Below are positions 1 through 55,007 of a stretch of DNA of 55,007 nt, in pieces. This DNA is from a virus: positions 1 through 55,007 of IMG/VR virus record IMGVR_UViG_3300027971_000062. One strand, 5' to 3'. The notes below the pieces were generated by a model. It saw only the letters and a program-made list of their open reading frames with translations, searched no databases and was not told the DNA's origin. A program made the translations under genes and the position numbers. The number at the start of each line of letters is the position of its first letter. Positions within the stretch are counted from its first letter, which is position 1.

Positions 1-2
1 AC

Positions 3-146
3 CTCACCGAGCGGCTGTCGCGACTCGAGGGCAAGGTTGAGGTCTTGTCGTCAGACTGGCCCCAGGAGCAGGCGATCACTCGCGAGCGTGAGCGCGAGCG
101 CGCTCGTTCGCCCATGGCGGAAGAGCTCGTCACTCGACGCCGATAG
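3..146 (+). CDS. C-terminal fragment of an unidentified protein (cut by window edge)
   Basis: An open frame runs from the left edge to a TAG at 144-146 and encodes the last 47 residues of a charged protein. The segment is rich in Arg and Glu, with an alternating RERERERAR stretch and an RRR C-terminus. Codon use matches the genes downstream. The start lies outside the window, so no function can be given. It is co-directional with the basic protein at 250 and about 100 bases upstream of it. Confidence 0.5.
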   Translation, partial: LTERLSRLEGKVEVLSSDWPQEQAITRERERERARSPMAEELVTRRR

Positions 147-160
147 GCAGCGGTGAGGGC

Positions 161-189
161 TTGACAGGAGTTGCCCTCAGGGCATCGTC
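161..189 (+). promoter_or_regulatory. TTGACA box followed by a small palindrome upstream of the 250-1461 gene
   Basis: A perfect TTGACA lies at 161-166, and TGCCCTCAGGGCA (172-184, 6-base arms around one base) fills the spacer where a repressor could bind. The hexamer at the expected -10 place (about 184-189) is a poor match, so this is only a candidate. Confidence 0.3.
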
Positions 190-249
190 AATCGCGCATC
201 GTCACGTCGCGTCTTCTGTCGCGCGTAGCGGGACCAAAGGATCACAGCC

Positions 250-1461
250 ATGTCGATCATGTTTGTAAACCCAGCCGGCCACCGTAAGCGCGCCTCCAAG
301 AAGAAGCGCAAGCTCACGCACATTCTGAGGAGAAACCCCATGGCCGGCAAGAGCAAGAAGAAGGGCAAGAAGTCGCCCGCGAAGAAGCCCGCGAAGAAGA
401 AGACCGCTGCGCGCAAGTCGCCCGCGAAGAAGCCAAAGAAGCGTCGTCCCTCGACGAAGAAGCAGCTCGCTGCGGCGCGCAAGCTCCTCGGCAAGCACGG
501 CTTCCGCGCCAAGCTGCGGACCAAGGTCGTCGCGGCTCGCGGCGCGAAGAAGGAGAAGGCGAAGGCTGCTCGCGCGGCTGCGAAGGACAAGAAGAGGGCG
601 GCTGCGTACCGCAAGCGGTCGGCGGCGGCGGCGAAGGCGCGCAAGGCAGCGGCCAAGGCGGCACAGCGGGCGATGGACATGTCGGCCAAGCTGATTCGCG
701 CCAACCCGTCGCGTCGTCGGCGGAAGCACAGCCCCGCGCGTCATCACCGCAAGCACACGCGGCGCTCGACCCGTCGCTACCGTCGCAACCCGGCTGGCGG
801 CGACATCATCAAGATGCTCATGGGCGCGGTCAAGATGGCGGCTCCCGCGGTCGGCGCGATGCTCGTCGGCAAGGCGCTCTCGACCCAGGCGATCAAGAAC
901 ATCCCGATGCTGTCGAAGGTCATGGGCTACGAGAAGCCCATCCTCGACGTTGCCATGCTGGTGGCGGTTCACTTCGGCGCCCCCAAGGTTCCGATGCTCC
1001 GCAAGTATCAGACCTCGATCATGGTCGGCCTCGGCGTGAACCTCATCGTGGACACCCTGTCGGCGGCGCTGCCGGCTGACATCAAGGGCAAGATCGGCCT
1101 GTCGGGCGACGGTATCTACGACCGCGCCCTGTCGGACTACGTCACGACCAGCGACTACCTCACGACCGGCGCCACGCCGATCGACGACGACATCGCGCTC
1201 GCGGACTACGTCACCACGGGCGACATCGAGGAGGAGCTCGGTATCTCCGAGGAGCTCGGTATCTCCGAGGAGCTCGGCGCGATCGACGCGCACACCGTCC
1301 GCGGTGGCGTCTCGCAGGCGGCGATGCTCAAGGCGATCCCGTCGCAGAGCTTCTCCGAGGAGATCCCCGCGCGCTCGTTCTCCAAGGAGATCAGCCACGC
1401 GGGCCAGGGGTTCGATAACCCGGGCGCCCTCTACGCTGGCATCTTCCGCGGCGGCTTCTAG
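250..1461 (+). CDS. Basic, histone-H1-like NP-motif protein with hydrophobic C-terminal domain; virion-core candidate
   Basis: 403 aa. Residues 1-180 are extremely Lys/Arg/Ala-rich, with KSPAKKPAKK-type repeats like histone H1 or viral core proteins, which suggests nucleic-acid binding. Asn-Pro motifs flank the basic blocks at residues 7-8, 29-30 (RRNPMAG), 152-153 (RANPSRR) and 180-181 (RRNPAGG). From about residue 184 a Met/Ala/Val-rich hydrophobic domain begins. The tail holds DYVTT repeats and an EELGIS repeat. The ATG at 250 has AAAGGA upstream. A second ATG at 340 has AGGAGA six bases upstream and would remove the first NP block, so two starts are possible. The hydrophobic half resembles the protein at 28998-29624. 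Role as a core or scaffold protein is inference. Confidence 0.85.
   Translation: MSIMFVNPAGHRKRASKKKRKLTHILRRNPMAGKSKKKGKKSPAKKPAKKKTAARKSPAKKPKKRRPSTKKQLAAARKLLGKHGFRAKLRTKVVAARGAKKEKAKAARAAAKDKKRAAAYRKRSAAAAKARKAAAKAAQRAMDMSAKLIRANPSRRRRKHSPARHHRKHTRRSTRRYRRNPAGGDIIKMLMGAVKMAAPAVGAMLVGKALSTQAIKNIPMLSKVMGYEKPILDVAMLVAVHFGAPKVPMLRKYQTSIMVGLGVNLIVDTLSAALPADIKGKIGLSGDGIYDRALSDYVTTSDYLTTGATPIDDDIALADYVTTGDIEEELGISEELGISEELGAIDAHTVRGGVSQAAMLKAIPSQSFSEEIPARSFSKEISHAGQGFDNPGALYAGIFRGGF
1231..1277 (+). repeat. 18-bp tandem repeat within the basic protein gene
   Basis: Two exact copies of an 18-base unit (1231-1248, 1249-1266) and an 11-base partial third copy encode EELGIS repeats near the C-terminus. 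The array is in frame, so copy-number change would leave the protein open. Confidence 0.8.
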
Positions 1462-1564
1462 CTCCCGCTCCCCTGGACGTTGACGTGACCTCGGCGGGAG
1501 ACACCCGCCTGTCGTTCGACATTCCGCCGACGACGAACAGACAACAGGTAGCAGAGAGAGAACC

Positions 1565-2149
1565 ATGCCCCGCATTGCAAATGTCCGCGAGCGTCGTCAC
1601 CAGCCCTTCTGGGATACGCTCATCCGCACCACTGGCAACCCGACCGTGCCGCTCCAGAACAGCACCAACCTGTTCGGCAACAGCAACGTCGGTAACCTGG
1701 CCCTGACGAACCTCCAGGTCGCTGGTCAGCTCGCGAGCGATCAGACCTACGTCATCCTCGCGCTGCGCGCGTCGCTGTACTTCAACGGCACCAACCGCCG
1801 TGCGAACTACCTGCGCGTCAACTCGCAGCTCTACTGGACGCTCATCGTTGGCGAGAAGCCGATGTTCCAGGCCCCGTGCTGGTACTTCCCGGCGGGCGGC
1901 GGCGTGTGGGGCTTCGACGCGACCCCGGCGACCGGCTCGATCTTCGCGAACGGTGAGCCCAGCCAGGAAGCGATCCTCAAGCTGGCTCGGCCGATCGTCG
2001 TGCCCGTTCGCCAGAACTTCGCCGTGCAGGCGTCGTTCTACCCGATGGGCTCGGTCTCGGCGCTCGATGGCCTCAACAGTGGCGCCACCGACGACGAGAA
2101 GGAGATCAAATTTGTTTTGGATGGGTTGCAAACCCGAGATGTGCAGTGA
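1565..2149 (+). CDS. Small beta-rich protein, candidate major capsid protein
   Basis: 194 aa with no transmembrane segment, no coiled coil and few charged runs. It is rich in Gly, Asn, aromatic and beta-forming residues from end to end, ending in VLDGLQTRDVQ. It lies directly before a second beta-rich protein of similar size (2309-2944) and among small membrane proteins. Viruses of the P23-77 type use two adjacent single-jelly-roll capsid proteins of about this size; that is the basis of the proposal. I do not recognise sequence homology. The ATG follows a purine-rich AGAGAGAGA tract. Confidence 0.75.
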   Translation: MPRIANVRERRHQPFWDTLIRTTGNPTVPLQNSTNLFGNSNVGNLALTNLQVAGQLASDQTYVILALRASLYFNGTNRRANYLRVNSQLYWTLIVGEKPMFQAPCWYFPAGGGVWGFDATPATGSIFANGEPSQEAILKLARPIVVPVRQNFAVQASFYPMGSVSALDGLNSGATDDEKEIKFVLDGLQTRDVQ

Positions 2150-2151
2150 TT

Positions 2152-2197
2152 TCGCGTACTTACGCGATTTCTACTGAACATAGCTGATCTGATCAGC
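2152..2197. promoter_or_regulatory. Two back-to-back palindromes between the capsid-candidate genes
   Basis: TCGCGTACTTACGCGA (2152-2167, 7-base arms) and GCTGATCTGATCAGC (2183-2197, 7-base arms around one T) lie in the 159-base gap after the 1565-2149 gene. They could be operators or RNA hairpins. No T-run follows, so a classical intrinsic terminator is not supported. Confidence 0.5.
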
Positions 2198-2308
2198 CCC
2201 CGTCCCGGCGGGTAATCCGGCCCCTTCCCCTGTTCTCGTGAACCTGTCCCGCGCATCCGCGCGAGATCTTCCGCCCCTCAAAGGCGACCCCGACTACGGA
2301 GACCTTCC

Positions 2309-2944
2309 ATGAACGCGATCGAGCAGAACCTCCAGAAGCTGTCCGCGGCCCTCCGCATCCTCGACAAGCGCAGCGGTCAGCTCCAGGCTGTCGTCCAGCA
2401 GCAGGCCGCGATGCTGGCCGAGCTTCAGACGCGCCCCCGCACCATCACCGAGGAGATCGACCAGATCCCCGGTCGTCGCATCGAGACCGTGCTGTCGGGC
2501 GAGGTCGTCTTTGACGCGACCGACGAAGGCAAGCGCGGCAACCCGATCTTGATCCAGGTGAGCCAGGACGGCCCGTTCGTCATGACGCACTATCCGATGT
2601 GCCTCTGGCGTCCGACGCTCCCGACCACGGCGACGAACTATCAGCGGTGGCGTCCGATCTCGACCTACCCGCTGCCGGATCAGGTCGTCGATACGGACAT
2701 CATCGATATCCTGTACGAGCTCCAGGACGGCGGCTCGCAGCGCAACTTCCAGAACGCTCCTCGAGGCCCGCTGCTCTCGCGGCCCGACAACGTCATCCCG
2801 TGCGCGGTGCCGACGCTGTGGTCGCCCAATGCGGCGATTGCGTTCTATCCGACGTACAACGCGCTGACGTGGGACAGCGACACTCCTCCGACCCAGGGCA
2901 CCCTGCACGTCGATCTGATCGGGTATCGGATCGTCAACCTGTAA
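2309..2944 (+). CDS. Beta-rich protein with N-terminal coiled coil; second capsid/penton candidate
   Basis: 211 aa. Residues 1-45 form a heptad-like helix (EQNLQKLSAALRILDKRSGQ), followed by a Pro/aromatic-rich, beta-strand-like body ending in DLIGYRIVNL. It has no membrane segment. Position next to 1565-2149, comparable size and co-orientation suggest two components of one shell. The ATG follows a pyrimidine-rich leader. Function is inferred from context only. Confidence 0.75.
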   Translation: MNAIEQNLQKLSAALRILDKRSGQLQAVVQQQAAMLAELQTRPRTITEEIDQIPGRRIETVLSGEVVFDATDEGKRGNPILIQVSQDGPFVMTHYPMCLWRPTLPTTATNYQRWRPISTYPLPDQVVDTDIIDILYELQDGGSQRNFQNAPRGPLLSRPDNVIPCAVPTLWSPNAAIAFYPTYNALTWDSDTPPTQGTLHVDLIGYRIVNL

Positions 2945-2948
2945 GCCC

Positions 2949-3224
2949 GTGAGCTACACCCACACACCTTCATCACTGTCGGCCTGCTGTAGCGGGTGCG
3001 CCGAAGGCGCATCGACGTGCAACAGCAGCGCGCCGCGCGCGACGATGGGCGACGTGTCGCTGACAAACCCGCTGATCTTGCTTGTCGGCGGTTACCTCGC
3101 GCTGAAGCTGCTTGGTCATCGCGCACGCAAGAAGCGAGAGCGCGAGTACAGGGCGTCCCATGACCGCATCCACGGCTCCGGCGCGTTCGATGCCCTGGAA
3201 GCCAAGCGTAGAGCCAGACGATGA
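2949..3224 (+). CDS. Cys-rich small membrane protein, first of a tandem pair
   Basis: 91 aa from a GTG four bases after the preceding stop. The N-terminus MSYTHTPSSLSACCSGCAEG carries a Cys cluster. A single hydrophobic helix (about residues 38-55, NPLILLVGGYLALKLL) precedes a Lys/Arg-rich tail. The N-terminus matches the next gene (MSYARAPSSLSSCCSGCAGG), so the two are tandem paralogues that kept the Cys module and diverged after it. The stop overlaps the next start (ATGA). The Cys cluster may bind metal, form disulfides or be acylated; none is shown. Confidence 0.7.
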   Translation: MSYTHTPSSLSACCSGCAEGASTCNSSAPRATMGDVSLTNPLILLVGGYLALKLLGHRARKKREREYRASHDRIHGSGAFDALEAKRRARR

Positions 3225-3394
3225 GCTACGCCCGCGCGCCTTCGTCGCTGTCGTCCTGCTGTAGCGGGTGCGCCGGGGGCGCGTCGTCGTGCGCGAGCTC
3301 GACGCGCGGCCTGGGCGGCGTCAGCGTGCCGCCACTTTTTCCGTTCATATTCGTCGCGGCGATCCTGTTCGTCGTCACGAGGAAGAAGAAGTGA
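3221..3394 (+). CDS. 57-aa Cys-rich tail-anchored membrane protein, second of the pair
   Basis: Too short for most gene finders. ATG at 3221 overlaps the previous stop. The protein opens with the same S-S-L-S-x-C-C-S-G-C-A-x-G-A-S-x-C module as its neighbour, then has one hydrophobic helix (PLFPFIFVAAILFVVT) and ends in RKKK, a tail-anchor topology seen repeatedly in this window. The conserved module in both neighbours supports it as a real gene. Confidence 0.7.
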   Translation: MSYARAPSSLSSCCSGCAGGASSCASSTRGLGGVSVPPLFPFIFVAAILFVVTRKKK

Positions 3395-3396
3395 CC

Positions 3397-3990
3397 ATGG
3401 CGAAACCAACGACGGCTCTGGTCAGCAGGTCCGACGTGCAGCGCGCGAAGGTCGAGCTCGACCGGATGCGTGGGTCGCTCGCGAAGTGGCTCAAGTACCG
3501 CACGCTCAACGACGCGGTCCTCGAGGGCAAGGCGCCGACGAAGAAGCCGGTCGCGTTCGCGCGGTCGGTCATCGAGCAGTCGCGCGACATGACCGCGGAG
3601 GGCAACCTCGCGAAGCAGCTCTACGTCCTGTTGGCCGAGACCATGCCTGGCGTTGCGCTGCCAGAGCCCGATGTGACGCGGAACCCCCAGGCTGCGGTGC
3701 AACTCGCCCGCATCGTCGTCGAGGGGCCACCCGCAACCTCACCGGGCGCGCAGGGCGCCTGGTACACGGCGTGGCCCGTGCTGATCGTGGGCGGCTTGCT
3801 CCTCGCGGTGACCACGGTTGTTCGCACGCTGGCCGATGCCGCGGAGCGACGCGAGTACTACGCCTGCGTGCAGAGCGGTGCGTGCGCGGACGAGGGCAAG
3901 TGGCTCAAGTGGGGCGGCATCGCGGCGCTCGCCTACGTTGCCTGGCAGCTCGGCCTGGGCGAGCGCGTCAAGAAGGCGCTGAAGGGCTGA
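3397..3990 (+). CDS. Membrane protein with two transmembrane segments
   Basis: 197 aa from ATG 3397, two bases after the preceding stop; an open frame extends upstream but overlaps 3221-3394. Residues 1-95 are soluble and helical and end with TRNPQ, one occurrence of the basic-x-N-P motif. Two hydrophobic helices follow (about residues 124-142, WPVLIVGGLLLAVTTVV, and 170-185), separated by a short loop with two Cys, and the C-terminus is basic (KKALKG). Family not recognised. A virion or host membrane role fits the surrounding genes. Confidence 0.7.
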   Translation: MAKPTTALVSRSDVQRAKVELDRMRGSLAKWLKYRTLNDAVLEGKAPTKKPVAFARSVIEQSRDMTAEGNLAKQLYVLLAETMPGVALPEPDVTRNPQAAVQLARIVVEGPPATSPGAQGAWYTAWPVLIVGGLLLAVTTVVRTLADAAERREYYACVQSGACADEGKWLKWGGIAALAYVAWQLGLGERVKKALKG

Positions 3991-4068
3991 CCCCTTCAGA
4001 TCGCCCATCGAGTGATCGTCGGTGACTCGGAGAAGCTCCGACGTGACCTCGATGGGCGATCTGAGGGG
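3991..4068 (+). repeat. Long inverted repeat / hairpin between two membrane-protein genes
   Basis: The arms TCAGATCGCCCATCGAG (3996-4012) and CTCGATGGGCGATCTGA (4048-4064) are perfectly complementary over 17 bases. CCCC and GGGG extend the pairing beyond one bulged T. The loop contains a second stem, TCGGAG-AAG-CTCCGA. It fills the gap after 3990 and ends ten bases before the next ATG, with no T-run. It could be an RNA processing or attenuation element, a protein-binding site or a recombination relic. Confidence 0.75.
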
Positions 4069-4077
4069 GAGCAGATT

Positions 4078-4452
4078 ATGAGCTACGAAGATATGGGCGG
4101 CATCGACCTCGGCAACCTGCTCAAGTGCGGGGCAACCGTCGCCGGGGTAGCTGGTGGGGCAGTCGCTGACCCCTACCTACCTGAGGTCGCCTGTCGCCTG
4201 TCGCAGCTACAGGCGCTGACGACGGGCCGCACACCCGTGCAGATCTTGACCGGCAGGAAGACTACCGTCCCGGTGCCGGCGTGCAAGGAGACCCCGCTGG
4301 GCCAGAAGGGCATCGGCGTCGAGCAGGCAATCCGCCCTATGCGCGCCGCCGTCTACGTCGGGCGGAATCCGTCGGTCGTCTGGCTCGGAGCTGCCGCGAT
4401 TGTCGGCGTTCCGCTGCTGCTTGGGTATATGCTCGGCAAGAGGTCACGATAG
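4078..4452 (+). CDS. Tail-anchored small membrane protein
   Basis: 124 aa from ATG 4078, preceded by GGGGGAG; an in-frame GTG at 4012 would place the hairpin inside the gene and is less likely. There are two hydrophobic stretches: a short Gly/Val/Ala-rich one at about residues 15-30, and a C-terminal helix (VVWLGAAAIVGVPLLLGYML) followed by GKRSR. VGRNPSVV just before the C-terminal helix is another basic-x-N-P instance. Three Cys residues precede it. Function unknown. Confidence 0.65.
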   Translation: MSYEDMGGIDLGNLLKCGATVAGVAGGAVADPYLPEVACRLSQLQALTTGRTPVQILTGRKTTVPVPACKETPLGQKGIGVEQAIRPMRAAVYVGRNPSVVWLGAAAIVGVPLLLGYMLGKRSR

Positions 4453-4454
4453 AC

Positions 4455-5129
4455 ATGGCGTTCGTCAAGGACGATCACAGCTACACGCGCGGGGCGGGAG
4501 CCATCGCAGCCATGGACGCCGCGTCGCCTCGGCGCCGCATTGCCATGGCCCGCGCAGATCGAGCCCTGCGCGTGCGCGAGGCGCTGACGCAGGGTGCGAT
4601 TGATCGGGGCTACGAGGGGGACCGACCGGCGGGATCGAGCCGCCCCGTGCCACCGCGCCCACCTGGGCCAGGTCGTCGCCCCGTGATGCCGCGCCCGCCG
4701 TTCACGGGCGGCGTGCGCCCGACGGGTGTGCGCGCTGGCGTGAGCGGGCCTCGCGCGGAGCTCGTCAAGCTGCCTGGTACGGTCATCACGCCTGGAGCGC
4801 GCGAGGGCAAGCCCGTGCAGGGCGCGACCGGCACGCAGGCTCCATCGGAAGAGATCAAGGCCACTGAGCCACCGGCCCCGCCCAAGCCTCCTCCGCGCCA
4901 GGTGATCGTCTCTGGCGGCGGCGGCGGGTTCATGCCGGTGTCGCCCAAGCCCACGGCCCCGCCGCCGTGGATGCCTGAGATCTCGGACGAGCTCGATGTC
5001 GAGCTCGAGGAGGCGCCCGCCGAGCTCGCCCCCCAGGTCTCGCCTGCGCCTGCGCCTGCGCCCAAGTCCTCGAGCAAGCTGCCGCTGTACGCGGGCATCG
5101 CGCTGCTCGCTTACCTTCTGACCCGCTAG
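4455..5129 (+). CDS. Proline-rich tail-anchored protein
   Basis: 224 aa starting two bases after the previous stop. A basic helical N-terminus (residues 1-55) leads into a long Pro/Gly/Ala-rich disordered stretch with PPRPPGPGRRP and PAPAPAPK segments. It ends in one hydrophobic helix, LPLYAGIALLAYLL, and TR. The layout resembles a flexible spacer held to a membrane by its C-terminus. No family recognised. Confidence 0.7.
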   Translation: MAFVKDDHSYTRGAGAIAAMDAASPRRRIAMARADRALRVREALTQGAIDRGYEGDRPAGSSRPVPPRPPGPGRRPVMPRPPFTGGVRPTGVRAGVSGPRAELVKLPGTVITPGAREGKPVQGATGTQAPSEEIKATEPPAPPKPPPRQVIVSGGGGGFMPVSPKPTAPPPWMPEISDELDVELEEAPAELAPQVSPAPAPAPKSSSKLPLYAGIALLAYLLTR

Positions 5130-5139
5130 GAAATTCGCC

Positions 5140-5451
5140 ATGGCTTACACGAAGACCTCCCTCATCTCGAGCCCGATCGAGAGCCCGTTTGGGATCTCCG
5201 AGACCCTCGGCTTCAACTACGACCTAGCCGCTGGAGTCGGCGCCTCCGTCCTGAACCTCTTCGGTCAGAAGGAGGAGACGAAGCAGGAGCGAGCGAAGCG
5301 TGATGCCGCGGCGGCGCAGGCGGCGGCGGCGGCTGCGGCGAAGGGCGGCGGCGGCGGCGACAGCAGCAGCGGTAAGATTCCCACGACCTACCTCGTGGCC
5401 GGCGGGCTCGCGGTTGCCGGTCTGCTGGTATTCGCGATGCGTCGGAAGTAA
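5140..5451 (+). CDS. Tail-anchored small membrane protein with Ala/Gly linker
   Basis: 103 aa, with AGGAA seven bases before the ATG. The N-terminal 40 residues look folded. A charged helix (KEETKQERAKRDAAAAQ) runs into Ala and Gly tracts. One hydrophobic helix (TTYLVAGGLAVAGLLVFAM) and RRK end the protein. Topology matches its neighbours. Confidence 0.7.
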   Translation: MAYTKTSLISSPIESPFGISETLGFNYDLAAGVGASVLNLFGQKEETKQERAKRDAAAAQAAAAAAAKGGGGGDSSSGKIPTTYLVAGGLAVAGLLVFAMRRK

Positions 5452-5461
5452 CCTCCGAGGG

Positions 5462-5863
5462 ATGCTAGCGGAGCCGAACGAGGAGCACGTCGCGGGCGAC
5501 GACCCGTCCCTGTCGAGCAAGGTCGGGATCTTCGATCTGGCGCGCAACGGTCATCGGGTGCGCGTCCGGTACAAGGACCAGCACGTCTACTGCGAGGTCT
5601 ATCGCGCTGCCGACGGCTCGCAGGAGGTCCACTGGATGTGCCCGCGCTGCCACGGCGGCGCGCGAGGCTACATGAGCCGCATTCCCAGCTCGCGCAAGCA
5701 GATCGACTTCGACCCCGCGCGCCTGACCGAGGTCGGCGGCGAGCTCAACGTCGAGGCGTTCATCTGCCCTTGGGAGTTGGGCGAGGACCGGCGCCAGGAC
5801 TTCGGCATCGGCCTCTGCAAGCTCGCGCTCGCCATCGATCGCAGCGTCGCCAAGGAAGTCTGA
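5462..5863 (+). CDS. Small protein with CxxC zinc-knuckle-like motif
   Basis: 133 aa from ATG 5462, ten bases after the previous stop. The middle carries WMCPRCHGG with CPRC, and further Cys at VEAFICPW and GIGLCK could complete a zinc site. No membrane segment. It has a beta-rich first half (RVRVRYKDQHVYCEVY). Function not recognised. Confidence 0.6.
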   Translation: MLAEPNEEHVAGDDPSLSSKVGIFDLARNGHRVRVRYKDQHVYCEVYRAADGSQEVHWMCPRCHGGARGYMSRIPSSRKQIDFDPARLTEVGGELNVEAFICPWELGEDRRQDFGIGLCKLALAIDRSVAKEV

Positions 5864-5868
5864 CGGTC

Positions 5869-6762
5869 ATGTCGGTTGGCCTCCAGCGATGGGAAGCCGA
5901 TCTGGTCCGCTTTCGGCGGCGTATCGGCTTTGACTTTCGCGAGCCGGACGGATTCTCGCGCTATCTGATCGCCGCCTACAGCGATCATGCGAACGAGGAC
6001 GATCGACGACTGTTTGACAGCCTTCAGGTTCGGCGTGACTACGGGCTCTCCACCGTGGAGTACAGAAAGGCGTTCCAGACGTGGTTTGCTGCGATGGCTC
6101 CTCGCGGAATGATCTGCGCTCGAGGGTTGCATTCGTTGGCCTTCTCCCCAGGCGAAGACATCGCCGGCTCCGTGTTGTTCGGCAGGGAGGGAACGTACAG
6201 CAGCTACAGCATGAACCTATCCTTCGCCGTAGTCAGGTTCGCGACCGCATGGGTTACCGAGTTCTACCCGACGGTGACGAGGAGCTGGGCGAACGTCGCA
6301 TCGACGATCGATCGCAGGGCGTCAGATACGGTTGGAATGCAGATACGAACGACGCGGGATGAAGAGTTCGATGATCCATCGTGGTCCTCCCTGCCGAAGA
6401 AGACCCGGGACGCAATCATCGTGTCCCAGTGCCCCGTCGTGCTGGTTTCCCATCTTGACATGGAAGACCTTGTTGGACCTGGAGGCGACAGCGAGAGCGG
6501 CGACGTTATGGAAGCCGAGGTTCTTGCCAAGCAGTGCGAACCACGCTGTCTCAGGCGCGTCTTCGTTGCCTCTGCCTTGAACCGACTGGGCAAGCCTGTC
6601 TCGCGTGATGATGTCGAGAGGTTCGGACTTGCCTATCATCGATCGGTCAAAGGTGAGGCGGATGCGCGCCCGGTCGATGTGCTTCTTCATCCTTCCGTGC
6701 GGGCCGGATCTCGTCGGAGAAACCTACCGTCGCAGTGGTCCTGGTATGATGTGACACCATGA
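5869..6762 (+). CDS. Unidentified protein with less GC-biased codon use than its neighbours
   Basis: 297 aa from ATG 5869. Many codons end in A or T, unlike the strongly GC-ending neighbours, which suggests separate acquisition. It is a soluble mixed alpha/beta protein with no clear motif. It opens with SVGLQRWEADLVRFRRRIGF and ends in QWSWYDVTP. The stop overlaps the next start (ATGA at 6759-6762). I do not recognise a family. Confidence 0.65.
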   Translation: MSVGLQRWEADLVRFRRRIGFDFREPDGFSRYLIAAYSDHANEDDRRLFDSLQVRRDYGLSTVEYRKAFQTWFAAMAPRGMICARGLHSLAFSPGEDIAGSVLFGREGTYSSYSMNLSFAVVRFATAWVTEFYPTVTRSWANVASTIDRRASDTVGMQIRTTRDEEFDDPSWSSLPKKTRDAIIVSQCPVVLVSHLDMEDLVGPGGDSESGDVMEAEVLAKQCEPRCLRRVFVASALNRLGKPVSRDDVERFGLAYHRSVKGEADARPVDVLLHPSVRAGSRRRNLPSQWSWYDVTP

Positions 6763-8180
6763 CTCGCAGGCCCAGGATCCACACGCTCGGCAACCAGACC
6801 CACAAGAACCCCTACGAGGTCCGCAGCGCGAGCGGCCTCGAGGGCGTGTACGCCAACGAGGGCGACGCCGAGTTCCACGCCGACGAGCTGCGCCGGTCGG
6901 GCGTTAGTGGCGTTGTCGTCGAGCGGCGCGTTCACCAGCGAGGCGGCATGGCGAGGTCGAACCCCACGGGCGACTTCGGCGGGCCTCACCCTGACTGGGC
7001 CGAGAGCAATGAGAACGCGGTGCGTGACGCGCTTGCGCGAAGCTCGACCAAGATTGCCGAGGTGTTGAAGCGTTACCCTGAGTCCGTGTCGTCGAGCGAC
7101 CGCGCGAAATATCGCAAAGACGGGCGCGAACGCGAGTCCTTTGAGCGCGCCGACTGGAAGCGCGTCTACGTGCTTACCGAGTACGGAATCGGTGATCCGT
7201 TCTCTCACGCCCACGTCTACCAGGCGTTCCAGAAGGCCGTCGAGCTCCTCAAGCGGACCACGGGCGAGGAGTGGATGTGGGACTCGATCAACCCTGGCAA
7301 GCAAGTGTTCGTGATGCTCGATCGCGAGCGTCGCAACCCCGCGGGCCTCACCGCGAAGGGCGAGCGGATGTACCGCCAGGTCAAGCGCGGCTACGAGGAG
7401 CGCGGCGAGCCCCGCGCTGCGGAGATCGCCTCGCGCACCGTCCTGTCTCGCGTTGGCAGCATCCCCGGCCTGAGGTCGAACCCTCCAGGTGCGCTCACCT
7501 CCGATCACCTCATGTTCATCGGTGCCTCACTGCGCGACGAGCTCGTCGAGGAGATTGACTCGACCGATTGGGACAACGTGGACCGCGACGGCGTGCTGTT
7601 CGCAGATCGGGCAGCGAAGGTCAAATCGTTGCTCCTGGGTGCGGCGAAGCAGGGCAAGGGGTTCGTGATCGACACGCGACGCCTCACCTCCAAGGACTAC
7701 GAGTTCCTGTCGGACAACCTCGAGGACGGCGTCGCAAGGAACATGAAGAACATCGCGGATTCGCGCGGGGTCGGCCTAGGCCAGATCGGTCGTCAGATCC
7801 GCGATTTTCGAGAGAGCATCGGCAGGTTCGGTGGAGTTCTGCCTGAGGAGAACCCCGCGCGCCGCACGAGGTCGAACCCTCCAGGTGCGCTCACCTACGG
7901 TCACTTCTACAGGACCGGGAGCCAGGACTGCGCCAACGTGATCAGCCTCGACGAGTTCGACCTGGACGGCGGCACCGCGGAGCAGATCGTGGCCGAGGCC
8001 ACGTCCGACTGGGACGACGACCTCGAGCGCGATTGGCGCAGCCAGATGGACGACGAGGACTTTGAGGGGCTCGACCCCCACGAAGCCTTTGAGCAGTGGA
8101 AGGCGGGCTGGCGAGCTCGAGCTACTCGCATCATCGCTGAGAGGCTCGAGGAGCGCAGAGACGAGGACGAGGACGAGTAG
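6759..8180 (+). CDS. Multi-NP-motif modular protein (possible polyprotein)
   Basis: 473 aa, translationally coupled to the previous gene. It contains seven Asn-Pro pairs. Four fit a strict basic-x-N-P-x-G form: RSNPTG (67-71), RRNPAG (191-196), RSNPPGALT (239-247) and RSNPPGALT (371-379). They cut the protein into charged modules of roughly 50-130 residues with unlike sequence: a KNPYEVRSASGLEGVYANEGDAEFHADEL-type module first (residues 16-45, abbreviated here), a helical one, a third with a possible nucleotide- or ligand-binding beta/alpha pattern, and an acidic C-terminus (EERRDEDEDE). The motifs look like linkers or protease sites. Function unknown; the same motif recurs in other genes here. 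Confidence 0.8.
   Translation: MTRRPRIHTLGNQTHKNPYEVRSASGLEGVYANEGDAEFHADELRRSGVSGVVVERRVHQRGGMARSNPTGDFGGPHPDWAESNENAVRDALARSSTKIAEVLKRYPESVSSSDRAKYRKDGRERESFERADWKRVYVLTEYGIGDPFSHAHVYQAFQKAVELLKRTTGEEWMWDSINPGKQVFVMLDRERRNPAGLTAKGERMYRQVKRGYEERGEPRAAEIASRTVLSRVGSIPGLRSNPPGALTSDHLMFIGASLRDELVEEIDSTDWDNVDRDGVLFADRAAKVKSLLLGAAKQGKGFVIDTRRLTSKDYEFLSDNLEDGVARNMKNIADSRGVGLGQIGRQIRDFRESIGRFGGVLPEENPARRTRSNPPGALTYGHFYRTGSQDCANVISLDEFDLDGGTAEQIVAEATSDWDDDLERDWRSQMDDEDFEGLDPHEAFEQWKAGWRARATRIIAERLEERRDEDEDE
7472..7896 (+). repeat. Dispersed direct repeat encoding the NP motif (7472-7500 and 7868-7896)
   Basis: A 29-base sequence starting GAGGTCGAACCCTCC is identical at 7472-7500 and 7868-7896 and encodes RSNPPGALT. 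A shorter copy, GAGGTCGAACCC, lies near 6955. The flanks are unrelated, so the motif is kept or spread as a module border. Confidence 0.8.
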
Positions 8181-8182
8181 CT

Positions 8183-8719
8183 ATGGCCCGCTGGCCGACG
8201 GGACCGTTCTCAACGCATCGCACCGGCTGCTACGGCTGCAAGCGCATGTCGTCAGCGGACGGCGGGTGCGGCGTCCACGGCTACCCCTGCACGCACTGGG
8301 GCATGGACCTGTTCGCGGGGTCTGACCGTCGCGTCGTCGCGCCAGAGAGCGGTGTGGTTGTCGCGGTCGCGAACGGGTCGTCGCCTCCCTGGTCGGGATT
8401 TGGCCCCGGCGTCGTCGTCATCCGGGGTGCCAGCGGCGTGTTTCACCTGTTGTCGCACCTTGAGTTCTCGTCGATCCAGGTTGGCGTCGGGCTTCCGGTC
8501 TCTGAGGGCACGCCGATCGGCCAGTACGACGCGCGCATCGCGCACACCCACTACGAGGTGAGGCGCAAGCTGACGGGTCCGTCTGCCGAGAACACGATCG
8601 ATCCCAGCGTCTGGCTCAAGGCCCAGGGCGGGTCGAGTGGCGGGCTCGGCAAGCTCGTGCTCCTGGCAGGGCTGTTCGGGGCCGGGGTCTACCTGTCTCG
8701 TCGGCTGTCACCCGCCTAG
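8183..8719 (+). CDS. Membrane-anchored M23-family peptidoglycan endopeptidase
   Basis: 178 aa. Zn-binding signatures of LytM/M23 peptidases are present: HWGMD (H38, D42) and HTHYE (H121, H123), with a further His-Leu-Leu-Ser-His segment (88-92). An N-terminal Cys cluster (C16, C19, C29, C36) is unusual. After the peptidase a Gly/Ser linker leads to one hydrophobic helix (residues 156-171) and SRRLSPA, so the enzyme should sit in a membrane. It probably cleaves peptide crosslinks in the cell wall, during entry if virion-bound or during exit if in the host membrane. Confidence 0.8.
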   Translation: MARWPTGPFSTHRTGCYGCKRMSSADGGCGVHGYPCTHWGMDLFAGSDRRVVAPESGVVVAVANGSSPPWSGFGPGVVVIRGASGVFHLLSHLEFSSIQVGVGLPVSEGTPIGQYDARIAHTHYEVRRKLTGPSAENTIDPSVWLKAQGGSSGGLGKLVLLAGLFGAGVYLSRRLSPA

Positions 8720-8730
8720 CTTCGTCGGCT

Positions 8731-8749
8731 CCGTGATAGCCTGCGGGGC
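8731..8749 (+). promoter_or_regulatory. Extended -10 promoter for a leaderless spike transcript
   Basis: TGATAGCCT (TG-n-TANNNT) has its -10 hexamer at 8737-8742, seven bases before ATG 8750, so transcription would start at or next to the A of ATG. The same TGATAGCCT with the same spacing precedes the paralogues at 20299 and 21635. Confidence 0.6.
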
Positions 8750-11533
8750 ATGGCTAACCTGTTCGCCAACCTCCCCGTCACGCCCGGGAATGGCAGCGGG
8801 GCCGCGGTCGATGTCTCGGCGTTCGGCTACTACAAGACGGTTTCGGTTTCGGGATCCTTCGTAGGCACCGTCACGATCGAGATCAGCAACCAGGCCGTCC
8901 CGACGCAATGGGCTCCCGTCGCGGGGTTCGGCAACGCGGACGGCGCGAACCTCGGCGTCGCAGCTCACTGGATGCGCGCCACGGTCACGGGCTACGTGCG
9001 CGGCGTGCCGACGTGCGATGTGGGCGGCACGGACGAGGGCGCGGCCTTCGCGAGCCTGCCGGTGACGCCGGGCGACGGCGCAGGCGCGGCCATCGATGTG
9101 AGCTCGCTGCCGCTGCTCAAGACCATCACGGTCGGCGGTCCGTTCCGGGGCTACGTCCAGATCGAGGTCAGCGAGGACGGGCTCGCACGCTGGTCGCAGA
9201 TCGGCTTCGGGTTCAACAACCCGGGCTCCGAGAGCCAGCAGATCGTCGCGCGGTACATGCGCGTCGTCCGTTCGGGCGTGCCGCAACTCGACCCTGGGCT
9301 ACCAGTCGTCAACGTCGGCGCCTGCGCCATCGCGACGGGCGGCGGCGGTGCCACGATCATCGTCGAGGACGAGGGCGTCCCGGTCGCGGGCGGGCCGTTC
9401 TCCACGCTCGACTTCGTGGGCGAGGGCGTCGTCGCGAGCGGCGGCGGCGGTACCGCGACCATCACGATCCCGCGCACGGTCGCGGTCGATGGCACGACCA
9501 TCACGGGCGACGGCAGCACGGGCTCGCCACTCGCGGTCGATCCGGCGGGTCTCGCGGGCCTGGTCGCCGTCGCGGTCGATGGCACGACCATCACGGGCGA
9601 CGGCACGGCGGGCAACCCGCTCGTCGCGGTGATCCCGCCCGACACCGGGATCACGCAGCTCACGACCGACGTGCTCGCGGGGCCAGGGTCAGGCACGCAG
9701 GCCGCGACCGTCATCGCGCTGCAAGGCAACGCGGTGACCGCCGCCGTGCCAGCCGCCAACGACGTGCTGACGTGGAACGGCGCAGCCTGGGCGCCTGCGG
9801 CGACGGCGACGACGGGCATCACGCAGCTAACCAACGACGTGACGGCGGGACCGGGCACGGGCACGCAGGCCGCGACCGTGACGGCCCTCCAAGGCAACCC
9901 CGTCGCCATCGCCGCGCCGGTCAACGCGCAAGTGCTGACGTGGAACGGCTCGGCGTGGGTTCCCGGTAGCGTGTCGTCGGGCTCGTCGGGCGGCGGCGGC
10001 GTGATCTACTACCTGAACCAGGGCACCGCGCCCCAGGCACCGACGGTCAACCTGCCGGCGGGCGTGCGGCAGTTCGGGCAGGTCGCGGAGATCGCGGGCG
10101 CGACCGTGACCTCGGGCGTGCTGCCGACCGTCGGCAACATTGTCGTCGCGAGCTTCGTCACCGACGTGAACGTGCCGGGGTTGACCGCCATCCCGGCGGG
10201 CATCTGGGACTACAACGTGTGGGCGCAGTCCGCGACCAGCACGACGCCGGGCGAGATCCTGCTGATCTACGAGGTCTACGTCTACGATGGTGTCAACCCG
10301 CCGACGCTGATCGACGCCTCGCCCGACATCCCGCTGTTCGATCCGACCAGCCTGATTCAGTACATCGGCTCGGCCATCGTGCCGCAGACGCCGATCCTGG
10401 TGACCGACCGGATCTTCGTCGAGATCCACGCCTACGCCACGACGCCGGGGCAGACGGTCACGATCGCGTTCGGCGGCTCGTACCCGTCGCACGTCCACAC
10501 CACGCTGCCGTCGATCGCGGGCACGGGCATCGCGCACGTCGTCAACGGCGCGTTCGTCTCGCCGGCTGCGCCGGTCATCTTGTCGTCGGCCATCGAGGTC
10601 ACGGGCGTGCTGCCGATCGCCAACGGCGGCACCAACACCGCGACCGCGCCCGCCAACGGCGAGCTGCTGATCGGCAACGCGGGCAGCTACAACGTTGCGA
10701 GCCTGACGGCGGGCAGCAACATCACGATCACGCCTGGCCCCGGCGCGGTCACCGTCGCGGCGGCACCCTACGCGGTGATCTTCGACGACGCGGTGCCAGG
10801 CGCCAACCTGTCGATCCGCAGCGACCGCGCGATCCAGAGCCCGATCAACAACGCGCTGCCCGCGATCACGAACCTGGGCAGTCAGACGAACGTGCTCAAC
10901 CCCGCAGCCACGGGCGCGACGGGCGAGGGCTCGACGATCGGCGGCGGCATTGACAACAGCGCGAGCGGCTACGGCGCGACGGTGCCGGGCGGCGGCGGCA
11001 ACACGGCGACCGGCGACTACGCACACGCGCAGGGCTTGCTCGCGACCGCGCTGCGCGAGACGCAGCACAGCCTCGCGGCAGGGCTCGACCTGTCCGCGCT
11101 GGGCGGCGGCGTGGCGCATGGCCCGCCCCAGACCTCGCACCTCGTGCTGCGCGGCTCCACGAAGGGCGGCGGACTCTTCGAGAGCGTCGAGCTTGGGTTT
11201 GGACTCGTCGGCACGCCGGGCATCGAGTTGCAGAAAGGCGTCGCGTACCTGTTCAAGGTCCAGGCGCTCGCGTTCGGCATCTACTCCGGTGGCCCCTACG
11301 GTTCGCGTGCGTATGAGCTAGCGTTCACCGCCTACAGCCTGGGTGCCGCCCCCGTCATCAGCGCGCTGGGACCGGGCGCGATCTACGGTGACCCGTTCTC
11401 GCAGACCTGGACGCTGACCTTGAGCACGCCCGCCGCGCCCGATCGGATCGCGCTAACCTTCGACACGGGGTCCAGCCAATCGGAGTGCTGGGTCGTCGCG
11501 CGGGTCGACTTCACCGAATATCGATTCATCTAA
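8750..11533 (+). CDS. Large spike/fibre protein with shared N-terminal anchor domain
   Basis: 927 aa. Two tandem copies of a roughly 95-residue beta domain (residues 4-90 and 98-180, each starting N/S-L-P-V-T-P-G-x-G-x-G-A) also begin the proteins at 20299, 21635 and 31975. Then come GDGSTGSPL-type repeats, two TGITQLT repeats (about 300-400), a fibre repeat LPIANGGTNTATAPANGELL, a YadA-head-like left-handed roll (IDNSASGYGATV, NTATGDYAHAQG, about 735-765) and a C-terminal beta domain. This is the make-up of trimeric receptor-binding fibres. The common N-terminus is probably the virion attachment point. Receptor unknown. Confidence 0.85.
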   Translation: MANLFANLPVTPGNGSGAAVDVSAFGYYKTVSVSGSFVGTVTIEISNQAVPTQWAPVAGFGNADGANLGVAAHWMRATVTGYVRGVPTCDVGGTDEGAAFASLPVTPGDGAGAAIDVSSLPLLKTITVGGPFRGYVQIEVSEDGLARWSQIGFGFNNPGSESQQIVARYMRVVRSGVPQLDPGLPVVNVGACAIATGGGGATIIVEDEGVPVAGGPFSTLDFVGEGVVASGGGGTATITIPRTVAVDGTTITGDGSTGSPLAVDPAGLAGLVAVAVDGTTITGDGTAGNPLVAVIPPDTGITQLTTDVLAGPGSGTQAATVIALQGNAVTAAVPAANDVLTWNGAAWAPAATATTGITQLTNDVTAGPGTGTQAATVTALQGNPVAIAAPVNAQVLTWNGSAWVPGSVSSGSSGGGGVIYYLNQGTAPQAPTVNLPAGVRQFGQVAEIAGATVTSGVLPTVGNIVVASFVTDVNVPGLTAIPAGIWDYNVWAQSATSTTPGEILLIYEVYVYDGVNPPTLIDASPDIPLFDPTSLIQYIGSAIVPQTPILVTDRIFVEIHAYATTPGQTVTIAFGGSYPSHVHTTLPSIAGTGIAHVVNGAFVSPAAPVILSSAIEVTGVLPIANGGTNTATAPANGELLIGNAGSYNVASLTAGSNITITPGPGAVTVAAAPYAVIFDDAVPGANLSIRSDRAIQSPINNALPAITNLGSQTNVLNPAATGATGEGSTIGGGIDNSASGYGATVPGGGGNTATGDYAHAQGLLATALRETQHSLAAGLDLSALGGGVAHGPPQTSHLVLRGSTKGGGLFESVELGFGLVGTPGIELQKGVAYLFKVQALAFGIYSGGPYGSRAYELAFTAYSLGAAPVISALGPGAIYGDPFSQTWTLTLSTPAAPDRIALTFDTGSSQSECWVVARVDFTEYRFI
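9645..9960 (+). repeat. Two tandem copies of a ~165-bp unit in the spike gene
   Basis: The pattern TGITQLT-x-DV-x-AGPG-x-GTQAATV-x-ALQGN, ending in VLTWNG-x-AW-x-P, occurs twice in a row, with clear nucleotide similarity between copies. This is a shaft-type repeat that can change length by recombination. Confidence 0.7.
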
Positions 11534-11542
11534 GGGGACGCG

Positions 11543-11995
11543 ATGGCCGCACCTGATTACAGCATCGTTCTCCCCGAAGCGGGCGATCCGCCGACGCAAC
11601 CTGATGTCGTCAAGGTCTTCGCCAAAGAGGACGCGGGCGTCTCGCAACTGTTCGCCCTCGCGAGCGATGGCACGGTCACGCAGCTCACGCCGGGCAGCGC
11701 GAGCTTCCCGCGCCCCAGCGTGGCGGGCGATGCGGTCGTCGCGGTGTCCAACATCGTGCCCGGTACGCAGGTTATCGCCGCGAACGCGAACCGGCGGGGG
11801 CTCATGATCGGCAACTGCGCGGGCGGGCGCACGATCTACCTGCGCCTCGGCGCGACGGCGGCGACCGCCAGCCAGTACGCGGTCGCACTCGCGCCCGGCG
11901 CGACCTACGAGCTACCGTTCCCGACCTACACGGGCGCGATCCAGGCGCTCGCGAGCGGCGGGGGCGCGAGCGTCCTCGTGCAGGAGCTAACGTAG
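11543..11995 (+). CDS. Small beta-rich spike-accessory protein; C-terminal half duplicated downstream
   Basis: 150 aa, with AAGGGGA before the ATG, nine bases after the spike stop. The first 55 residues form a short beta module (VFAKEDAGVSQLFALASDG). Residues 62-150 match almost the whole next protein (VVAVxxxxPGTQ, GGRxIYLRLGAT, LVQELT). No membrane segment. Position directly after the 927-aa spike suggests a fibre tip, chaperone or co-assembled subunit. Confidence 0.75.
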   Translation: MAAPDYSIVLPEAGDPPTQPDVVKVFAKEDAGVSQLFALASDGTVTQLTPGSASFPRPSVAGDAVVAVSNIVPGTQVIAANANRRGLMIGNCAGGRTIYLRLGATAATASQYAVALAPGATYELPFPTYTGAIQALASGGGASVLVQELT

Positions 11996-11996
11996 C

Positions 11997-12275
11997 ATGG
12001 CGATCTCGGACACGGTCGTCGCGGTGCCTGCCGTCGCGCCGGGCACGCAGATCGTCGCCGCGAACCCGGCACGGCTCGGCCTCACCGTCGGCAACTCGAC
12101 GGGCGGGCGGATCATCTACCTGCGCCTGGGGGCCACCGCGCCGACGAGCACGCGCTACGTCGTCGCGCTCGCGCCCGGCGCCAGTTACGAGTTACCCTAC
12201 CCCGCGTACACGGGCGCGATCCAAGCTCGCGCGAGCGGCGCGGGTGCGAGCGTGCTCGTGCAGGAGCTTACCTAA
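11997..12275 (+). CDS. Single-domain paralogue of the preceding protein
   Basis: 92 aa, one base after the previous stop. It matches residues 62-150 of the protein at 11543-11995 throughout and ends in the same LVQELT. This is a tandem gene duplication in which only the C-terminal domain is kept. Last base overlaps the next ATG. Confidence 0.75.
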   Translation: MAISDTVVAVPAVAPGTQIVAANPARLGLTVGNSTGGRIIYLRLGATAPTSTRYVVALAPGASYELPYPAYTGAIQARASGAGASVLVQELT

Positions 12276-12646
12276 TGCCCGCGTTTGGCCCCAGTTTCAT
12301 CAGCCCGTCGATCACGTTGCTCGCCAAGCCGATCACGGCGGCGACGGGCACGACCGCGCTCATCGCGGGCGTGGCCGGTCAGCGGATCTACGTCTACGGC
12401 TACCAACTGTCGGCGTACAAGGCGCCCTACGTCTGGTTCGTCGATGGCGTGACGATCCTGACCGGCGCGATCGTCGCGCCGGAAGTGTCCGCGAGCGTGG
12501 CCCCGCCGAGCTTTCTGTTCGCGACGGCAGCGGGCGCGGGCCTGAGCATCACCTCGACGCCCCCGTTTCAGGACGATGCGTTTCAACCCTCGGCGTTCGA
12601 CGGTGCGATCACCGTGTTCGGAACCGTCTTCTACTGGCAGGAATAA
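12275..12646 (+). CDS. Small beta-rich protein of the spike operon
   Basis: 123 aa, start overlapping the preceding TAA. It has Ala/Thr/Val-rich strands with YVYGYQLSAYKAPYVWFVDG and a C-terminal ITVFGTVFYWQE. Such all-beta proteins next to fibres often form tip or baseplate-like subunits. Family not recognised. Confidence 0.7.
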   Translation: MPAFGPSFISPSITLLAKPITAATGTTALIAGVAGQRIYVYGYQLSAYKAPYVWFVDGVTILTGAIVAPEVSASVAPPSFLFATAAGAGLSITSTPPFQDDAFQPSAFDGAITVFGTVFYWQE

Positions 12647-12649
12647 CCC

Positions 12650-13288
12650 ATGGCGATCAAGCACAACTTCACGTCCCTCAAGCCCGACAGCGGCGATCCC
12701 ACGCTCGTCCGCCCCTCCAACTGGAACGACGGGCACCTGATCGAGTCGGGCTCGGTCACCCTCGACGGGCTCGCCGCCGACGCGCGCGGCTGGGAGTTTC
12801 TCGGCTCGACCGAGCTTGTCGCCAACGCGCCGAACACCGCGACGGTGACCATCGCGGCTCGCGAAATGCTGATGGTCCAGTTCGTCGTCACGGGCTACGC
12901 GGGCAACGACATCGCGAGCTTCCAGTTCAACGCCGACACGGGCAATAACTACTCGTCGCGCTTCCTCTACGCGGCGAGCGGCGGCGTGGCGTGGACGAAC
13001 CAGGAGAACCTCTCGACGAACCGGATCGGCACCGGCCCGATCGGGATTGCGCTCGGGCGCTCGGGCACCCTGAACATCACGAACATCCTGGCGCGCAACA
13101 AGGTGATCGCGATGAACGTCACCGAGGCAGGCACCAACGCCGCGACCGCTGCGCCGCGCATCACGCTCGCGCAGGGCATGTGGTTCAACACCGCTGCCCA
13201 GATCACGAGCCTCCGCATGTACGACCCGACGGGCATCAACCTGCTCGTCGGCACAGGGTTCGCGGTCTGGGGAAAGAACATGATCTAA
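12650..13288 (+). CDS. Phage tail-fibre-type protein
   Basis: 212 aa. The N-terminus, MAIKHNFTSLKPDSGDPTLV followed by RPSNWND, matches a block common at the start of receptor-binding and fibre proteins of many phages (KHxFxSxKxDxxDxTLVRPSxWNxDH). The rest is Asn/Thr/Gly-rich beta sequence (GNDIASFQFNADTGNNY) with the look of a C-terminal beta-sandwich. It closes the spike operon together with the next small protein. Confidence 0.75.
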   Translation: MAIKHNFTSLKPDSGDPTLVRPSNWNDGHLIESGSVTLDGLAADARGWEFLGSTELVANAPNTATVTIAAREMLMVQFVVTGYAGNDIASFQFNADTGNNYSSRFLYAASGGVAWTNQENLSTNRIGTGPIGIALGRSGTLNITNILARNKVIAMNVTEAGTNAATAAPRITLAQGMWFNTAAQITSLRMYDPTGINLLVGTGFAVWGKNMI

Positions 13289-13289
13289 G

Positions 13290-13514
13290 ATGAAGATCAC
13301 CTACACTCAGCCCGCCGAGCGCGGCGTGACGACCCTGATGTACGTCGGGGACGACCAGGCGGTCGAGAAGGCGACCGCGGCGCCGAGCTCCACCGAGCTG
13401 CTGGTCGGTGCCCTCGCGGCGCACCTCGCCCTGAGTGCTCGAGGCGTTGCGCGTCTCGCGACCGGCGGCTACGCGGCGTACATCGCCTACCGGCTGCTCA
13501 AGTCGTCGCGATAG
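13290..13514 (+). CDS. Small protein with C-terminal hydrophobic helices
   Basis: 74 aa, start immediately after the preceding TAA. Ala/Leu-rich hydrophobic segments (ELLVGALAAHLALSA, GGYAAYIAYRLL) precede KSSR, again a tail-anchor-like end. Its 3' end overlaps the convergent gene 13498-14082. Confidence 0.6.
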   Translation: MKITYTQPAERGVTTLMYVGDDQAVEKATAAPSSTELLVGALAAHLALSARGVARLATGGYAAYIAYRLLKSSR

Positions 13515-14082
13515 GCGCGGGCAGGCGGGGCAGCGGTCCCCGGTACAGGACGAGCTTGGGCGTCGAGTCGGACCAGACGCGAGCCCCGTGGGTGGCTCCG
13601 GGAGGGCGACGCGCGGAGCGGCCCGTCGTCAACCCTAGGGAGCGAAACCCTGCCCGCCGGTAGGCGTAGCCCGCGACGTGATCCTCGCGCTCGCCTCCGA
13701 CCTCGCCGGGGTCCACCAGGGTTTCCAGGTGGAGCGGCATCCACCCGTACCGCGCCTCCCAGTCGCCCAGGAACACGGGCAGAAGCTGACGCAACACGTC
13801 GGAGGCTGCGGGCTCCGGGGCGGCGCGCTCGAGGCGGAAGATGAAGTTCGCGACGGTCAGCGGCGCGGGCCTGGCGTCCTCGAGGCCGAGCCGGCGACGC
13901 GGGGCGAGCTTGTAGGCGGGCTCACCCAGGCCAAACCAGCCGATGGTCTCGTCGTCGAGGGCGATGCGCCACGCCATCTTCTTACCGGGGGGGGCACCGC
14001 GCGAGCGTGTGTAGTGCCTGTGGATGGCGGCGACGAAGTCAGGGTGCCAGGTCGAGATCGCGCAGCAGGTCAGCTCGCTCAC
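13498..14082 (-). CDS. DUF4338-like (recombination-associated) protein
   Basis: 194 aa. The pattern of an N-terminal HxxYTRSRGAPPGKK segment, IGWFGLGEPAYKL, NFIFRL, SDVLRQLLPVFLGDWEARYG, PLHLETLVDP, AGYAYRRAGFRSLGLTTGR and a final KLVLYRGPL resembles the DUF4338 family, often found near transposases, integrases and defence loci. Its first bases overlap the recombinase stop (GTGA), so it is in one operon with the integrase. A role with the integrase, or in defence against other phages, is inference. Confidence 0.6.
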   Translation of the reverse strand: MSELTCCAISTWHPDFVAAIHRHYTRSRGAPPGKKMAWRIALDDETIGWFGLGEPAYKLAPRRRLGLEDARPAPLTVANFIFRLERAAPEPAASDVLRQLLPVFLGDWEARYGWMPLHLETLVDPGEVGGEREDHVAGYAYRRAGFRSLGLTTGRSARRPPGATHGARVWSDSTPKLVLYRGPLPRLPAPIATT

Positions 14083-15023
14083 TCGGCCTCCTCGATCTCT
14101 GGCATCTGCTCAAACGCCTGGCGTCCTCGCCACGCGGTGCGGTCGTACAGGCGCGTGGTCGCAGGGTCAGCGTGCCCCGCGGCCTCCTGCTTGGCCTCGA
14201 GGCCCGCCCGGTTGAACGTCAGGAAGGCCACGCGAAGCATGTGCGGCGAGAATCGCCCCGTCACCTTCGCGCGGTCGGCTCGAGCTCGCAGCATCCGCCA
14301 CAGGCCCCGGTCGGTGAGGGCGCCTCGCTTGGTTCGCCACAGCGGGCCGGCTGTGAGGCCCGCAGCGCGCAGCACATCCAGCCACGCGGCAAGCGCGGTC
14401 GCAGCCTGGCCCCGGATCAGCAGGCGGATCCGCTTGTCGCCCTTTGCCGTCACCTCGGTCTGGTAGCCCTCGCGATCCTCCTCAAGGGCGTCGATGGTCA
14501 TCGCGACCGCGGAGCTGCGCCGGATGCCTGTGGCCCACAGGACGCGAATCAGGGCGCGATCGCGAACCCCCAGCGGGGAGTCGTCGCACGTCGCGAGGAG
14601 CTTGGCGACCACGTCGGGCCTGGCGACGGGGGTTGGCCTGCGCGGGTTCCCGCGCTCGCGACGCGGCCCGTCGTCGATTGAGAAGGGGTTGCGGCCCTCG
14701 ACGACCGGCGGTAGCTCCTTGCCTTCCTGATCGTAGAGCTCGCGTCGGAGCTCGCGGTAGATGCTGGCGAGGCTCGAGATACGCCTGGTGCGGGTCTTGG
14801 GCTGGATCCCGGCCTCGCGCATCTCGTCGATCCACGCCGAGACCTCCTGACGCCGCGGGGACCGAGGGTCGATGCCCCGGCGACCACAGAACGCGAGCCA
14901 TTGCTGCACGTCGCGCCAGTAGGCGTCCAGGGTGTTCCGGTTCTTACTGATCTGACCGAGCGCGAGCCCGACCATTGCCTCAAAGCTGCCGGTTTCGACA
15001 TGAACCTGAAGGCTGCGCTTCAT
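14079..15023 (-). CDS. Tyrosine recombinase (phage-type integrase)
   Basis: 314 aa. An N-terminal SAM-like core-binding domain (residues 15-105) and a complete catalytic domain are present: R168/R169 in WATGIRRS, K194 in TAKGDKR, HMLR (H261, R264), H284 in AAGHADP and nucleophile Y293 in TTRLYDR. All residues for strand exchange are visible, so it should be active in integration/excision or in resolving replicon multimers. It is coupled to 15020-15265 upstream and 13498-14082 downstream. No attachment core or tRNA fragment could be identified beside it. Confidence 0.9.
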   Translation of the reverse strand: MKRSLQVHVETGSFEAMVGLALGQISKNRNTLDAYWRDVQQWLAFCGRRGIDPRSPRRQEVSAWIDEMREAGIQPKTRTRRISSLASIYRELRRELYDQEGKELPPVVEGRNPFSIDDGPRRERGNPRRPTPVARPDVVAKLLATCDDSPLGVRDRALIRVLWATGIRRSSAVAMTIDALEEDREGYQTEVTAKGDKRIRLLIRGQAATALAAWLDVLRAAGLTAGPLWRTKRGALTDRGLWRMLRARADRAKVTGRFSPHMLRVAFLTFNRAGLEAKQEAAGHADPATTRLYDRTAWRGRQAFEQMPEIEEAE

Positions 15024-15265
15024 AGCTTGCTGTCGATAGCATCAAGCTCGACCTGGATCCTGCGAAGCCTCTGCAAGGACTTAAGTCTTGCAACGTCCCT
15101 CCACACCTCCGCGGACACCTCGACCTCCGAGGAGTCGATCTCTGCGTTGTATGCCACGAAATAGGAGGGGTTGCCGTTGCGGTCGATGTGGATCGTCAGA
15201 AACGTAATGTCGTCTTCGCTGTTTGCTTCGACCGCAACTAGGGCGTCCTCGGGTTCTGTTGACAT
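15020..15265 (-). CDS. Small protein upstream of and coupled to the integrase
   Basis: 81 aa. Acidic N-terminal half (EPEDALVAVEANSEDD) with beta strands, then a helical C-terminus (ARLKSLQRLRRIQVELDAID). The stop overlaps the integrase start. CATAAT lies seven bases before the ATG, consistent with a leaderless transcript. It could be an excisionase or integrase modulator by position only. Confidence 0.6.
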   Translation of the reverse strand: MSTEPEDALVAVEANSEDDITFLTIHIDRNGNPSYFVAYNAEIDSSEVEVSAEVWRDVARLKSLQRLRRIQVELDAIDSKL

Positions 15266-15300
15266 AATTAGTATTATGGACCCTTCCCAGGCGCGATTCA

Positions 15301-15368
15301 AGCCGGGGTGGCGCCCCGGCTCGTGAGCGAGACGAACCAATCGTAGCAACCGTAGCGAGCGTAGCGCC
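15301..15368. terminator. GC hairpin plus 9-bp direct repeats upstream of the integrase operon
   Basis: AGCCGGGG and CCCCGGCT (15301-15321) form an 8-base stem with a 5-base loop, placed after the leftward gene 15396-15578; a T-run is lacking. Next to it CGTAGC occurs three times at exact 9-base spacing (15342, 15351, 15360). The repeats may be regulator or recombinase arm sites; the gap 15266-15395 is the best local place to search for attP. Confidence 0.4.
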
Positions 15369-15395
15369 CGGCTCGACCTTGAGATCGCCCAGGCG

Positions 15396-15578
15396 TCACC
15401 GCATGGCGCGCAGGATGGCGGCGCCCACCAGCACACCCGCGATCGCCATGCTCCCGGCGATTGCCATGCGCTTGGCGGTCCCGGTCGGCGGGACGGTGAC
15501 GTAGTGCTGGGACACGGGCAGCTCGATGGCTGCAACGACGGCCCCGGCGGCGAGGGCGAGCTTGGTGTTATCGGTCAT
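15396..15578 (-). CDS. 60-aa membrane microprotein, paired with 15617-15796
   Basis: 60 aa from ATG 15578. The pattern MT-x-x-TK-LAL-x-AGAVVAAIELPVSQHY, a PP turn, and a C-terminal helix AIAGSMAIAGVLVGAAILRAMR is shared with the next gene. TACACT lies seven bases before the ATG, suggesting its own leaderless transcript. The Gly/Ala-rich hydrophobic helix could oligomerise in a membrane. Confidence 0.7.
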   Translation of the reverse strand: MTDNTKLALAAGAVVAAIELPVSQHYVTVPPTGTAKRMAIAGSMAIAGVLVGAAILRAMR

Positions 15579-15616
15579 GCTGCCGAGTGTACCTAGCGGC
15601 GCAAGCCGAGTGCTGG

Positions 15617-15796
15617 CTACCGCAGGGCGCGCAGGATGGCCGAGGCGACCAGGACGCCAGCCACGCCCATGACCCCGGCGACAGCCATTCGTCTGGCGAT
15701 GTTCGCGGGTGGGATCCTGCTGTAGTGGGACTTGAGCAGCTCGATGGCAGCGACCGCTGCTACCTCGGTCAGCCCAAACTTCGTCTGCTCGGTCAT
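15617..15796 (-). CDS. 59-aa membrane microprotein, paralogue of 15396-15578
   Basis: 59 aa (ATG 15794-15796, TAG 15617-15619). It starts MTEQTKFGLTEVAAVAAIEL and ends VAGVLVASAILRALR. It aligns end to end with the neighbouring microprotein, with the same TACACT box seven bases before the ATG, so gene and promoter were duplicated together. Confidence 0.7.
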   Translation of the reverse strand: MTEQTKFGLTEVAAVAAIELLKSHYSRIPPANIARRMAVAGVMGVAGVLVASAILRALR

Positions 15797-15837
15797 GCCG
15801 CCGAGTGTACAGCGACACGGCGGCTGTCAGCCGTCGC

Positions 15838-16188
15838 TCACTGCTCGCCGTCTGCAACCCACATTTTATCGATCAGCGTCGCGGCCCATCGGTAGCCAGG
15901 GTCGCCTCCCCACAGCAGCCACGCGATCACCCCGGCGCTCGGATACTTGGGATGCCAGTCCTGCGCGGCGGGCGCGTCCAAGTCCTTCTGATGCCTGGCG
16001 AAGAAAGCGAACATGCGGCGCGCGGTCTGCGGCGACACGGTGCGACCGCTGGATAGCTGCACGGCGCGAGCAACGCCAACGGCTGTCCCGCCGCGACCGT
16101 AGGTGCGGCGCCACTCGAGGCCGAGTCGCGCCTCGCGCTGCACGCTCTCCGGGGGTGTGAAGTCGATGTGATCGTAGCGGGCGCTCAC
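15838..16188 (-). CDS. Small phage protein of the 'PPESVQREARRGLEWRR' type
   Basis: 116 aa from a GTG overlapping the upstream stop (GTGA). The blocks TPPESVQREARLGLEWRRTY, GRGGTAVGVARAVQLSSGR, RRMFAFFARH and YPSAGVIAWLLWGGDPGYRW match a short domain very common in phages, either free-standing or at the end of head-gene products. Its function is not known to me. It is good evidence for a phage origin of this block. Confidence 0.75.
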   Translation of the reverse strand: MSARYDHIDFTPPESVQREARLGLEWRRTYGRGGTAVGVARAVQLSSGRTVSPQTARRMFAFFARHQKDLDAPAAQDWHPKYPSAGVIAWLLWGGDPGYRWAATLIDKMWVADGEQ

Positions 16189-16523
16189 GGCACGAGCTCC
16201 AGGGCCTCGCAGACGATGCAGTCCTCCACCGTCGAGACCGCGCCGCATCGCTCGCACGTCCACCGCTGGCGACCGTCCTCGAGGGCCTGCCCGACCAACG
16301 GGCAGTACTGCGCGTGGATCCCAGGCGAGAGCTCAAGGTAAACGGAGCTGCACATGCAGCCCGACCCGCGGGCCGCGAGCGCCGCGCGCAGCCTGCGCTC
16401 GAGGTCGCCTACCTTGGCCTTGAGGTTGGCGTTCTCGATGCGTAGCTCGTCGAGCGTGGATGCAGCCTCGATCATTGCGTCGAACATATCAGCCTTCCCG
16501 TGTCTCGCTGCGCCAGCCTCCAT
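16185..16523 (-). CDS. Coiled-coil protein with zinc-ribbon-like C-terminus
   Basis: 112 aa from ATG 16523; a shorter start at 16487 is preceded by GGAAGG. A leucine-heptad helix (LRIENANLKAKVGDLERRLR, about 35-55) is followed by Cys pairs (CMC, CERC, CIVC) compatible with a zinc ribbon. It is part of a coupled leftward operon of small accessory genes. Confidence 0.6.
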   Translation of the reverse strand: MEAGAARHGKADMFDAMIEAASTLDELRIENANLKAKVGDLERRLRAALAARGSGCMCSSVYLELSPGIHAQYCPLVGQALEDGRQRWTCERCGAVSTVEDCIVCEALELVP

Positions 16524-16622
16524 CTCGCGCTCGAGCGCGGCGAGCGTAGCCGGCCCTGCCAGGCCGATCGCACACGACGCGGTGATCGCGCGCCAGTTCC
16601 ACGGCCTTGTCGATGTCGCTCA
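16489..16622 (-). CDS. Possible 44-aa protein
   Basis: Starts at a GTG overlapping the stop of the upstream gene (GTGA) and runs to a TGA at 16489. It is short and Arg-rich, and overlaps the next gene's 5' end in another frame. The coupling signal is its only support. Confidence 0.3.
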
Positions 16623-16994
16623 CGGGGTCTCCTGTTCGTGCGTCCAGATTTCGCGGGCGAGCCAGCCGGCACGCTCGGCATCGCCCATCGTCGGCCAGTC
16701 GTACTGATGACGGTTCCAGCCGTCGCCCTCCTCCTCGGTCCACGTCTCATCCTCGCGGCCGTAGTCCTCCTCGCGCGTGGCCTGCGCCAGTGCGGCGGCG
16801 CGAATCTCGACCCGCACGGCCGGCGTGTCGTTGGCGGGGCCGAGGGGCATCAACTCGCCGCACGTGACGCACACGAGCTTGAACACGCCGGGGTGCCACG
16901 CAGCGCCGTGGCCCGGTCGGTGGTTCGCCGGGATGGGGCGCCGCATCTTGGGGCCGAGGTACTCCGCGACGCAGCGGTGGCGACAGTCGCTCAC
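16620..16994 (-). CDS. Small accessory protein with a possible zinc site
   Basis: 124 aa from a GTG coupled to the upstream stop. Cys at residues 4 and 8 and CVTCGEL (about 42-47) with several His residues could bind zinc. The C-terminal half is acidic and Trp-rich (ETWTEEEGDGWNRHQYDW). Family not recognised. Confidence 0.65.
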   Translation of the reverse strand: MSDCRHRCVAEYLGPKMRRPIPANHRPGHGAAWHPGVFKLVCVTCGELMPLGPANDTPAVRVEIRAAALAQATREEDYGREDETWTEEEGDGWNRHQYDWPTMGDAERAGWLAREIWTHEQETP

Positions 16995-17386
16995 GGCGCC
17001 CCCTTGCCGCGCCAGGCGCGGGCTGCGCGCAGACCCTCAACCTCGGCCCGCGCCTCATCACGCTCGTGGACGAGCAGGCGCACCGCCTCGACGAGATCGG
17101 CCTCGGGGTCGGGGTCGCAGCCCATCGCGGATGCGATGCGGTCCAGCGTGCTACTGAACGCATCCACCATCCTGTCGGACGCGCCCCGTGCGCGCTCGAG
17201 CTCGGCGCGGGCGGCTGCGAGCGCAGCCTCGGCCTCGATCGCGCGCATGGTCGTCGCCAGGTTCTCCTTCGCCCAGTCCTGGGCAACCTTCTTCCAGTCC
17301 TCGACGCTAACGCGCAGCGTTTGAATCTCCTCGAGCATCACATCCTCAACCACGTCGTGCAGCTCCTCGTCGGTGATGTCACCCAT
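16991..17386 (-). CDS. Helical/coiled-coil accessory protein
   Basis: 131 aa. Almost entirely helical and charged, with Ala/Glu/Arg heptads (AIEAEAALAAARAELERARG; VHERDEARAEVEGLRAARAW). It overlaps the neighbouring genes by a few bases on both sides. No catalytic motif seen. Confidence 0.65.
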   Translation of the reverse strand: MGDITDEELHDVVEDVMLEEIQTLRVSVEDWKKVAQDWAKENLATTMRAIEAEAALAAARAELERARGASDRMVDAFSSTLDRIASAMGCDPDPEADLVEAVRLLVHERDEARAEVEGLRAARAWRGKGAP

Positions 17387-17771
17387 GATCGCCTACATTC
17401 GCGTCCTCGACGCTCGACTTGACCGTGAGCCGCTGAATCGCAGCACGGCACCGACCGCACCGCGCCTGGATGCCACCGTCGCTGTAGGTGAGGCGCAGCC
17501 CCGCCTTGGGATGGCACGATGGCTTGAGCCGAACCGGCTCTGCGGGCGTTGACGCTGCCTCGATCTCGTCCTGGGTCGGCGTGTTGACGACGACGTTACA
17601 GACGTGCCGGTTGCACGTCCGACAGCGGATCGAGAGCATGCCGCCTAGGTGAAAGACGAGTTGCTCGGACCCCTCGTGGCACACGGACTGGACGACGAAG
17701 GATGCTGCCCCTCCCTCGTCGAGCCAGCCGTCGAAGTCCTCTCGCGCGAACGCTTTGATCTGCATGGTCAT
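17379..17771 (-). CDS. Zinc-finger-like accessory protein with two Cys clusters
   Basis: 130 aa. Two C-x-x-C groups, SIRCRTCNRHVC (about 48-58) and QARCGRCRAAI (about 104-113), suggest two zinc sites. The rest is mixed. Overlaps the downstream gene at its stop. A nucleic-acid-binding role is a guess. Confidence 0.65.
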   Translation of the reverse strand: MTMQIKAFAREDFDGWLDEGGAASFVVQSVCHEGSEQLVFHLGGMLSIRCRTCNRHVCNVVVNTPTQDEIEAASTPAEPVRLKPSCHPKAGLRLTYSDGGIQARCGRCRAAIQRLTVKSSVEDANVGDHG

Positions 17772-17959
17772 CGCCTCCTCGGATTCTGCTTGTTCTCTCG
17801 GTCCATCTCGCGCGTGTACGGGCCGACGATCTCAAGCGCGATGCGCTCGGCCTCGGGCCGGTCCAGGCCACCTTCGTACTCGATGATCGCGGCGCGATAG
17901 ATGAACTCCTCGCGCCACTCCGCGAGCGAGCGAGCTCGCCATGCCTGTCGGATGCTCAC
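17768..17959 (-). CDS. 63-aa helical phage protein coupled to queE
   Basis: Starts at a GTG overlapping the QueE stop. WRARSLAEWREEFIYRAAII and EYEGGLDRPEAERIALEIV match a short family frequent in phage and plasmid replication or accessory regions (WRDWFEERAAILEYDGGL-type). Function unknown to me. Confidence 0.65.
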   Translation of the reverse strand: MSIRQAWRARSLAEWREEFIYRAAIIEYEGGLDRPEAERIALEIVGPYTREMDRENKQNPRRR

Positions 17960-18573
17960 ACCACGCCCCAATGCTTGTGGTCCTGACGCGACAGCGACCA
18001 GCGAGGGCGGGTTTTCAAGAACGCCTTGCAACGCTCGAGTGACTCTGGACATTCGGCACCGTCGCGCCAGATTGGCTGGACATATCGATACAGGAAGTCC
18101 GTCCTGTCGTCGGGCCACGCTGCCGCCCACTCCTCCAAGGATAGACCGCCGAGTCCATCGACGATCTTGATCTCGTTGCCGTATCGCTGCACGAACCGAC
18201 CAGGATCGGCGCTGTGAGGCGAGATCGACAGCCAATCCACGGGCGGAACGATCCGCTTGCTCCCGGAGCTGGCGACCGCAGTCGAGAACCCTGCCATCTT
18301 GAGCTCGCGCAGCAGGGGTCGCAGGTCGTGATCGGCGGGCTCCCCTCCCGTGATCCAGACCCACCAATCACGATCGCCTTGAGGGCAAACCGCTCGCACG
18401 AGCTCGACGATTGCCTCGGCGGTTGCGTGCGACGTGACGCGATAGTCGGTGTCGCACTCAGCGCAACCCACCGAGCATCCCGCAAGGCGCACGAACGCCA
18501 TCTGGAAGCCACGCAGATGACCTTCGCCTTGGAGGGTCCAGAAGATCGGGTTAGGTGCCAGCGGATAGCGCAT
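17956..18573 (-). CDS. queE: 7-carboxy-7-deazaguanine (CDG) synthase, radical SAM
   Basis: 205 aa. FWTLQGEGHLRG (substrate/N-terminal QGEG motif), the Fe-S cysteines C33, C37 and C40 in AGCSVGCAECDTDY (CX3CX2C) and ITGGEP (about 74-79, SAM binding) are diagnostic of QueE. The enzyme converts 6-carboxy-tetrahydropterin to CDG using Fe-S and SAM. Its first bases overlap the end of a DpdA-like gene, so the product is probably destined for viral DNA rather than tRNA. FolE, QueD and QueC are not in the window, so the host may supply the substrate. Phage QueE proteins can also affect host cell division; that alternative is open. Confidence 0.85.
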   Translation of the reverse strand: MRYPLAPNPIFWTLQGEGHLRGFQMAFVRLAGCSVGCAECDTDYRVTSHATAEAIVELVRAVCPQGDRDWWVWITGGEPADHDLRPLLRELKMAGFSTAVASSGSKRIVPPVDWLSISPHSADPGRFVQRYGNEIKIVDGLGGLSLEEWAAAWPDDRTDFLYRYVQPIWRDGAECPESLERCKAFLKTRPRWSLSRQDHKHWGVV

Positions 18574-19180
18574 CGTTGGATGTCTCCCTTAAGAACTTTC
18601 TCAGCTCGTTGAATTGCGAGGTGCCGGTCAGCTTTCCCTTGCGGAACCATCCGGTACCGTCAACAGAGATCGCGCCAGCTCGCCAGCAAAGAATCAGCCG
18701 CTCCCAAGTGTTCACGCGCGCCACATGAACGCGCGCCGGGAAGCGAGCGCACCACGGATCGATGTTGGCGAGCTTCCACTCGGTGGAGCCTGCCAGGAAG
18801 ATGACGCACTCGTTATCCGGCACGTCCGCGAACGTCATCCCGTCCTGCGCCGCGAACGCTGCGCGAAACCCAAACGATCGAACGATTGGCTCGTACCTCG
18901 GCCAGAGCTCTAGCGTGGCGGCGCGATTCGCGACGACATCGGGCACGACAGCCCAGAGCGGACAGATGCCGGACAGGGCCGACCAGTTCAGCAGCTTGCG
19001 CCAGCCACCCTCGTCCCACGCGCGGTCATTCTTGAACGCGGACCACGCGCCGTTATCGAGCCCATACGGCACCTCTCGCCAGGGACCGCGCTCGCCGGCA
19101 GGCGAGAACAGGTGACCGATTCGACCCGGATGCTTACCGGCCAGTAATCCAACCTCAATTCCCGTCGCGTTGCTGACCAT
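18551..19180 (-). CDS. DpdA-like DNA 7-deazaguanine transglycosylase
   Basis: 209 aa. It follows the pattern of phage DpdA proteins, which are TGT-fold enzymes that exchange guanine in DNA for a 7-deazaguanine: VPYGLDNGAW (D42, the first catalytic Asp region), WAVVPDVVANRAATL, FAAQDGMT, IFLAGSTEWKL, VHVARVNTWERL and SVDGTGW (D174, nucleophile candidate). The ATG at 19180 is chosen; a GTG at 19189 overlaps the upstream stop (GTGA) and would add three residues. With adjacent queE it forms a compact DNA-modification pair that probably protects against restriction. Confidence 0.8.
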   Translation of the reverse strand: MVSNATGIEVGLLAGKHPGRIGHLFSPAGERGPWREVPYGLDNGAWSAFKNDRAWDEGGWRKLLNWSALSGICPLWAVVPDVVANRAATLELWPRYEPIVRSFGFRAAFAAQDGMTFADVPDNECVIFLAGSTEWKLANIDPWCARFPARVHVARVNTWERLILCWRAGAISVDGTGWFRKGKLTGTSQFNELRKFLRETSNDALSAGT

Positions 19181-19185
19181 GACGA

Positions 19186-19347
19186 TCACTTGCGCTTCCT
19201 GGTGGGCCGGTCGAGGGCCAGGACCGCCAGGTCGCTGATCAGCGAGGCGAGCGTCCGCAGGGTCCGCAGGTGCAGGTTGCCGTCGTGCGGTGCGAGCGCA
19301 TCCGCCAGCAGGCGAGCCTCGTCGATGATCTGTTCCTTGGTTCGCAT
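19186..19347 (-). CDS. 53-aa helical protein upstream of the dpdA-like gene
   Basis: ATG 19345-19347; a GTG two codons earlier is possible. Sequence MRTKEQIIDEARLLADALAP, helical, with a basic end TRKRK. The stop overlaps the alternative GTG start of the DpdA-like gene. Function unknown. Confidence 0.55.
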   Translation of the reverse strand: MRTKEQIIDEARLLADALAPHDGNLHLRTLRTLASLISDLAVLALDRPTRKRK

Positions 19348-19373
19348 GTTCACGTCCAGTGGTAAGGGGGCGG

Positions 19374-19556
19374 CTACGCTTGGCGCAGGACGTAGACCCG
19401 CCGGATGTCCACGATCTCGCTGCTCCTCGAGCAGTGATCGCACTCGATCGACACGCCATGACCGAGCTGCTCCTGGAGCTCGGCAAGGTCCATCGGCTGA
19501 CCACAGTGCGCGCAGGGGACCGCCTTGATCGGCCCCTGGACCGTTGCCGCGGTCAC
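19374..19556 (-). CDS. 60-aa zinc-ribbon protein
   Basis: GTG start coupled to the RHH gene stop. CAHCGQPM (about 15-22) and CDHCSRS (about 39-45) form a CxxC-x20-CxxC zinc ribbon. Likely a small regulator or nucleic-acid-binding protein co-transcribed with the RHH protein. Confidence 0.65.
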   Translation of the reverse strand: MTAATVQGPIKAVPCAHCGQPMDLAELQEQLGHGVSIECDHCSRSSEIVDIRRVYVLRQA

Positions 19557-19735
19557 CGCGACTCCTGCCCGCTCGCCCGCTTGACCCCGCGCCGCGCCGC
19601 ATCACGCGCCGCGCGCCGCAGGAACTCGGCAACGCTGGTCCTGTCGGCGTCGCTCGCCTGCTCGATCAAGAGCTTGTCCTCAGTGCTGACGCGAAATTGC
19701 ATGATCTCCGTGAGGTCTTGACGGGTCTTCGGCAT
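19553..19735 (-). CDS. Ribbon-helix-helix-type DNA-binding protein
   Basis: 60 aa from ATG 19735. MQFRVSTEDKLLIEQASDAD followed by RTSVAEFLRRAARDAARRG has the strand-helix-helix pattern of Arc/CopG regulators and of antitoxins with a DUF1778-like fold. It is first in the leftward operon that leads to dpdA-like and queE, and its consensus promoter faces the rightward gene at 19791, so it may autoregulate or control the divergent pair. No toxin partner is evident. Confidence 0.75.
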   Translation of the reverse strand: MPKTRQDLTEIMQFRVSTEDKLLIEQASDADRTSVAEFLRRAARDAARRGVKRASGQESR

Positions 19736-19742
19736 GCCCAAC

Positions 19743-19770
19743 GTATTACAAACGACGGAACGCTTGTCAA
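19743..19770 (-). promoter_or_regulatory. Sigma-70-type promoter for the RHH operon, leaderless
   Basis: On the minus strand TTGACA (19765-19770), a 16-base spacer and TAATAC (19743-19748) precede ATG 19735 by seven bases. This is one of the best promoters in the window, and its position implies transcription starting at the start codon. Confidence 0.7.
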
Positions 19771-19790
19771 CCGCATACGCTACGGGCAGG

Positions 19791-20255
19791 ATGCGCGCCA
19801 TGCGTGATCGCTACATTTCCTGCTACATCCTGGGCCGCACGGACACCTTCGATGGCGAGGTGGACATGGACGGGCTCGTCGAGCGCATCCTCTCAGGGGC
19901 GCCCATGCGTGAGACCTCGCTCGAGGTCGCTCGTCGGGCTGTCATGGCGAGCGCGGACTCGAGCGCGAAGGTCGAGTGGCTCCACGAGAATCTAGAAGCC
20001 GTCCGCGCGCTCGGAGGAGACACCGAGAAGGCATGGCGCATGTTCTGCCAGGGTCGGGTTGACGCGCTCGCCGCCCAGGTCGAGGAATCTGCCCTTGAGG
20101 ACATGATCAGTCGCCTCGACGAGGACGAGGAGAGCGAAGACGACGACAAGGGGGAGGAGGAGGACGAGGAGGAGGAGGAGGGCGAGGAGGGCGAGGAGGG
20201 CGAGGAGGGCGAGGAAGGGGAGGAAGGGGAGGAAGAAGGGGAGGACGAGGAGTGA
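19791..20255 (+). CDS. Protein with long acidic Glu/Gly repeat tail
   Basis: 154 aa from ATG 19791 (in-frame ATGs at 19800 and upstream at 19734). A folded N-terminal domain (YISCYILGRTDTFDGEVDMD...) is followed from about residue 110 by a pure acidic tail of EEGEEG repeats. Acidic tails of this type occur in DNA mimics, histone-chaperone-like and phosphate-metal-binding proteins. TACGCT lies nine bases upstream of the ATG. Function unknown. Confidence 0.65.
   Translation: MRAMRDRYISCYILGRTDTFDGEVDMDGLVERILSGAPMRETSLEVARRAVMASADSSAKVEWLHENLEAVRALGGDTEKAWRMFCQGRVDALAAQVEESALEDMISRLDEDEESEDDDKGEEEDEEEEEGEEGEEGEEGEEGEEGEEEGEDEE
20158..20252 (+). repeat. GAG/GGC-rich purine repeat encoding the acidic tail
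   Basis: Short imperfect repeats of GAGGAG and GAGGGC give an almost pure purine strand with many G runs. It can expand or contract in steps of three and could form triplex or quadruplex structures. Confidence 0.7.
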
Positions 20256-20279
20256 TCTAACAGGACTGATCCTGTAGGT

Positions 20280-20298
20280 CGCTGATAGCCTAGCGGCC
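20280..20298 (+). promoter_or_regulatory. Extended -10 promoter of the second spike gene
   Basis: TGATAGCCT with the -10 hexamer at 20286-20291, seven bases before ATG 20299, identical to the box at 8731-8742. A small hairpin CAGGA-CTGA-TCCTG (20261-20274) lies just upstream. Confidence 0.6.
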
Positions 20299-21618
20299 AT
20301 GGGCAACCTCTTCCTTAACATTCCTGTTCCCGCCGGTAACGGCACGGGCGCCGCCGTCGAGACCTCGCAGATGGCGAGCACGAAGACGATCGTGTGCGGT
20401 GGCCCGTTCGCTGCGACGGTCAACCTCGAGATCAGCAACGACGCTGGCGCGCTCGTCTGGGCACCCCTGGCGACGTTCCAGCGATCGGGCAACCTTACCG
20501 TGTCCGTGTCCGCGCGCTTCATGCGCGCGAGCGTGTCGGACTACAAGAGCGGCGTCGCAAACCTCGACGTGAGTGCGGCGGCGGTCGGTGACGCTAGCTT
20601 CGTGCTGCTCCCGGGTAACGGCACCCCGGTGGACATCTCCGCTGCGCCGCTGTTCAAGACAGTGGTTGCGTCGAGCTCGTTCGCGGGCAACGTCGAGATC
20701 AGCGGCGACGGCGTCAGCTACGCGCAGATCTGGTCGTTCCAGGACGGCGGACAGCAGAGTCGCGAGGTCGTGGGCAAGTTCGCTCGCGTCATCGGCAGCG
20801 GCGAGGACGTGTACCTCGGCGGAACCAGCAATGGCAGCGGCGGCATTGGCACGATCTCGTGGGCACCCGGCGGCGGCGGCGACGCGACGACGTGGGCCGA
20901 GGTGATGGCATTCGTCGCCGCGGTCAATCACCCGCTGACCGTCTACCTCAACGGGTCCGCGTCGATCCCGCCAGGCGTGTACGACGTGAACGGGATGCAG
21001 CTCATTTCAGACCCGGAGATCGAGACGTTCGTGGTCACGATGGACGACGGCGCCCAACTGTACAACCTCGGCGCGATCTTGGGGCAGATCACGCTAAGAA
21101 GCCTGTCCACCTCGCTCACGCCGCTGGAGTTTGGGGCACCACCGTTGGGTGGGCCGCGCTCGCTCAAGCTTGAGTTCAACGCGAGCCTGGAAAACGCCGG
21201 GACCGTCCCAATGATCGAGGTCGCGGCAGGCGATCTCTTCGTGATTGCGGGCTTGTTCAACGCGACGCTGACCGACACCGCCCCCGTGGTCAACCTCGGC
21301 GCGGGCTCGACCCTGATCGTCGGCGTGTACGGTGCGCTCAACGTCACCGACGACTACGTGACCGGCCCGGCGAGCGCGACCCTGGTGTATCAGGTCGTCA
21401 CGGGCGGGTTGCCGACGCCGCTCCCCGTCAACGCGGGCTTCGCCGGCACGACGCTCCAGAACGTCCTCACCGGCTGGAGTTGCACGACGGCGGGGCGCCC
21501 ATCGGTGAACCCGCTGTACACGCTCCACACGGGGACGATGACGTTCGACACCGACCTGGGCCTCCCGATCTGGTGGGACGGCACGCAGTGGGTTGACGCG
21601 ACCGGCACGCCCGCCTAG
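20299..21618 (+). CDS. Spike protein paralogue (439 aa)
   Basis: The first ~175 residues are the doubled anchor domain (NLFLNIPVPAGNGTGAAVET; FVLLPGNGTPVDISAAPL) shared with the proteins at 8750, 21635 and 31975. They are nearly identical to the next gene at the DNA level, so the duplication is recent. The C-terminal part is different: Gly/Ala-rich beta sequence and an end (DLGLPIWWDGTQWVDATGTP) like the short C-terminal modules of phage fibres. Probably a receptor-binding or enzymatic spike. Confidence 0.8.
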   Translation: MGNLFLNIPVPAGNGTGAAVETSQMASTKTIVCGGPFAATVNLEISNDAGALVWAPLATFQRSGNLTVSVSARFMRASVSDYKSGVANLDVSAAAVGDASFVLLPGNGTPVDISAAPLFKTVVASSSFAGNVEISGDGVSYAQIWSFQDGGQQSREVVGKFARVIGSGEDVYLGGTSNGSGGIGTISWAPGGGGDATTWAEVMAFVAAVNHPLTVYLNGSASIPPGVYDVNGMQLISDPEIETFVVTMDDGAQLYNLGAILGQITLRSLSTSLTPLEFGAPPLGGPRSLKLEFNASLENAGTVPMIEVAAGDLFVIAGLFNATLTDTAPVVNLGAGSTLIVGVYGALNVTDDYVTGPASATLVYQVVTGGLPTPLPVNAGFAGTTLQNVLTGWSCTTAGRPSVNPLYTLHTGTMTFDTDLGLPIWWDGTQWVDATGTPA

Positions 21619-21634
21619 TGATAGCCTAGCCGCC
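21617..21634 (+). promoter_or_regulatory. Extended -10 promoter of the third spike gene
   Basis: TGATAGCCT overlaps the stop codon of the preceding gene (TAGTGATAG). The -10 hexamer at 21622-21627 is seven bases before ATG 21635. Third copy of the same promoter, which also fixes the start at 21635 rather than upstream. Confidence 0.6.
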
Positions 21635-23671
21635 ATGAGCAACCTCTTCCTCAACATCCCTGTTCCCGCCGGTAACGGCACGGGCGCCGCCGTCGAGACC
21701 TCGCAGATGGCGAGCACGAAGACGATCGTGTGCGGTGGACCGTTCGTCGCGACGGTCAACCTCGAGATCAGCAACGACGCTGGCGCCGCTGTCTGGGCAC
21801 CGCTGGCGACGTTCCAGCGGTCGGGCAACGTCACCGTGTCCGTGTCCGCGCGCTTCATGCGAGCGCGCGTGTCGGACTACAAGAGCGGCGTCGCGAACAT
21901 CGACGTGGGCGCTGCCGTGATCGGTGACGCTAGCTTCGTGCTGCTCCCGGGTAACGGCACCGCGGTTGATATCTCCGCTGCGCCGCTGCTCAAGACGGTG
22001 ATCGCTCCGAGCTCGTTCGCGGGCAACGTCGAGATCAGTGGCGACGGCGTCAGCTACGCGCAGATCTGGTCGTTCCAGGACGGCGGGCAGCAGAGTCGCG
22101 AGGTTGTGGGCAAGTTCGCGCGCGTCGCCGGCAGCGGCGAGGACGTTTACCTCGGAGCGACGACGGACGACACGGCGGGCGCCGAGCCCCCGCAGCCGCC
22201 GTTCATCCCCAGCGAGATCTTCATCTACGCGCGGATCACGGGCGACGACGCCACGGGCACCGGCTCGCTGACCAACCCGTACAAGACGATCGAGCGCGCG
22301 GTGCGCGACGTGCCGACCCTGGTTCCGGCTGGCGTGACCTACCACGTCGATGGCACCGGCACGGGCGTTCAGACGCTGCCCGAAATGTACGAGTTCCCGG
22401 TGTTCGTCACGACGGAGTCGATCGGTGACTTCGCGTTCGACGAGGAGTTTTTCTACTACTACGGGGCGGTCAATATCACGGCCGATCCCCGACTCGCGAC
22501 CGGCGTCACGGGCATCACGACGATCCCGGCTGCGGGCGCGGTCATCACCACGCCCACCGCATCGACCGGCCTCAAGGCGATCCAGTCGCCGGGCGCGGGG
22601 TGGACCCCGGGTCAGCTCAAGGGCAAGTTCGTGATCGGCGCCGGGCTCGCCACCGAGCACTGCGTCGTCTGGAACAACACGGCAGACACGATCTACATCA
22701 CGAAGACGAGCGTGCCGACGTTCCCGATCCGCATCATGGAGTGTTCCGCCGAGCTCCAGGCGACGAAGGATCCGGCCCGGCTGCACCGGGGCGCGGTCAA
22801 CCTGATCAACTCGATGGCGGTTCTCGGCGGGCTCAAGATCTCCTCGACGCTGCCGCCCGATGGCGCCTTTGCCAACTGGGGCCTTCAGGTCGGTGGCACC
22901 ACGCCTCCCGTCGGCCTGATGCTCTGCGATCTGCCCGGGTGCGGCCTCGTCGGTGAGTCGTGGATTCGCGCGCGAGCGTGCTACCTGCCGGGCATCCTGT
23001 TCGCGATGGCGCCGCTGTCGTGGACCTCGTGCTTCGTCAATGAGTCGATCGTCGTCGGCGGAACCACGCAGCTCACGGTGTGGGGCGCACGTGGCCTCGA
23101 CAGCCTCATCAAGAGCTGCGTCATCCGGCGCACCACGCCGCTGTTTTTCCGCGACCTGTTCGATCAGTTCAACGGCGGGACCGTCGGGCTGCTCGACGTG
23201 ATGAATACGCAGTTCATCGACATGCTCCCCAACTTCACGCCGCCGACCGCGAACGACATGGAGGGGCCGGTCAACAGCGCCATCTACTGGACGGGCGGGC
23301 AACTCTATCTGATGGGCGTGGACATCGCCAACACGTCGGCGGTCGCCCCCCTGGCCGGCGCGACCAACGCCGCGATCACCGTGACGGGCAACGGCTCAGA
23401 TCTGCACCTCCGCAGCGTCACGAGCAGCGGCAATCTGTACCCCGGCGTCGGCGTCTCCGCGACCGACGGCGGATACTGCGAGCAGAACGACGTGCCCTAC
23501 CAGCCCGGCGTCCCGGTCGGCCCGCCGACGACGATTGTCGGCACGCTCGGCGCGTTCAAGTCGGGCAACCTGGGCATCCAGGCTGCTTGGCCGGCGACGA
23601 CGTTCCCGACGGCAGGCTCCAACTTCTCCGACTTCGTCACCCAGGGCACGCGCGTCTTCCGCGTTTCCTGA
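21635..23671 (+). CDS. Spike protein paralogue with beta-helix domain (678 aa)
   Basis: It shares the doubled anchor domain (residues 1-175) with 20299-21618. From about residue 190 a beta-helix-type region begins with SEIFIYARITGDDATGTGSL and NPYKTIERAV, the opening typical of right-handed parallel beta-helices of polysaccharide-binding or -degrading tailspikes. Asn/Gly-rich turns continue to about 620. This is a candidate depolymerase or glycan-binding spike. Catalytic residues cannot be assigned by eye. Confidence 0.8.
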   Translation: MSNLFLNIPVPAGNGTGAAVETSQMASTKTIVCGGPFVATVNLEISNDAGAAVWAPLATFQRSGNVTVSVSARFMRARVSDYKSGVANIDVGAAVIGDASFVLLPGNGTAVDISAAPLLKTVIAPSSFAGNVEISGDGVSYAQIWSFQDGGQQSREVVGKFARVAGSGEDVYLGATTDDTAGAEPPQPPFIPSEIFIYARITGDDATGTGSLTNPYKTIERAVRDVPTLVPAGVTYHVDGTGTGVQTLPEMYEFPVFVTTESIGDFAFDEEFFYYYGAVNITADPRLATGVTGITTIPAAGAVITTPTASTGLKAIQSPGAGWTPGQLKGKFVIGAGLATEHCVVWNNTADTIYITKTSVPTFPIRIMECSAELQATKDPARLHRGAVNLINSMAVLGGLKISSTLPPDGAFANWGLQVGGTTPPVGLMLCDLPGCGLVGESWIRARACYLPGILFAMAPLSWTSCFVNESIVVGGTTQLTVWGARGLDSLIKSCVIRRTTPLFFRDLFDQFNGGTVGLLDVMNTQFIDMLPNFTPPTANDMEGPVNSAIYWTGGQLYLMGVDIANTSAVAPLAGATNAAITVTGNGSDLHLRSVTSSGNLYPGVGVSATDGGYCEQNDVPYQPGVPVGPPTTIVGTLGAFKSGNLGIQAAWPATTFPTAGSNFSDFVTQGTRVFRVS

Positions 23672-23710
23672 TCTCACGCACCCTCAACCTCACCCTCAGG
23701 AGTAACGATC

Positions 23711-23932
23711 ATGGCACGCAATATCGAACCCGCGATTCACAAGGCCGTCACCGCCAAGCTGCGCGAGCGTGGCCTGTCCACGCAGGCGGCTGACGCTGCC
23801 GCTGCCGCGCATGCCGCTGCCGCGCTTGAAGAGTTCAAGGCTTCGCTCGGCGCACAGGTGGTTCCGTCCGAGGCCGCTTACGAGCGCGCATTCGAGGCGG
23901 TCGTGCAGTTTGCCGCGTTGCTGAAGCTCTAA
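23711..23932 (+). CDS. 73-aa Ala-rich helical protein
   Basis: AGGAG stands upstream of the ATG. The protein is helical (LSTQAADAAAAAHAAAALEE) and ends in FAALLKL. It sits between the spike and the endolysin. No membrane segment long enough is evident. Function unknown. Confidence 0.6.
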   Translation: MARNIEPAIHKAVTAKLRERGLSTQAADAAAAAHAAAALEEFKASLGAQVVPSEAAYERAFEAVVQFAALLKL

Positions 23933-23965
23933 GCTCGCGCTCGGCGCATGCCGAGGGGGGAGCCA

Positions 23966-23981
23966 GTGGTAACCTCTCGGC
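23966..23981 (+). promoter_or_regulatory. Extended -10 promoter of the endolysin gene
   Basis: TGGTAACCT with TAACCT at 23970-23975, six bases before ATG 23982. The gene lacks a Shine-Dalgarno sequence, consistent with leaderless initiation. Confidence 0.55.
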
Positions 23982-24788
23982 ATGTCCAAGGCTGACGACT
24001 ACAACGCTAGCGAGCTGGCCGCGGGCCGCATTACCCCGGCGCATGTCACCGTGTTGACGCGCCGGTTCCAGGCCGCTTACCCCGATCTAACCGCCGACGG
24101 GATGTGCGGGCCTGCGACTCGCGCTAAGATCGAGGAAGTGGCCAAGCTCGACACCCTCACCGTTGCTGCCTCGCAGGCGCTCGCCAACGCCGACGCCGAG
24201 TGGCGGCAGGACATCTACGACCCTGCGACCAGCGACAAGTCAGCGGACGCTGATCGGTGTCGGGGCGCGATCGACGGCATGATCCAGAAGGGGCTGCTCT
24301 GGACCTGGGAGCCTCCCTACGCCGGGGACGGCAGCTTTGAGTGGTGCGGGGCGTTCCTGGCGTCGGCGTGGATCGCGGTCAAGGCGTCGCTGCGCCAGAC
24401 CTACTACGCCTCGACCTACCGGCTCGATCGTTACGCGAGGTACCTGCCGGTCAACGACAAGCCGAACCCCAAGCCGGCGACGGGCCCGTACCGGATGATC
24501 GTGGACCTCGACGAGAGCTCGACCTCGGCCAGCCTCACCTTCGGCGTGCAGACGGGTGACATCCTGCTTATTGGACCCAAGCCGGGCTACGGCGCGCACA
24601 TCTGCTTCGTCGAGGGCTTCGACGCCGCGACCAGCATGTTCCTGACGGTCGAGGGCAACGGCACGGGCCTCGGCCCGAACGGCGAGCGTCAACAGGGCGT
24701 CGTGCGCGCCCGGCGTTCGCTCGGCGGCGTCAAGGGCTCCTGGTGCGCGCGGCGGCTGATCCGCATCGCGCCCAGCGACCTGGCCTAG
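23982..24788 (+). CDS. Peptidoglycan-binding + CHAP-type endolysin/amidase
   Basis: 268 aa. Residues 18-52 match a peptidoglycan-binding repeat (VTVLTRRFQAAYPDLTADGM then CGPATRAKIEE). The C-terminal domain has the CHAP/NlpC-P60 arrangement: FEWCGAFLASAW (C122 nucleophile), GYGAHICFVEGF (H206) and TVEGNGTG (E224/N226). It should cleave peptidoglycan amide or peptide bonds during lysis. No signal peptide or membrane segment, so export would need a holin. The 3' end overlaps the convergent gene by four bases. Confidence 0.85.
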   Translation: MSKADDYNASELAAGRITPAHVTVLTRRFQAAYPDLTADGMCGPATRAKIEEVAKLDTLTVAASQALANADAEWRQDIYDPATSDKSADADRCRGAIDGMIQKGLLWTWEPPYAGDGSFEWCGAFLASAWIAVKASLRQTYYASTYRLDRYARYLPVNDKPNPKPATGPYRMIVDLDESSTSASLTFGVQTGDILLIGPKPGYGAHICFVEGFDAATSMFLTVEGNGTGLGPNGERQQGVVRARRSLGGVKGSWCARRLIRIAPSDLA

Positions 24789-25120
24789 TGGCCGAGGATG
24801 ATCGGCCCGCCGTTGCGGACGGGCTTGACGAGCTGGTCGGGTAGATCCTTGCCGACGACGACGGTCTCCACGTCGTCCGCGGTGAAGTAGTGGTAGGCGA
24901 CGAGGACGCGCTTATCAGGGGTCTGCGCGATGGCGCCGAGGACGAACATGGCCCCGTGCGTGGTCAGGACGCCGGCCATCTGGTAGCCGCTCTTGAGGAC
25001 GACCTGGCAGTCAAGGTAGCGGCGGTTCTCATCGACGGGGGCGTCGGCGCGCAGGGACTTGACGACGGGATTGTCGATCTCGGGGGCGTTGGCGAGCAAG
25101 GTAGCGAGCAACTTGTTCAT
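24785..25120 (-). CDS. Small protein downstream of the glycosyltransferase
   Basis: 111 aa. The ATG overlaps the glycosyltransferase stop (ATGA). Mixed alpha/beta with TTHGAMFVLGAIAQTPDKRV and KPVRNGGPIILGH. No motif recognised. Probably co-translated with the upstream gene. Confidence 0.6.
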   Translation of the reverse strand: MNKLLATLLANAPEIDNPVVKSLRADAPVDENRRYLDCQVVLKSGYQMAGVLTTHGAMFVLGAIAQTPDKRVLVAYHYFTADDVETVVVGKDLPDQLVKPVRNGGPIILGH

Positions 25121-26265
25121 GAGTTCTCCAGCACGTTCAGGACTTGTTGTTCGACCGCGGCGTAGCTGAATCGCGACGCGGGGTCGTAGTCGAGGGTGAT
25201 TGAGCGCGTGCGCGCCTCGTAGGCAGCTCGCATCGCATCGGCCAGCGAGGACAGGTTAGGCTCGAGCCACAGCGAGCGCGCGGACAGACCCTGGGCGCCG
25301 AGCGTGCGAACGGTGACCTCGCCGGCCTCGGAGTGGGCCATGGTGACATCGACCTGGGCGGGCGACTCCCAGCCGTCGATCAGGTCAGCGGTTGTGTCGA
25401 TCAGGAACTCGTCGCTTCCCAGCCCGTACTGGGTGATGACGTGCCGACCGGCGAGCAACGCATCGAACGCGGGCAGGTTCCACGCCTCGCCCCGGGCGGC
25501 TGACACGAAGCAGTCGCCCTCGAGGTGCAGGCGGGCGACCTCCTCGTCTGTCAGCGTGACGTTGCTCAACCGGATCGCGGGCAGCTCGGACTGCTCGAGC
25601 CCGCATGCTGCGAGCGCGGCGACGAAGGTGTCCCTCGACACTCCTGGGCTATGGAGCACGAGCTCGACCTGATCTCGAGCGGTGAAGGCGTAGGCGAACG
25701 CGCGGATCAGCCCCTGGGGGTTCTTGCGTGCCGTCCACGCGCCGACCCAATAGAACCTATAGAACCTATTTCCCCTATAACCCTGGTCGTCGCCGCCAGC
25801 CAGGAACCGCTCGTACCCGTGTGGGATGACGAAGGTGCGGCGCTCGGCAGACGACCTGTCCCCGGCGCTCGCGTGCAGACCATTGGACGCAAACGCCAGC
25901 GCGCAGGGGCGACTCGGCGCCCAAAGCTGGTCGAACCGCTCGTACAGGGGGTGAACCACCTCAAGCGGTGCCGTCAGGGCTTCCCAGGTCGTGTAGGCAA
26001 CGAGCTTGGGACCGCGGCCCCGGTGGAGGTTCTCGATCTCCAGAACGCGATGGCAGTCCCGTGGCAGCGTGTGAACGATGACAGCGTCCGGTTCCTGCCC
26101 GTGGTCCTCAAAGTGCTCTGAGAGCTCGCCAGGCTCAATGGCGGGCTGGCCCAAGGGTCGGAGGTGGAGCCGGTGACCGGCGCCGGCCAGGGCACGGGCG
26201 AGGTGGCGGGCGGCTACCCCGTAGCCGGTTCGATGCAGGAAATGCCCGTAGTATCGGAGATTCAC
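25117..26265 (-). CDS. GT4-like glycosyltransferase
   Basis: 382 aa from a GTG coupled to the upstream stop. RYYGHFLHRTGYGVAARHLA (acceptor-side N-terminal Rossmann half, Gly-rich loop), VIPHGYERF, a strand with WVGAWTARKNPQGLIRAFAY and the donor-side block CFVSAARGEAWNLPAFDALL (family-4 E-x7-E-type region) indicate a retaining GT-B enzyme. Substrates could be viral DNA bases, virion proteins or host surface glycans. The other glycosyltransferase here (38064) is of a different fold. Confidence 0.8.
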   Translation of the reverse strand: MNLRYYGHFLHRTGYGVAARHLARALAGAGHRLHLRPLGQPAIEPGELSEHFEDHGQEPDAVIVHTLPRDCHRVLEIENLHRGRGPKLVAYTTWEALTAPLEVVHPLYERFDQLWAPSRPCALAFASNGLHASAGDRSSAERRTFVIPHGYERFLAGGDDQGYRGNRFYRFYWVGAWTARKNPQGLIRAFAYAFTARDQVELVLHSPGVSRDTFVAALAACGLEQSELPAIRLSNVTLTDEEVARLHLEGDCFVSAARGEAWNLPAFDALLAGRHVITQYGLGSDEFLIDTTADLIDGWESPAQVDVTMAHSEAGEVTVRTLGAQGLSARSLWLEPNLSSLADAMRAAYEARTRSITLDYDPASRFSYAAVEQQVLNVLENS

Positions 26266-26693
26266 GGGGTTAGGCCGATCGACGCCGCGGAGGCGACCGG
26301 CAGGATGCGCCCCGTAGCAAACTCGAGGGCTCTGGACGCGACCATGTCGAGCGCGAACGTCTCCCCGTAGAGGTCGATCGCAGAGGTGATCGCCTCCGCC
26401 GAGGCGACTGGCGTCCAGTGGGCGCTCGCGAGCAGGAGCAGGTTCCGCATGCCAGGCGTGTAGCAGCGGTGCCAGTCCGAGACCTCACCGCACACCGCGT
26501 TGACGCACACGCCGATCATGGGCGTCAGGACGAGCCGACCGTGGCGGCTCCACCCGCTCTGCGGATGCAGGTCCGCGTAGCGCGTCGTCACCAGGAGGAC
26601 CGGCAGGCCCGTTGCCACCAGCAGATCGCAGTACGCCAGCGCAGCCAGGCCGAGGTCTGTATCGTCGGTGCGCGCGAAGTACCGGATGTACAC
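26262..26693 (-). CDS. Protein coupled to the glycosyltransferase
   Basis: 143 aa from a GTG at 26693; the open frame upstream overlaps the next gene and is not used. A Rossmann-like start (YCDLLVATGLPVLLVTTRYA) and conserved-looking YTPGMRNLLLLASAHW suggest a sugar-related or glycosyltransferase-like fragment. Family not recognised. Confidence 0.55.
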   Translation of the reverse strand: MYIRYFARTDDTDLGLAALAYCDLLVATGLPVLLVTTRYADLHPQSGWSRHGRLVLTPMIGVCVNAVCGEVSDWHRCYTPGMRNLLLLASAHWTPVASAEAITSAIDLYGETFALDMVASRALEFATGRILPVASAASIGLTP

Positions 26694-26731
26694 GGCGCGA
26701 ACATGCGACGGCGCGGTCGCCGCGTCAACCG

Positions 26732-27094
26732 CTACGCGAACTGCGCGTTGTACGCGACCAGGACGCTCGACGGGCCGGTCGTCGCCTGCGTCGTCGTGAT
26801 CAGACCCTGCGTCAGGAGCTGCGAGGTCATCCAGCAGACACGATAGACGGTGTCCACCGACTCGATCAGATCCTGGTAGGACACGCTCGTCGCCGGCATC
26901 TGCGCGGCCAGCGCGGCCAGGATCGTCAGCCAATTGCTCACGGGGTGAGAATAGTCGAGCTGCTCAGGGAACTGCTCGATGCACGTCTGCCAGAACGCAG
27001 TCATCGAGGACTTCAGATCGTTGCCCTGCCACTTGCTGTACAGGTTCTGCCAGGCGAGGGCGGCGGCGCTCGGGAGGCTTGCGGCGACAGTCAT
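26732..27094 (-). CDS. Small helical protein next to a virion candidate
   Basis: 120 aa. Helical and Ala/Gln/Trp-rich (AWQNLYSKWQGNDLKSSMTA). Starts three bases from the stop of the beta-rich protein at 27097-27933. Possibly a minor virion or assembly protein by position only. Confidence 0.6.
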   Translation of the reverse strand: MTVAASLPSAAALAWQNLYSKWQGNDLKSSMTAFWQTCIEQFPEQLDYSHPVSNWLTILAALAAQMPATSVSYQDLIESVDTVYRVCWMTSQLLTQGLITTTQATTGPSSVLVAYNAQFA

Positions 27095-27096
27095 AA

Positions 27097-27933
27097 TTAC
27101 CTCGCACAGTCGCTGACGGTGATCTTGGCAGGGCAGGGAGATCCAGGGAGTAAACCTGGCCCAACGCGCTGCGTCTGGATCAGCAAGTAGTCGAACATGC
27201 CGTCATTCTCCGCGGTGATGATCTTGATCGTCTGCGCGTTCGACGCGAGCGGCGTCTTGGCTCGGATCGTCGTCACCTGATGCGTCTGCTGATTCGCGGG
27301 AGTTGCCACGCTGTACGCGAAGTTGACCCCGTAGATCGCCAAGTCGATCGAAGTCGGGTCGGTCAGGTCGGTGCGGTTGGTGACCTCGATGAACGCATAG
27401 CGGCGTCCGTAGTACGGGATCATCAGATTGCCCTGCGCGTTAGGCTGCACGGGCGCCTCGAGCGTCTGGAACAGGTAGGTCCGATCGCTGCGACCCGTCG
27501 AGAGGGACGGCACAGGCGTGAAATATTGGAGCACGTCGAGCTGCGGCGGGATAATCTGCAGGGTGTCGAAGGTTAGTGGACTGTCGTTCCAGAGCGGCGG
27601 CTTGAACGACGGATCGTAGAGTACCTCGGGCCAGATCAGGATCCGCCCAGGCCGCGCCCCGGGCATGTACTGCACCTCGTTCCGCGCCGCAACCACGCCC
27701 ACCAGCGACCGCGATGGGCCGATGATTGCGCGGTTCACGAACGTCGGCCCCCGCTGATCGTCGAAGTAGGCGATGTTCACGCGATCCACGTCGGAGTCAG
27801 GGCCGATCGCAAACGCCTGCGCGCCCTGCGCGGACTCGTAGATATCTCCCGGGCTCGACAGCGGCGTGTTGAGGCGGAAGAACGTGTAGCCGTTGAGGGC
27901 GTACTGGTCGCTATTCGGCTGCGGATAGGCCAT
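27097..27933 (-). CDS. Beta-rich protein, virion-structural candidate
   Basis: 278 aa. No membrane segment. Rich in Pro, Asn and aromatics with many short strands (YGRRYAFIEVTNRTDLTDPT, TIKIITAENDGMFDYLLIQT). CGGAG stands seven bases before the ATG. Style and composition resemble the capsid candidates at 1565 and 2309. It could be a third shell, penton or vertex component. No homology recognised. Confidence 0.7.
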   Translation of the reverse strand: MAYPQPNSDQYALNGYTFFRLNTPLSSPGDIYESAQGAQAFAIGPDSDVDRVNIAYFDDQRGPTFVNRAIIGPSRSLVGVVAARNEVQYMPGARPGRILIWPEVLYDPSFKPPLWNDSPLTFDTLQIIPPQLDVLQYFTPVPSLSTGRSDRTYLFQTLEAPVQPNAQGNLMIPYYGRRYAFIEVTNRTDLTDPTSIDLAIYGVNFAYSVATPANQQTHQVTTIRAKTPLASNAQTIKIITAENDGMFDYLLIQTQRVGPGLLPGSPCPAKITVSDCAR

Positions 27934-27948
27934 GCGAGCTCCGGTGTA

Positions 27949-28224
27949 TCACATCCGCCCGACGCGCGAGCGGATGGCGGGGAAGGCGATGAAGCCGAGC
28001 TTGACCGCTGCAAAGAGCGCGCTCGCCGCGCCGATCCACAGCGCCGTGCGACGGTTCCTGGCGTCCTCTTCGATGACTGCGAGGATCTTCTTGGTTCGCT
28101 CGTTGACCTCGGTCAGGTCCACCGTCGCGGCAACCTCGGCGGGCGAGGCCGGCGCGGCTTCGCCCAGGCTCCCGGCAAACGGGGCCTGCGCGAACACGCC
28201 GTTGCGAACGAGCAGTCTGCTCAC
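27949..28224 (-). CDS. Small membrane protein with coiled-coil start
   Basis: 91 aa from a GTG overlapping the upstream stop. A helical stretch (NERTKKILAVIEEDARNRRT) leads into a hydrophobic C-terminal helix (ALWIGAASALFAAVKLGFIA) and a basic end (RSRVGRM). Another tail-anchored protein in a run of four. Confidence 0.65.
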   Translation of the reverse strand: MSRLLVRNGVFAQAPFAGSLGEAAPASPAEVAATVDLTEVNERTKKILAVIEEDARNRRTALWIGAASALFAAVKLGFIAFPAIRSRVGRM

Positions 28225-28562
28225 TTGCTCCTCAGAAGAAACCACAGCAAAACGGCGGCACCGATGGCGACCGGAATGGTCGGGAACGTCGATGCGCTCT
28301 GACTTGGCTGCTTCGACAGCAAGCTCGCGACCACCGATGCGTTGCGGCTGTTCCTCGCCGCCGACAGCTTGTCGAGCCATGCTTTCTGCTCGCCTGGTCC
28401 GCTGAACACCACCACGCGACCACCACTGGGAACCTGCATCGGACCGAGGACCGACTTGTTGTACTCCTCCAGCGTGTTGATCGGTTTGCCGTCCACGTCG
28501 TGAGCGACCCCGGTTGAGGTCGGAATGCCGTCGGCCCCGACGACTGTGTAGTACAAGCTCAT
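28221..28562 (-). CDS. Tail-anchored small membrane protein
   Basis: 113 aa, GGAAAG before the ATG. A soluble N-terminal 85 residues (VGADGIPTSTGVAHDVDGKP) and one C-terminal helix (PVAIGAAVLLWFLL) followed by RSK. No family recognised. Confidence 0.65.
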   Translation of the reverse strand: MSLYYTVVGADGIPTSTGVAHDVDGKPINTLEEYNKSVLGPMQVPSGGRVVVFSGPGEQKAWLDKLSAARNSRNASVVASLLSKQPSQSASTFPTIPVAIGAAVLLWFLLRSK

Positions 28563-28563
28563 G

Positions 28564-29001
28564 CTATTTCTTTCCGAGGTACCAGATCAGCCCGACAGCG
28601 CCGACGGCTGCAAGGAGAATCTGCGTCGTAGACATGCCCTTGACCACGTCCTTGCCGGATGCAGCCGCCGCCGCCGCCGCGCGCTTGGGTCGCAGCCCGC
28701 CACCAGTCGAGACGACGGCGGGTGGCGTGGCGTAGGGATCAAGCGGCTTGCGCGGGTCGGGGCCGCATCGGCCAGGTCCGAGCAGCACTTCGCCAGGACG
28801 AGCGCACTCCTCGGCAAACTCGATGTCGTCACCAAGCGTCGAGCCGGCCAAGCTCCCCAGCGTGCGCGCCAGGCCCTGCGACTCGAGGCCGGCGAGGGCG
28901 CGCTCGGAGAGCGGCACGTCCACGCGCCTAGGGTCCACCACGGGGGCGCCGCGCATGACGCGCGGCACGCTCTGAACGCCTGCCATGACGTGTCGCATCA
29001 C
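28564..29001 (-). CDS. Tail-anchored membrane protein
   Basis: 145 aa from a GTG coupled to the upstream stop; an ATG follows immediately and another five codons later. The middle has a Cys/Pro segment (LLGPGRCGPDPRKPLDPY) and an Ala tract. One C-terminal helix (TQILLAAVGAVGLIWYL) precedes GKK. Matches the topology of its neighbours. Confidence 0.65.
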   Translation of the reverse strand: MMRHVMAGVQSVPRVMRGAPVVDPRRVDVPLSERALAGLESQGLARTLGSLAGSTLGDDIEFAEECARPGEVLLGPGRCGPDPRKPLDPYATPPAVVSTGGGLRPKRAAAAAAASGKDVVKGMSTTQILLAAVGAVGLIWYLGKK

Positions 29002-29624
29002 GAGAACAACCCCAGGTCAGAGTTATCGAGCTGCAAGTCGCTGTTGTCGAGGAGGTCGCTGATCTGCGACTCCTCCGGATCTGGTGTCGGTGGCGGGCTC
29101 GCCTGGGCCGACGGCACCTCGACCTTGCCCTTGTAGCTGCCGGCGTCGTAGGCGTCGTTGTAGCGATACCACTCGCTGGCAGTCGTCGGCGTAAACCCGA
29201 CGGGCACCGGAGCCTCCGCGGCAATCTGCTGGGTCGCCACGGGACGCGAGGCCGGCGCCGGGAGTGCGGTGGGTAGGGGCTCGCCAATCAGCTTGCTCAG
29301 ACCCGGCAGGTAGAGCTGGAGCAGCGACTGCGCCGCCGCAAGGCCGGTCCCGATCACGATCGGATGGTGATACTTGGCGAGAGCCTTGACGCGGTGAGCT
29401 CCGAGCCATGCAGCCGCGAACGTGCCGACCGCCGCGATGGCGCCCGCATGCTTGACCATGCTCGGGTAGCGACGAGCGATCTGAGAGGTGACCATCCGCG
29501 TTGCGACACGCGACGCCACGAACGCCGCGAAGCCAGGCAGCATGTACTCGACCACGTCCGTCGCCAGCGGCGGGTTGCGCTTGGGCTCGCCATGACGAGC
29601 GCGGAAACGTGCCAACTTGCTCAC
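28998..29624 (-). CDS. NP-motif membrane protein, possible paralogue of the 250-1461 C-terminal domain
   Basis: 208 aa from a GTG; TACTGT lies seven bases upstream, suggesting a leaderless transcript. A basic N-terminus ending in PKRNPP (NP motif, about residues 17-18) is followed by an Ala/Val/Met-rich domain with several hydrophobic helices (residues 25-110). Its order of segments (YPSMVKHAGAIAAVGTFAAA, PIVIGTGLAAAQSLLQLYLP) resembles the hydrophobic half of the protein at 250-1461 (ADMLV-type helix, then SIMVGLGVNLIVDTLSAALP). The acidic C-terminus repeats DNSDLQLDNSDLGLF. Confidence 0.7.
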   Translation of the reverse strand: MSKLARFRARHGEPKRNPPLATDVVEYMLPGFAAFVASRVATRMVTSQIARRYPSMVKHAGAIAAVGTFAAAWLGAHRVKALAKYHHPIVIGTGLAAAQSLLQLYLPGLSKLIGEPLPTALPAPASRPVATQQIAAEAPVPVGFTPTTASEWYRYNDAYDAGSYKGKVEVPSAQASPPPTPDPEESQISDLLDNSDLQLDNSDLGLFS

Positions 29625-29673
29625 GGGCTTGACAGTACCCCCCGGGGGCGGCGGGGGTCAACCGACCCGTGGC

Positions 29674-30573
29674 TTACGGCAACTTCTCGTCAGCGACCGG
29701 CGCCGTCTCGCACAGCCCCCAGCGCATGCAGCCGCCTCGAGGTGGCGGCGGGAACAGAGGGGTCTGCCTCCCTCCGCGGTCGGTTCTGGCCCACGCGACG
29801 ACCGCGTCAATGCCCGTGAACCCCCTGCCGATCGTCTGAAAGAAGGTCGCGTCAGTGTTCTCGTAGGGCTTCTCTCGCGTGAGATTTTTCTCGGCTCTCA
29901 GGGCGCTGATCTCTCGTTCGGCCTCGCGCAGCAGCTCAACCCTGTCGGGCCTGACTTCGGCCATGCGACGGATGCCCTCCTTGTTCTCGAAAATGCACGG
30001 GAAGCAACCAACGCGGTCGAAGCCCAGGTGATAGAGCGGATTCATCGGCATGCCGTGCCGCTTGTGGATTTCGATGACGTCGGCAACCGACCAGCGAATC
30101 AGGGGGCGCCACAGGTATCCTCCCCATGAACGAGCTCCAGCCGGCTCGTCCTCCCACTCCAGCGCATTTGCTCTCGACGCGCTCTCGTCGGCTCGCACGC
30201 CCATGGCGCTGATCGTCTCGATGCCCGTCTGCTCGATGAGGCGATCATGGTACGCACGAAGAGGGACGAGCTTGAGCTCGCGCGTACACCAGCGTGTCAC
30301 GCGACCAGGAAACCCAGCGCGATGTCGAGCGCGCCCCAGCATTCCTCCCTCGGCGCCAACCACGTCGATCGTGATGCCTAGCTTGACGCGAAGCAGGTCG
30401 AGGTAGGCGTAGGTTTCGGGCGCTTCCCACTGGGTGTCCGCGAACACGTAGCGCGCCGGAATGTCGGCCTCGCGCAGAGCCAGGATCAGTGCGGTCGAGT
30501 CCTTGCCGCCGCTGACCGAGGCCACGACGGTTAGACCAACTCCCTCCTCGGGGATCTTCAGCATGTCACGCAT
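29674..30573 (-). CDS. PAPS-reductase/PP-loop ATPase-like protein
   Basis: 299 aa with AAGGGGA before the ATG. SVSGGKDSTALIL (residues 20-31) is the PP-loop of the adenine-nucleotide alpha-hydrolase superfamily. WCTRELKLVPL and GCFPCIF contain Cys that in PAPS-reductase/DndC-like relatives bind an Fe-S cluster or carry out chemistry. Phages often carry such genes; proposed roles are sulfur transfer to DNA or RNA and base modification. With queE and dpdA-like genes present, a role in nucleic-acid modification is reasonable but not shown. Confidence 0.75.
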   Translation of the reverse strand: MRDMLKIPEEGVGLTVVASVSGGKDSTALILALREADIPARYVFADTQWEAPETYAYLDLLRVKLGITIDVVGAEGGMLGRARHRAGFPGRVTRWCTRELKLVPLRAYHDRLIEQTGIETISAMGVRADESASRANALEWEDEPAGARSWGGYLWRPLIRWSVADVIEIHKRHGMPMNPLYHLGFDRVGCFPCIFENKEGIRRMAEVRPDRVELLREAEREISALRAEKNLTREKPYENTDATFFQTIGRGFTGIDAVVAWARTDRGGRQTPLFPPPPRGGCMRWGLCETAPVADEKLP

Positions 30574-30598
30574 TGTGTTCCCCTTGTACTACGAGCCC

Positions 30599-31048
30599 CT
30601 AATCGAGCTCAAGGTTCCGAAACCGCTGAACCGTCGCGTCTTCGACCTCGACCGTCGAACCCTCCTGGGGGCGCAGGGCGGCAAGGTCGCTGCGAAGTGA
30701 GGCTATCTGCCGTCGCGCCTCTCGGAGCTCCTCGTCGCGCGCAGCCAGGCGCTCGTGGTCCTGGTCGCTGCGAGCCTGAGTCGCTGCGAGCCGCCCCTCG
30801 AGCATGATCGCCTGCGCTCGCGCGGACGCCGCGTCGTTGCGGAGCCTGTTCGCCTCGACCTCGACGCGCGCGGCGGCGCGGCGTGTGTCAGCCATTTGGG
30901 CCTCAAGCTCGCGGATCCTCGCCTCGGTGATCCGCAGCTTGCTCCGGTACGCCTGGCCGAGGCATGCCGCGTGGAACACCTCGGTGCCCTCGAGCAAGAA
31001 CCGCTGCGATCGGAGGAGCGGTTGGAGGCAGGCTGCACAAGACGCCAT
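30599..31048 (-). CDS. Zinc-knuckle + coiled-coil protein
   Basis: 149 aa. An N-terminal CAACLQPL...FHAACLG cluster (residues 4-30) resembles a single zinc finger. Residues 35-135 are a continuous charged coiled coil (ITEARIRELEAQMADTRRAA). TAGGCT lies six bases before the ATG. Scaffold- or regulator-like; no family recognised. Confidence 0.65.
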   Translation of the reverse strand: MASCAACLQPLLRSQRFLLEGTEVFHAACLGQAYRSKLRITEARIRELEAQMADTRRAAARVEVEANRLRNDAASARAQAIMLEGRLAATQARSDQDHERLAARDEELREARRQIASLRSDLAALRPQEGSTVEVEDATVQRFRNLELD

Positions 31049-31063
31049 GCCTCCAGCCTACCG

Positions 31064-31975
31064 CTACGGCGTCAGATCGACGCGAACGTAGACGCGCGCG
31101 ATGCTGTCCGTCGGATCCACGGCGTTGTTCGGCGGGTTCGCCTGGGTCGGGTATGCCGTCACCTGGAACGAAGTCGCGCCGGTCGCCTCGCAGAAGACGT
31201 TCACCGGAGGCTTGATCTGCGCATCGTCGATGATCGGAACCGTGCTGACGGTGAAGATCACCTTGCCGATGTCGAACGACGCGATCGGCGTGGTGAACGT
31301 GAACTCGCGCACCCCGGTGTCCACAACCGTGAACTCCTGGATGTTCTTCTGCCCATCGATCGAACCCGCCCCATCATTCGCCTGCCAATTGAAGTTCAGC
31401 AGCGCGAACGCCGCCTCGCCCACCGCGCCGCCGCCAGCACCAGCGTCGTTCGCGCCGGCCATCCACACGTCCATGCCGCCGACGACACGCGCGAACTGCG
31501 CGACGACCGAGCGCGTGACCGCGCCGCCGTTCTGGAACGAGAAGATCTGCGCCCAGGAGATGCCGTCCTCGCTGACCTCGACGTTGCCGGCAAACCCCGA
31601 CGGTGTGACCACCGTCTTGAGTAGCGGCAGCGCCGAGATGTCCACCGACGACCCATCCGCCGGCAGCAGCGCAAATAGCGAACCTGCGTCCGAGCTCCCC
31701 GCGTCGACGTTCGGCGCCCCGCTCTTGTACTCGGAGGTCACAGCGCGCATCCAGTGCGCCGCCACGTCGATCGTGAGATTGCCCGCCTGCAGGAACGTCG
31801 CGAGCGGAGCCCACGGCCCCGCGCCGACATCGTCGGTCGAGTACTCGACGTTCACCGTCGCGGCGAATCCACCACCGCACACGATCGACTTGGTCCTGCC
31901 AAACGTCGACACGTCGACAGGGGAGCCGGCACCATTCGCGGCCGGGGCGGGGATGTTCACGAAGAGGTTTGCCAT
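31064..31975 (-). CDS. Fourth spike-family paralogue (303 aa)
   Basis: The first ~175 residues again contain the doubled anchor domain (NLFVNIPAPAANGAGSPVDV; FALLPADGSSVDISALPLLK). It then has a short unique beta domain (QEFTVVDTGVREFTFTTPIA) ending in ARVYVRVDLTP. TGGTAGGTT six bases before the ATG is the same leaderless promoter type as in the other three. It lies on the opposite strand from its relatives, next to a transglycosylase. Confidence 0.8.
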   Translation of the reverse strand: MANLFVNIPAPAANGAGSPVDVSTFGRTKSIVCGGGFAATVNVEYSTDDVGAGPWAPLATFLQAGNLTIDVAAHWMRAVTSEYKSGAPNVDAGSSDAGSLFALLPADGSSVDISALPLLKTVVTPSGFAGNVEVSEDGISWAQIFSFQNGGAVTRSVVAQFARVVGGMDVWMAGANDAGAGGGAVGEAAFALLNFNWQANDGAGSIDGQKNIQEFTVVDTGVREFTFTTPIASFDIGKVIFTVSTVPIIDDAQIKPPVNVFCEATGATSFQVTAYPTQANPPNNAVDPTDSIARVYVRVDLTP

Positions 31976-31984
31976 GGGCGGAAC

Positions 31985-32515
31985 CTACCAGACGGCTAAT
32001 TGCCGTGTCGACCGCTCCCTCTCGCGTCGAATCCAGGCTGCTCGCCGCAGCTCGGGAACTGAGCAGAGATCGACCGCGCCGCCGGCCCGCTCGCGCACGA
32101 TCGGCCCGAGCTTGCACTTCGCGATCATCGCGTAGCCGCCCGCGTACCCAACGAGCGCAAGGTGCCGGTCGCGCGTCGCGCGCACCCACCCGCGCAGGTG
32201 CTGCGCACCCTCCAGGTAGCCGTCGAGCAGGCTCGGTGCGGCGCACCGCTCGCGCATGATCGGCTGCATCACGCCGCACGCGCGCCGCCCGCGCACGAGC
32301 GGGCCCACCGCCGCCGGCTGGTACCGGCTCTCGCGCCAGGCGATGGCGAGCAGCAGGTCGGGGTCCACGCGATGAACTACGCCTGCCACGCGCGCGGCGG
32401 CGAGGTGCGCGTGCGCGGTGGGCGCGTCGAGGTACGCCGGGGATGTGCGGCGCAGGGCGTCCGCGTCGCTCGAGGACGTTAGCCAGATCGCCAGGGTCAA
32501 GATCAGGTGGTTCAT
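31985..32515 (-). CDS. Secreted lytic transglycosylase-like protein
   Basis: 176 aa with GGAGGA before the ATG. N-terminal hydrophobic segment (NHLILTLAIWL), signal-peptide- or anchor-like. The domain has DPDLLLAIAWRESRYQPAAV (catalytic Glu E62) and CGVMQPI, the SLT/goose-lysozyme pattern. It should cleave glycan strands of peptidoglycan. It is coupled to a 41-aa membrane protein upstream. Confidence 0.75.
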   Translation of the reverse strand: MNHLILTLAIWLTSSSDADALRRTSPAYLDAPTAHAHLAAARVAGVVHRVDPDLLLAIAWRESRYQPAAVGPLVRGRRACGVMQPIMRERCAAPSLLDGYLEGAQHLRGWVRATRDRHLALVGYAGGYAMIAKCKLGPIVRERAGGAVDLCSVPELRRAAWIRRERERSTRQLAVW

Positions 32516-32637
32516 CGCTTCCTCCGCACGAGTGGGGTCAGGTCGATCACGCGCGGGACTGTAGGCGCACTCGGACGCGAGGCCAATCCGATCAGCCCGA
32601 ACGCAACCGCGCCCGCGGCGACGAGCGTGATCACCAT
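32512..32637 (-). CDS. 41-aa membrane microprotein
   Basis: ATG overlaps the end of the upstream gene. One hydrophobic helix (MVITLVAAGAVAFGLIGLAS) and a basic tail (PLVRRKR); its stop overlaps the transglycosylase start. Possibly holin-like or a small virion membrane protein. The translational coupling on both sides supports it. Confidence 0.6.
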   Translation of the reverse strand: MVITLVAAGAVAFGLIGLASRPSAPTVPRVIDLTPLVRRKR

Positions 32638-33200
32638 CGCTTGCCTCGCGCGGGCTCCTTGCCGCCCCCGTGCTCGGACTTCTCGCGCGTCGCGGTACAC
32701 CAGCGCGTGAGCCCGTCGAGGTCAGGGTGGCCTGACTCGCGTAGCTGCAGGATGATCGTCCGCTCGCGCTCGGGGTCCGGATCGCCCTTGACGGCCAGCC
32801 CCTTGATCTCGCGGATCAACTCGGCCATCCGCTCCACGCGCTCGCGGTTGCGCGCTCCCTCGCAGCGTCCGCAGCTCCGACGGTTGAGCAGCATCGGCTG
32901 GCGGCAGTGCGGGCACGTCGAGGTCGCGGCGCTTGGCGTCCGCTCGATCTGCTCGAGGATGACAGCCAGGACGCTGGGGACGCCAACCTCGTCGATCACT
33001 TCGCGCACCTTGCCGGCGATGCGTTCGGCCTGTCGCTGACGCGCGGACCCGATGGGCACGACCGGCGCCAGGCGCAACGGCTCGGGCTCGGGCTCGGGCC
33101 TCGCGACCGCGCTCGAATTCAGATCGTCGTCGTCGGGTGGCGGCGGCGGAACCCAGGTGTCCGATTCGTCCTCGTCGGGATCCTGATACCAGTAGCTCAC
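32631..33200 (-). CDS. Zinc-ribbon protein in the replication operon
   Basis: 189 aa from a GTG overlapping the helicase-loader stop. Acidic/proline-rich N-terminus (VPPPPPDDDDLN), a helix (RQAERIAGKVREVIDEVGVP), a zinc ribbon CPHCRQPMLLNRRSCGRC (about 103-120) and a basic helical end. Its place after the loader suggests a primosome- or nuclease-related DNA-binding role. Confidence 0.7.
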   Translation of the reverse strand: MSYWYQDPDEDESDTWVPPPPPDDDDLNSSAVARPEPEPEPLRLAPVVPIGSARQRQAERIAGKVREVIDEVGVPSVLAVILEQIERTPSAATSTCPHCRQPMLLNRRSCGRCEGARNRERVERMAELIREIKGLAVKGDPDPERERTIILQLRESGHPDLDGLTRWCTATREKSEHGGGKEPARGKRW

Positions 33201-33736
33201 GGTGTTGCCCTCCTGAGAGATTCGCCCTTGACCGCGATCCACGCGGCGCAGTCGTGCAGCCGGTCCCACACGCGCGCTCCGTAGCGCGCCTGGAACTCGG
33301 CGGATTTGAGGTTCGTCGTGATCAGCAGCGGACGCGCGTCCGCGTAGTAGGTGTCCACGAGCTCGTCGAGGTCCACGAGGAACGATTCCTTCTTGTCCGC
33401 GTACTCGGTGCCCAGGTCGTCGATGCACAGGCCCGCGCTGCCGTAGTACCGAGCGCGCGATTCCTGGTCATACCGGCTCGAGGCCGCGAACGTCGTCGCG
33501 CGCGTGAACACGATCCTGGTCGGTCGGAGCAGGCACCAGCGGGCCACCGCGACGGTCTTACCCACACCGACGGGACCGCTCAGGACGACGACGTTCTTGT
33601 CGTCGCTGTTCCAGGTGTCGAGGGACTGCACCGCGGGCTTGCTCGCGTCCGCGCGATACGCAGCCTCGACCGACCGCTCGGGCCAGCCTCGCTGGAGCAT
33701 GTACCCCCGCTTGAGGCGGAAGTCCTCGGGCGTCAT
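33197..33736 (-). CDS. DnaC/DnaI-like AAA+ helicase loader
   Basis: 179 aa. Walker A GPVGVGKT (residues 54-61), Walker B LCIDDLG (103-109) and sensor-1 LLITTNL (137-143) are in the spacing of DnaC-type loaders; a C-terminal RVWDRLHD could hold the arginine finger/sensor-2. It follows a replisome-organiser gene with a start-stop overlap, the order seen in many temperate phages (like lambda O-P). It probably loads the host replicative helicase at the viral origin. Confidence 0.85.
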   Translation of the reverse strand: MTPEDFRLKRGYMLQRGWPERSVEAAYRADASKPAVQSLDTWNSDDKNVVVLSGPVGVGKTVAVARWCLLRPTRIVFTRATTFAASSRYDQESRARYYGSAGLCIDDLGTEYADKKESFLVDLDELVDTYYADARPLLITTNLKSAEFQARYGARVWDRLHDCAAWIAVKGESLRRATP

Positions 33737-34752
33737 CGCGCCACCATCCCCGGCGCGTGCTCGCGCAGCCAGGCCTCCTCGGCGTCGATGTCGTCGTTGG
33801 TGATCAGGTTGGCTTCGGCAACGCGACCGTAGCGCGAGCCGTCGCCCTTGGTTTCAGCGGCGCGCTTGGCGGCGAGTTGATCCCACTTCTCGCGCAGCTT
33901 GTCACCCGACAGGATGTTCTGACGCCAGAACGAGTCACGCTGGCACCAGTCGATCATCGCGTCGATCTCCTGCCAGGAGTGCCCGTCGCGCTCGTGCAGC
34001 AGCCGGAAGGCGTCGGTCCAACGCTCGGCCTTGGTGCGGCGCTGATCCGGTGTGAGTTTCGCCAGCGTGCTGGTTGGCGTGTTGGCCGCGATCAGCCCCA
34101 TGAGGCGTATCGCTGCCTGCATCGACTCCGGAGAGGCTGCTACCCCTCGCTTAGGCCTTGCAGCTCGGGCCTGTCCTGACGCGGTCCCTGCCGCAGGCGG
34201 GGACGACGTAATACCAGATCCTGTTCCTGTTCCTGTCTCCTGTTCCTGAATCGGGGAAGGGTAGCGGGAGGCTTTCGCCAAGGCTTTGCGAAAGGCTTCC
34301 GCGAAGGCTTTCGCAAAGGCTTCCCCCAAGGCTTTCGAAAACGACTCCAGCTTTAACAGGTACTTGTTCTTCAGGTCGCAGTCCGGAACCTCGTCCCATG
34401 CCTTCGCCCAGGACCGGATGACGTTCGGACTCTGGGGCCTAGCGGTCTCCCGCGGCTCCCCCGCAGAGTCGAACAGAGCCTTGGAAAGGACCACCATCCC
34501 GCCCTTCCAGGAAGCCTCTGCCATACCTTTCGATAAGACTTCCGCGAAGGCTTCGCGAAAGGCTTCGACTGACCATCCGAGGTCCGCGGCCATGACCAGA
34601 TCACCCGCGACCACAAGGCCCGGGAGCGCGGTGGTACGCGGCCCGCAAAGCAGGTAGAGCCACAGGGTCTGCGCGTTCGCCTGCGCGGAGGTCAGCGCAC
34701 GGAACCGCTCGTCCGTCCAGACCGCGACTTCGATCTTGCGGTAGCGCGACAT
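33733..34752 (-). CDS. Replisome organiser / replication initiation protein
   Basis: 339 aa from ATG 34752, overlapping the repressor stop. The N-terminal winged-helix block (RYRKIEVAVWTDERFRALTS, WLYLLCGP, TTALPGLV, AADLGW) is typical of phage replication initiators. The centre has tetrapeptide repeats (FSKA LGEA FAKA FAEA) encoded by 12-bp DNA repeats. The C-terminal part (WTDAFRLLHERDGHSWQEID, IDWCQRDSFWRQNILSG) matches the end of related initiators that contact the loader or helicase. The origin may lie inside this gene, as in lambda O. Confidence 0.8.
   Translation of the reverse strand: MSRYRKIEVAVWTDERFRALTSAQANAQTLWLYLLCGPRTTALPGLVVAGDLVMAADLGWSVEAFREAFAEVLSKGMAEASWKGGMVVLSKALFDSAGEPRETARPQSPNVIRSWAKAWDEVPDCDLKNKYLLKLESFSKALGEAFAKAFAEAFRKALAKASRYPSPIQEQETGTGTGSGITSSPPAAGTASGQARAARPKRGVAASPESMQAAIRLMGLIAANTPTSTLAKLTPDQRRTKAERWTDAFRLLHERDGHSWQEIDAMIDWCQRDSFWRQNILSGDKLREKWDQLAAKRAAETKGDGSRYGRVAEANLITNDDIDAEEAWLREHAPGMVAR
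34268..34339 (-). repeat. Six 12-bp iteron-like repeats in the initiator gene (origin candidate)
   Basis: Read on the plus strand, six adjacent 12-base units (consensus AAGGCTTTCGCG with changes in the last six bases) fill 34268-34339. A second group of three related units lies at 34535-34570. On the minus strand they encode Ala/Lys/Glu tetrads. Tandem iterons inside an initiator gene are how lambdoid phages build their origin. TGTTCCTGT direct repeats follow at about 34221-34248. Confidence 0.6.
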
Positions 34753-34976
34753 CAAACCCCCAGCAACTCGGAAACCGTTGTCTTGACGATCCCGGCGAAG
34801 TCCACGAGGCGCTCCGCTGGGATCGACTGCAAGCCATGCTCGATCTGACACCACTGAGACCTCGAGATGTCGAGCCGCGTTGCGGCGGTCTCCATCGTGA
34901 TGCCAGCGGCGATCCGCGCCTTCTTCAGTCGCTCTGCGATGGCTTTCCGCGGCCTGTCTCTGCGTAGTGCTGCCAT
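34752..34976 (-). CDS. HTH XRE-family (Cro/CI-like) regulator
   Basis: 74 aa from ATG 34976. RLKKARIAAGITMETAATRL and DISRSQWCQIEHGLQSIPAE form a standard helix-turn-helix of the XRE family with little else, so Cro-like or a short repressor. It leads the leftward replication operon and is divergent from the HNH/exonuclease operon, so it most likely controls both through the 140-base intergenic region. Confidence 0.8.
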   Translation of the reverse strand: MAALRRDRPRKAIAERLKKARIAAGITMETAATRLDISRSQWCQIEHGLQSIPAERLVDFAGIVKTTVSELLGV

Positions 34977-35116
34977 GTGCGTACTGTTGTCAAAACACAC
35001 ACGAGGTGTCAAGGTTTTGCGACTTTGACTTTTTTCCGCGAGTGATCACGAGGCGTTGCGTCATACACCGTCGAGCCCAGTCACTCGTTGTCATACCGCT
35101 ATGCGAGCGTCTAAAC
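34977..35116. promoter_or_regulatory. Divergent control region between repressor and HNH/recombination operon
   Basis: This 140-base gap is richer in AT than the surroundings. On the minus strand, TTGACA, an 18-base spacer and AACAGT stand six bases before ATG 34976 (leaderless). TGTCAA is repeated at about 34986 and 35007, and CAAAAC and GTTTTG are arranged as inverted half-sites around the first TGTCAA pair. On the plus strand TTGTCA (about 35088) may serve the HNH gene. These are likely operators of the adjacent regulator. Confidence 0.5.
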
Positions 35117-35584
35117 ATGAAGCGAGCGACAGAGGACGACTTGGTTCGGTTTTTCGCGATGACCCGTCGCCAGGGCAAGTGCCTGGTCTGGACGGGTGCG
35201 CGGCGGCAGGGACATCGACCGTATGGGCGGTTCACGCACGACGGCAAGGCGCGCAGCGCGCACCGTTGGATCTACGAACAGGTCCACGGGAAGCTGCGCG
35301 ATGACATCGACGTGATGCACAAGTGCGACAACCCGCCGTGCGTCGAGATCAGGCACCTGACCATCGGCACGCGCACCGACAACATTCAGGACGCGGTCAG
35401 CAAGGGTCGCGTGCTCGCGGGCGAGCGTCACCCTGGCGCGAAGCTGACCGATCCGTTCGTTCGCGAGATCCGCCGCCTCTACGGCAGCGGCAACTTCACC
35501 CAGCGCGAGCTAGCCGAGCAGTTCGGTGTTTCGCCCTCAACCATCAGCTCCATCGTCAACGAGGTCTCCTATGCTATCCGCTGA
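35117..35584 (+). CDS. HNH (homing-type) endonuclease with C-terminal HTH
   Basis: 155 aa from ATG 35117; the open frame upstream is not used. CLVWTGARRQGHRPYGRF, SAHRWIYEQVHG (H of HNH) and VMHKCDNPPCVEIRHL (N and H, with zinc Cys) form an HNH_3-type nuclease core. The C-terminus (RELAEQFGVSPSTISSIVNE) is a resolvase-type helix-turn-helix that may give DNA specificity. The 3' end overlaps the exonuclease start by 14 bases. Either a free-standing homing nuclease or part of the recombination set. Confidence 0.8.
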   Translation: MKRATEDDLVRFFAMTRRQGKCLVWTGARRQGHRPYGRFTHDGKARSAHRWIYEQVHGKLRDDIDVMHKCDNPPCVEIRHLTIGTRTDNIQDAVSKGRVLAGERHPGAKLTDPFVREIRRLYGSGNFTQRELAEQFGVSPSTISSIVNEVSYAIR

Positions 35585-36575
35585 ACAGCTAGCGCAACGT
35601 CGAGCCGGCATCTCCGCGACCGACGTTTCGTCCATCGTCGGCCTGAACCCCTGGAGTTCGCCCATCGACGTGTACCTCGACAAGACGGGGCGCAAGCCGC
35701 CGTTTGAGGGCAACAGCCGCACCAAGTGGGGCAACCTGCTTGAGCCGCAGATCCGCGATGACTACGCGGAGCGCCGCGGGCTGCGCGTCGAGGTGCCGGG
35801 CACCCTGGATCACCCGGAGGTGACCTGGGCGAAGGCGACCCCTGACGGGATCTGTTATTGGCCTGGCGGCGCGGTGCCGATCAACGGGCTGGAGATCAAG
35901 TCTCACTCCTCGCGGGTCGCGCATATGTACGGGGAGCCAGGCACCGACGCGGTCCCGGCGCACATCCTGATCCAGTGCCAATGGAACCTGTTCGTTTCGG
36001 GGTTGGACATCTGGGATCTGGTCGCGTTCATCGACAACCAGCCCCTCGACTACGTGATCCGGCGCGATGACGAGCTCATCGGCATGCTGCGAGATCGGTG
36101 CGAGCGATTCCTGGTGGACCACATTCGCGCCGACGTGCCGCCTGAACCGGACGGCTCCGCGAGCTACGACAAGTACCTCCTGTCGCGGTTCCAGCATCGA
36201 GACGAGGAATTTCGCAAGCTCGAGGCAGGCGACAAGCTGATCGACGCGGTCCATGCGCTGCGTATCGCGCGCGGACACGCGGACCACTACGAGCAGACCG
36301 TCGATACCCTGACCCAGCAACTCAAGCTCGCGTGCGGCGAGTTCGCGGGCCTCGAGTACCTCGACGAGCACGGCAAGCGGGAGCGCATCACCTACCGCGC
36401 GTCGAAGGACGGGACCAGAACTGACTGGGAGGGTGCGTTCCGCGAGTACGCCGCGCGCATGACGAACGACGCCTACGCCCAAGAGGCGATCAAGAATCAC
36501 AGCAGGACCACTCCGGGTTCGCGGCGCTTCGTGGTGCCGCGGGCGTGGAGCAAGACCACCAGCAAGGGGGAGTGA
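35571..36575 (+). CDS. YqaJ-family (lambda Exo-like) recombination exonuclease
   Basis: 334 aa from ATG 35571, GAGGT upstream. QRRAGISATDVSSIVGLNPW, SPIDVYLDKTGR, WGNLLEPQI (Glu of the PD-(D/E)XK core), ATPDGIC (Asp) and GLEIKSHSS (E-x-K) show a complete YqaJ nuclease, followed by HILIQCQWNLFVSGLDIWDL. It would resect DNA ends to feed strand annealing by the next gene, the usual phage recombination pair. Confidence 0.85.
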   Translation: MLSAEQLAQRRAGISATDVSSIVGLNPWSSPIDVYLDKTGRKPPFEGNSRTKWGNLLEPQIRDDYAERRGLRVEVPGTLDHPEVTWAKATPDGICYWPGGAVPINGLEIKSHSSRVAHMYGEPGTDAVPAHILIQCQWNLFVSGLDIWDLVAFIDNQPLDYVIRRDDELIGMLRDRCERFLVDHIRADVPPEPDGSASYDKYLLSRFQHRDEEFRKLEAGDKLIDAVHALRIARGHADHYEQTVDTLTQQLKLACGEFAGLEYLDEHGKRERITYRASKDGTRTDWEGAFREYAARMTNDAYAQEAIKNHSRTTPGSRRFVVPRAWSKTTSKGE

Positions 36576-36576
36576 C

Positions 36577-37620
36577 ATGGAGAGCATGAACGGACACCGA
36601 CCGGAAGTTAACCAGCTCGTGCGTCGCGACTTCGCCGGCACGAGCGTGTCGCGAGAGAACCAGGCGACCCAGGCGCTCGTCGCGAAGGCTCGCGCGGACA
36701 TCGAGGCGCGCTGGACGATGGCGATGCACCGTCCGCGCAACATGGATCAGGTGCGAACGCTGCTCCTGAAGGAGTGCCGGCGACCGGGGTTCGCGTCGAG
36801 CGCGATCTACCGCAAGCCAATCGGGGACGGCGTCGAGGGTCTGTCCATCCGATTCGCGGAGGCGGCAGCGCGTTGCTTCGGAAACATCACGATGGAGGTC
36901 ACGCAGATCTACGAGGACGAGCACACGCGCATCATGCGCGTGGCGGCGACGGACCTCGAGACGAACGTGACCTGGCCCCAGGACGTGACCATCAGCAAGC
37001 TCGTCGAGCGCAAGTCGCTGCGCCGGGGTCAGGTCGCGATGGATCAGCGCACCAACAGCTACGGTGAGTCGGTGTTCCTGGTGACGGCAAGCGACGACGA
37101 TCTGCTCAACAAGCAGGGCGCGCTCGTGTCCAAGGCACTCAGGACGTGCATCTTGAGGATCATTCCTGGGAACCTCCAGGACGAAGCCTACGAGGTGTGC
37201 AACTCGATCTTGAGCGACGCTGCCGCCAAAGATCCCGACCAGGCGCGTAACGCGGTGTGCGACGCCTTCGTGGCGCTCGGCGTTCAGCCAACCGACCTCG
37301 AGGAGTGGCTCGGCCACTCGATCAGCGTGGCGACGCCCGCGGAGATCGAGCAGCTCCGACGCCTCTACGTCGCGATCCGCGATGGCGAGGCGACCTGGCC
37401 GGAAGCCCTCGAGCAGCGCAGCGAGCAGGCCCAGGCGAAGGTGACGCGCGGCGAGAAGACGCTCGCGGCTCCCAAGGCCGCGCCGGCCACCGGGGGCAAG
37501 GGAGCCAGCGGGGTCAAGGATGCGCTCAAGCGCAAGGTCGCGCCGCCGCCGCCCGCGGAGCCCGCGCTCGACCGCGACGACGAGCCCCTGTGGATGAACG
37601 GGTCGAGCACGCCGCAGTGA
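36577..37620 (+). CDS. Single-strand annealing-type recombinase (RecT/Bet-like role)
   Basis: 347 aa, one base after the exonuclease stop. The blocks RWTMAMHRPRNMDQVRTLLL KECRRP, YRKPIGDGVEGLSIRFAEAA, DLETNVTWPQDVTISKLVER, NSYGESVFLVTASDDDLLNK and LRTCILRIIPGNLQDEA match a family found next to phage exonucleases and usually treated as annealing recombinases. The C-terminus (from about 285) is a low-complexity Ala/Lys/Pro tail. Assignment rests on the block pattern and the neighbour. Confidence 0.75.
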   Translation: MESMNGHRPEVNQLVRRDFAGTSVSRENQATQALVAKARADIEARWTMAMHRPRNMDQVRTLLLKECRRPGFASSAIYRKPIGDGVEGLSIRFAEAAARCFGNITMEVTQIYEDEHTRIMRVAATDLETNVTWPQDVTISKLVERKSLRRGQVAMDQRTNSYGESVFLVTASDDDLLNKQGALVSKALRTCILRIIPGNLQDEAYEVCNSILSDAAAKDPDQARNAVCDAFVALGVQPTDLEEWLGHSISVATPAEIEQLRRLYVAIRDGEATWPEALEQRSEQAQAKVTRGEKTLAAPKAAPATGGKGASGVKDALKRKVAPPPPAEPALDRDDEPLWMNGSSTPQ

Positions 37621-38090
37621 TCGAGGTGGACCTGAGCCGCGACGAGATCTGGCAGTCGATCGTCGTCGCGGCCAGTCGCAAGCTGACCTCAGATCGTCGT
37701 CGCGCTGACGGCAAGCCTGGACGACAGACGGAGCACTACAACGAGGTCATCACCTGGGACCAGGAGATCGAGTCAGCCGCCGCCGAGATTGCCGTTGCGC
37801 GCTGGCGCAACAGGTACTGGTGGGGCGGCAGCTTCGACCTCCGCGGCCCCGGCACGGATGCGGGTTCGGCGCAGGTTCGCTGGACGCAGCACGACACCGG
37901 CCACCTGATCCTCTACGAGGCTGACGACTCAGCCGATGCGTTCGTCTTGGTCACCGGACGCTCGCCCAAGAAGCGCATCGTCGGCTGGACCTACGGACGC
38001 GACGCGAAGCTCGATAGGTACTGGAGGACCGACGTGAAGTGCCCGTCCTGGTGGGTTCCGCAGCTAGCCCTGCGCCTCGTGAAGGGCTAG
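37617..38090 (+). CDS. Nuclease-like phage protein
   Basis: 157 aa from a GTG overlapping the previous stop (GTGA). The motif order AAEIAVARW, G-x-x-DAGSAQVRWTQH, LILYEADDSADAFVLVTGR, KRIVGWTYGRDAKLD and WWVPQLALR is common in phage genomes and reminiscent of a PD-(D/E)XK fold, with E and D in the first blocks. Possibly a resolvase-like or recombination accessory nuclease. The 3' end overlaps the convergent glycosyltransferase. Confidence 0.65.
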   Translation: MIEVDLSRDEIWQSIVVAASRKLTSDRRRADGKPGRQTEHYNEVITWDQEIESAAAEIAVARWRNRYWWGGSFDLRGPGTDAGSAQVRWTQHDTGHLILYEADDSADAFVLVTGRSPKKRIVGWTYGRDAKLDRYWRTDVKCPSWWVPQLALRLVKG

Positions 38091-38723
38091 TCGCTCCTCG
38101 GCCCAGGTGACCGGGACCGGAGCGTCCCAGAAGTCGGGGGCGCCGAAGGCCGGCGGCGTGTGTCGCTGGCCGGCGTGGACGACGGTCATGTAGTCGAGCT
38201 CGGCGGGCATCCGCGCGACGCTCCCGTGATTGACGAACAGGAAGCCAGATCCAGGGTCTACGTGCTCGTTGAACGTGCGGCTCGCGTAGAAGTCCCAGGT
38301 GAACGCGACGGTGGCGTCGCTCACCCATCGGCTAGTGCGTAGGTCCGCGGTGATGCTGTTGAAGTAGAGCATCGGCGTGAACACGCACGCAGGGTGCTTG
38401 CCAGCCTCCAGGAACGCAACCTGTCGCGAGATCCTCGAGGGTCCGTGGTAGTCGTCGTCGTCCCAGAAGAAGTAGACCGCTCCTCGGTCGTTGAGGTGGC
38501 GCAACATCGCGTTGCGCTTCGTCGGCAGGTTGGTGCGCGGCCACACGAGCAGCTCGACCTCGGGCACACGGCAGGCATCGCAGAGCTGCACGCGCCGGTC
38601 CCCGTCGTCCACGATCAGGAGGTGCTTGGGGCCGGGGTAGTCCTGCGCCAGGAACAGGTGGACGGCTCGGTGAGCCATCTCGGGCCGGTTGAACGTCGGC
38701 AGGAGGGCGACCGCGCGCTTCAT
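38064..38723 (-). CDS. GT2-family (GT-A) glycosyltransferase
   Basis: 219 aa. VALLPTFNRPEMAHRAVHLF (nucleotide-binding first strand), HLLIVDDGD, LPTKRNAMLRHLNDRGAVYF followed by WDDDD (DXD metal site) are typical of GT-A fold enzymes. It begins where the 895-aa NP-motif protein ends (ATGA-type overlap), so the two are co-translated. It may glycosylate a virion protein, modified DNA or the kinase-like protein; the substrate is unknown. Confidence 0.8.
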   Translation of the reverse strand: MKRAVALLPTFNRPEMAHRAVHLFLAQDYPGPKHLLIVDDGDRRVQLCDACRVPEVELLVWPRTNLPTKRNAMLRHLNDRGAVYFFWDDDDYHGPSRISRQVAFLEAGKHPACVFTPMLYFNSITADLRTSRWVSDATVAFTWDFYASRTFNEHVDPGSGFLFVNHGSVARMPAELDYMTVVHAGQRHTPPAFGAPDFWDAPVPVTWAEERLALHEAQG

Positions 38724-41407
38724 GCGTCATCCGTGATCACCGCGACGTGCCCGGGGTCCACGATCAGCCACTTGCCGTTGACCAGGCCGAGGTTGCCGTC
38801 GTGGATGTCCCCAAAAAACACCCCGTCCTTGTCGAGAACCTTGATCATCCCGCGCATGAGCTCGCGCAGCTCGGGCACCTCCTCGCCCAGGAGCTTGGCC
38901 GCTTCGCGCCAGGCGTCGAGCTTGTCGTGCGCGGGCTTGCCCGCGATCAGCGCATCGTAGGCGCGCTGCGCGGCCTTGTGCTGCTTGGCAATCGCTGCAA
39001 ACGCCTTGGCGCGGTTGCCCTTGCGCGCCTTGATCGCGTCCATCAGGTTTCCGACCTCGTCAGCCGCCTGTCGCCAGAGCAGGTAAATGCCGTGCCCTTT
39101 GTACTTCTCGGGGAGCGTCACGGTCCTCCGGTACTTGACCACGATGGGTGCGCTGATGGTGCTTGCCAGGTCGTGCGCGAACTCGGCCTCGGTGTCGTCG
39201 GTCGTCAGCTTGAGCACAACGTCGGGATCGTAGGTAGGCAGGACGCAGCCGTAGCCACCGCAGCCGTATTCTTTCATTCGCGCGGCGACCTTGCGCCCGC
39301 CCGTTCCCTTGATCGATGCGATCTTGGGGAGCCACTTGGCGGGCACCTCTTCCTGCATGTCTTCGTAGTGCTTGGCGATCACCTTGGTGACCCAGCTACG
39401 GCTCGGGTTTTCCTGCGCTCCCGATCGTTCGTCCTCCTCGATGTCTCCGTAGACGGCGGGTTGCTCGGTCCTCCACACCGGATATCCTGGCGGCGAGACC
39501 GAGTAGAGCGTCCTCTCGGGGGCGTATCCAATTTGCTCTGTGACGATCGCTGACATGGCAACGGGTTCATGTCTCCCCGTATACGCCCCGTCGCCATCGG
39601 CAATCTTTCGCGCCCATGCGATGGCATCCTCGAAGGTCTCGACGTAATCGCCGTCTTGCCCGACTCCGCTATCGGGATCCAGCGCAATCACGGGGTATCC
39701 TACCCACAACTCTCCTTTCTCCGCGCTGGGCTCAAACGGGCCATACTCGTTGCGCGGCGGGTTCGCCTTGATGGTAGCTGTCGGTCGCATCAGCGCACGC
39801 CGCTCGCGCGTCACCATGAGTTGATCGTCCATCCACGGCTCGTATGCGGTCCCGACAACGTGACTCGGGACGATGTAGGCGTCGATGAACGCATCGCCAG
39901 CCGCCAACGGGCTCGGCACAGGCAGCGAGATCGGCGCAGGTAGCGACGGGATCGGAGCCTGAGCCTCCGCGAACGCGCGCTGGGCCTCGGCCTCCTCGGC
40001 CTCTGCCAGGCGAGCGTAGTGCTCCTCGAGCTCGTCCTCGTGCTGCTGGGCGTAGCGTTTCGCCTCGTCCGCAGCGAGGTTTTCCTCGTAGACGTAGGCG
40101 GGAAGCCTGAACCTCGCGTCTGCCTCGCGAGCTGGGCTGGTGTCGTTGAGGGCCTCGAGGTCGATGCGCTCGACGCAGTACGGCTTGCCCGCGGGCATCG
40201 CATACCAGACAGCGTCCGCGATCGTGCGAGCGGCGCGATCGCCGGTCAGGCTGTACTTGTGGTTGATCGCGTCGAACTCGGACGCGCCGACCTGATAGTC
40301 CACGCCTCCGTAGTTCTGGATGAGCTCTTGATTCTCGTCAAGGAACCGCTTGAGCGCATCGCTGCGCGATGGATAGCAGAGCTGGTCCTTGGGGACCGGA
40401 CGGTTCCACCATCCAGCGGGAGGCTTCGGCAGGACCGAGGGCCGAGAAGCGCGAGGCTCACGCTTGGGCAGCTTGACGAGGAGGCGACCGGATTCCTCGC
40501 CCTTGAGCTCCTCGGCGTCGAGGCCGATCAGTCGCAGCGACTTGATGATCGTGGCAGCGTCTGCCAGCGGCGCAACCTTCGCGACGAACTTCCCTCCGCG
40601 CGCCGGGGTCAGGTCGATTGTGCCGAGGCCAGGCTCGCTCACCGCGGATTCGACCTTGGCGACCTCGGCAGAGGTCAGGTCGATGCGCTTGCGCGCGGGG
40701 TTCCCCGTTGCCAGAGGACCGTCTCCCAGCGCGGCGTCCTGTAGCCCGCGGTACTCCTGGCGCGCGGCCCGATACGCCGTGAGCTCGCGCGGGAACAGGC
40801 TGCTCTCGAGCAGCGTCATCCCTCCGCGGCTGCGATCTTTCACGTCGCCACCGCGGCTGACAGTCAGGAACCCGCCGGTCCTGCGGATGTAGACGCGCGC
40901 CCCCACCCCTGGCTTGCCCCAAGCCTTCGCCTCGACGCCGTGCTTGTTCATGGTCGTCGCCAGCAGGTTGGCGAACGTCATGGCCTGGTCGAAGTCATTT
41001 GAGGACGGGTTGGCGCGCTGCTCGTCGCGCGCCAGGATGACCGCGACCGTGCTCTCGTCCCGCAGGCCGGAACGCAAAGGTCCGTACTTGACCGTCGCGG
41101 TGTAGGGCGCCTCTTCGGCCAGCGTGGTGAGGTCGAGGCCAGCCTCGTGCAGGACGACCACGACCTCGGGCTGATCGTGCATCTCGCCAATCGCCTGGCG
41201 CCCACCGTACTCGTCGAACAGGATCACGTCGGCCACGAGATCGAACCCGACGACCTCGGAGCCATGAACGACGCGCACGCTCGGCGTGCCAGCGCGAACC
41301 ACCCTGGTCAGGGCATCGTCGAGCGCCGCCTCAAACGAGGCGTGCTCGGGGACCAAGTCGCCATCTCCCTCGTCAACGTAGAAGGCAAGATCCTCTGCAT
41401 CGATCAT
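38720..41407 (-). CDS. 895-aa multidomain NP-motif protein with C-terminal kinase-like domain
   Basis: Four Asn-Pro motifs near domain borders divide the protein: RANPSS (133), TGNPARK (236), IKANPPR (549) and QENPSR (667). Segment 1 (1-130) and segment 2 (135-235) are mixed folds. Segment 3 (240-545) ends with a charged helix and proline linker. Segment 4 (552-665) is beta-rich. Segment 5 (about 690-895) looks like a protein or small-molecule kinase: G-rich loop GCGGYGCVLPT (714-725), VLKLT (Lys), GDIHDGNLG (catalytic loop, D-x-H-D-G-N) and IVDPGH (DFG-like). TAGGAT six bases before the ATG suggests leaderless transcription. Possible virion-delivered effector or processed structural polyprotein. 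Confidence 0.8.
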   Translation of the reverse strand: MIDAEDLAFYVDEGDGDLVPEHASFEAALDDALTRVVRAGTPSVRVVHGSEVVGFDLVADVILFDEYGGRQAIGEMHDQPEVVVVLHEAGLDLTTLAEEAPYTATVKYGPLRSGLRDESTVAVILARDEQRANPSSNDFDQAMTFANLLATTMNKHGVEAKAWGKPGVGARVYIRRTGGFLTVSRGGDVKDRSRGGMTLLESSLFPRELTAYRAARQEYRGLQDAALGDGPLATGNPARKRIDLTSAEVAKVESAVSEPGLGTIDLTPARGGKFVAKVAPLADAATIIKSLRLIGLDAEELKGEESGRLLVKLPKREPRASRPSVLPKPPAGWWNRPVPKDQLCYPSRSDALKRFLDENQELIQNYGGVDYQVGASEFDAINHKYSLTGDRAARTIADAVWYAMPAGKPYCVERIDLEALNDTSPAREADARFRLPAYVYEENLAADEAKRYAQQHEDELEEHYARLAEAEEAEAQRAFAEAQAPIPSLPAPISLPVPSPLAAGDAFIDAYIVPSHVVGTAYEPWMDDQLMVTRERRALMRPTATIKANPPRNEYGPFEPSAEKGELWVGYPVIALDPDSGVGQDGDYVETFEDAIAWARKIADGDGAYTGRHEPVAMSAIVTEQIGYAPERTLYSVSPPGYPVWRTEQPAVYGDIEEDERSGAQENPSRSWVTKVIAKHYEDMQEEVPAKWLPKIASIKGTGGRKVAARMKEYGCGGYGCVLPTYDPDVVLKLTTDDTEAEFAHDLASTISAPIVVKYRRTVTLPEKYKGHGIYLLWRQAADEVGNLMDAIKARKGNRAKAFAAIAKQHKAAQRAYDALIAGKPAHDKLDAWREAAKLLGEEVPELRELMRGMIKVLDKDGVFFGDIHDGNLGLVNGKWLIVDPGHVAVITDDA

Positions 41408-41413
41408 CCGGCA

Positions 41414-41463
41414 ATCCTACACGAACCTCGGGACTGGACGGGAGTGCTGTGGTTTCGTAGTGT
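41414..41463. promoter_or_regulatory. Back-to-back leaderless promoters between kinase-like and phosphatase operons
   Basis: In a 62-base gap, TAGGAT (41414-41419, minus strand) lies six bases before the ATG of the kinase-like gene, and TAGTGT (41458-41463, plus strand) lies six bases before ATG 41470. Neither gene has a Shine-Dalgarno sequence. Confidence 0.55.
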
Positions 41464-41469
41464 TGGCCC

Positions 41470-41757
41470 ATGAACCTTGGACATGGGATCCGCAACGGCT
41501 ACGAGGACATCGAGGACATTGCGGATCCAGACGGGGTCGTCGCCGTGATCTCTCGGCGTCGTTCCAACGGCACGCTCTCGGTCGCGGTCTTCAAGGTCTT
41601 TGAGCGAGACGGCGTTCGCGAGAAGACCAACTTCTTCAACAGCCGTCACTTCCCGGCGGTTCGGCGTGTGCTTGAGATAGCCGAGCGGCGCGTGGCGGCG
41701 CTCGAGGCTGACGCCGCGCCCACGGCAGAGCGGTCGTCGAAGGCTCGCGCGCGATGA
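41470..41757 (+). CDS. Small protein upstream of and coupled to the phosphatase
   Basis: 95 aa. Mixed fold with DGVVAVISRRRSNGTLSVAV and a helical, basic C-terminus (EIAERRVAALEADAAPTAER). The stop overlaps the phosphatase start (ATGA). No family recognised; a partner of the phosphatase by coupling. Confidence 0.6.
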   Translation: MNLGHGIRNGYEDIEDIADPDGVVAVISRRRSNGTLSVAVFKVFERDGVREKTNFFNSRHFPAVRRVLEIAERRVAALEADAAPTAERSSKARAR

Positions 41758-42326
41758 GTCGATGCCTCGCCTCGGACTGCGAGCAGCCCGCGAGCGAGGC
41801 AGGATTCTGCGTCACGCACGCCCAGGCACCAGCCGGGCAGCGCGGCGGGTGGGTGTCGGCGGCGCGGCGGAAGCCCTACGATGCCACGCCGGTCTCACCG
41901 CGGCTGTGGGTCGGGTCCGCGCCTCCCCTCGAGCGCGACCTCCCGACCGTGGACATCCTGGTCCTATGCGCCGCGGAGGTGCAGCCAGAGCGCATGGCGT
42001 TTCACGGTCAGGTTCTCCGCTGCCCGATCTCAGACGCTGCCCTGACGCCGGCCCAACTTGAGCTCGTCCTGAAGACCTCGGTCGCGGTCGCCAAGGCCAT
42101 CGTCGAGGGTAAGCGCGTCCTGGTGACGTGCGCCAAGGGACGGAACCGTTCCGCCCTGGTCGTCGCCTTCGCGCTGCATCAACTCACGACGATGGACGGT
42201 CGGCAGATCGTCGCCCACATCCGCAAGCAGCGTGGCGAGGCGTCGCTGCGAAACCGATGGTTCGTCGCGAAGATCCTTGAGATCGTGGGCGACGGACGCC
42301 CCAAGGTGCGACGCAAGCCGAGCTAG
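41754..42326 (+). CDS. Dual-specificity / tyrosine phosphatase with N-terminal zinc knuckle
   Basis: 190 aa. CLASDCEQPASEAGFCVTH (C4, C9, C19, H22) is a short zinc-knuckle-like module also seen in the J-domain protein at 45057. The phosphatase domain starts at LWVGSAPPLE; the P-loop VTCAKGRNRSA has C126 and R132 in the CX5R(S) arrangement, with a general-acid Asp candidate in CPISDAAL (D94). It is divergent from the kinase-like gene, hinting at a kinase/phosphatase pair acting on host or viral proteins. Confidence 0.8.
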   Translation: MSRCLASDCEQPASEAGFCVTHAQAPAGQRGGWVSAARRKPYDATPVSPRLWVGSAPPLERDLPTVDILVLCAAEVQPERMAFHGQVLRCPISDAALTPAQLELVLKTSVAVAKAIVEGKRVLVTCAKGRNRSALVVAFALHQLTTMDGRQIVAHIRKQRGEASLRNRWFVAKILEIVGDGRPKVRRKPS

Positions 42327-43909
42327 AACGGCTGCGTCAGGTGATGGATGATCGGCTCATGCCGTGGCGTCACGGCTGAGATCAACACGACGTTCTTGTC
42401 GTCGGGGTTCGGCTCGTATGCCGACTCCTTCGCGCCCTTGATGTAGATCGGCGTGACGAACGACAGCCTCTTGAGCTCGCCGCCCGCGCCGCGCCGCATC
42501 ATCATCTCCACCTGCTCGCCGCCGATGTCCATCAGCTCGTAGTCGGTCTCGGCGCCGCTGCGCTTGCCGCTGGGGAGCTTCCAGCGCAGCCCGACGCAGA
42601 CCCTGCCGGGATCGTTCGGACGAGCGTCGCTCAGGTCACCGTCAACGACCTTCATCACGTTGCCGCCGATCTTGAACGTCTTGGGCAGCGGGATCTGCTC
42701 CTGCGCCTTCTCGCCCTTCTTGAGCAGCGTCTGCCAGGTGCCGTCGTCTTTCTTGTACGCCATGAACACGACGGCCAGGCGTGAGTTGTAACGCTCGATC
42801 TCCTCGATCGCGTACTGCTCGTTCACGTCGGTGCCACTGAGCGAGAAGGTGAGGTCGTAGTTGTCCGGGAACTCGTGTCGCTTGCCATCGTGCATCCACG
42901 GAGCGCGACGACCCGGCACCTTGGTGTAGTCGTAGAACTGCAAGGGCTTGCCGTTCTCGCCCGACTTGCCCCGATAGTGATCAAAGAACCACGGAGCCAC
43001 GCGCTCCCACGGAATGTCCGACAGGACGTTCAGCCGGAACATCGGCGTGACTTCCTGCTTTGGATTGGGACGACGATAGAAGGTGCAGTCAACCATCCAC
43101 TTGTCGATCGACTCCATCAGCACGCGCATGAATGCGGTGGGCTGACCCAGGAGCGCGTGCGCTTGCGCGACCTTGCGATAGGTGTTGTACCGCTCGCTCG
43201 CGTTCTGGCCGGCGAAGATCAGGCACGAGTCACGGCACTCCTTGGAGCTGCCCTGGCACCAAGTGAACTTGGGGCCGATGCGCTGAGGCAGGCCAATCGC
43301 CGGATTCTTCCAGCGTTCCGCCATCCTGGCACCCTCAACGACCATCGCAGCCGTCGCCTCTTCAAACATTTTCGGCGTGTACGGGATCTTTTTGTCGTGC
43401 GCGCGACGCTTGATCTGCTCCTCCGACACGTCGAAGATGCGCTCGTAGGGGCCACGCCTCTGAGCCGCGAGCTTGGCGTGCGCCGCGGGGACCAGCGTGA
43501 CGCCCATGACCTCGACGGGCCTGTCCACGTCCTGGCTCGGCTTGAGCGTCTTGTAGTTCTGGCCGATCCAGGCGTCGGCCATGCCGATTGCGGTCTTGTA
43601 CTTGGTGACGATCTCGCCTCCTCTTTCCATGCCCGCGAAGTACGGCAGCAGGAGCTCGTGAGCCGTCTTGAGCGTCATGTTCATCACCGATGCCGCGGAG
43701 ATCGGAGACAACTGCGCGCTCGAGTAGGCAAGCTCGGCCATCTCCTCGGCAGTCGGCGCGTCCTCGGGGTTCGCCTCGGGCTCGTCGATCACCTGGACCG
43801 CGACCGGCCCACCGACCTTGCGCTGCACGAGGGCGAGCGCGCTCTCGGCGTCCTCCTCGAGGCCGAGGATCTTTCCGTCTGGTGAGATTGCAGCGTAGTA
43901 CGGCTTCAT
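42323..43909 (-). CDS. GP88/DUF7227-like phage protein (528 aa)
   Basis: The central block FTWCQGSSKECRDSCLIFAG (three Cys, probable metal site), FMRVLMESIDKW, MFRLNVLSDIPWE, QFYDYTKVPGR, YDLTFSLSG and VVDGDLSDARPNDPGRVCVG matches a phage family related to mycobacteriophage gene product 88, of unknown function. The N-terminal ~190 residues (EANPEDAPTAEEMAELAYSS) are extra and carry NP motifs, as does the C-terminus (YEPNPDDKNV). The ATG follows AAGAGGT at the end of the upstream gene. The 3' end overlaps the convergent phosphatase. Confidence 0.7.
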   Translation of the reverse strand: MKPYYAAISPDGKILGLEEDAESALALVQRKVGGPVAVQVIDEPEANPEDAPTAEEMAELAYSSAQLSPISAASVMNMTLKTAHELLLPYFAGMERGGEIVTKYKTAIGMADAWIGQNYKTLKPSQDVDRPVEVMGVTLVPAAHAKLAAQRRGPYERIFDVSEEQIKRRAHDKKIPYTPKMFEEATAAMVVEGARMAERWKNPAIGLPQRIGPKFTWCQGSSKECRDSCLIFAGQNASERYNTYRKVAQAHALLGQPTAFMRVLMESIDKWMVDCTFYRRPNPKQEVTPMFRLNVLSDIPWERVAPWFFDHYRGKSGENGKPLQFYDYTKVPGRRAPWMHDGKRHEFPDNYDLTFSLSGTDVNEQYAIEEIERYNSRLAVVFMAYKKDDGTWQTLLKKGEKAQEQIPLPKTFKIGGNVMKVVDGDLSDARPNDPGRVCVGLRWKLPSGKRSGAETDYELMDIGGEQVEMMMRRGAGGELKRLSFVTPIYIKGAKESAYEPNPDDKNVVLISAVTPRHEPIIHHLTQPF

Positions 43910-43911
43910 GA

Positions 43912-44376
43912 CTACCTCTTGGCGACGAGCAGGCCGAGCAGGCCGGTGATCTGCTCCTGCCAGGGGATCGGAGCGATGAAGACCTTGATCCGGCTGATCG
44001 AGGTCGCGGCGACGAACAGGCGGTTGCCCTTCGCCACGTCGAACGAGAGCGGCACGCCGGTCTCGAGCTTGGCGCCCTTTCCCGACAGGACCGGGGCGAG
44101 CTGCTGCGAGCGCGAGACCGCGACGGGGCCAGCGGTCTCGAGCGTGAGCGTCACGCGCGCGAACTGACGGTCACCGTTGTAGAGGACCACGAACCGCCCA
44201 TCGAGGACGGGCTTGGCGAAGAACGTGTAGAGCTCGGTCGAGAGCTCCGCACCCGTCAGCGAGGGCGAGGGTGCCTGGACGCTGCCCTGGGTGTTGTTGG
44301 TGGACACGTTCGGGCCGAGCTTGGACAGGCCAGGCGCGGGCTTGATGCTCACCGGCTGCGCGTACAGGTTCTTCAT
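43912..44376 (-). CDS. Beta-rich protein, virion candidate
   Basis: 154 aa from ATG 44376 with AGAGGAG upstream; ATGA overlap with the transglycosylase stop. Strand-rich (FVVLYNGDRQFARVTLTLET, RLFVAATSISRIKVFIAPIP), ending LLGLLVAKR. Similar in style to decoration or cement proteins. No family recognised. Confidence 0.65.
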   Translation of the reverse strand: MKNLYAQPVSIKPAPGLSKLGPNVSTNNTQGSVQAPSPSLTGAELSTELYTFFAKPVLDGRFVVLYNGDRQFARVTLTLETAGPVAVSRSQQLAPVLSGKGAKLETGVPLSFDVAKGNRLFVAATSISRIKVFIAPIPWQEQITGLLGLLVAKR

Positions 44377-45047
44377 CACGATCTCCTCTTGAAGTAAACC
44401 ATCGATCCTAGCGTTATGGCGCCCGCGATAGCGAGGGCCGCGAGCAGACTGCCGCCGCTTGCGCCTCTGCCGCCCCCGGCTCCGTACCCGCCGACCCACT
44501 CGGCGTTGTCGAGCCAACTCTTGGGGGTGTTGCCGCCGGCCTCGGCGCGTTGCCGGAACTCAGCCCAGGTCTTCGCACCAGGCGCGTACTGCCTCACGCG
44601 AGCCGGCGCGACGTGAACCATCTTGACCATACGCCAGAAGTCCGCGCTGGTCTCGGGCCAGTCAACGTACTTCCGCGCGTAGGCGCGCGTGACGTTGACG
44701 TAGCGCAGTCCAGAGGCTACCTGCTCCTCGGCCTCGGCCTCGGTAAGCGGCCTGGATGCGCGCTGGGACGAGCCAACGCACGCAACGCGCAGGGCTTCTT
44801 CGCTGGTCAGTCCTTCGCGCGTGTTGTGCGGCGGCATAAGCTGGAAGATCCCGCTCTCGCGCAGTGTCGTGTACGAGCACGGATTGCCGTTGCTCTCCTT
44901 CTGGATATAGGCGAGCAGGAACGGGATCGGAATGGTCCCGGCGTGCTTCTCAAGCAGCGGGAGCCAGCGCATGACCGAGGCGGGAAACTCGGCCTCAAAA
45001 GCGGCGCCGAGTGCGGCGCGATGGGGGCGGTAGGGCGAGATCCTCAC
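44376..45047 (-). CDS. Membrane-anchored lytic transglycosylase
   Basis: 223 aa from a GTG at 45047. IPFLLAYIQKESNGNPCSYT (catalytic Glu E51), ESGIFQLMPP and a later GLRYVNVTRAYARKY are the SLT pattern. A Gly-rich linker leads to a C-terminal helix (LLAALAIAGAITLGSMVYF) and KRRS. Together with the M23 enzyme at 8183 this is a second peptidoglycan hydrolase with a tail anchor, as in membrane-containing phages such as PRD1. TAGCAT lies six bases before the GTG. Confidence 0.75.
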   Translation of the reverse strand: MRISPYRPHRAALGAAFEAEFPASVMRWLPLLEKHAGTIPIPFLLAYIQKESNGNPCSYTTLRESGIFQLMPPHNTREGLTSEEALRVACVGSSQRASRPLTEAEAEEQVASGLRYVNVTRAYARKYVDWPETSADFWRMVKMVHVAPARVRQYAPGAKTWAEFRQRAEAGGNTPKSWLDNAEWVGGYGAGGGRGASGGSLLAALAIAGAITLGSMVYFKRRS

Positions 45048-45056
45048 GGCCCCATG

Positions 45057-45638
45057 CTACATGGAGGCCAGGAGCTTATCGACCGCAGCGTTGATCTCCT
45101 GCATCCTGGCGACCGATCCGCCCCGGTCGGGATGGTGCTTGCGGGCGAGCTCGCGGTGCCTGGCCTTGACGATCACGACGGTCAGCTTGTCGCCGGGGCC
45201 GAACCCCAGGACCACGCGCGGGTCGGGTCCAGCGGGCGGGGGCGGGGGCGGGGGCTGACGCGGGGGCTGGCGCGGGGTCTGGCGTGGCTGCTGGCGTGGC
45301 TGCTGGCGTGGGGGCTGACGCGACGCTCGCGCTCGAGCTTGGGCCTCGACCTGGGCGCGCAACTCGTCGAACCCCGGGCTCTGGAACATCCCCATCAGGT
45401 CGTCGATGCCGGCGAACACTTGGTTGTCGTTGACGCGCTGCCCGCGCAGCACGCGACCGAGCAGGCCGACGAGCCGCTCGCCGGGGCGCAGCGGTCGCGT
45501 GACCTCGGCCTCGAGCACGAGCCGGTGAGCTGGGCAGAGCGGCGGGTTTCCGTCGCCCTTGCGCCCGCAGCGTCGATCTGACTCGACGTAGGCGCACCGC
45601 GGAGCCTTACGCCGGGAACTTGCGGTCGAGCTCGGCAT
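45057..45638 (-). CDS. J-domain protein with N-terminal zinc knuckle
   Basis: 193 aa from ATG 45638, overlapping the previous gene. CAYVESDRRCGRKGDGNPPL and CPAH give a C-x7-C-x10-C-x2-H knuckle (about residues 14-37). The middle is a QQPRQTPRQPPRQPP linker. The C-terminus (KARHRELARKHHPDRGGSVA) has the HPD motif of a J domain, so it should stimulate a host DnaK-type chaperone. Possibly recruits the chaperone for assembly or replication, as some phage J proteins do. Confidence 0.75.
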   Translation of the reverse strand: MPSSTASSRRKAPRCAYVESDRRCGRKGDGNPPLCPAHRLVLEAEVTRPLRPGERLVGLLGRVLRGQRVNDNQVFAGIDDLMGMFQSPGFDELRAQVEAQARARASRQPPRQQPRQQPRQTPRQPPRQPPPPPPPAGPDPRVVLGFGPGDKLTVVIVKARHRELARKHHPDRGGSVARMQEINAAVDKLLASM

Positions 45639-45888
45639 TGGCGGCGGCGTCGTTCTGGGCGAGGGAGGCGCGCAGGCGATCGATCGCCTCACGGATCGCA
45701 CCGACCTCGAGGTCGCCCTTCCAGCCAGCGTTGAGGGTCTCGACGATCGACGCAATCGCCTGGAGCGCATCCTGGGCGTCTAGGCGTGACAGGCGCGAGA
45801 GGTTTGACTTGGCGATATCGCTGATCGCCCGCAACCCCAGCATCGCGGCGTGCAGCAGCTCGATCGACTTGATCGCGGACAGGTTCAC
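45607..45888 (-). CDS. Small helical protein
   Basis: 93 aa. Helical (LHAAMLGLRAISDIAKSNLS) with NAGWKGDLEVGAIREAIDRL. GGGGGC lies upstream of the ATG, and the gene is coupled to the preceding stop. No membrane segment or motif. Function unknown. Confidence 0.6.
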   Translation of the reverse strand: MNLSAIKSIELLHAAMLGLRAISDIAKSNLSRLSRLDAQDALQAIASIVETLNAGWKGDLEVGAIREAIDRLRASLAQNDAAANAELDRKFPA

Positions 45889-46277
45889 GGTGCCCCCTTG
45901 ATCGCAGCGAGCTCGACCAGCAGCTTGCGCCCGAACTCCTCGGCGGCAACCAAACTCGGACGATCGTCCTGCGTTGCAGCCGTCGCGAGCGCGCGATACA
46001 GCCGCTCAAACTCCGCGACCAGCTTGTCGCGACGCTCGCGGTAGGCGACCAGGCGGATCTCGGCCTCGGCCCTCGAGGACGCGCTCGAGACGATCTGCGC
46101 CTGATGAGCCGCATCCCACGAGACGAACCCGTCGCGAGCCACGTTGGCGCTGACCAGCACGGTGTGGAGCGTGCGCTGGCGCTGATTGCCACTGCACGCA
46201 GTCGGCACGGCGATCAGCCCGATGCAGATCGCAAACGTCGTCAGGTACAGCGTCAGGGTTGCCTGGATCGGCCTCAC
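45885..46277 (-). CDS. Membrane/lipoprotein-like coiled-coil protein, spanin candidate
   Basis: 130 aa from a GTG overlapping the holin-candidate stop. One N-terminal hydrophobic segment (TLYLTTFAICIGLIAVPTAC) ends in a Cys that could be a lipidation site, though the lipobox is imperfect. The rest is a long charged helix (RAEAEIRLVAYRERRDKLVA). This is the build of a Rz-type inner-membrane spanin, and its place after a holin-like gene supports that. Confidence 0.6.
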   Translation of the reverse strand: MRPIQATLTLYLTTFAICIGLIAVPTACSGNQRQRTLHTVLVSANVARDGFVSWDAAHQAQIVSSASSRAEAEIRLVAYRERRDKLVAEFERLYRALATAATQDDRPSLVAAEEFGRKLLVELAAIKGAP

Positions 46278-46519
46278 GGCGCGGCGTCTCCCTTCGCGTC
46301 CTCGACCGGGGACGCCGAGCCCGCGGGCTTGCCCTTGAGGATCTCCACCGCGCCCGTGACCGTCTTCCCCGCGGCATACGCGACGAAAATGCCGGTGACG
46401 AACGTCTGCCACTCGGCCACGGGCATCGAGCCCAGGCCGGTTAGGACGCTCGCGGCGATGATGATTAGGACAGCGAGCAGTCCGCGCTCGCTCCTCCACA
46501 GGTCGGTCAGTGCTCCCAT
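46274..46519 (-). CDS. Holin candidate
   Basis: 81 aa with two hydrophobic helices (LLAVLIIIAASVLTGLGSMP and FVTGIFVAYAAGKTVTGAVE) joined by a short turn and followed by a charged tail. Size and topology match class II holins. TGGTAGGCT (extended -10) ends six bases before the ATG. Next gene is spanin-like and a transglycosylase lies 1.2 kb downstream, so this looks like a lysis group. Confidence 0.65.
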   Translation of the reverse strand: MGALTDLWRSERGLLAVLIIIAASVLTGLGSMPVAEWQTFVTGIFVAYAAGKTVTGAVEILKGKPAGSASPVEDAKGDAAP

Positions 46520-46536
46520 GCCGGGAGCCTACCACG

Positions 46537-47010
46537 CTACAGGAGGTATTCGCGACTCAGCGGCAGGCCCGCCCACTCGAGGCGGATCGACGCCGCGCAG
46601 CCGATCACCTCGGCCCGACAGACCGAGCACAGCCCGTAGTGCTCGACGACCACGACCTCGCCGGTCGCCCCATGCGTTGACAGCGCGCCCGCGGGGCTGG
46701 ATCGCTCTCGATCGAACGCTGCCAGGATCGTCTTGTAGTTGGCCCATTCGCCATGCGTCAACTCGAGCGGCGCGCGAGTGCCGAACCGGACCTCGCCTCG
46801 CTGGCACGTCGGCGCGTGGCGCACGTCGGGGATCTCGAGCTTGCGCCACCGGGCCAGGCGCGAGAACGGCGCAAAAAGCCGCTCCCGGGCCAGGTGCAGG
46901 AGCTCCTGGCGCGGCAGCAGGCCCGCCCCCCATCGCTCGCGTTGATTCTCGTCGCCGTGCGCGATCATGGCGCGTGCGGCCTCGACGCTGGGTTGGATGT
47001 CCGCGCGCAT
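46537..47010 (-). CDS. Small accessory protein with CxxC motif
   Basis: 157 aa from ATG 47010 overlapping the upstream stop. Helical N-terminal half (RQELLHLARERLFAPFSRLA), then a beta segment with GLCSVCRAEVIGCAA that could bind zinc. No family recognised. Confidence 0.6.
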   Translation of the reverse strand: MRADIQPSVEAARAMIAHGDENQRERWGAGLLPRQELLHLARERLFAPFSRLARWRKLEIPDVRHAPTCQRGEVRFGTRAPLELTHGEWANYKTILAAFDRERSSPAGALSTHGATGEVVVVEHYGLCSVCRAEVIGCAASIRLEWAGLPLSREYLL

Positions 47011-47465
47011 CAGTTGAACTCCGCGACGTTCCGCTTGCGCGTTATCTCGCGGCGGATCACCTCGCCCAGGCGATCGGACGCCAGCCCGCACTTAGCCGCT
47101 GAATCGTAGAACGGGCCGACGAGCGCACCGAGCTGATACAGCGCGATCACCATGATCGACGACCAGATCTCGTCCTGGTCGCGTCGAGACAGCGAGCTGA
47201 CCTTCATCAGTCGATCAAACACGTCGATCGCCTCGCTCGCGACGATCCAGCCGGGAGGCTTGCGCTCGGCCATATCGGCTCCGCGACGCTCGCCTCGTTT
47301 GATGCCTGCCGGGGTCATTGACGCACGCAGCCTGTTGGCCTCCATCTCCCAGTAGCCCGCCTCGCTCTCCGTCGGAGCTGCCAGCCGCATGCACACCGCA
47401 GCCGCTAGCTCGTCCTCGACCTCCGCGCGCTCGTCTGCCGTTGCCTTGGATCGCTTCTTTGCCAT
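47010..47465 (-). CDS. Helical accessory protein
   Basis: 151 aa with a strong AAGGAGG five bases before the ATG. Basic start (AKKRSKATADERAEVEDELA) and a helical body with a hydrophobic stretch (WSSIMVIALYQLGALVGPFY). Stop coupled to the next gene. Function unknown. Confidence 0.6.
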   Translation of the reverse strand: MAKKRSKATADERAEVEDELAAAVCMRLAAPTESEAGYWEMEANRLRASMTPAGIKRGERRGADMAERKPPGWIVASEAIDVFDRLMKVSSLSRRDQDEIWSSIMVIALYQLGALVGPFYDSAAKCGLASDRLGEVIRREITRKRNVAEFN

Positions 47466-47478
47466 TGCATCCTCCTTG

Positions 47479-47727
47479 TCAAATTCGGCGCGCGAACCCG
47501 TCGGGGTCCAGGCTACCAGTGATCCACACAGCGTCGTCGTCCTCGCAGACGAGCAGCCCGCGCACCGCGCGCAGGCGCGCGATCAGACCCGCTTGACTCT
47601 TGCGCTTGCTCGCGACGCGCCCGCCCCATGGCTCGAGGCCATCGAGCAGATCTTCCTGATAGAAGCCGCGGGCCGCGCGCATGATCGCCTCGCGCTCGAC
47701 GACGGACAGTCGCTCAAGGCGAGTCAC
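47479..47727 (-). CDS. Small protein coupled to the cytosine methyltransferase
   Basis: 82 aa from a GTG overlapping the methyltransferase stop. Helical start (LERLSVVEREAIMRAARGFY), then LLVCEDDDAVWITGSL. No motif recognised. Co-translation with the methyltransferase is likely. Confidence 0.55.
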   Translation of the reverse strand: MTRLERLSVVEREAIMRAARGFYQEDLLDGLEPWGGRVASKRKSQAGLIARLRAVRGLLVCEDDDAVWITGSLDPDGFARRI

Positions 47728-48907
47728 GGTCGTCCTCCTCGGAAGATGCTGTCGAGGGCTGCGACGATGAACGTCGCCGCGACCTGGGGGACGATCGCGT
47801 TGCCGTAGGCGCGCAGCTTTCCCACTCGACCGGATACCCCATGAGCCAGCGGGAATGATCCGGGCTCAACTGGCCTCCACTTGCCGTCTCGGCAGGGGAG
47901 CCAGTCAGCATCTCGCCAGTAGCTGTGATCCGCACCGTGCCGATGGTCCGCGCCATCTGATCCATGCCCATCTCCTCCTTGCGGTCGCCGCTCCGAGATC
48001 GGAAGTTGTCCGTCTGGGGAGTCGGCCACGCCGCGAGCTGGGCCTGCAACGACGGGTGCGTGATCGCGGTGCGCGGCCCCGATTTCATGTTCGCCTTCAT
48101 CGCCTGGTAGTTCTCCAGGGTGTTGCCGATCTCCGTCGCGACCGGGGTCGCCCAACTCGCGAGCCTTGCCTCGGTCGGGAGCCCTCCGGTCCCTCGCCGC
48201 GTCGTCGGTGGGCGCTCGCCTTTCTCGTCGCTCTTGAGCGGCGTTGACCAACTCGTCATGCGCGCTGCGCTCGTCAGCGTGTGACTCGGCGCCAACCGTG
48301 TTTCGGTCACCGGGCGAACCCCCGTCGATTCCGAGTCCTCGCGAACCGGCGTCGGCCAGCCCGCCATGCGCGCTGCGTCCGTCAGGGTCGTTCCGCTGTG
48401 ACCCGTCAACGTCTCGCGCTGCTGACGCTGCGCGGACCTCGGCCTCCCGTCGTCCGCGTACCCATGCCGCGCCGAGTCGCTGGAGTCGCTCGTCGTCGGT
48501 GTAGGCCACGAACCAGAGTCGTTGGCGACGGTGCGGGGCGCCGACGCCCGCAGCGCACAGATCTGCCGCAGCGCAGGTGTAGCCCGCACCTTCCAGGTCA
48601 GCGAAAACAGCGTCGAGCCAGCGGAGTCCGTCAGGGCTCGCAACCTGTTCGCCAAGCACGATTGGAGGTCGGCACTGGTCAATGAGCTTGAACCAGGCGG
48701 GCCAGAGGTGGCGCTCGTCGGCAAACCCTCGTCGCCCACCGGCTGCGGAGAAGGGCTGACAGGGGCAGCTCCCGGTCCAGATGCTGGCGTCGTCGGGCAC
48801 GCCTGCGAGGCGCAGGGCGAGGCTCCATCCGCCGATGCCGGCGAAGAAGTGCCGCTGTCCAGGCCCGGAAACGTCAGTTGCTGAAAGGTCGGTGATCGAT
48901 CGGTCAT
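47714..48907 (-). CDS. Overlapping +1-frame ORF with WPTP repeats, inside the methyltransferase gene
   Basis: 397 codons without a stop in the frame next to the methyltransferase. The product has five W-P/S/A-T-P units (SWPTPTTSD, GWPTPVRED, SWSTPLKSD, SWATPVATE, AWPTPQTDN) and a C-terminal LSPDHSRWLMGYPVEWESCA. That WPTP...WLMGxP pattern is the one I know from free-standing phage proteins encoded just after cytosine methyltransferases. Here it is read from the same DNA as the methyltransferase variable region and motif X. It may be a true overlapping gene or a frame relic; the GC-rich context makes long shadows common. Confidence 0.4.
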   Translation of the reverse strand: MTDRSPTFQQLTFPGLDSGTSSPASADGASPCASQACPTTPASGPGAAPVSPSPQPVGDEGLPTSATSGPPGSSSLTSADLQSCLANRLRALTDSAGSTLFSLTWKVRATPALRQICALRASAPRTVANDSGSWPTPTTSDSSDSARHGYADDGRPRSAQRQQRETLTGHSGTTLTDAARMAGWPTPVREDSESTGVRPVTETRLAPSHTLTSAARMTSWSTPLKSDEKGERPPTTRRGTGGLPTEARLASWATPVATEIGNTLENYQAMKANMKSGPRTAITHPSLQAQLAAWPTPQTDNFRSRSGDRKEEMGMDQMARTIGTVRITATGEMLTGSPAETASGGQLSPDHSRWLMGYPVEWESCAPTATRSSPRSRRRSSSQPSTASSEEDDRDSP

Positions 48908-48998
48908 CTACGGCTCCCTGGGCGACGTGCCCCGCGGCGATCAGGTTACGCAGCCAGTCGGCTGCGTAAGGCTCGATCTCGTTGTACAGCGCGGTCAC
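47724..48998 (-). CDS. DNA cytosine-5 methyltransferase
   Basis: 424 aa from a GTG coupled to the upstream stop. Motif I HFFAGIGGWSLAL (50-62), motif IV GSCPCQPFS with nucleophile C80, motif VI-like GEQV (116-119), motif VIII-like APHRRQRLWFVA (153-164) and C-terminal motif X AYGNAIVPQVAA are all present. The variable region (170-370) is unusually hydrophilic with repeated LADA/VADS-type units where the recognition domain should be. It probably protects viral DNA from host restriction. A second long frame overlaps most of it (47714-48907). Confidence 0.85.
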   Translation of the reverse strand: MTALYNEIEPYAADWLRNLIAAGHVAQGAVDDRSITDLSATDVSGPGQRHFFAGIGGWSLALRLAGVPDDASIWTGSCPCQPFSAAGGRRGFADERHLWPAWFKLIDQCRPPIVLGEQVASPDGLRWLDAVFADLEGAGYTCAAADLCAAGVGAPHRRQRLWFVAYTDDERLQRLGAAWVRGRREAEVRAASAARDVDGSQRNDPDGRSAHGGLADAGSRGLGIDGGSPGDRNTVGAESHADERSAHDELVNAAQERRERRAPTDDAARDRRAPDRGKARELGDPGRDGDRQHPGELPGDEGEHEIGAAHRDHAPVVAGPARGVADSPDGQLPISERRPQGGDGHGSDGADHRHGADHSYWRDADWLPCRDGKWRPVEPGSFPLAHGVSGRVGKLRAYGNAIVPQVAATFIVAALDSIFRGGRP

Positions 48999-49162
48999 CT
49001 GGCGACCTTGCCATCGGCGTTCTTGTCGCGCGTGAACCTCGCCTTGACGACCTTCCCGCCTTTTTCTCGCAGGGCGAGGTCCATCGCATCCACAGCGTTG
49101 TGGGCGTCGGCCATGAAATCGGCCTCGATCGAGATCGTGATCGTGATGCGTCCCTTGTCCAT
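48995..49162 (-). CDS. 55-aa small protein
   Basis: ATG 49162 preceded by GGAGG and, further up, a hairpin and a good promoter. RITITISIEADFMADAHNAV and a basic C-terminus (VVKARFTRDKNADGKVAR). The stop overlaps the methyltransferase GTG start. First gene of the operon that includes the methyltransferase. Confidence 0.65.
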   Translation of the reverse strand: MDKGRITITISIEADFMADAHNAVDAMDLALREKGGKVVKARFTRDKNADGKVAR

Positions 49163-49167
49163 TGTAT

Positions 49168-49225
49168 CCTCCATGCGGGCCAAGCCCGCGTTGTCGCTTG
49201 TACGTCGCGTGCGGTCAGTGGTCAA
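49168..49225 (-). promoter_or_regulatory. Promoter and leader hairpin of the methyltransferase operon
   Basis: On the minus strand: TTGACC (49220-49225), 17-base spacer, TACAAG (49197-49202), then a 6-base-stem hairpin GCGGGC-TTG-GCCCGC ending just before GGAGG and ATG 49162. The hairpin-before-SD layout recurs at 50055, 51835 and 52812. Confidence 0.65.
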
Positions 49226-49312
49226 GTTTCGGAGCGGAGCGCATCCGCCAGCGTATCGCGTGCGCTGCGCCCCAGGCGCACGCCAGCCTCGAGAGCGGAC
49301 GCCAGGCGTGGG

Positions 49313-49501
49313 TCACTTGCGGCCCCGTTTGTCGAACGCCTTGGTCGCGGCGGTCATCTCCAGTTTTGATCGCTCCTCGCGTAGGCGTTGGGCGGCGGCG
49401 CGAAGGTCGCGCAACGTACCACCCGTAGCGCCGCCCTCGATCATGTCGCCGATCGCCTGCAGTGCGGCTCCGATGCGGTTATGCGTCCACTTGGTGATCA
49501 C
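49313..49501 (-). CDS. 62-aa helical protein
   Basis: GTG start overlapping the upstream stop (GTGA). Sequence ITKWTHNRIGAALQAIGDMI followed by a charged helix and KRGRK. No motif recognised. The gap 49226-49312 downstream shows no gene. Confidence 0.5.
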   Translation of the reverse strand: MITKWTHNRIGAALQAIGDMIEGGATGGTLRDLRAAAQRLREERSKLEMTAATKAFDKRGRK

Positions 49502-49728
49502 GCGCGCACCTCCATCGACGCGCGCATGGTGTCGGCCTCCTCCGCGAGGGCGTCCGCGTGAGCGGAGTCAGCCTCGCGCATTTCCGCGATGACTACATCG
49601 AGGCACGCCACCGAGCAGCAGGGCGCGGCAGCGTCGCAGACCCACTCGCCGGTCACGGGGTCGGCGTTGTCGGCCCCGCAGCAGGGGCAGGTCTCGGGCA
49701 TTTCCTGGTCGAGCATGGGTTCTCCCAT
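49498..49728 (-). CDS. Zinc-binding small protein
   Basis: 76 aa from ATG 49728. An alternative ATG four codons later has GGGAG upstream and a CTCC-AATG-GGAG hairpin that could mask it. TCPCCGADNADPVTGEWVCD, CCSVAC give a zinc-ribbon-like array (about 13-42), followed by a helix. Function unknown. Confidence 0.6.
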   Translation of the reverse strand: MGEPMLDQEMPETCPCCGADNADPVTGEWVCDAAAPCCSVACLDVVIAEMREADSAHADALAEEADTMRASMEVRA

Positions 49729-49809
49729 TGGAGTAGCGGTTCGGCTCCATCGCTCGCCTCGAGCATCGAGGCGCGCGGCGCAACCGGCGAGCGCAGGCTC
49801 GCGAGGCAG

Positions 49810-50055
49810 CTAACCGAAGTAAGCGTCGCTCTTGTAGGTCGCCACGAGTTGACCGTGGCGCCCACCCGAACGTGCGCGCACCTCGATATGCGCCCCGTAG
49901 ACCTGGGCGCTCGCCTGGTTGCGCGCGAAACTCTCAGCGTAGGTCCGGGCGGCGCGCTCAGTGGTGAAGGTTTCAGCCGTAGGGAAGAAGAACCATTCGC
50001 TGTCCATTCCTCGCATGCGCTTGACGACCCGGAATTTCCAGCCTCGCTTGCTCAT
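49810..50055 (-). CDS. 81-aa basic protein
   Basis: AAGGAG eight bases before the ATG, within a leader nearly identical to that of 51835. KRGWKFRVVKRMRGMDSEWF and a helical AARTYAESFARNQASAQVYG pattern. Looks like a small alpha/beta accessory protein of plasmid/phage type. Family not recognised. Confidence 0.6.
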   Translation of the reverse strand: MSKRGWKFRVVKRMRGMDSEWFFFPTAETFTTERAARTYAESFARNQASAQVYGAHIEVRARSGGRHGQLVATYKSDAYFG

Positions 50056-50139
50056 AATGCAGACTCCTTGGCTCCATGAGCCGTTACGTGATGTGACGTG
50101 ACGTGACGTGTTTGTACTACGAGACTACAGGTAATGCAA
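50056..50139 (-). promoter_or_regulatory. Promoter and structured leader (copy 1)
   Basis: Minus strand: TTGCAT (50134-50139), 17-base spacer, TACAAA (50111-50116), then CGTCA-type pentamer repeats, a hairpin GGCTC-ATG-GAGCC and AAGGAG before ATG 50055. About 80 bases are shared with the leader at 51836-51907, but this copy has two extra pentamers. Confidence 0.7.
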
Positions 50140-50166
50140 GCGTCAGTGTGGGCGGTCGCGAACCAG

Positions 50167-50493
50167 CTAGGTGCGAGCGCGGTAGCGGTCGTGCGCGGCG
50201 TCCGCGATAGCCTCGACGACGCGCGCCGGGATCTCGCCCGCCCGCCGACACATCCAGGCGTCGTCGTCGAGCAGCGCGTCAACGTCCCGGGCGTCGTAGG
50301 GCAGCGTGCGGCGCAGGCTCCACGACAGCGCGCTCCTCCGCACCATCGCACGCGACCACACCCGCCCCGTGACCGAGGTGATCATGTAGCGGTCGGCCCA
50401 CGGCAACGCCGCGCACGCCGCGCAGCGGTCCGTGTCGTCGGTCTCGCTGGGATGCGCCGGGCGAGAGCAGCGCGAGCAGCGGGCGACCATCAC
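50167..50493 (-). CDS. Small zinc-finger-like protein
   Basis: 108 aa from GTG/ATG at 50493/50490, overlapping the upstream stop. CSRCSRPAHP and RCAACAALPW (residues 5-35) form a CxxC-x-CxxC array. C-terminal helix with YDARDVDALLDDDAWMCRRA. Part of a three-gene coupled set with 50490 and 50720. Confidence 0.55.
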   Translation of the reverse strand: MMVARCSRCSRPAHPSETDDTDRCAACAALPWADRYMITSVTGRVWSRAMVRRSALSWSLRRTLPYDARDVDALLDDDAWMCRRAGEIPARVVEAIADAAHDRYRART

Positions 50494-50723
50494 GCGCCCA
50501 CCTCCCGCCGGACCCAGAGCGCCCACCTGATTGCGGTGACCGTCACCGCGTCATGCCCGTCGAGCGCGAGGCGGATGGCGGCACGCTGGCGCGCGGCCTC
50601 CTCGGTCGTGCGCGCCGACACGATCCCCTCGGGGATCAGCATCGTCACCGGGGCGGCGGCGAGGTCGCCGGTCCAGGTCAGGCCAGCGTAGGCGCCGCCG
50701 AGGACCGTGATCACGACGGTCAC
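50490..50723 (-). CDS. 77-aa protein
   Basis: GTG overlapping the stop of the 371-aa gene. Hydrophobic start (TVVITVLGGAYAGLTW) then a helical segment (EEAARQRAAIRLALDG). No recognised family. Confidence 0.5.
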   Translation of the reverse strand: MTVVITVLGGAYAGLTWTGDLAAAPVTMLIPEGIVSARTTEEAARQRAAIRLALDGHDAVTVTAIRWALWVRREVGA

Positions 50724-51835
50724 GAGGCCACCTCCCACTCGATCGAGAAGTCAGACTCGTTTCCGTTGCCGCAGCCGGTCCACTCGACGCGCCAGCCGGG
50801 GCCGATCGCCTCGCGAACCTCCGCGAGAATGGCGTCGCACGCCTCGTCGTCGTTGGCGTCCACCTCGACACTTGCGGTGTACCGCCGCGGCCCGCTCTCG
50901 GTCAGCGTGTAGGGGCACGCCTCGATCATGGCTGCGTCGGCCAGGAGCAAGCGCACGTCGTCAGCGGTTGCGTCCTCGTCCTCGTCAAGCGCGGCGTCGA
51001 CCGCCGCACGCAGCGCGTTCTCCTCGTGCTCGTCCTCCAGCGCGGAGACGAGCGCCGCGGTGCGCGCCTTGCGGCGCCGCGATGCCGCCCACGTCTCGCT
51101 GGCGTCGTCGGCGTCCTCGTAGGACGTGGCGGCGTGGTAGGTGCCAGTGCAGGGATCCTGCCGGGCGGTCTCATGGACCTGATAGGCCCCGCAGTTGCCG
51201 CACACGTAGCGACTTACGATGCCCGCTCCCCGGCCCCACACGCCGGGGTTCTCGCGCAGGCCCCCGAGCACGCTGAGGGGGCTGCACCAGTCGTGCTCCT
51301 CCCCGTCGACGCAGTCAGGCTCCTCTCCGTCGAGGCACCCGCTCACGCCCATGCCCTCGCGGCGATCGGCCTCGCCGGTCACCGGGTCGATGGGGGCGGC
51401 GTCGAGCGAGTACAGCATCGGCTCGCGCGGGTCGTCCCGGTCGTACTGAGCCGCCTCGTCCTCAAGGCGTTCCTCGATGTCGGAGGGAGCGAGCCCCTCC
51501 ACCATCCAGGACGCCTGGTCGTCTGCCACGCGCCAGGCGCGTGGCTCGTCGGACGCGAGCCACGCGGCGCGGGCCTCGTCGCGGAGGCGGTCGGCCTCCA
51601 GAGTCGCGGGGTACAGCGGGCACTCGGCGTCCTCCGCTCCACCGTCGCAGGAGGCGCAGGAGCACTCCTGCCACTGCGCGTCGAGTTGCGCGGCCCGCCA
51701 CGCGGCGTACTGATACGCCTGCGTCAGGGTCAGGTCAGCCCCGGCGCGGACGAGCCGCGCCTCGGCGGGCAACAGGTCTGCTCCCACAGACAGGAGGTTG
51801 TGCTCGGCCTCAATCAGAAACTGGACGTTCGACAT
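50720..51835 (-). CDS. 371-aa acidic accessory protein with Cys clusters
   Basis: The N-terminal part (QFLIEAEHNLLSVGADLLPA, YQYAAWRAAQLDAQWQECSC) is helical. CSCASCDGGAEDAEC and YVCGNCGAYQV are probable zinc sites. Very rich in Asp/Glu, and the C-terminal domain is a small beta fold (RYTASVEVDANDDEACDAIL). It resembles large accessory ORFs of plasmids and phages without known function. SD and leader are described separately. Confidence 0.65.
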   Translation of the reverse strand: MSNVQFLIEAEHNLLSVGADLLPAEARLVRAGADLTLTQAYQYAAWRAAQLDAQWQECSCASCDGGAEDAECPLYPATLEADRLRDEARAAWLASDEPRAWRVADDQASWMVEGLAPSDIEERLEDEAAQYDRDDPREPMLYSLDAAPIDPVTGEADRREGMGVSGCLDGEEPDCVDGEEHDWCSPLSVLGGLRENPGVWGRGAGIVSRYVCGNCGAYQVHETARQDPCTGTYHAATSYEDADDASETWAASRRRKARTAALVSALEDEHEENALRAAVDAALDEDEDATADDVRLLLADAAMIEACPYTLTESGPRRYTASVEVDANDDEACDAILAEVREAIGPGWRVEWTGCGNGNESDFSIEWEVAS

Positions 51836-51907
51836 TTCGGACTCCTTGGCTCCATGAGCCGTTACGTGATGTGACGTGTTTGTACTACGAGACTACAGGT
51901 AATGCAA
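51836..51907 (-). promoter_or_regulatory. Promoter and structured leader (copy 2)
   Basis: Minus strand: TTGCAT (51902-51907), 17-base spacer, TACAAA (51879-51884), short CGTCA repeat, hairpin GGCTC-ATG-GAGCC, AAGGAG, then ATG 51835. Apart from ten missing bases in the pentamer tract it matches copy 1. Confidence 0.7.
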
Positions 51908-51910
51908 GCG

Positions 51911-52453
51911 TCAATGTGTGAGGAACTCGACCGCAACGCGCGCGGCCTCCTCGACCAATTCGGAGATGAGGGCTCCGTCCTCGTACAGGGGGTCACCGAC
52001 GAACGAGTCGGTGGACTCGCCCCACGAGTCGTCGTCGTCGCTCTCGACGAGGTAGCGTCCGACGACGAATTCTCCGTCGAGAGCCGTCACCACGACCTGA
52101 ATCCGCTCGTTCGGGCCCGTGAGCACGAGCGCGGCGCACATCCCGCCGGTCTGTTCTAGCCGCGCGGCGAACGCGCCATTCTCCCAGCCTAGCTCGGTCG
52201 CGGCGAACCCCACACGCTGCAAGAGCGCAACCCCACTCTCGACCCAGCACGCCGCACGGCACTTGTCGCAGACGGCGAGGAGGTCACCCTCAGGGCAAAT
52301 CACCTCGGCGGCGCGGTCGAGGCTCGCGAGGTAAGCGATACGACGCAGGTAGTGGGGGCGACCGTCGAGTGCCGCAAATTCGCAGGCAGCGCAGAGCACA
52401 TCAGCCCACGGGGTCCAAGCTCCTAGGCGAGCGACAGTGGACATGGCAGTCAC
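51911..52453 (-). CDS. Small acidic protein with CxxC motifs
   Basis: 180 aa from a GTG coupled to the upstream stop (an ATG three codons later is also possible). DVLCAACEFAALDGR and AVCDKCRAACW are probable zinc ligands. C-terminal half is acidic (VESDDDDSWGESTDSFVGDP). Function unknown. Ends just upstream of the copy-2 promoter. Confidence 0.6.
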   Translation of the reverse strand: MTAMSTVARLGAWTPWADVLCAACEFAALDGRPHYLRRIAYLASLDRAAEVICPEGDLLAVCDKCRAACWVESGVALLQRVGFAATELGWENGAFAARLEQTGGMCAALVLTGPNERIQVVVTALDGEFVVGRYLVESDDDDSWGESTDSFVGDPLYEDGALISELVEEAARVAVEFLTH

Positions 52454-52812
52454 AGCGCACCCCCGAGCACGCGCTCGACCGCTGCGAGGGCTTCGCGGAC
52501 GTTCGCGCCGCTGACCCTCCACAGGGGCTCGCCCCCATCGAGGTTGAGGCCGCGCGAATTTACGCGGTGATCGCCGCTCGACCAGCGGTCCTGGCCCGTG
52601 AGCGTGGACCAGCAGTAGCTGGTGATGAACTGACCACGTGGCCCGAACCCGTCCTCCCCCGCGTGGGTCGCGTCGTACCACTCGACCAGCGGGTCGGCCT
52701 TGTCGTGGACGAGGCAGTCGTTGTGCCCGTAGCGGTCGCCCTGACGGACGAGCCGCACATTGAAAGCGCGCCCCGCGTCGTTGATCACGCGAGCGACGAT
52801 GGATTGAAGCAT
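52450..52812 (-). CDS. 120-aa plasmid/phage-type accessory protein
   Basis: The ATG has AAAGGAT upstream, after the hairpin GGCCC-ATG-GGGCC. RVINDAGRAFNVRLVRQGDR, YGHNDCLVHDKADPLVEWYD and FITSYCWSTLTG follow the pattern of small proteins frequent in plasmid accessory regions. Function unknown to me. Confidence 0.65.
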   Translation of the reverse strand: MLQSIVARVINDAGRAFNVRLVRQGDRYGHNDCLVHDKADPLVEWYDATHAGEDGFGPRGQFITSYCWSTLTGQDRWSSGDHRVNSRGLNLDGGEPLWRVSGANVREALAAVERVLGGAL

Positions 52813-52889
52813 GGCAGTATCCTTTCGGCCCCATGGGCCTCTGACGTTGACAGGCGAGAGTGAGAGCGGGTCGCGGGTCGCGGGGCGAG

Positions 52890-53360
52890 CTAGGAGGTAT
52901 CGAGAGCGCGCGGTGCCCGCGAGGCGACGAGAGAGGCGAGGACCGCGACCGCGACCGTCACCGCGCAGGCGAGGGGGCGCAGGGCGCGGCGCACGACCGT
53001 GCGTAGGGCGCGGCGCAGGCGAGCGAGCCGACGCAGGCGCAGGGCGCGGCGCGCGGCGCGCAGCGCAGACTCGGCCTGTAGCGCGCGTGCCACGACGCGA
53101 CCGAGCGCGGCGAGGGCGACGAGCCCCGACAGGGCGCGGGAGCGAGCAGTCTCACGGGGGGCGGGGCGCGGGTCGCCGCCCGCCTCTACGAGGCGCAGGG
53201 CGCGTAGCGCAGCGTCCGAGCGAGCGGCGAGCCGCCACGCCTGCTCGATGGCGTCGGCTCGCTCCTCGGCACGGATGGCCCGCTCCCATGCCCGCCGGTA
53301 GCGAGCGACGAGCCGCGCGTGGCGGGTCGTGCCGAGCCGGGGGAGAGGGGAGCGGGTCAC
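52890..53360 (-). CDS. Arg/Ala/Leu-rich helical protein with C-terminal hydrophobic helix (tentative)
   Basis: 156 aa from a GTG. A long amphipathic helix (RRAWERAIRAEERADAIEQA) and a final segment PLACAVTVAVAVLASLVAS. DNA shows GCGCAGGGCGCGGCGC-type repeats, so low complexity may fake coding potential, and an opposite-strand frame overlaps it. The hydrophobic end and first-half heptads favour this strand. Confidence 0.4.
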   Translation of the reverse strand: MTRSPLPRLGTTRHARLVARYRRAWERAIRAEERADAIEQAWRLAARSDAALRALRLVEAGGDPRPAPRETARSRALSGLVALAALGRVVARALQAESALRAARRALRLRRLARLRRALRTVVRRALRPLACAVTVAVAVLASLVASRAPRALDTS

Positions 53361-53460
53361 GAGGGGAGGTATTGCAGGTGGCGTGCCGTTGTCGTTTGGC
53401 CCGGAAACCCACCAGGAATCAAGGGGTTAGACGGTCGAGTGGTGGAGAACCACCGTATGC
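53361..53460. other. Intergenic, no gene seen
   Basis: Start of the ~500-base gap 53361-53856. This first part shows no gene or strong motif. A small GTGGT-GGAGA-ACCAC hairpin lies at about 53442-53454. Confidence 0.5.
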
Positions 53461-53533
53461 GGGTGTCAGTCGGTTTGACAGGTGGTAGGTTTCTGACACC
53501 CCCGGTTGACACCTGTATGTAGGTGTATATCTT
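53461..53533 (+). promoter_or_regulatory. Strong promoter with operator-like repeats for the rightward operon
   Basis: TTGACA (53506-53511), a 16-base spacer and TATCTT (53528-53533). Between the boxes ACACCT-GTATGT-AGGTGT (53510-53527) is a perfect inverted repeat that would be covered by a repressor. Upstream GGGTGTCAG (53461-53469) and CTGACACCC (53493-53501) form a second, wider inverted repeat, and a second TTGACA lies at 53475-53480. The pattern suggests a tightly controlled early or replication operon. Confidence 0.7.
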
Positions 53534-53579
53534 ACATGTAGGGTAATGTAGTCAAATAGGCACAAAAGGGTGCGCGGGG

Positions 53580-53770
53580 GCTCCGGAGGGGTTTCTGGGG
53601 GTCGCGACCGTGCGCGCACCGTGCGCGTTTCGGCGCGCGTGCAGCGCGCACCGCGCGCGGTTTGGGCGCGGTTTGGAGCGCGCCGGGTGAGCCAGGGAGC
53701 GTGCGAGGCGAGCGCAGCGAGCCTGTGGGCGAGCCTGGCGGCACGCGCGCGGCCCCGGGGCGCGAAAAAT
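53580..53770. other. GCGC-rich alternating tract with many short palindromes
   Basis: Between the promoter and the next gene, alternating G/C and CGCG/GCGC words dominate (GTGCGCGCAC, GTGCGCG, GGCGCGCGTGCAGCGCGC). This tract could adopt Z-DNA or strong cruciform/RNA structure in the 5' leader. No ORF on either strand is convincing. Confidence 0.5.
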
Positions 53771-53856
53771 ACTCGCGAAACCCTCGCGCAACCTCCGGGG
53801 AGTGCCTATGGAGTACGCGCGCCCCTGGCGGCGCATCACCTTCTCCGGAGGACGTT

Positions 53857-54318
53857 TTGAAATCTTCGCTCACGTCACGTTTCCTGGCGGGCTGGGAGCC
53901 CACCGTGTTTCCAGCCCGCGGACCCGACGGGCTCATCCCCGCGCCGCCGCCGAGCCGCCTGCCCGCACTCGAGCATCCCTCGCTCTGCGAGGCTGGCCCG
54001 TGCCGGCATTACCACCGCGTCGTGTGCCTGATGGACGCCGCCGAGCCCCTGGACGGGTCGGGCGGCACCGCGCACGAGCAGGTCACGCGCGCGTGCTACC
54101 CCGCGCCCGGGGTCGAGCTCGAGCTCGGCGAGGCCCCCATCACCCGGTGCTCGAGGTGGGAGCCCGACAACGAGCAGGCGCGGCTCGATTCGATTCGCGA
54201 TTCGTTCCTGCGCTCGCCGGCTGGCCGAGCCTACGCCGAGCAGCTCCGAGCTGCCGAGGCCACCGCCCAGGCCCCGCAACTCGAGGTCAACGCGGACGAG
54301 GAAGTGGTGGAGCTGTGA
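53857..54318 (+). CDS. Small Cys/His protein, first gene of rightward operon
   Basis: 153 aa from TTG 53857, with CCGGAGG just upstream (53845-53851); longer in-frame starts run through the GC tract and are less likely. SLCEAGPCRHYHRVVCLMDA has a C-x4-C-x2-Y-x-R-x2-C/H arrangement that could bind metal, with later Cys (TRACYPAPG, TRCSRWEPD). Acidic end (VNADEEVVEL). Stop overlaps the next GTG. Confidence 0.6.
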   Translation: MKSSLTSRFLAGWEPTVFPARGPDGLIPAPPPSRLPALEHPSLCEAGPCRHYHRVVCLMDAAEPLDGSGGTAHEQVTRACYPAPGVELELGEAPITRCSRWEPDNEQARLDSIRDSFLRSPAGRAYAEQLRAAEATAQAPQLEVNADEEVVEL

Positions 54319-54713
54319 GTCTCGCAGAGCTACGTGCTGACCTCGCCCGCAACGCGCGCGAGACTCAGGCGATCATCGAGCCCGCGACCCGGACGCACCT
54401 CGAGCAGACCCTGTGGCCCTTCCTCGAGGCACTGATCGACCAGATCGAGGAGATCGACGACGCAGTGGCCGAGCTGGTGGACCAGCAGGAGGACTACCTC
54501 CAGCCTCAGACCGCCGCGGTGTTCGCCGCGGTGATCCAGGCGAGCCTCGAGCTTGCGAGTGAGCTCAAGGCGCGGGCGGGCGCGGACCCTGGTATCGCGC
54601 GGAAGATTTCGGACCACGACCAACTCTGCCAGGCCGCGATCGGCGTCCTGGGCGAGATCACGATGGTCGTCGGCGGCGACGAGGACGAGGGCGAGGGTGA
54701 GAGCAATGAATAG
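54315..54713 (+). CDS. Helical acidic protein
   Basis: 132 aa from a GTG overlapping the previous stop. Long helices (LEQTLWPFLEALIDQIEEID, AAVIQASLELASELKARAG) and an acidic tail (GDEDEGEGESNE). No motif recognised. Overlaps the next ATG. Confidence 0.6.
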   Translation: MSLAELRADLARNARETQAIIEPATRTHLEQTLWPFLEALIDQIEEIDDAVAELVDQQEDYLQPQTAAVFAAVIQASLELASELKARAGADPGIARKISDHDQLCQAAIGVLGEITMVVGGDEDEGEGESNE

Positions 54714-55007
54714 CGAGACAATGTCCGAGGCCGACTTGGACGACGCGCCGCCGATCGAAGTGATCGACGCGACAGACGCCTCCGAGCGCGAGGTCTCCGA
54801 GGACGCGGCTCCCGCCCCCGAGCGGAAGATCCCGCGCCTGGGGCGCAAGCGCGCATCCACGCTCGCCGCGTCTGCCACCCCAGCCGAGCCGCGCGAGCCG
54901 CGCAACGGCACCAGCAAGCCGCTCGCGGAGCTCCACGTCAACGAGGACCGCCAGGTCAAGGAATGGCTCGAGTCAATCTCGAGCGCGGGGCCGATCCGCG
55001 TCAAGGT
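54706..55007 (+). CDS. Start of an unidentified protein (cut by window edge)
   Basis: ATG 54706 overlapping the previous stop; at least 100 codons continue past the window. The visible N-terminus is acidic and disordered (SEADLDDAPPIEVIDATDAS), then basic/Ala-rich (KIPRLGRKRASTLAASA), reaching a possible domain at KPLAELHVNEDRQVKEWLES. Function cannot be judged. Confidence 0.55.
   Translation, partial: MNSETMSEADLDDAPPIEVIDATDASEREVSEDAAPAPERKIPRLGRKRASTLAASATPAEPREPRNGTSKPLAELHVNEDRQVKEWLESISSAGPIRVK

Follow-up and report, generated by a model that had tools for sequence, protein, structure and literature searches.

Does the methyltransferase locus of this virus encode one protein or two proteins read from the same bases? 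The window, that is, the whole stretch of DNA that we analyzed, is itself an IMG/VR virus record of 55,007 bases. An earlier sequence-only reading had reported a second long frame inside a cytosine methyltransferase gene. ORF reading shows that both frames are open and that both lie on the minus strand. We call the methyltransferase frame (frame 0) alpha and the nested frame, which is +1 relative to it, beta. Alpha starts with a GTG that overlaps the stop of the upstream ORF. The ATG of beta lies some 90 nt downstream of the alpha start and is preceded, at a distance of six bases, by AGGGAG. The features of the locus, in window coordinates and with the evidence in parentheses, are as follows.

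47724..48998, minus strand: alpha, putative large subunit of a C5-cytosine methyltransferase, 424 aa (PF00145, PHROG_363, and M.HhaI matches)
47714..48907, minus strand: beta, nested ORF of 397 aa with an ATG start, proposed target-recognition and motif-IX subunit (PHROG matches, selection tests)
48905..48919, minus strand: candidate ribosome-binding site and ATG of beta, inside the alpha coding sequence (AGGGAG at 48914-48919, ATG at 48905-48907)
48828..48848, minus strand: alpha motif I, FFAGIGG (alpha alignment)
48747..48764, minus strand: alpha motif IV, PCQPFS, with the catalytic cysteine (alpha alignment)
48636..48653, minus strand: alpha motif VI, GEQVAS (alpha alignment)
48542..48691, minus strand: beta helix and hairpin, residues 73-122, including LTWK, also coding for alpha as far as motif VIII (structure model, synonymous constraint in alpha)
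48504..48536, minus strand: alpha motif VIII, PHRRQRLWFVA (alpha alignment)
48008..48508, minus strand: the five WPTP/WSTP/WATP units of beta, residues 134-300 (translation)
47934..48485, minus strand: "LADA" linker of alpha, the WPTP units of beta read out of frame, with selection mainly in the frame of beta (pair and conservation tests)
47859..47921, minus strand: conserved alpha segment YWRDADWLPCRDGKWRPVEPG, upstream of motif X (alpha alignment, conservation given beta)
47822..47878, minus strand: beta motif IX, GGQLSPDHSRWLMGYPVEW, dual-coding with the C-terminal segment of alpha (beta alignment, selection tests)
47766..47816, minus strand: alpha motif X, LRAYGNAIVPQVAATFI (alpha alignment)

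Among the relatives, ATG was the start chosen for beta in 90 of 99, and SD-like cores were found in 77%, although these figures are biased because the start was picked for the best SD. The window also carries a GP88-like protein (PF17338; 42323-43909, minus strand) and a DnaD-like helicase loader or replication initiator (33733-34854, minus strand).

Division of motifs between the two frames

Alpha matches PF00145 (DNA_methylase) in Pfam with an E value of 5e-17, covering alpha residues 68-173 only, and PHROG_363 with an E value of 4e-80. The family profile of its catalytic part matches M.HhaI (E 6e-18). Across 39 aligned alphas, motifs I, IV (PCQ), VI, VIII, and X are conserved, as in other C5-methyltransferases (PF00145), but no stretch of alpha resembling motif IX is seen. 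The sequence-only reading had considered motifs I-X intact in alpha. This was mistaken, as motif IX lies in beta.

The translation of beta bears out what had been said of it, namely a 397-codon +1 frame with WPTP, WSTP, and WATP units and a WLMGYPVEW end. The units (WPTP, WPTP, WSTP, WATP, and WPTP) begin at residues 134, 184, 220, 252, and 294, and the motif-IX-like end reads SRWLMGYPVEW. In 53 betas, GGQLSPDHSRWLMGYPVEW at this end is nearly invariant. Across the family, each beta has 0 to 7 WPTP units spaced about 36 aa apart, and the tryptophan of LTWK is kept in 109 of 110 relatives. The LADA and WPTP patterns do come from the same DNA, as had been noticed: GLADAG in alpha (48345-48362) and GWPTPVRED in beta (48335-48361) share bases.

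Searches with beta matched PHROG_31772 (E 1e-27) and PHROG_1008 (E 8e-26), both labeled DNA methyltransferase. Beta had no Pfam family match, and its profile matched no solved structure in the PDB. The structure model of beta is poor (pLDDT 56, pTM 0.26) and too weak for a fold search. Its best-modeled part is the helix and hairpin segment, with a local pLDDT of 70-90.

A few relatives depart from this layout. In EBPR siphovirus 2 gp44 (L101:2001-4496), an intein with a LAGLIDADG domain sits at PC|Q of alpha motif IV. The intein cuts the beta frame; the rest of beta is open, with a possible new start (MKIHDLF) in the intein DNA. This is consistent with the first ~45 residues of beta being dispensable. 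Five alphas carry a single in-frame stop with beta still open (TGA in L079, L074, and L176; TAG in L105 and L152), which may reflect a sequencing error, a pseudogene, or recoding of the stop. At L170:5047-6090, a downstream DNA methyltransferase-like ORF, TSPPYFGLRDYG, has at its end a near copy of the C-terminal tail of beta, which looks like a duplication of the 3' part of an alpha/beta gene onto this ORF.

Selection in both frames

The length of the +1 frame is weak evidence for a second gene because the run in the window had P=0.027 when synonymous codons were permuted within alpha, a gene of 68% GC. Stops, on the other hand, are depleted in the +1 frame only. For 69 non-redundant relatives, the +1 frame had 249 stops where 406 were expected, and the +2 frame had 917 where 901 were expected; for 110 relatives, the counts were 344 versus 583 in the +1 frame and 1344 versus 1270 in the +2 frame. 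In L082, the closest relative (90% DNA identity), neither frame is interrupted. Stops in the second frame of close relatives had been named beforehand as the observation that would speak against a second protein, and L082 has none in the beta frame.

We compared 133 close pairs (70-98% identity) by codon position. In the overlap, alpha positions 1, 2, and 3 are beta positions 3, 1, and 2. Mismatch at alpha positions 1/2/3 was.12/.09/.37 in the N-terminus, where alpha position 3 is fastest. It was.28/.20/.20 in the linker and.17/.08/.11 in the IX block, and in both of these the wobble position of beta is fastest. In motif X, alpha position 3 is fastest again, at.10/.08/.24. Sign tests on 68 independent pairs, with every locus used once, gave ratios of alpha position 3 above alpha position 1 to the reverse of 65:1 in the N-terminus, 7:56 in the linker, 3:49 in IX, and 52:4 in X. 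In finer bins, the reduction in change at alpha position 3 sets in some 80 codons ahead of where motif VIII ends, and therefore part of the catalytic domain is dual-coding. The sequence-only reading had proposed a synonymous-rate analysis, and the reduction that it looked for is present over motifs IV-VIII and IX, with both blocks selected in both frames.

We also measured the conservation of each frame given the other. Beta conservation, given alpha and its codon use, had a mean z of 1.2 before beta, 11.4 at alpha 121-150, and 17.7 at alpha 381-400 (110 relatives). Given beta, the alpha linker near IX is little conserved (z about 0-4), and conservation is strong from GFWRDADWLxCRDGKWRPVEPG through motif X. 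Relatedness inflates these z values, so the argument is carried by the contrasts between regions and by the independent pairs. The entropy z of the +2 frame is high as well, because the frames share wobble bases and because of relatedness, and frame specificity therefore rests on the stops and the phase switch. An indel tally (888 not a multiple of 3) was set aside as an artefact, since nucleotide gaps had been counted ungrouped. Based on the pair test and on conservation in both directions, the linker is mainly that of beta, and both frames make use of about 80 codons before VIII and about 35 around IX. The alpha linker is under little or no selection in its own frame.

Both frames are thus under purifying selection, and the selected frame switches along the gene. 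These observations bear directly on the idea of a chance open frame in GC-rich DNA whose family-like pattern is a shadow of the conserved alpha protein. Such a shadow would fit the modest P value for ORF length, the fact that a shift of frame turns LADA into WPTP and back, and LTWK, which is partly a shadow of the conserved DLE of alpha. However, the phase switch already contradicts a chance frame, as does stop depletion confined to the +1 frame. Beta is also conserved beyond shadow expectation, and relatives at 49-60% GC show the pattern too. We find a chance frame barely credible. Judged from these sequence comparisons, beta is a real gene, and the overlap with its dual coding is almost certainly real. 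That two proteins are encoded together, one of two options left standing by the sequence-only reading, is supported by the frame-specific selection in both frames and by the unbroken beta frame of L082.

Another explanation is that programmed ribosomal frameshifts, +1 after VIII and back after IX, produce one methyltransferase chain of normal order. The DNA order is indeed colinear (I-VIII, WPTP block, IX, X), the middle block alone is out of phase, and one-chain relatives exist. However, selection in the +1 frame sets in some 80 codons ahead of where VIII ends, in a part of the gene in which alpha is selected as well, and this counts against frameshifting because a product that shifts after VIII never translates that part of the +1 frame. 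Beta also has candidate start and SD sites. We consider frameshifting very unlikely and favor two chains with separate starts.

Spread, annotation, and one-chain relatives

Beta is nested in the +1 frame of alpha in 183 of 183 viral and phage loci with a beta match. Scanning bacterial genomes yielded 408 confirmed relatives, and the overlap is present in all of the best 80 of these 408. Both the viral/phage and the bacterial loci are best-scoring sets with some near-duplicates. The overlap recurs in phages and in bacteria of about ten phyla; the bacterial record titles include Alphaproteobacteria, Gammaproteobacteria, Desulfobacteraceae, Acidobacteria, several Bacillota, Bacteroidetes, Chlorobiota, Verrucomicrobia, Chloroflexi, Nitrospirales, and Coriobacteriia. 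When two phyla were sampled evenly, the beta family was found in 2/296 and 7/296 genomes.

No stand-alone beta or WPTP gene was found, and beta never occurred without alpha, in the 263 loci made up of the 183 viral/phage loci and the best 80 of 408 bacterial loci. The sequence-only reading had described WPTP proteins as separate genes usually placed after methyltransferases, which does not agree with the nesting seen in all of these loci. Since no stand-alone WPTP gene was found, those separate proteins were probably nested ORFs annotated alone. Its concern that the WPTP product might lack independent homologues was half borne out, as a non-overlapping homologue was not found, yet nested homologues exist. 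A second protein is still supported despite this, because the beta frame itself is under selection. Its other option, that WPTP proteins arose by frame reuse of a methyltransferase recognition region, is only partly right; what holds is that the alpha linker is an out-of-frame reading of the WPTP region of beta.

Annotation usually covers one half only. The N15 annotation has alpha only, and in Porphyromonas phage 018a and Stenotrophomonas phage SOVA965, beta is annotated and alpha is not. In one-product records, the other frame is present but unannotated. For K1G, PhiXhv-28, and Sitara, annotators list both frames as methyltransferases, in Sitara as "g59 internal gene." In a prophage of E. 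coli Ec1117 (L311, record positions 2057858-2059027), RefSeq calls the gene two incomplete pseudogene fragments. One chromosome of an uncultured Roseovarius genome has five identical-looking alpha/beta loci (L264-L268), which suggests repeated prophages or other mobile elements.

Actinophages have single-chain relatives of the enzyme. In Mycobacterium phage Moonbeam gp69, motifs I-VIII, LPTP units, MMGWPAGW, and motif X are all in one frame, and the protein is matched by both PHROG_363 (alpha) and PHROG_1008 (beta). Its catalytic part aligns with alpha (hhalign Prob 99.5), and its C-terminal part, VIII to X, aligns with the WPTP-to-IX part of beta (hhalign Prob 94.8, E 5e-8). The predicted fold of L203, which is near-identical to Moonbeam gp69, is that of a C5-methyltransferase (HhaI, E 5e-12), with the LPTP stretch unmodeled (pLDDT below 50). 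The actinophage enzymes share the catalytic domain with the window's family, and their LPTP units and MMGWPAGW are homologous to the beta C-terminal part. They differ in that the catalytic domain shares its frame with motif IX and the later LPTP units, whereas at the window locus the WPTP units and IX are in the +1 frame.

We ruled out that the actinophage enzymes are overlap-free monomers, as they too have a selected +1 ORF. It spans at least 102 codons around motif VIII. Its product has the hairpin ETWPTSGMTRNG and, in most cases, the first LPTP unit, and selection acts in the +1 frame as far as the stop of this ORF and in frame 0 beyond it. The return to frame 0 therefore falls after IX in the window's family and before IX in actinophages. 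Since motif IX is in the frame of alpha in the actinophage branch, beta need not always carry it. A locus in an actinobacterial genome (L325:793-1752) is a hybrid: its +1 frame holds the hairpin and LLPTPTAMD, and its frame 0 holds the helix, IX, and X. A simple frameshift origin, from a one-chain ancestor with two compensating indels, was rejected as a full account because the beta helix and hairpin over IV-VIII are selected in both frames and have no frame-0 counterpart in the one-chain relatives.

The one-chain relatives also bear on whether beta is a separately functioning protein, such as an anti-restriction or regulatory factor, that overlaps a self-sufficient methyltransferase. The missing Pfam match and a structure model too weak to place the fold would suit such a protein. 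However, alpha has no motif IX, and its VIII-X stretch is selected mainly in the frame of beta. Furthermore, the WPTP-IX part of beta is homologous to the VIII-X stretch of one-chain relatives, and beta always accompanies alpha in the 263 loci. We consider a separate function unlikely.

A proposed two-subunit enzyme and its known counterparts

The locus very probably encodes a two-subunit DNA cytosine-5 methyltransferase with the subunit genes nested in the same DNA. Alpha, in frame 0, would provide AdoMet binding, the catalytic cysteine, and motifs I-VIII and X. Beta would be translated separately from its own ATG and supply motif IX together with the helix, the hairpin, and the WPTP units, the parts found between VIII and X in a one-chain C5-methyltransferase. 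In alpha, the WPTP block would be read in the other frame as the "LADA" linker, and the first ~45 residues of beta would be the alpha N-terminal region read out of frame. We infer that the two chains assemble as a heterodimer to form one enzyme, which would methylate phage DNA, most likely against host restriction. No restriction enzyme was recognized among the ten neighboring ORFs scanned, which makes an orphan anti-restriction role seem likely. The WPTP units may act in target recognition and set DNA specificity. The target-recognition domain (TRD) is more likely in beta than in alpha because the alpha stretch from VIII to X is mainly beta-selected.

More tentatively, and as something possible rather than probable, this may be an old obligate dual-coding module spread across many phyla of bacteria and across phages. 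The +1 frame would be a modular target-recognition subunit in which WPTP units (the 0 to 7 described above) are gained, lost, and exchanged, changing DNA specificity while leaving the catalytic chain untouched, and the frame-0 return point would have moved past IX in some lineages only. If the two-subunit reading is true, annotation gives a single protein for many methyltransferases of phages and prophages, N15 and epsilon15 among them, though the DNA encodes two, and expression or activity tests of one ORF would fail or mislead. The family provides hundreds of diverged, fully nested, same-strand gene pairs with a clean selection signature, which should be useful for studies of frame sharing.

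A nested two-subunit C5-methyltransferase is already known as a kind from M.EcoHK31I, in which the beta gene lies inside the alpha gene in a different frame and methylation requires both products. In the window's family, the proposed small-subunit gene is likewise nested in a second frame, and both frames are selected. M.EcoHK31I (YGGCCR; Lee, Kam and Shaw 1995, cited in PMC3404938) consists of two polypeptides, a large one with I-VIII and X and a small one with IX, as summarized in PMC3404938. The two systems agree in this division of motifs. They differ in that beta here has 397 aa and five WPTP units. The summary in PMC3404938 also places the TRD of M.EcoHK31I in the large subunit, whereas the VIII-X stretch here is mainly beta-selected. 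Neither the M.EcoHK31I sequence nor an EcoHK31I-like restriction-modification plasmid was found in the sequence collections searched.

Fragments of C5-methyltransferases that are cut between VIII and the TRD can be reassembled, and M.AquI (alpha/beta, CYCGRG) is naturally split once, within the variable region, into two polypeptides, of which the small one carries both IX and X (PMC3404938). The window's proposed enzyme resembles M.AquI as a C5-methyltransferase naturally in two polypeptides, but here X is in alpha and the genes are nested. The monomeric enzymes of solved structure, M.HhaI and M.HaeIII, are alike in that the catalytic part of alpha matches M.HhaI, and unlike in having all motifs in one chain and one frame; neither is known to have an overlapping gene. 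The literature searched gave no account of this overlap in phages, and the family breadth, selection signature, and shifting frame-return point appear to be undescribed there. If the two-subunit reading is right, the family would also point to the position of the target-recognition region in M.EcoHK31I-like enzymes.
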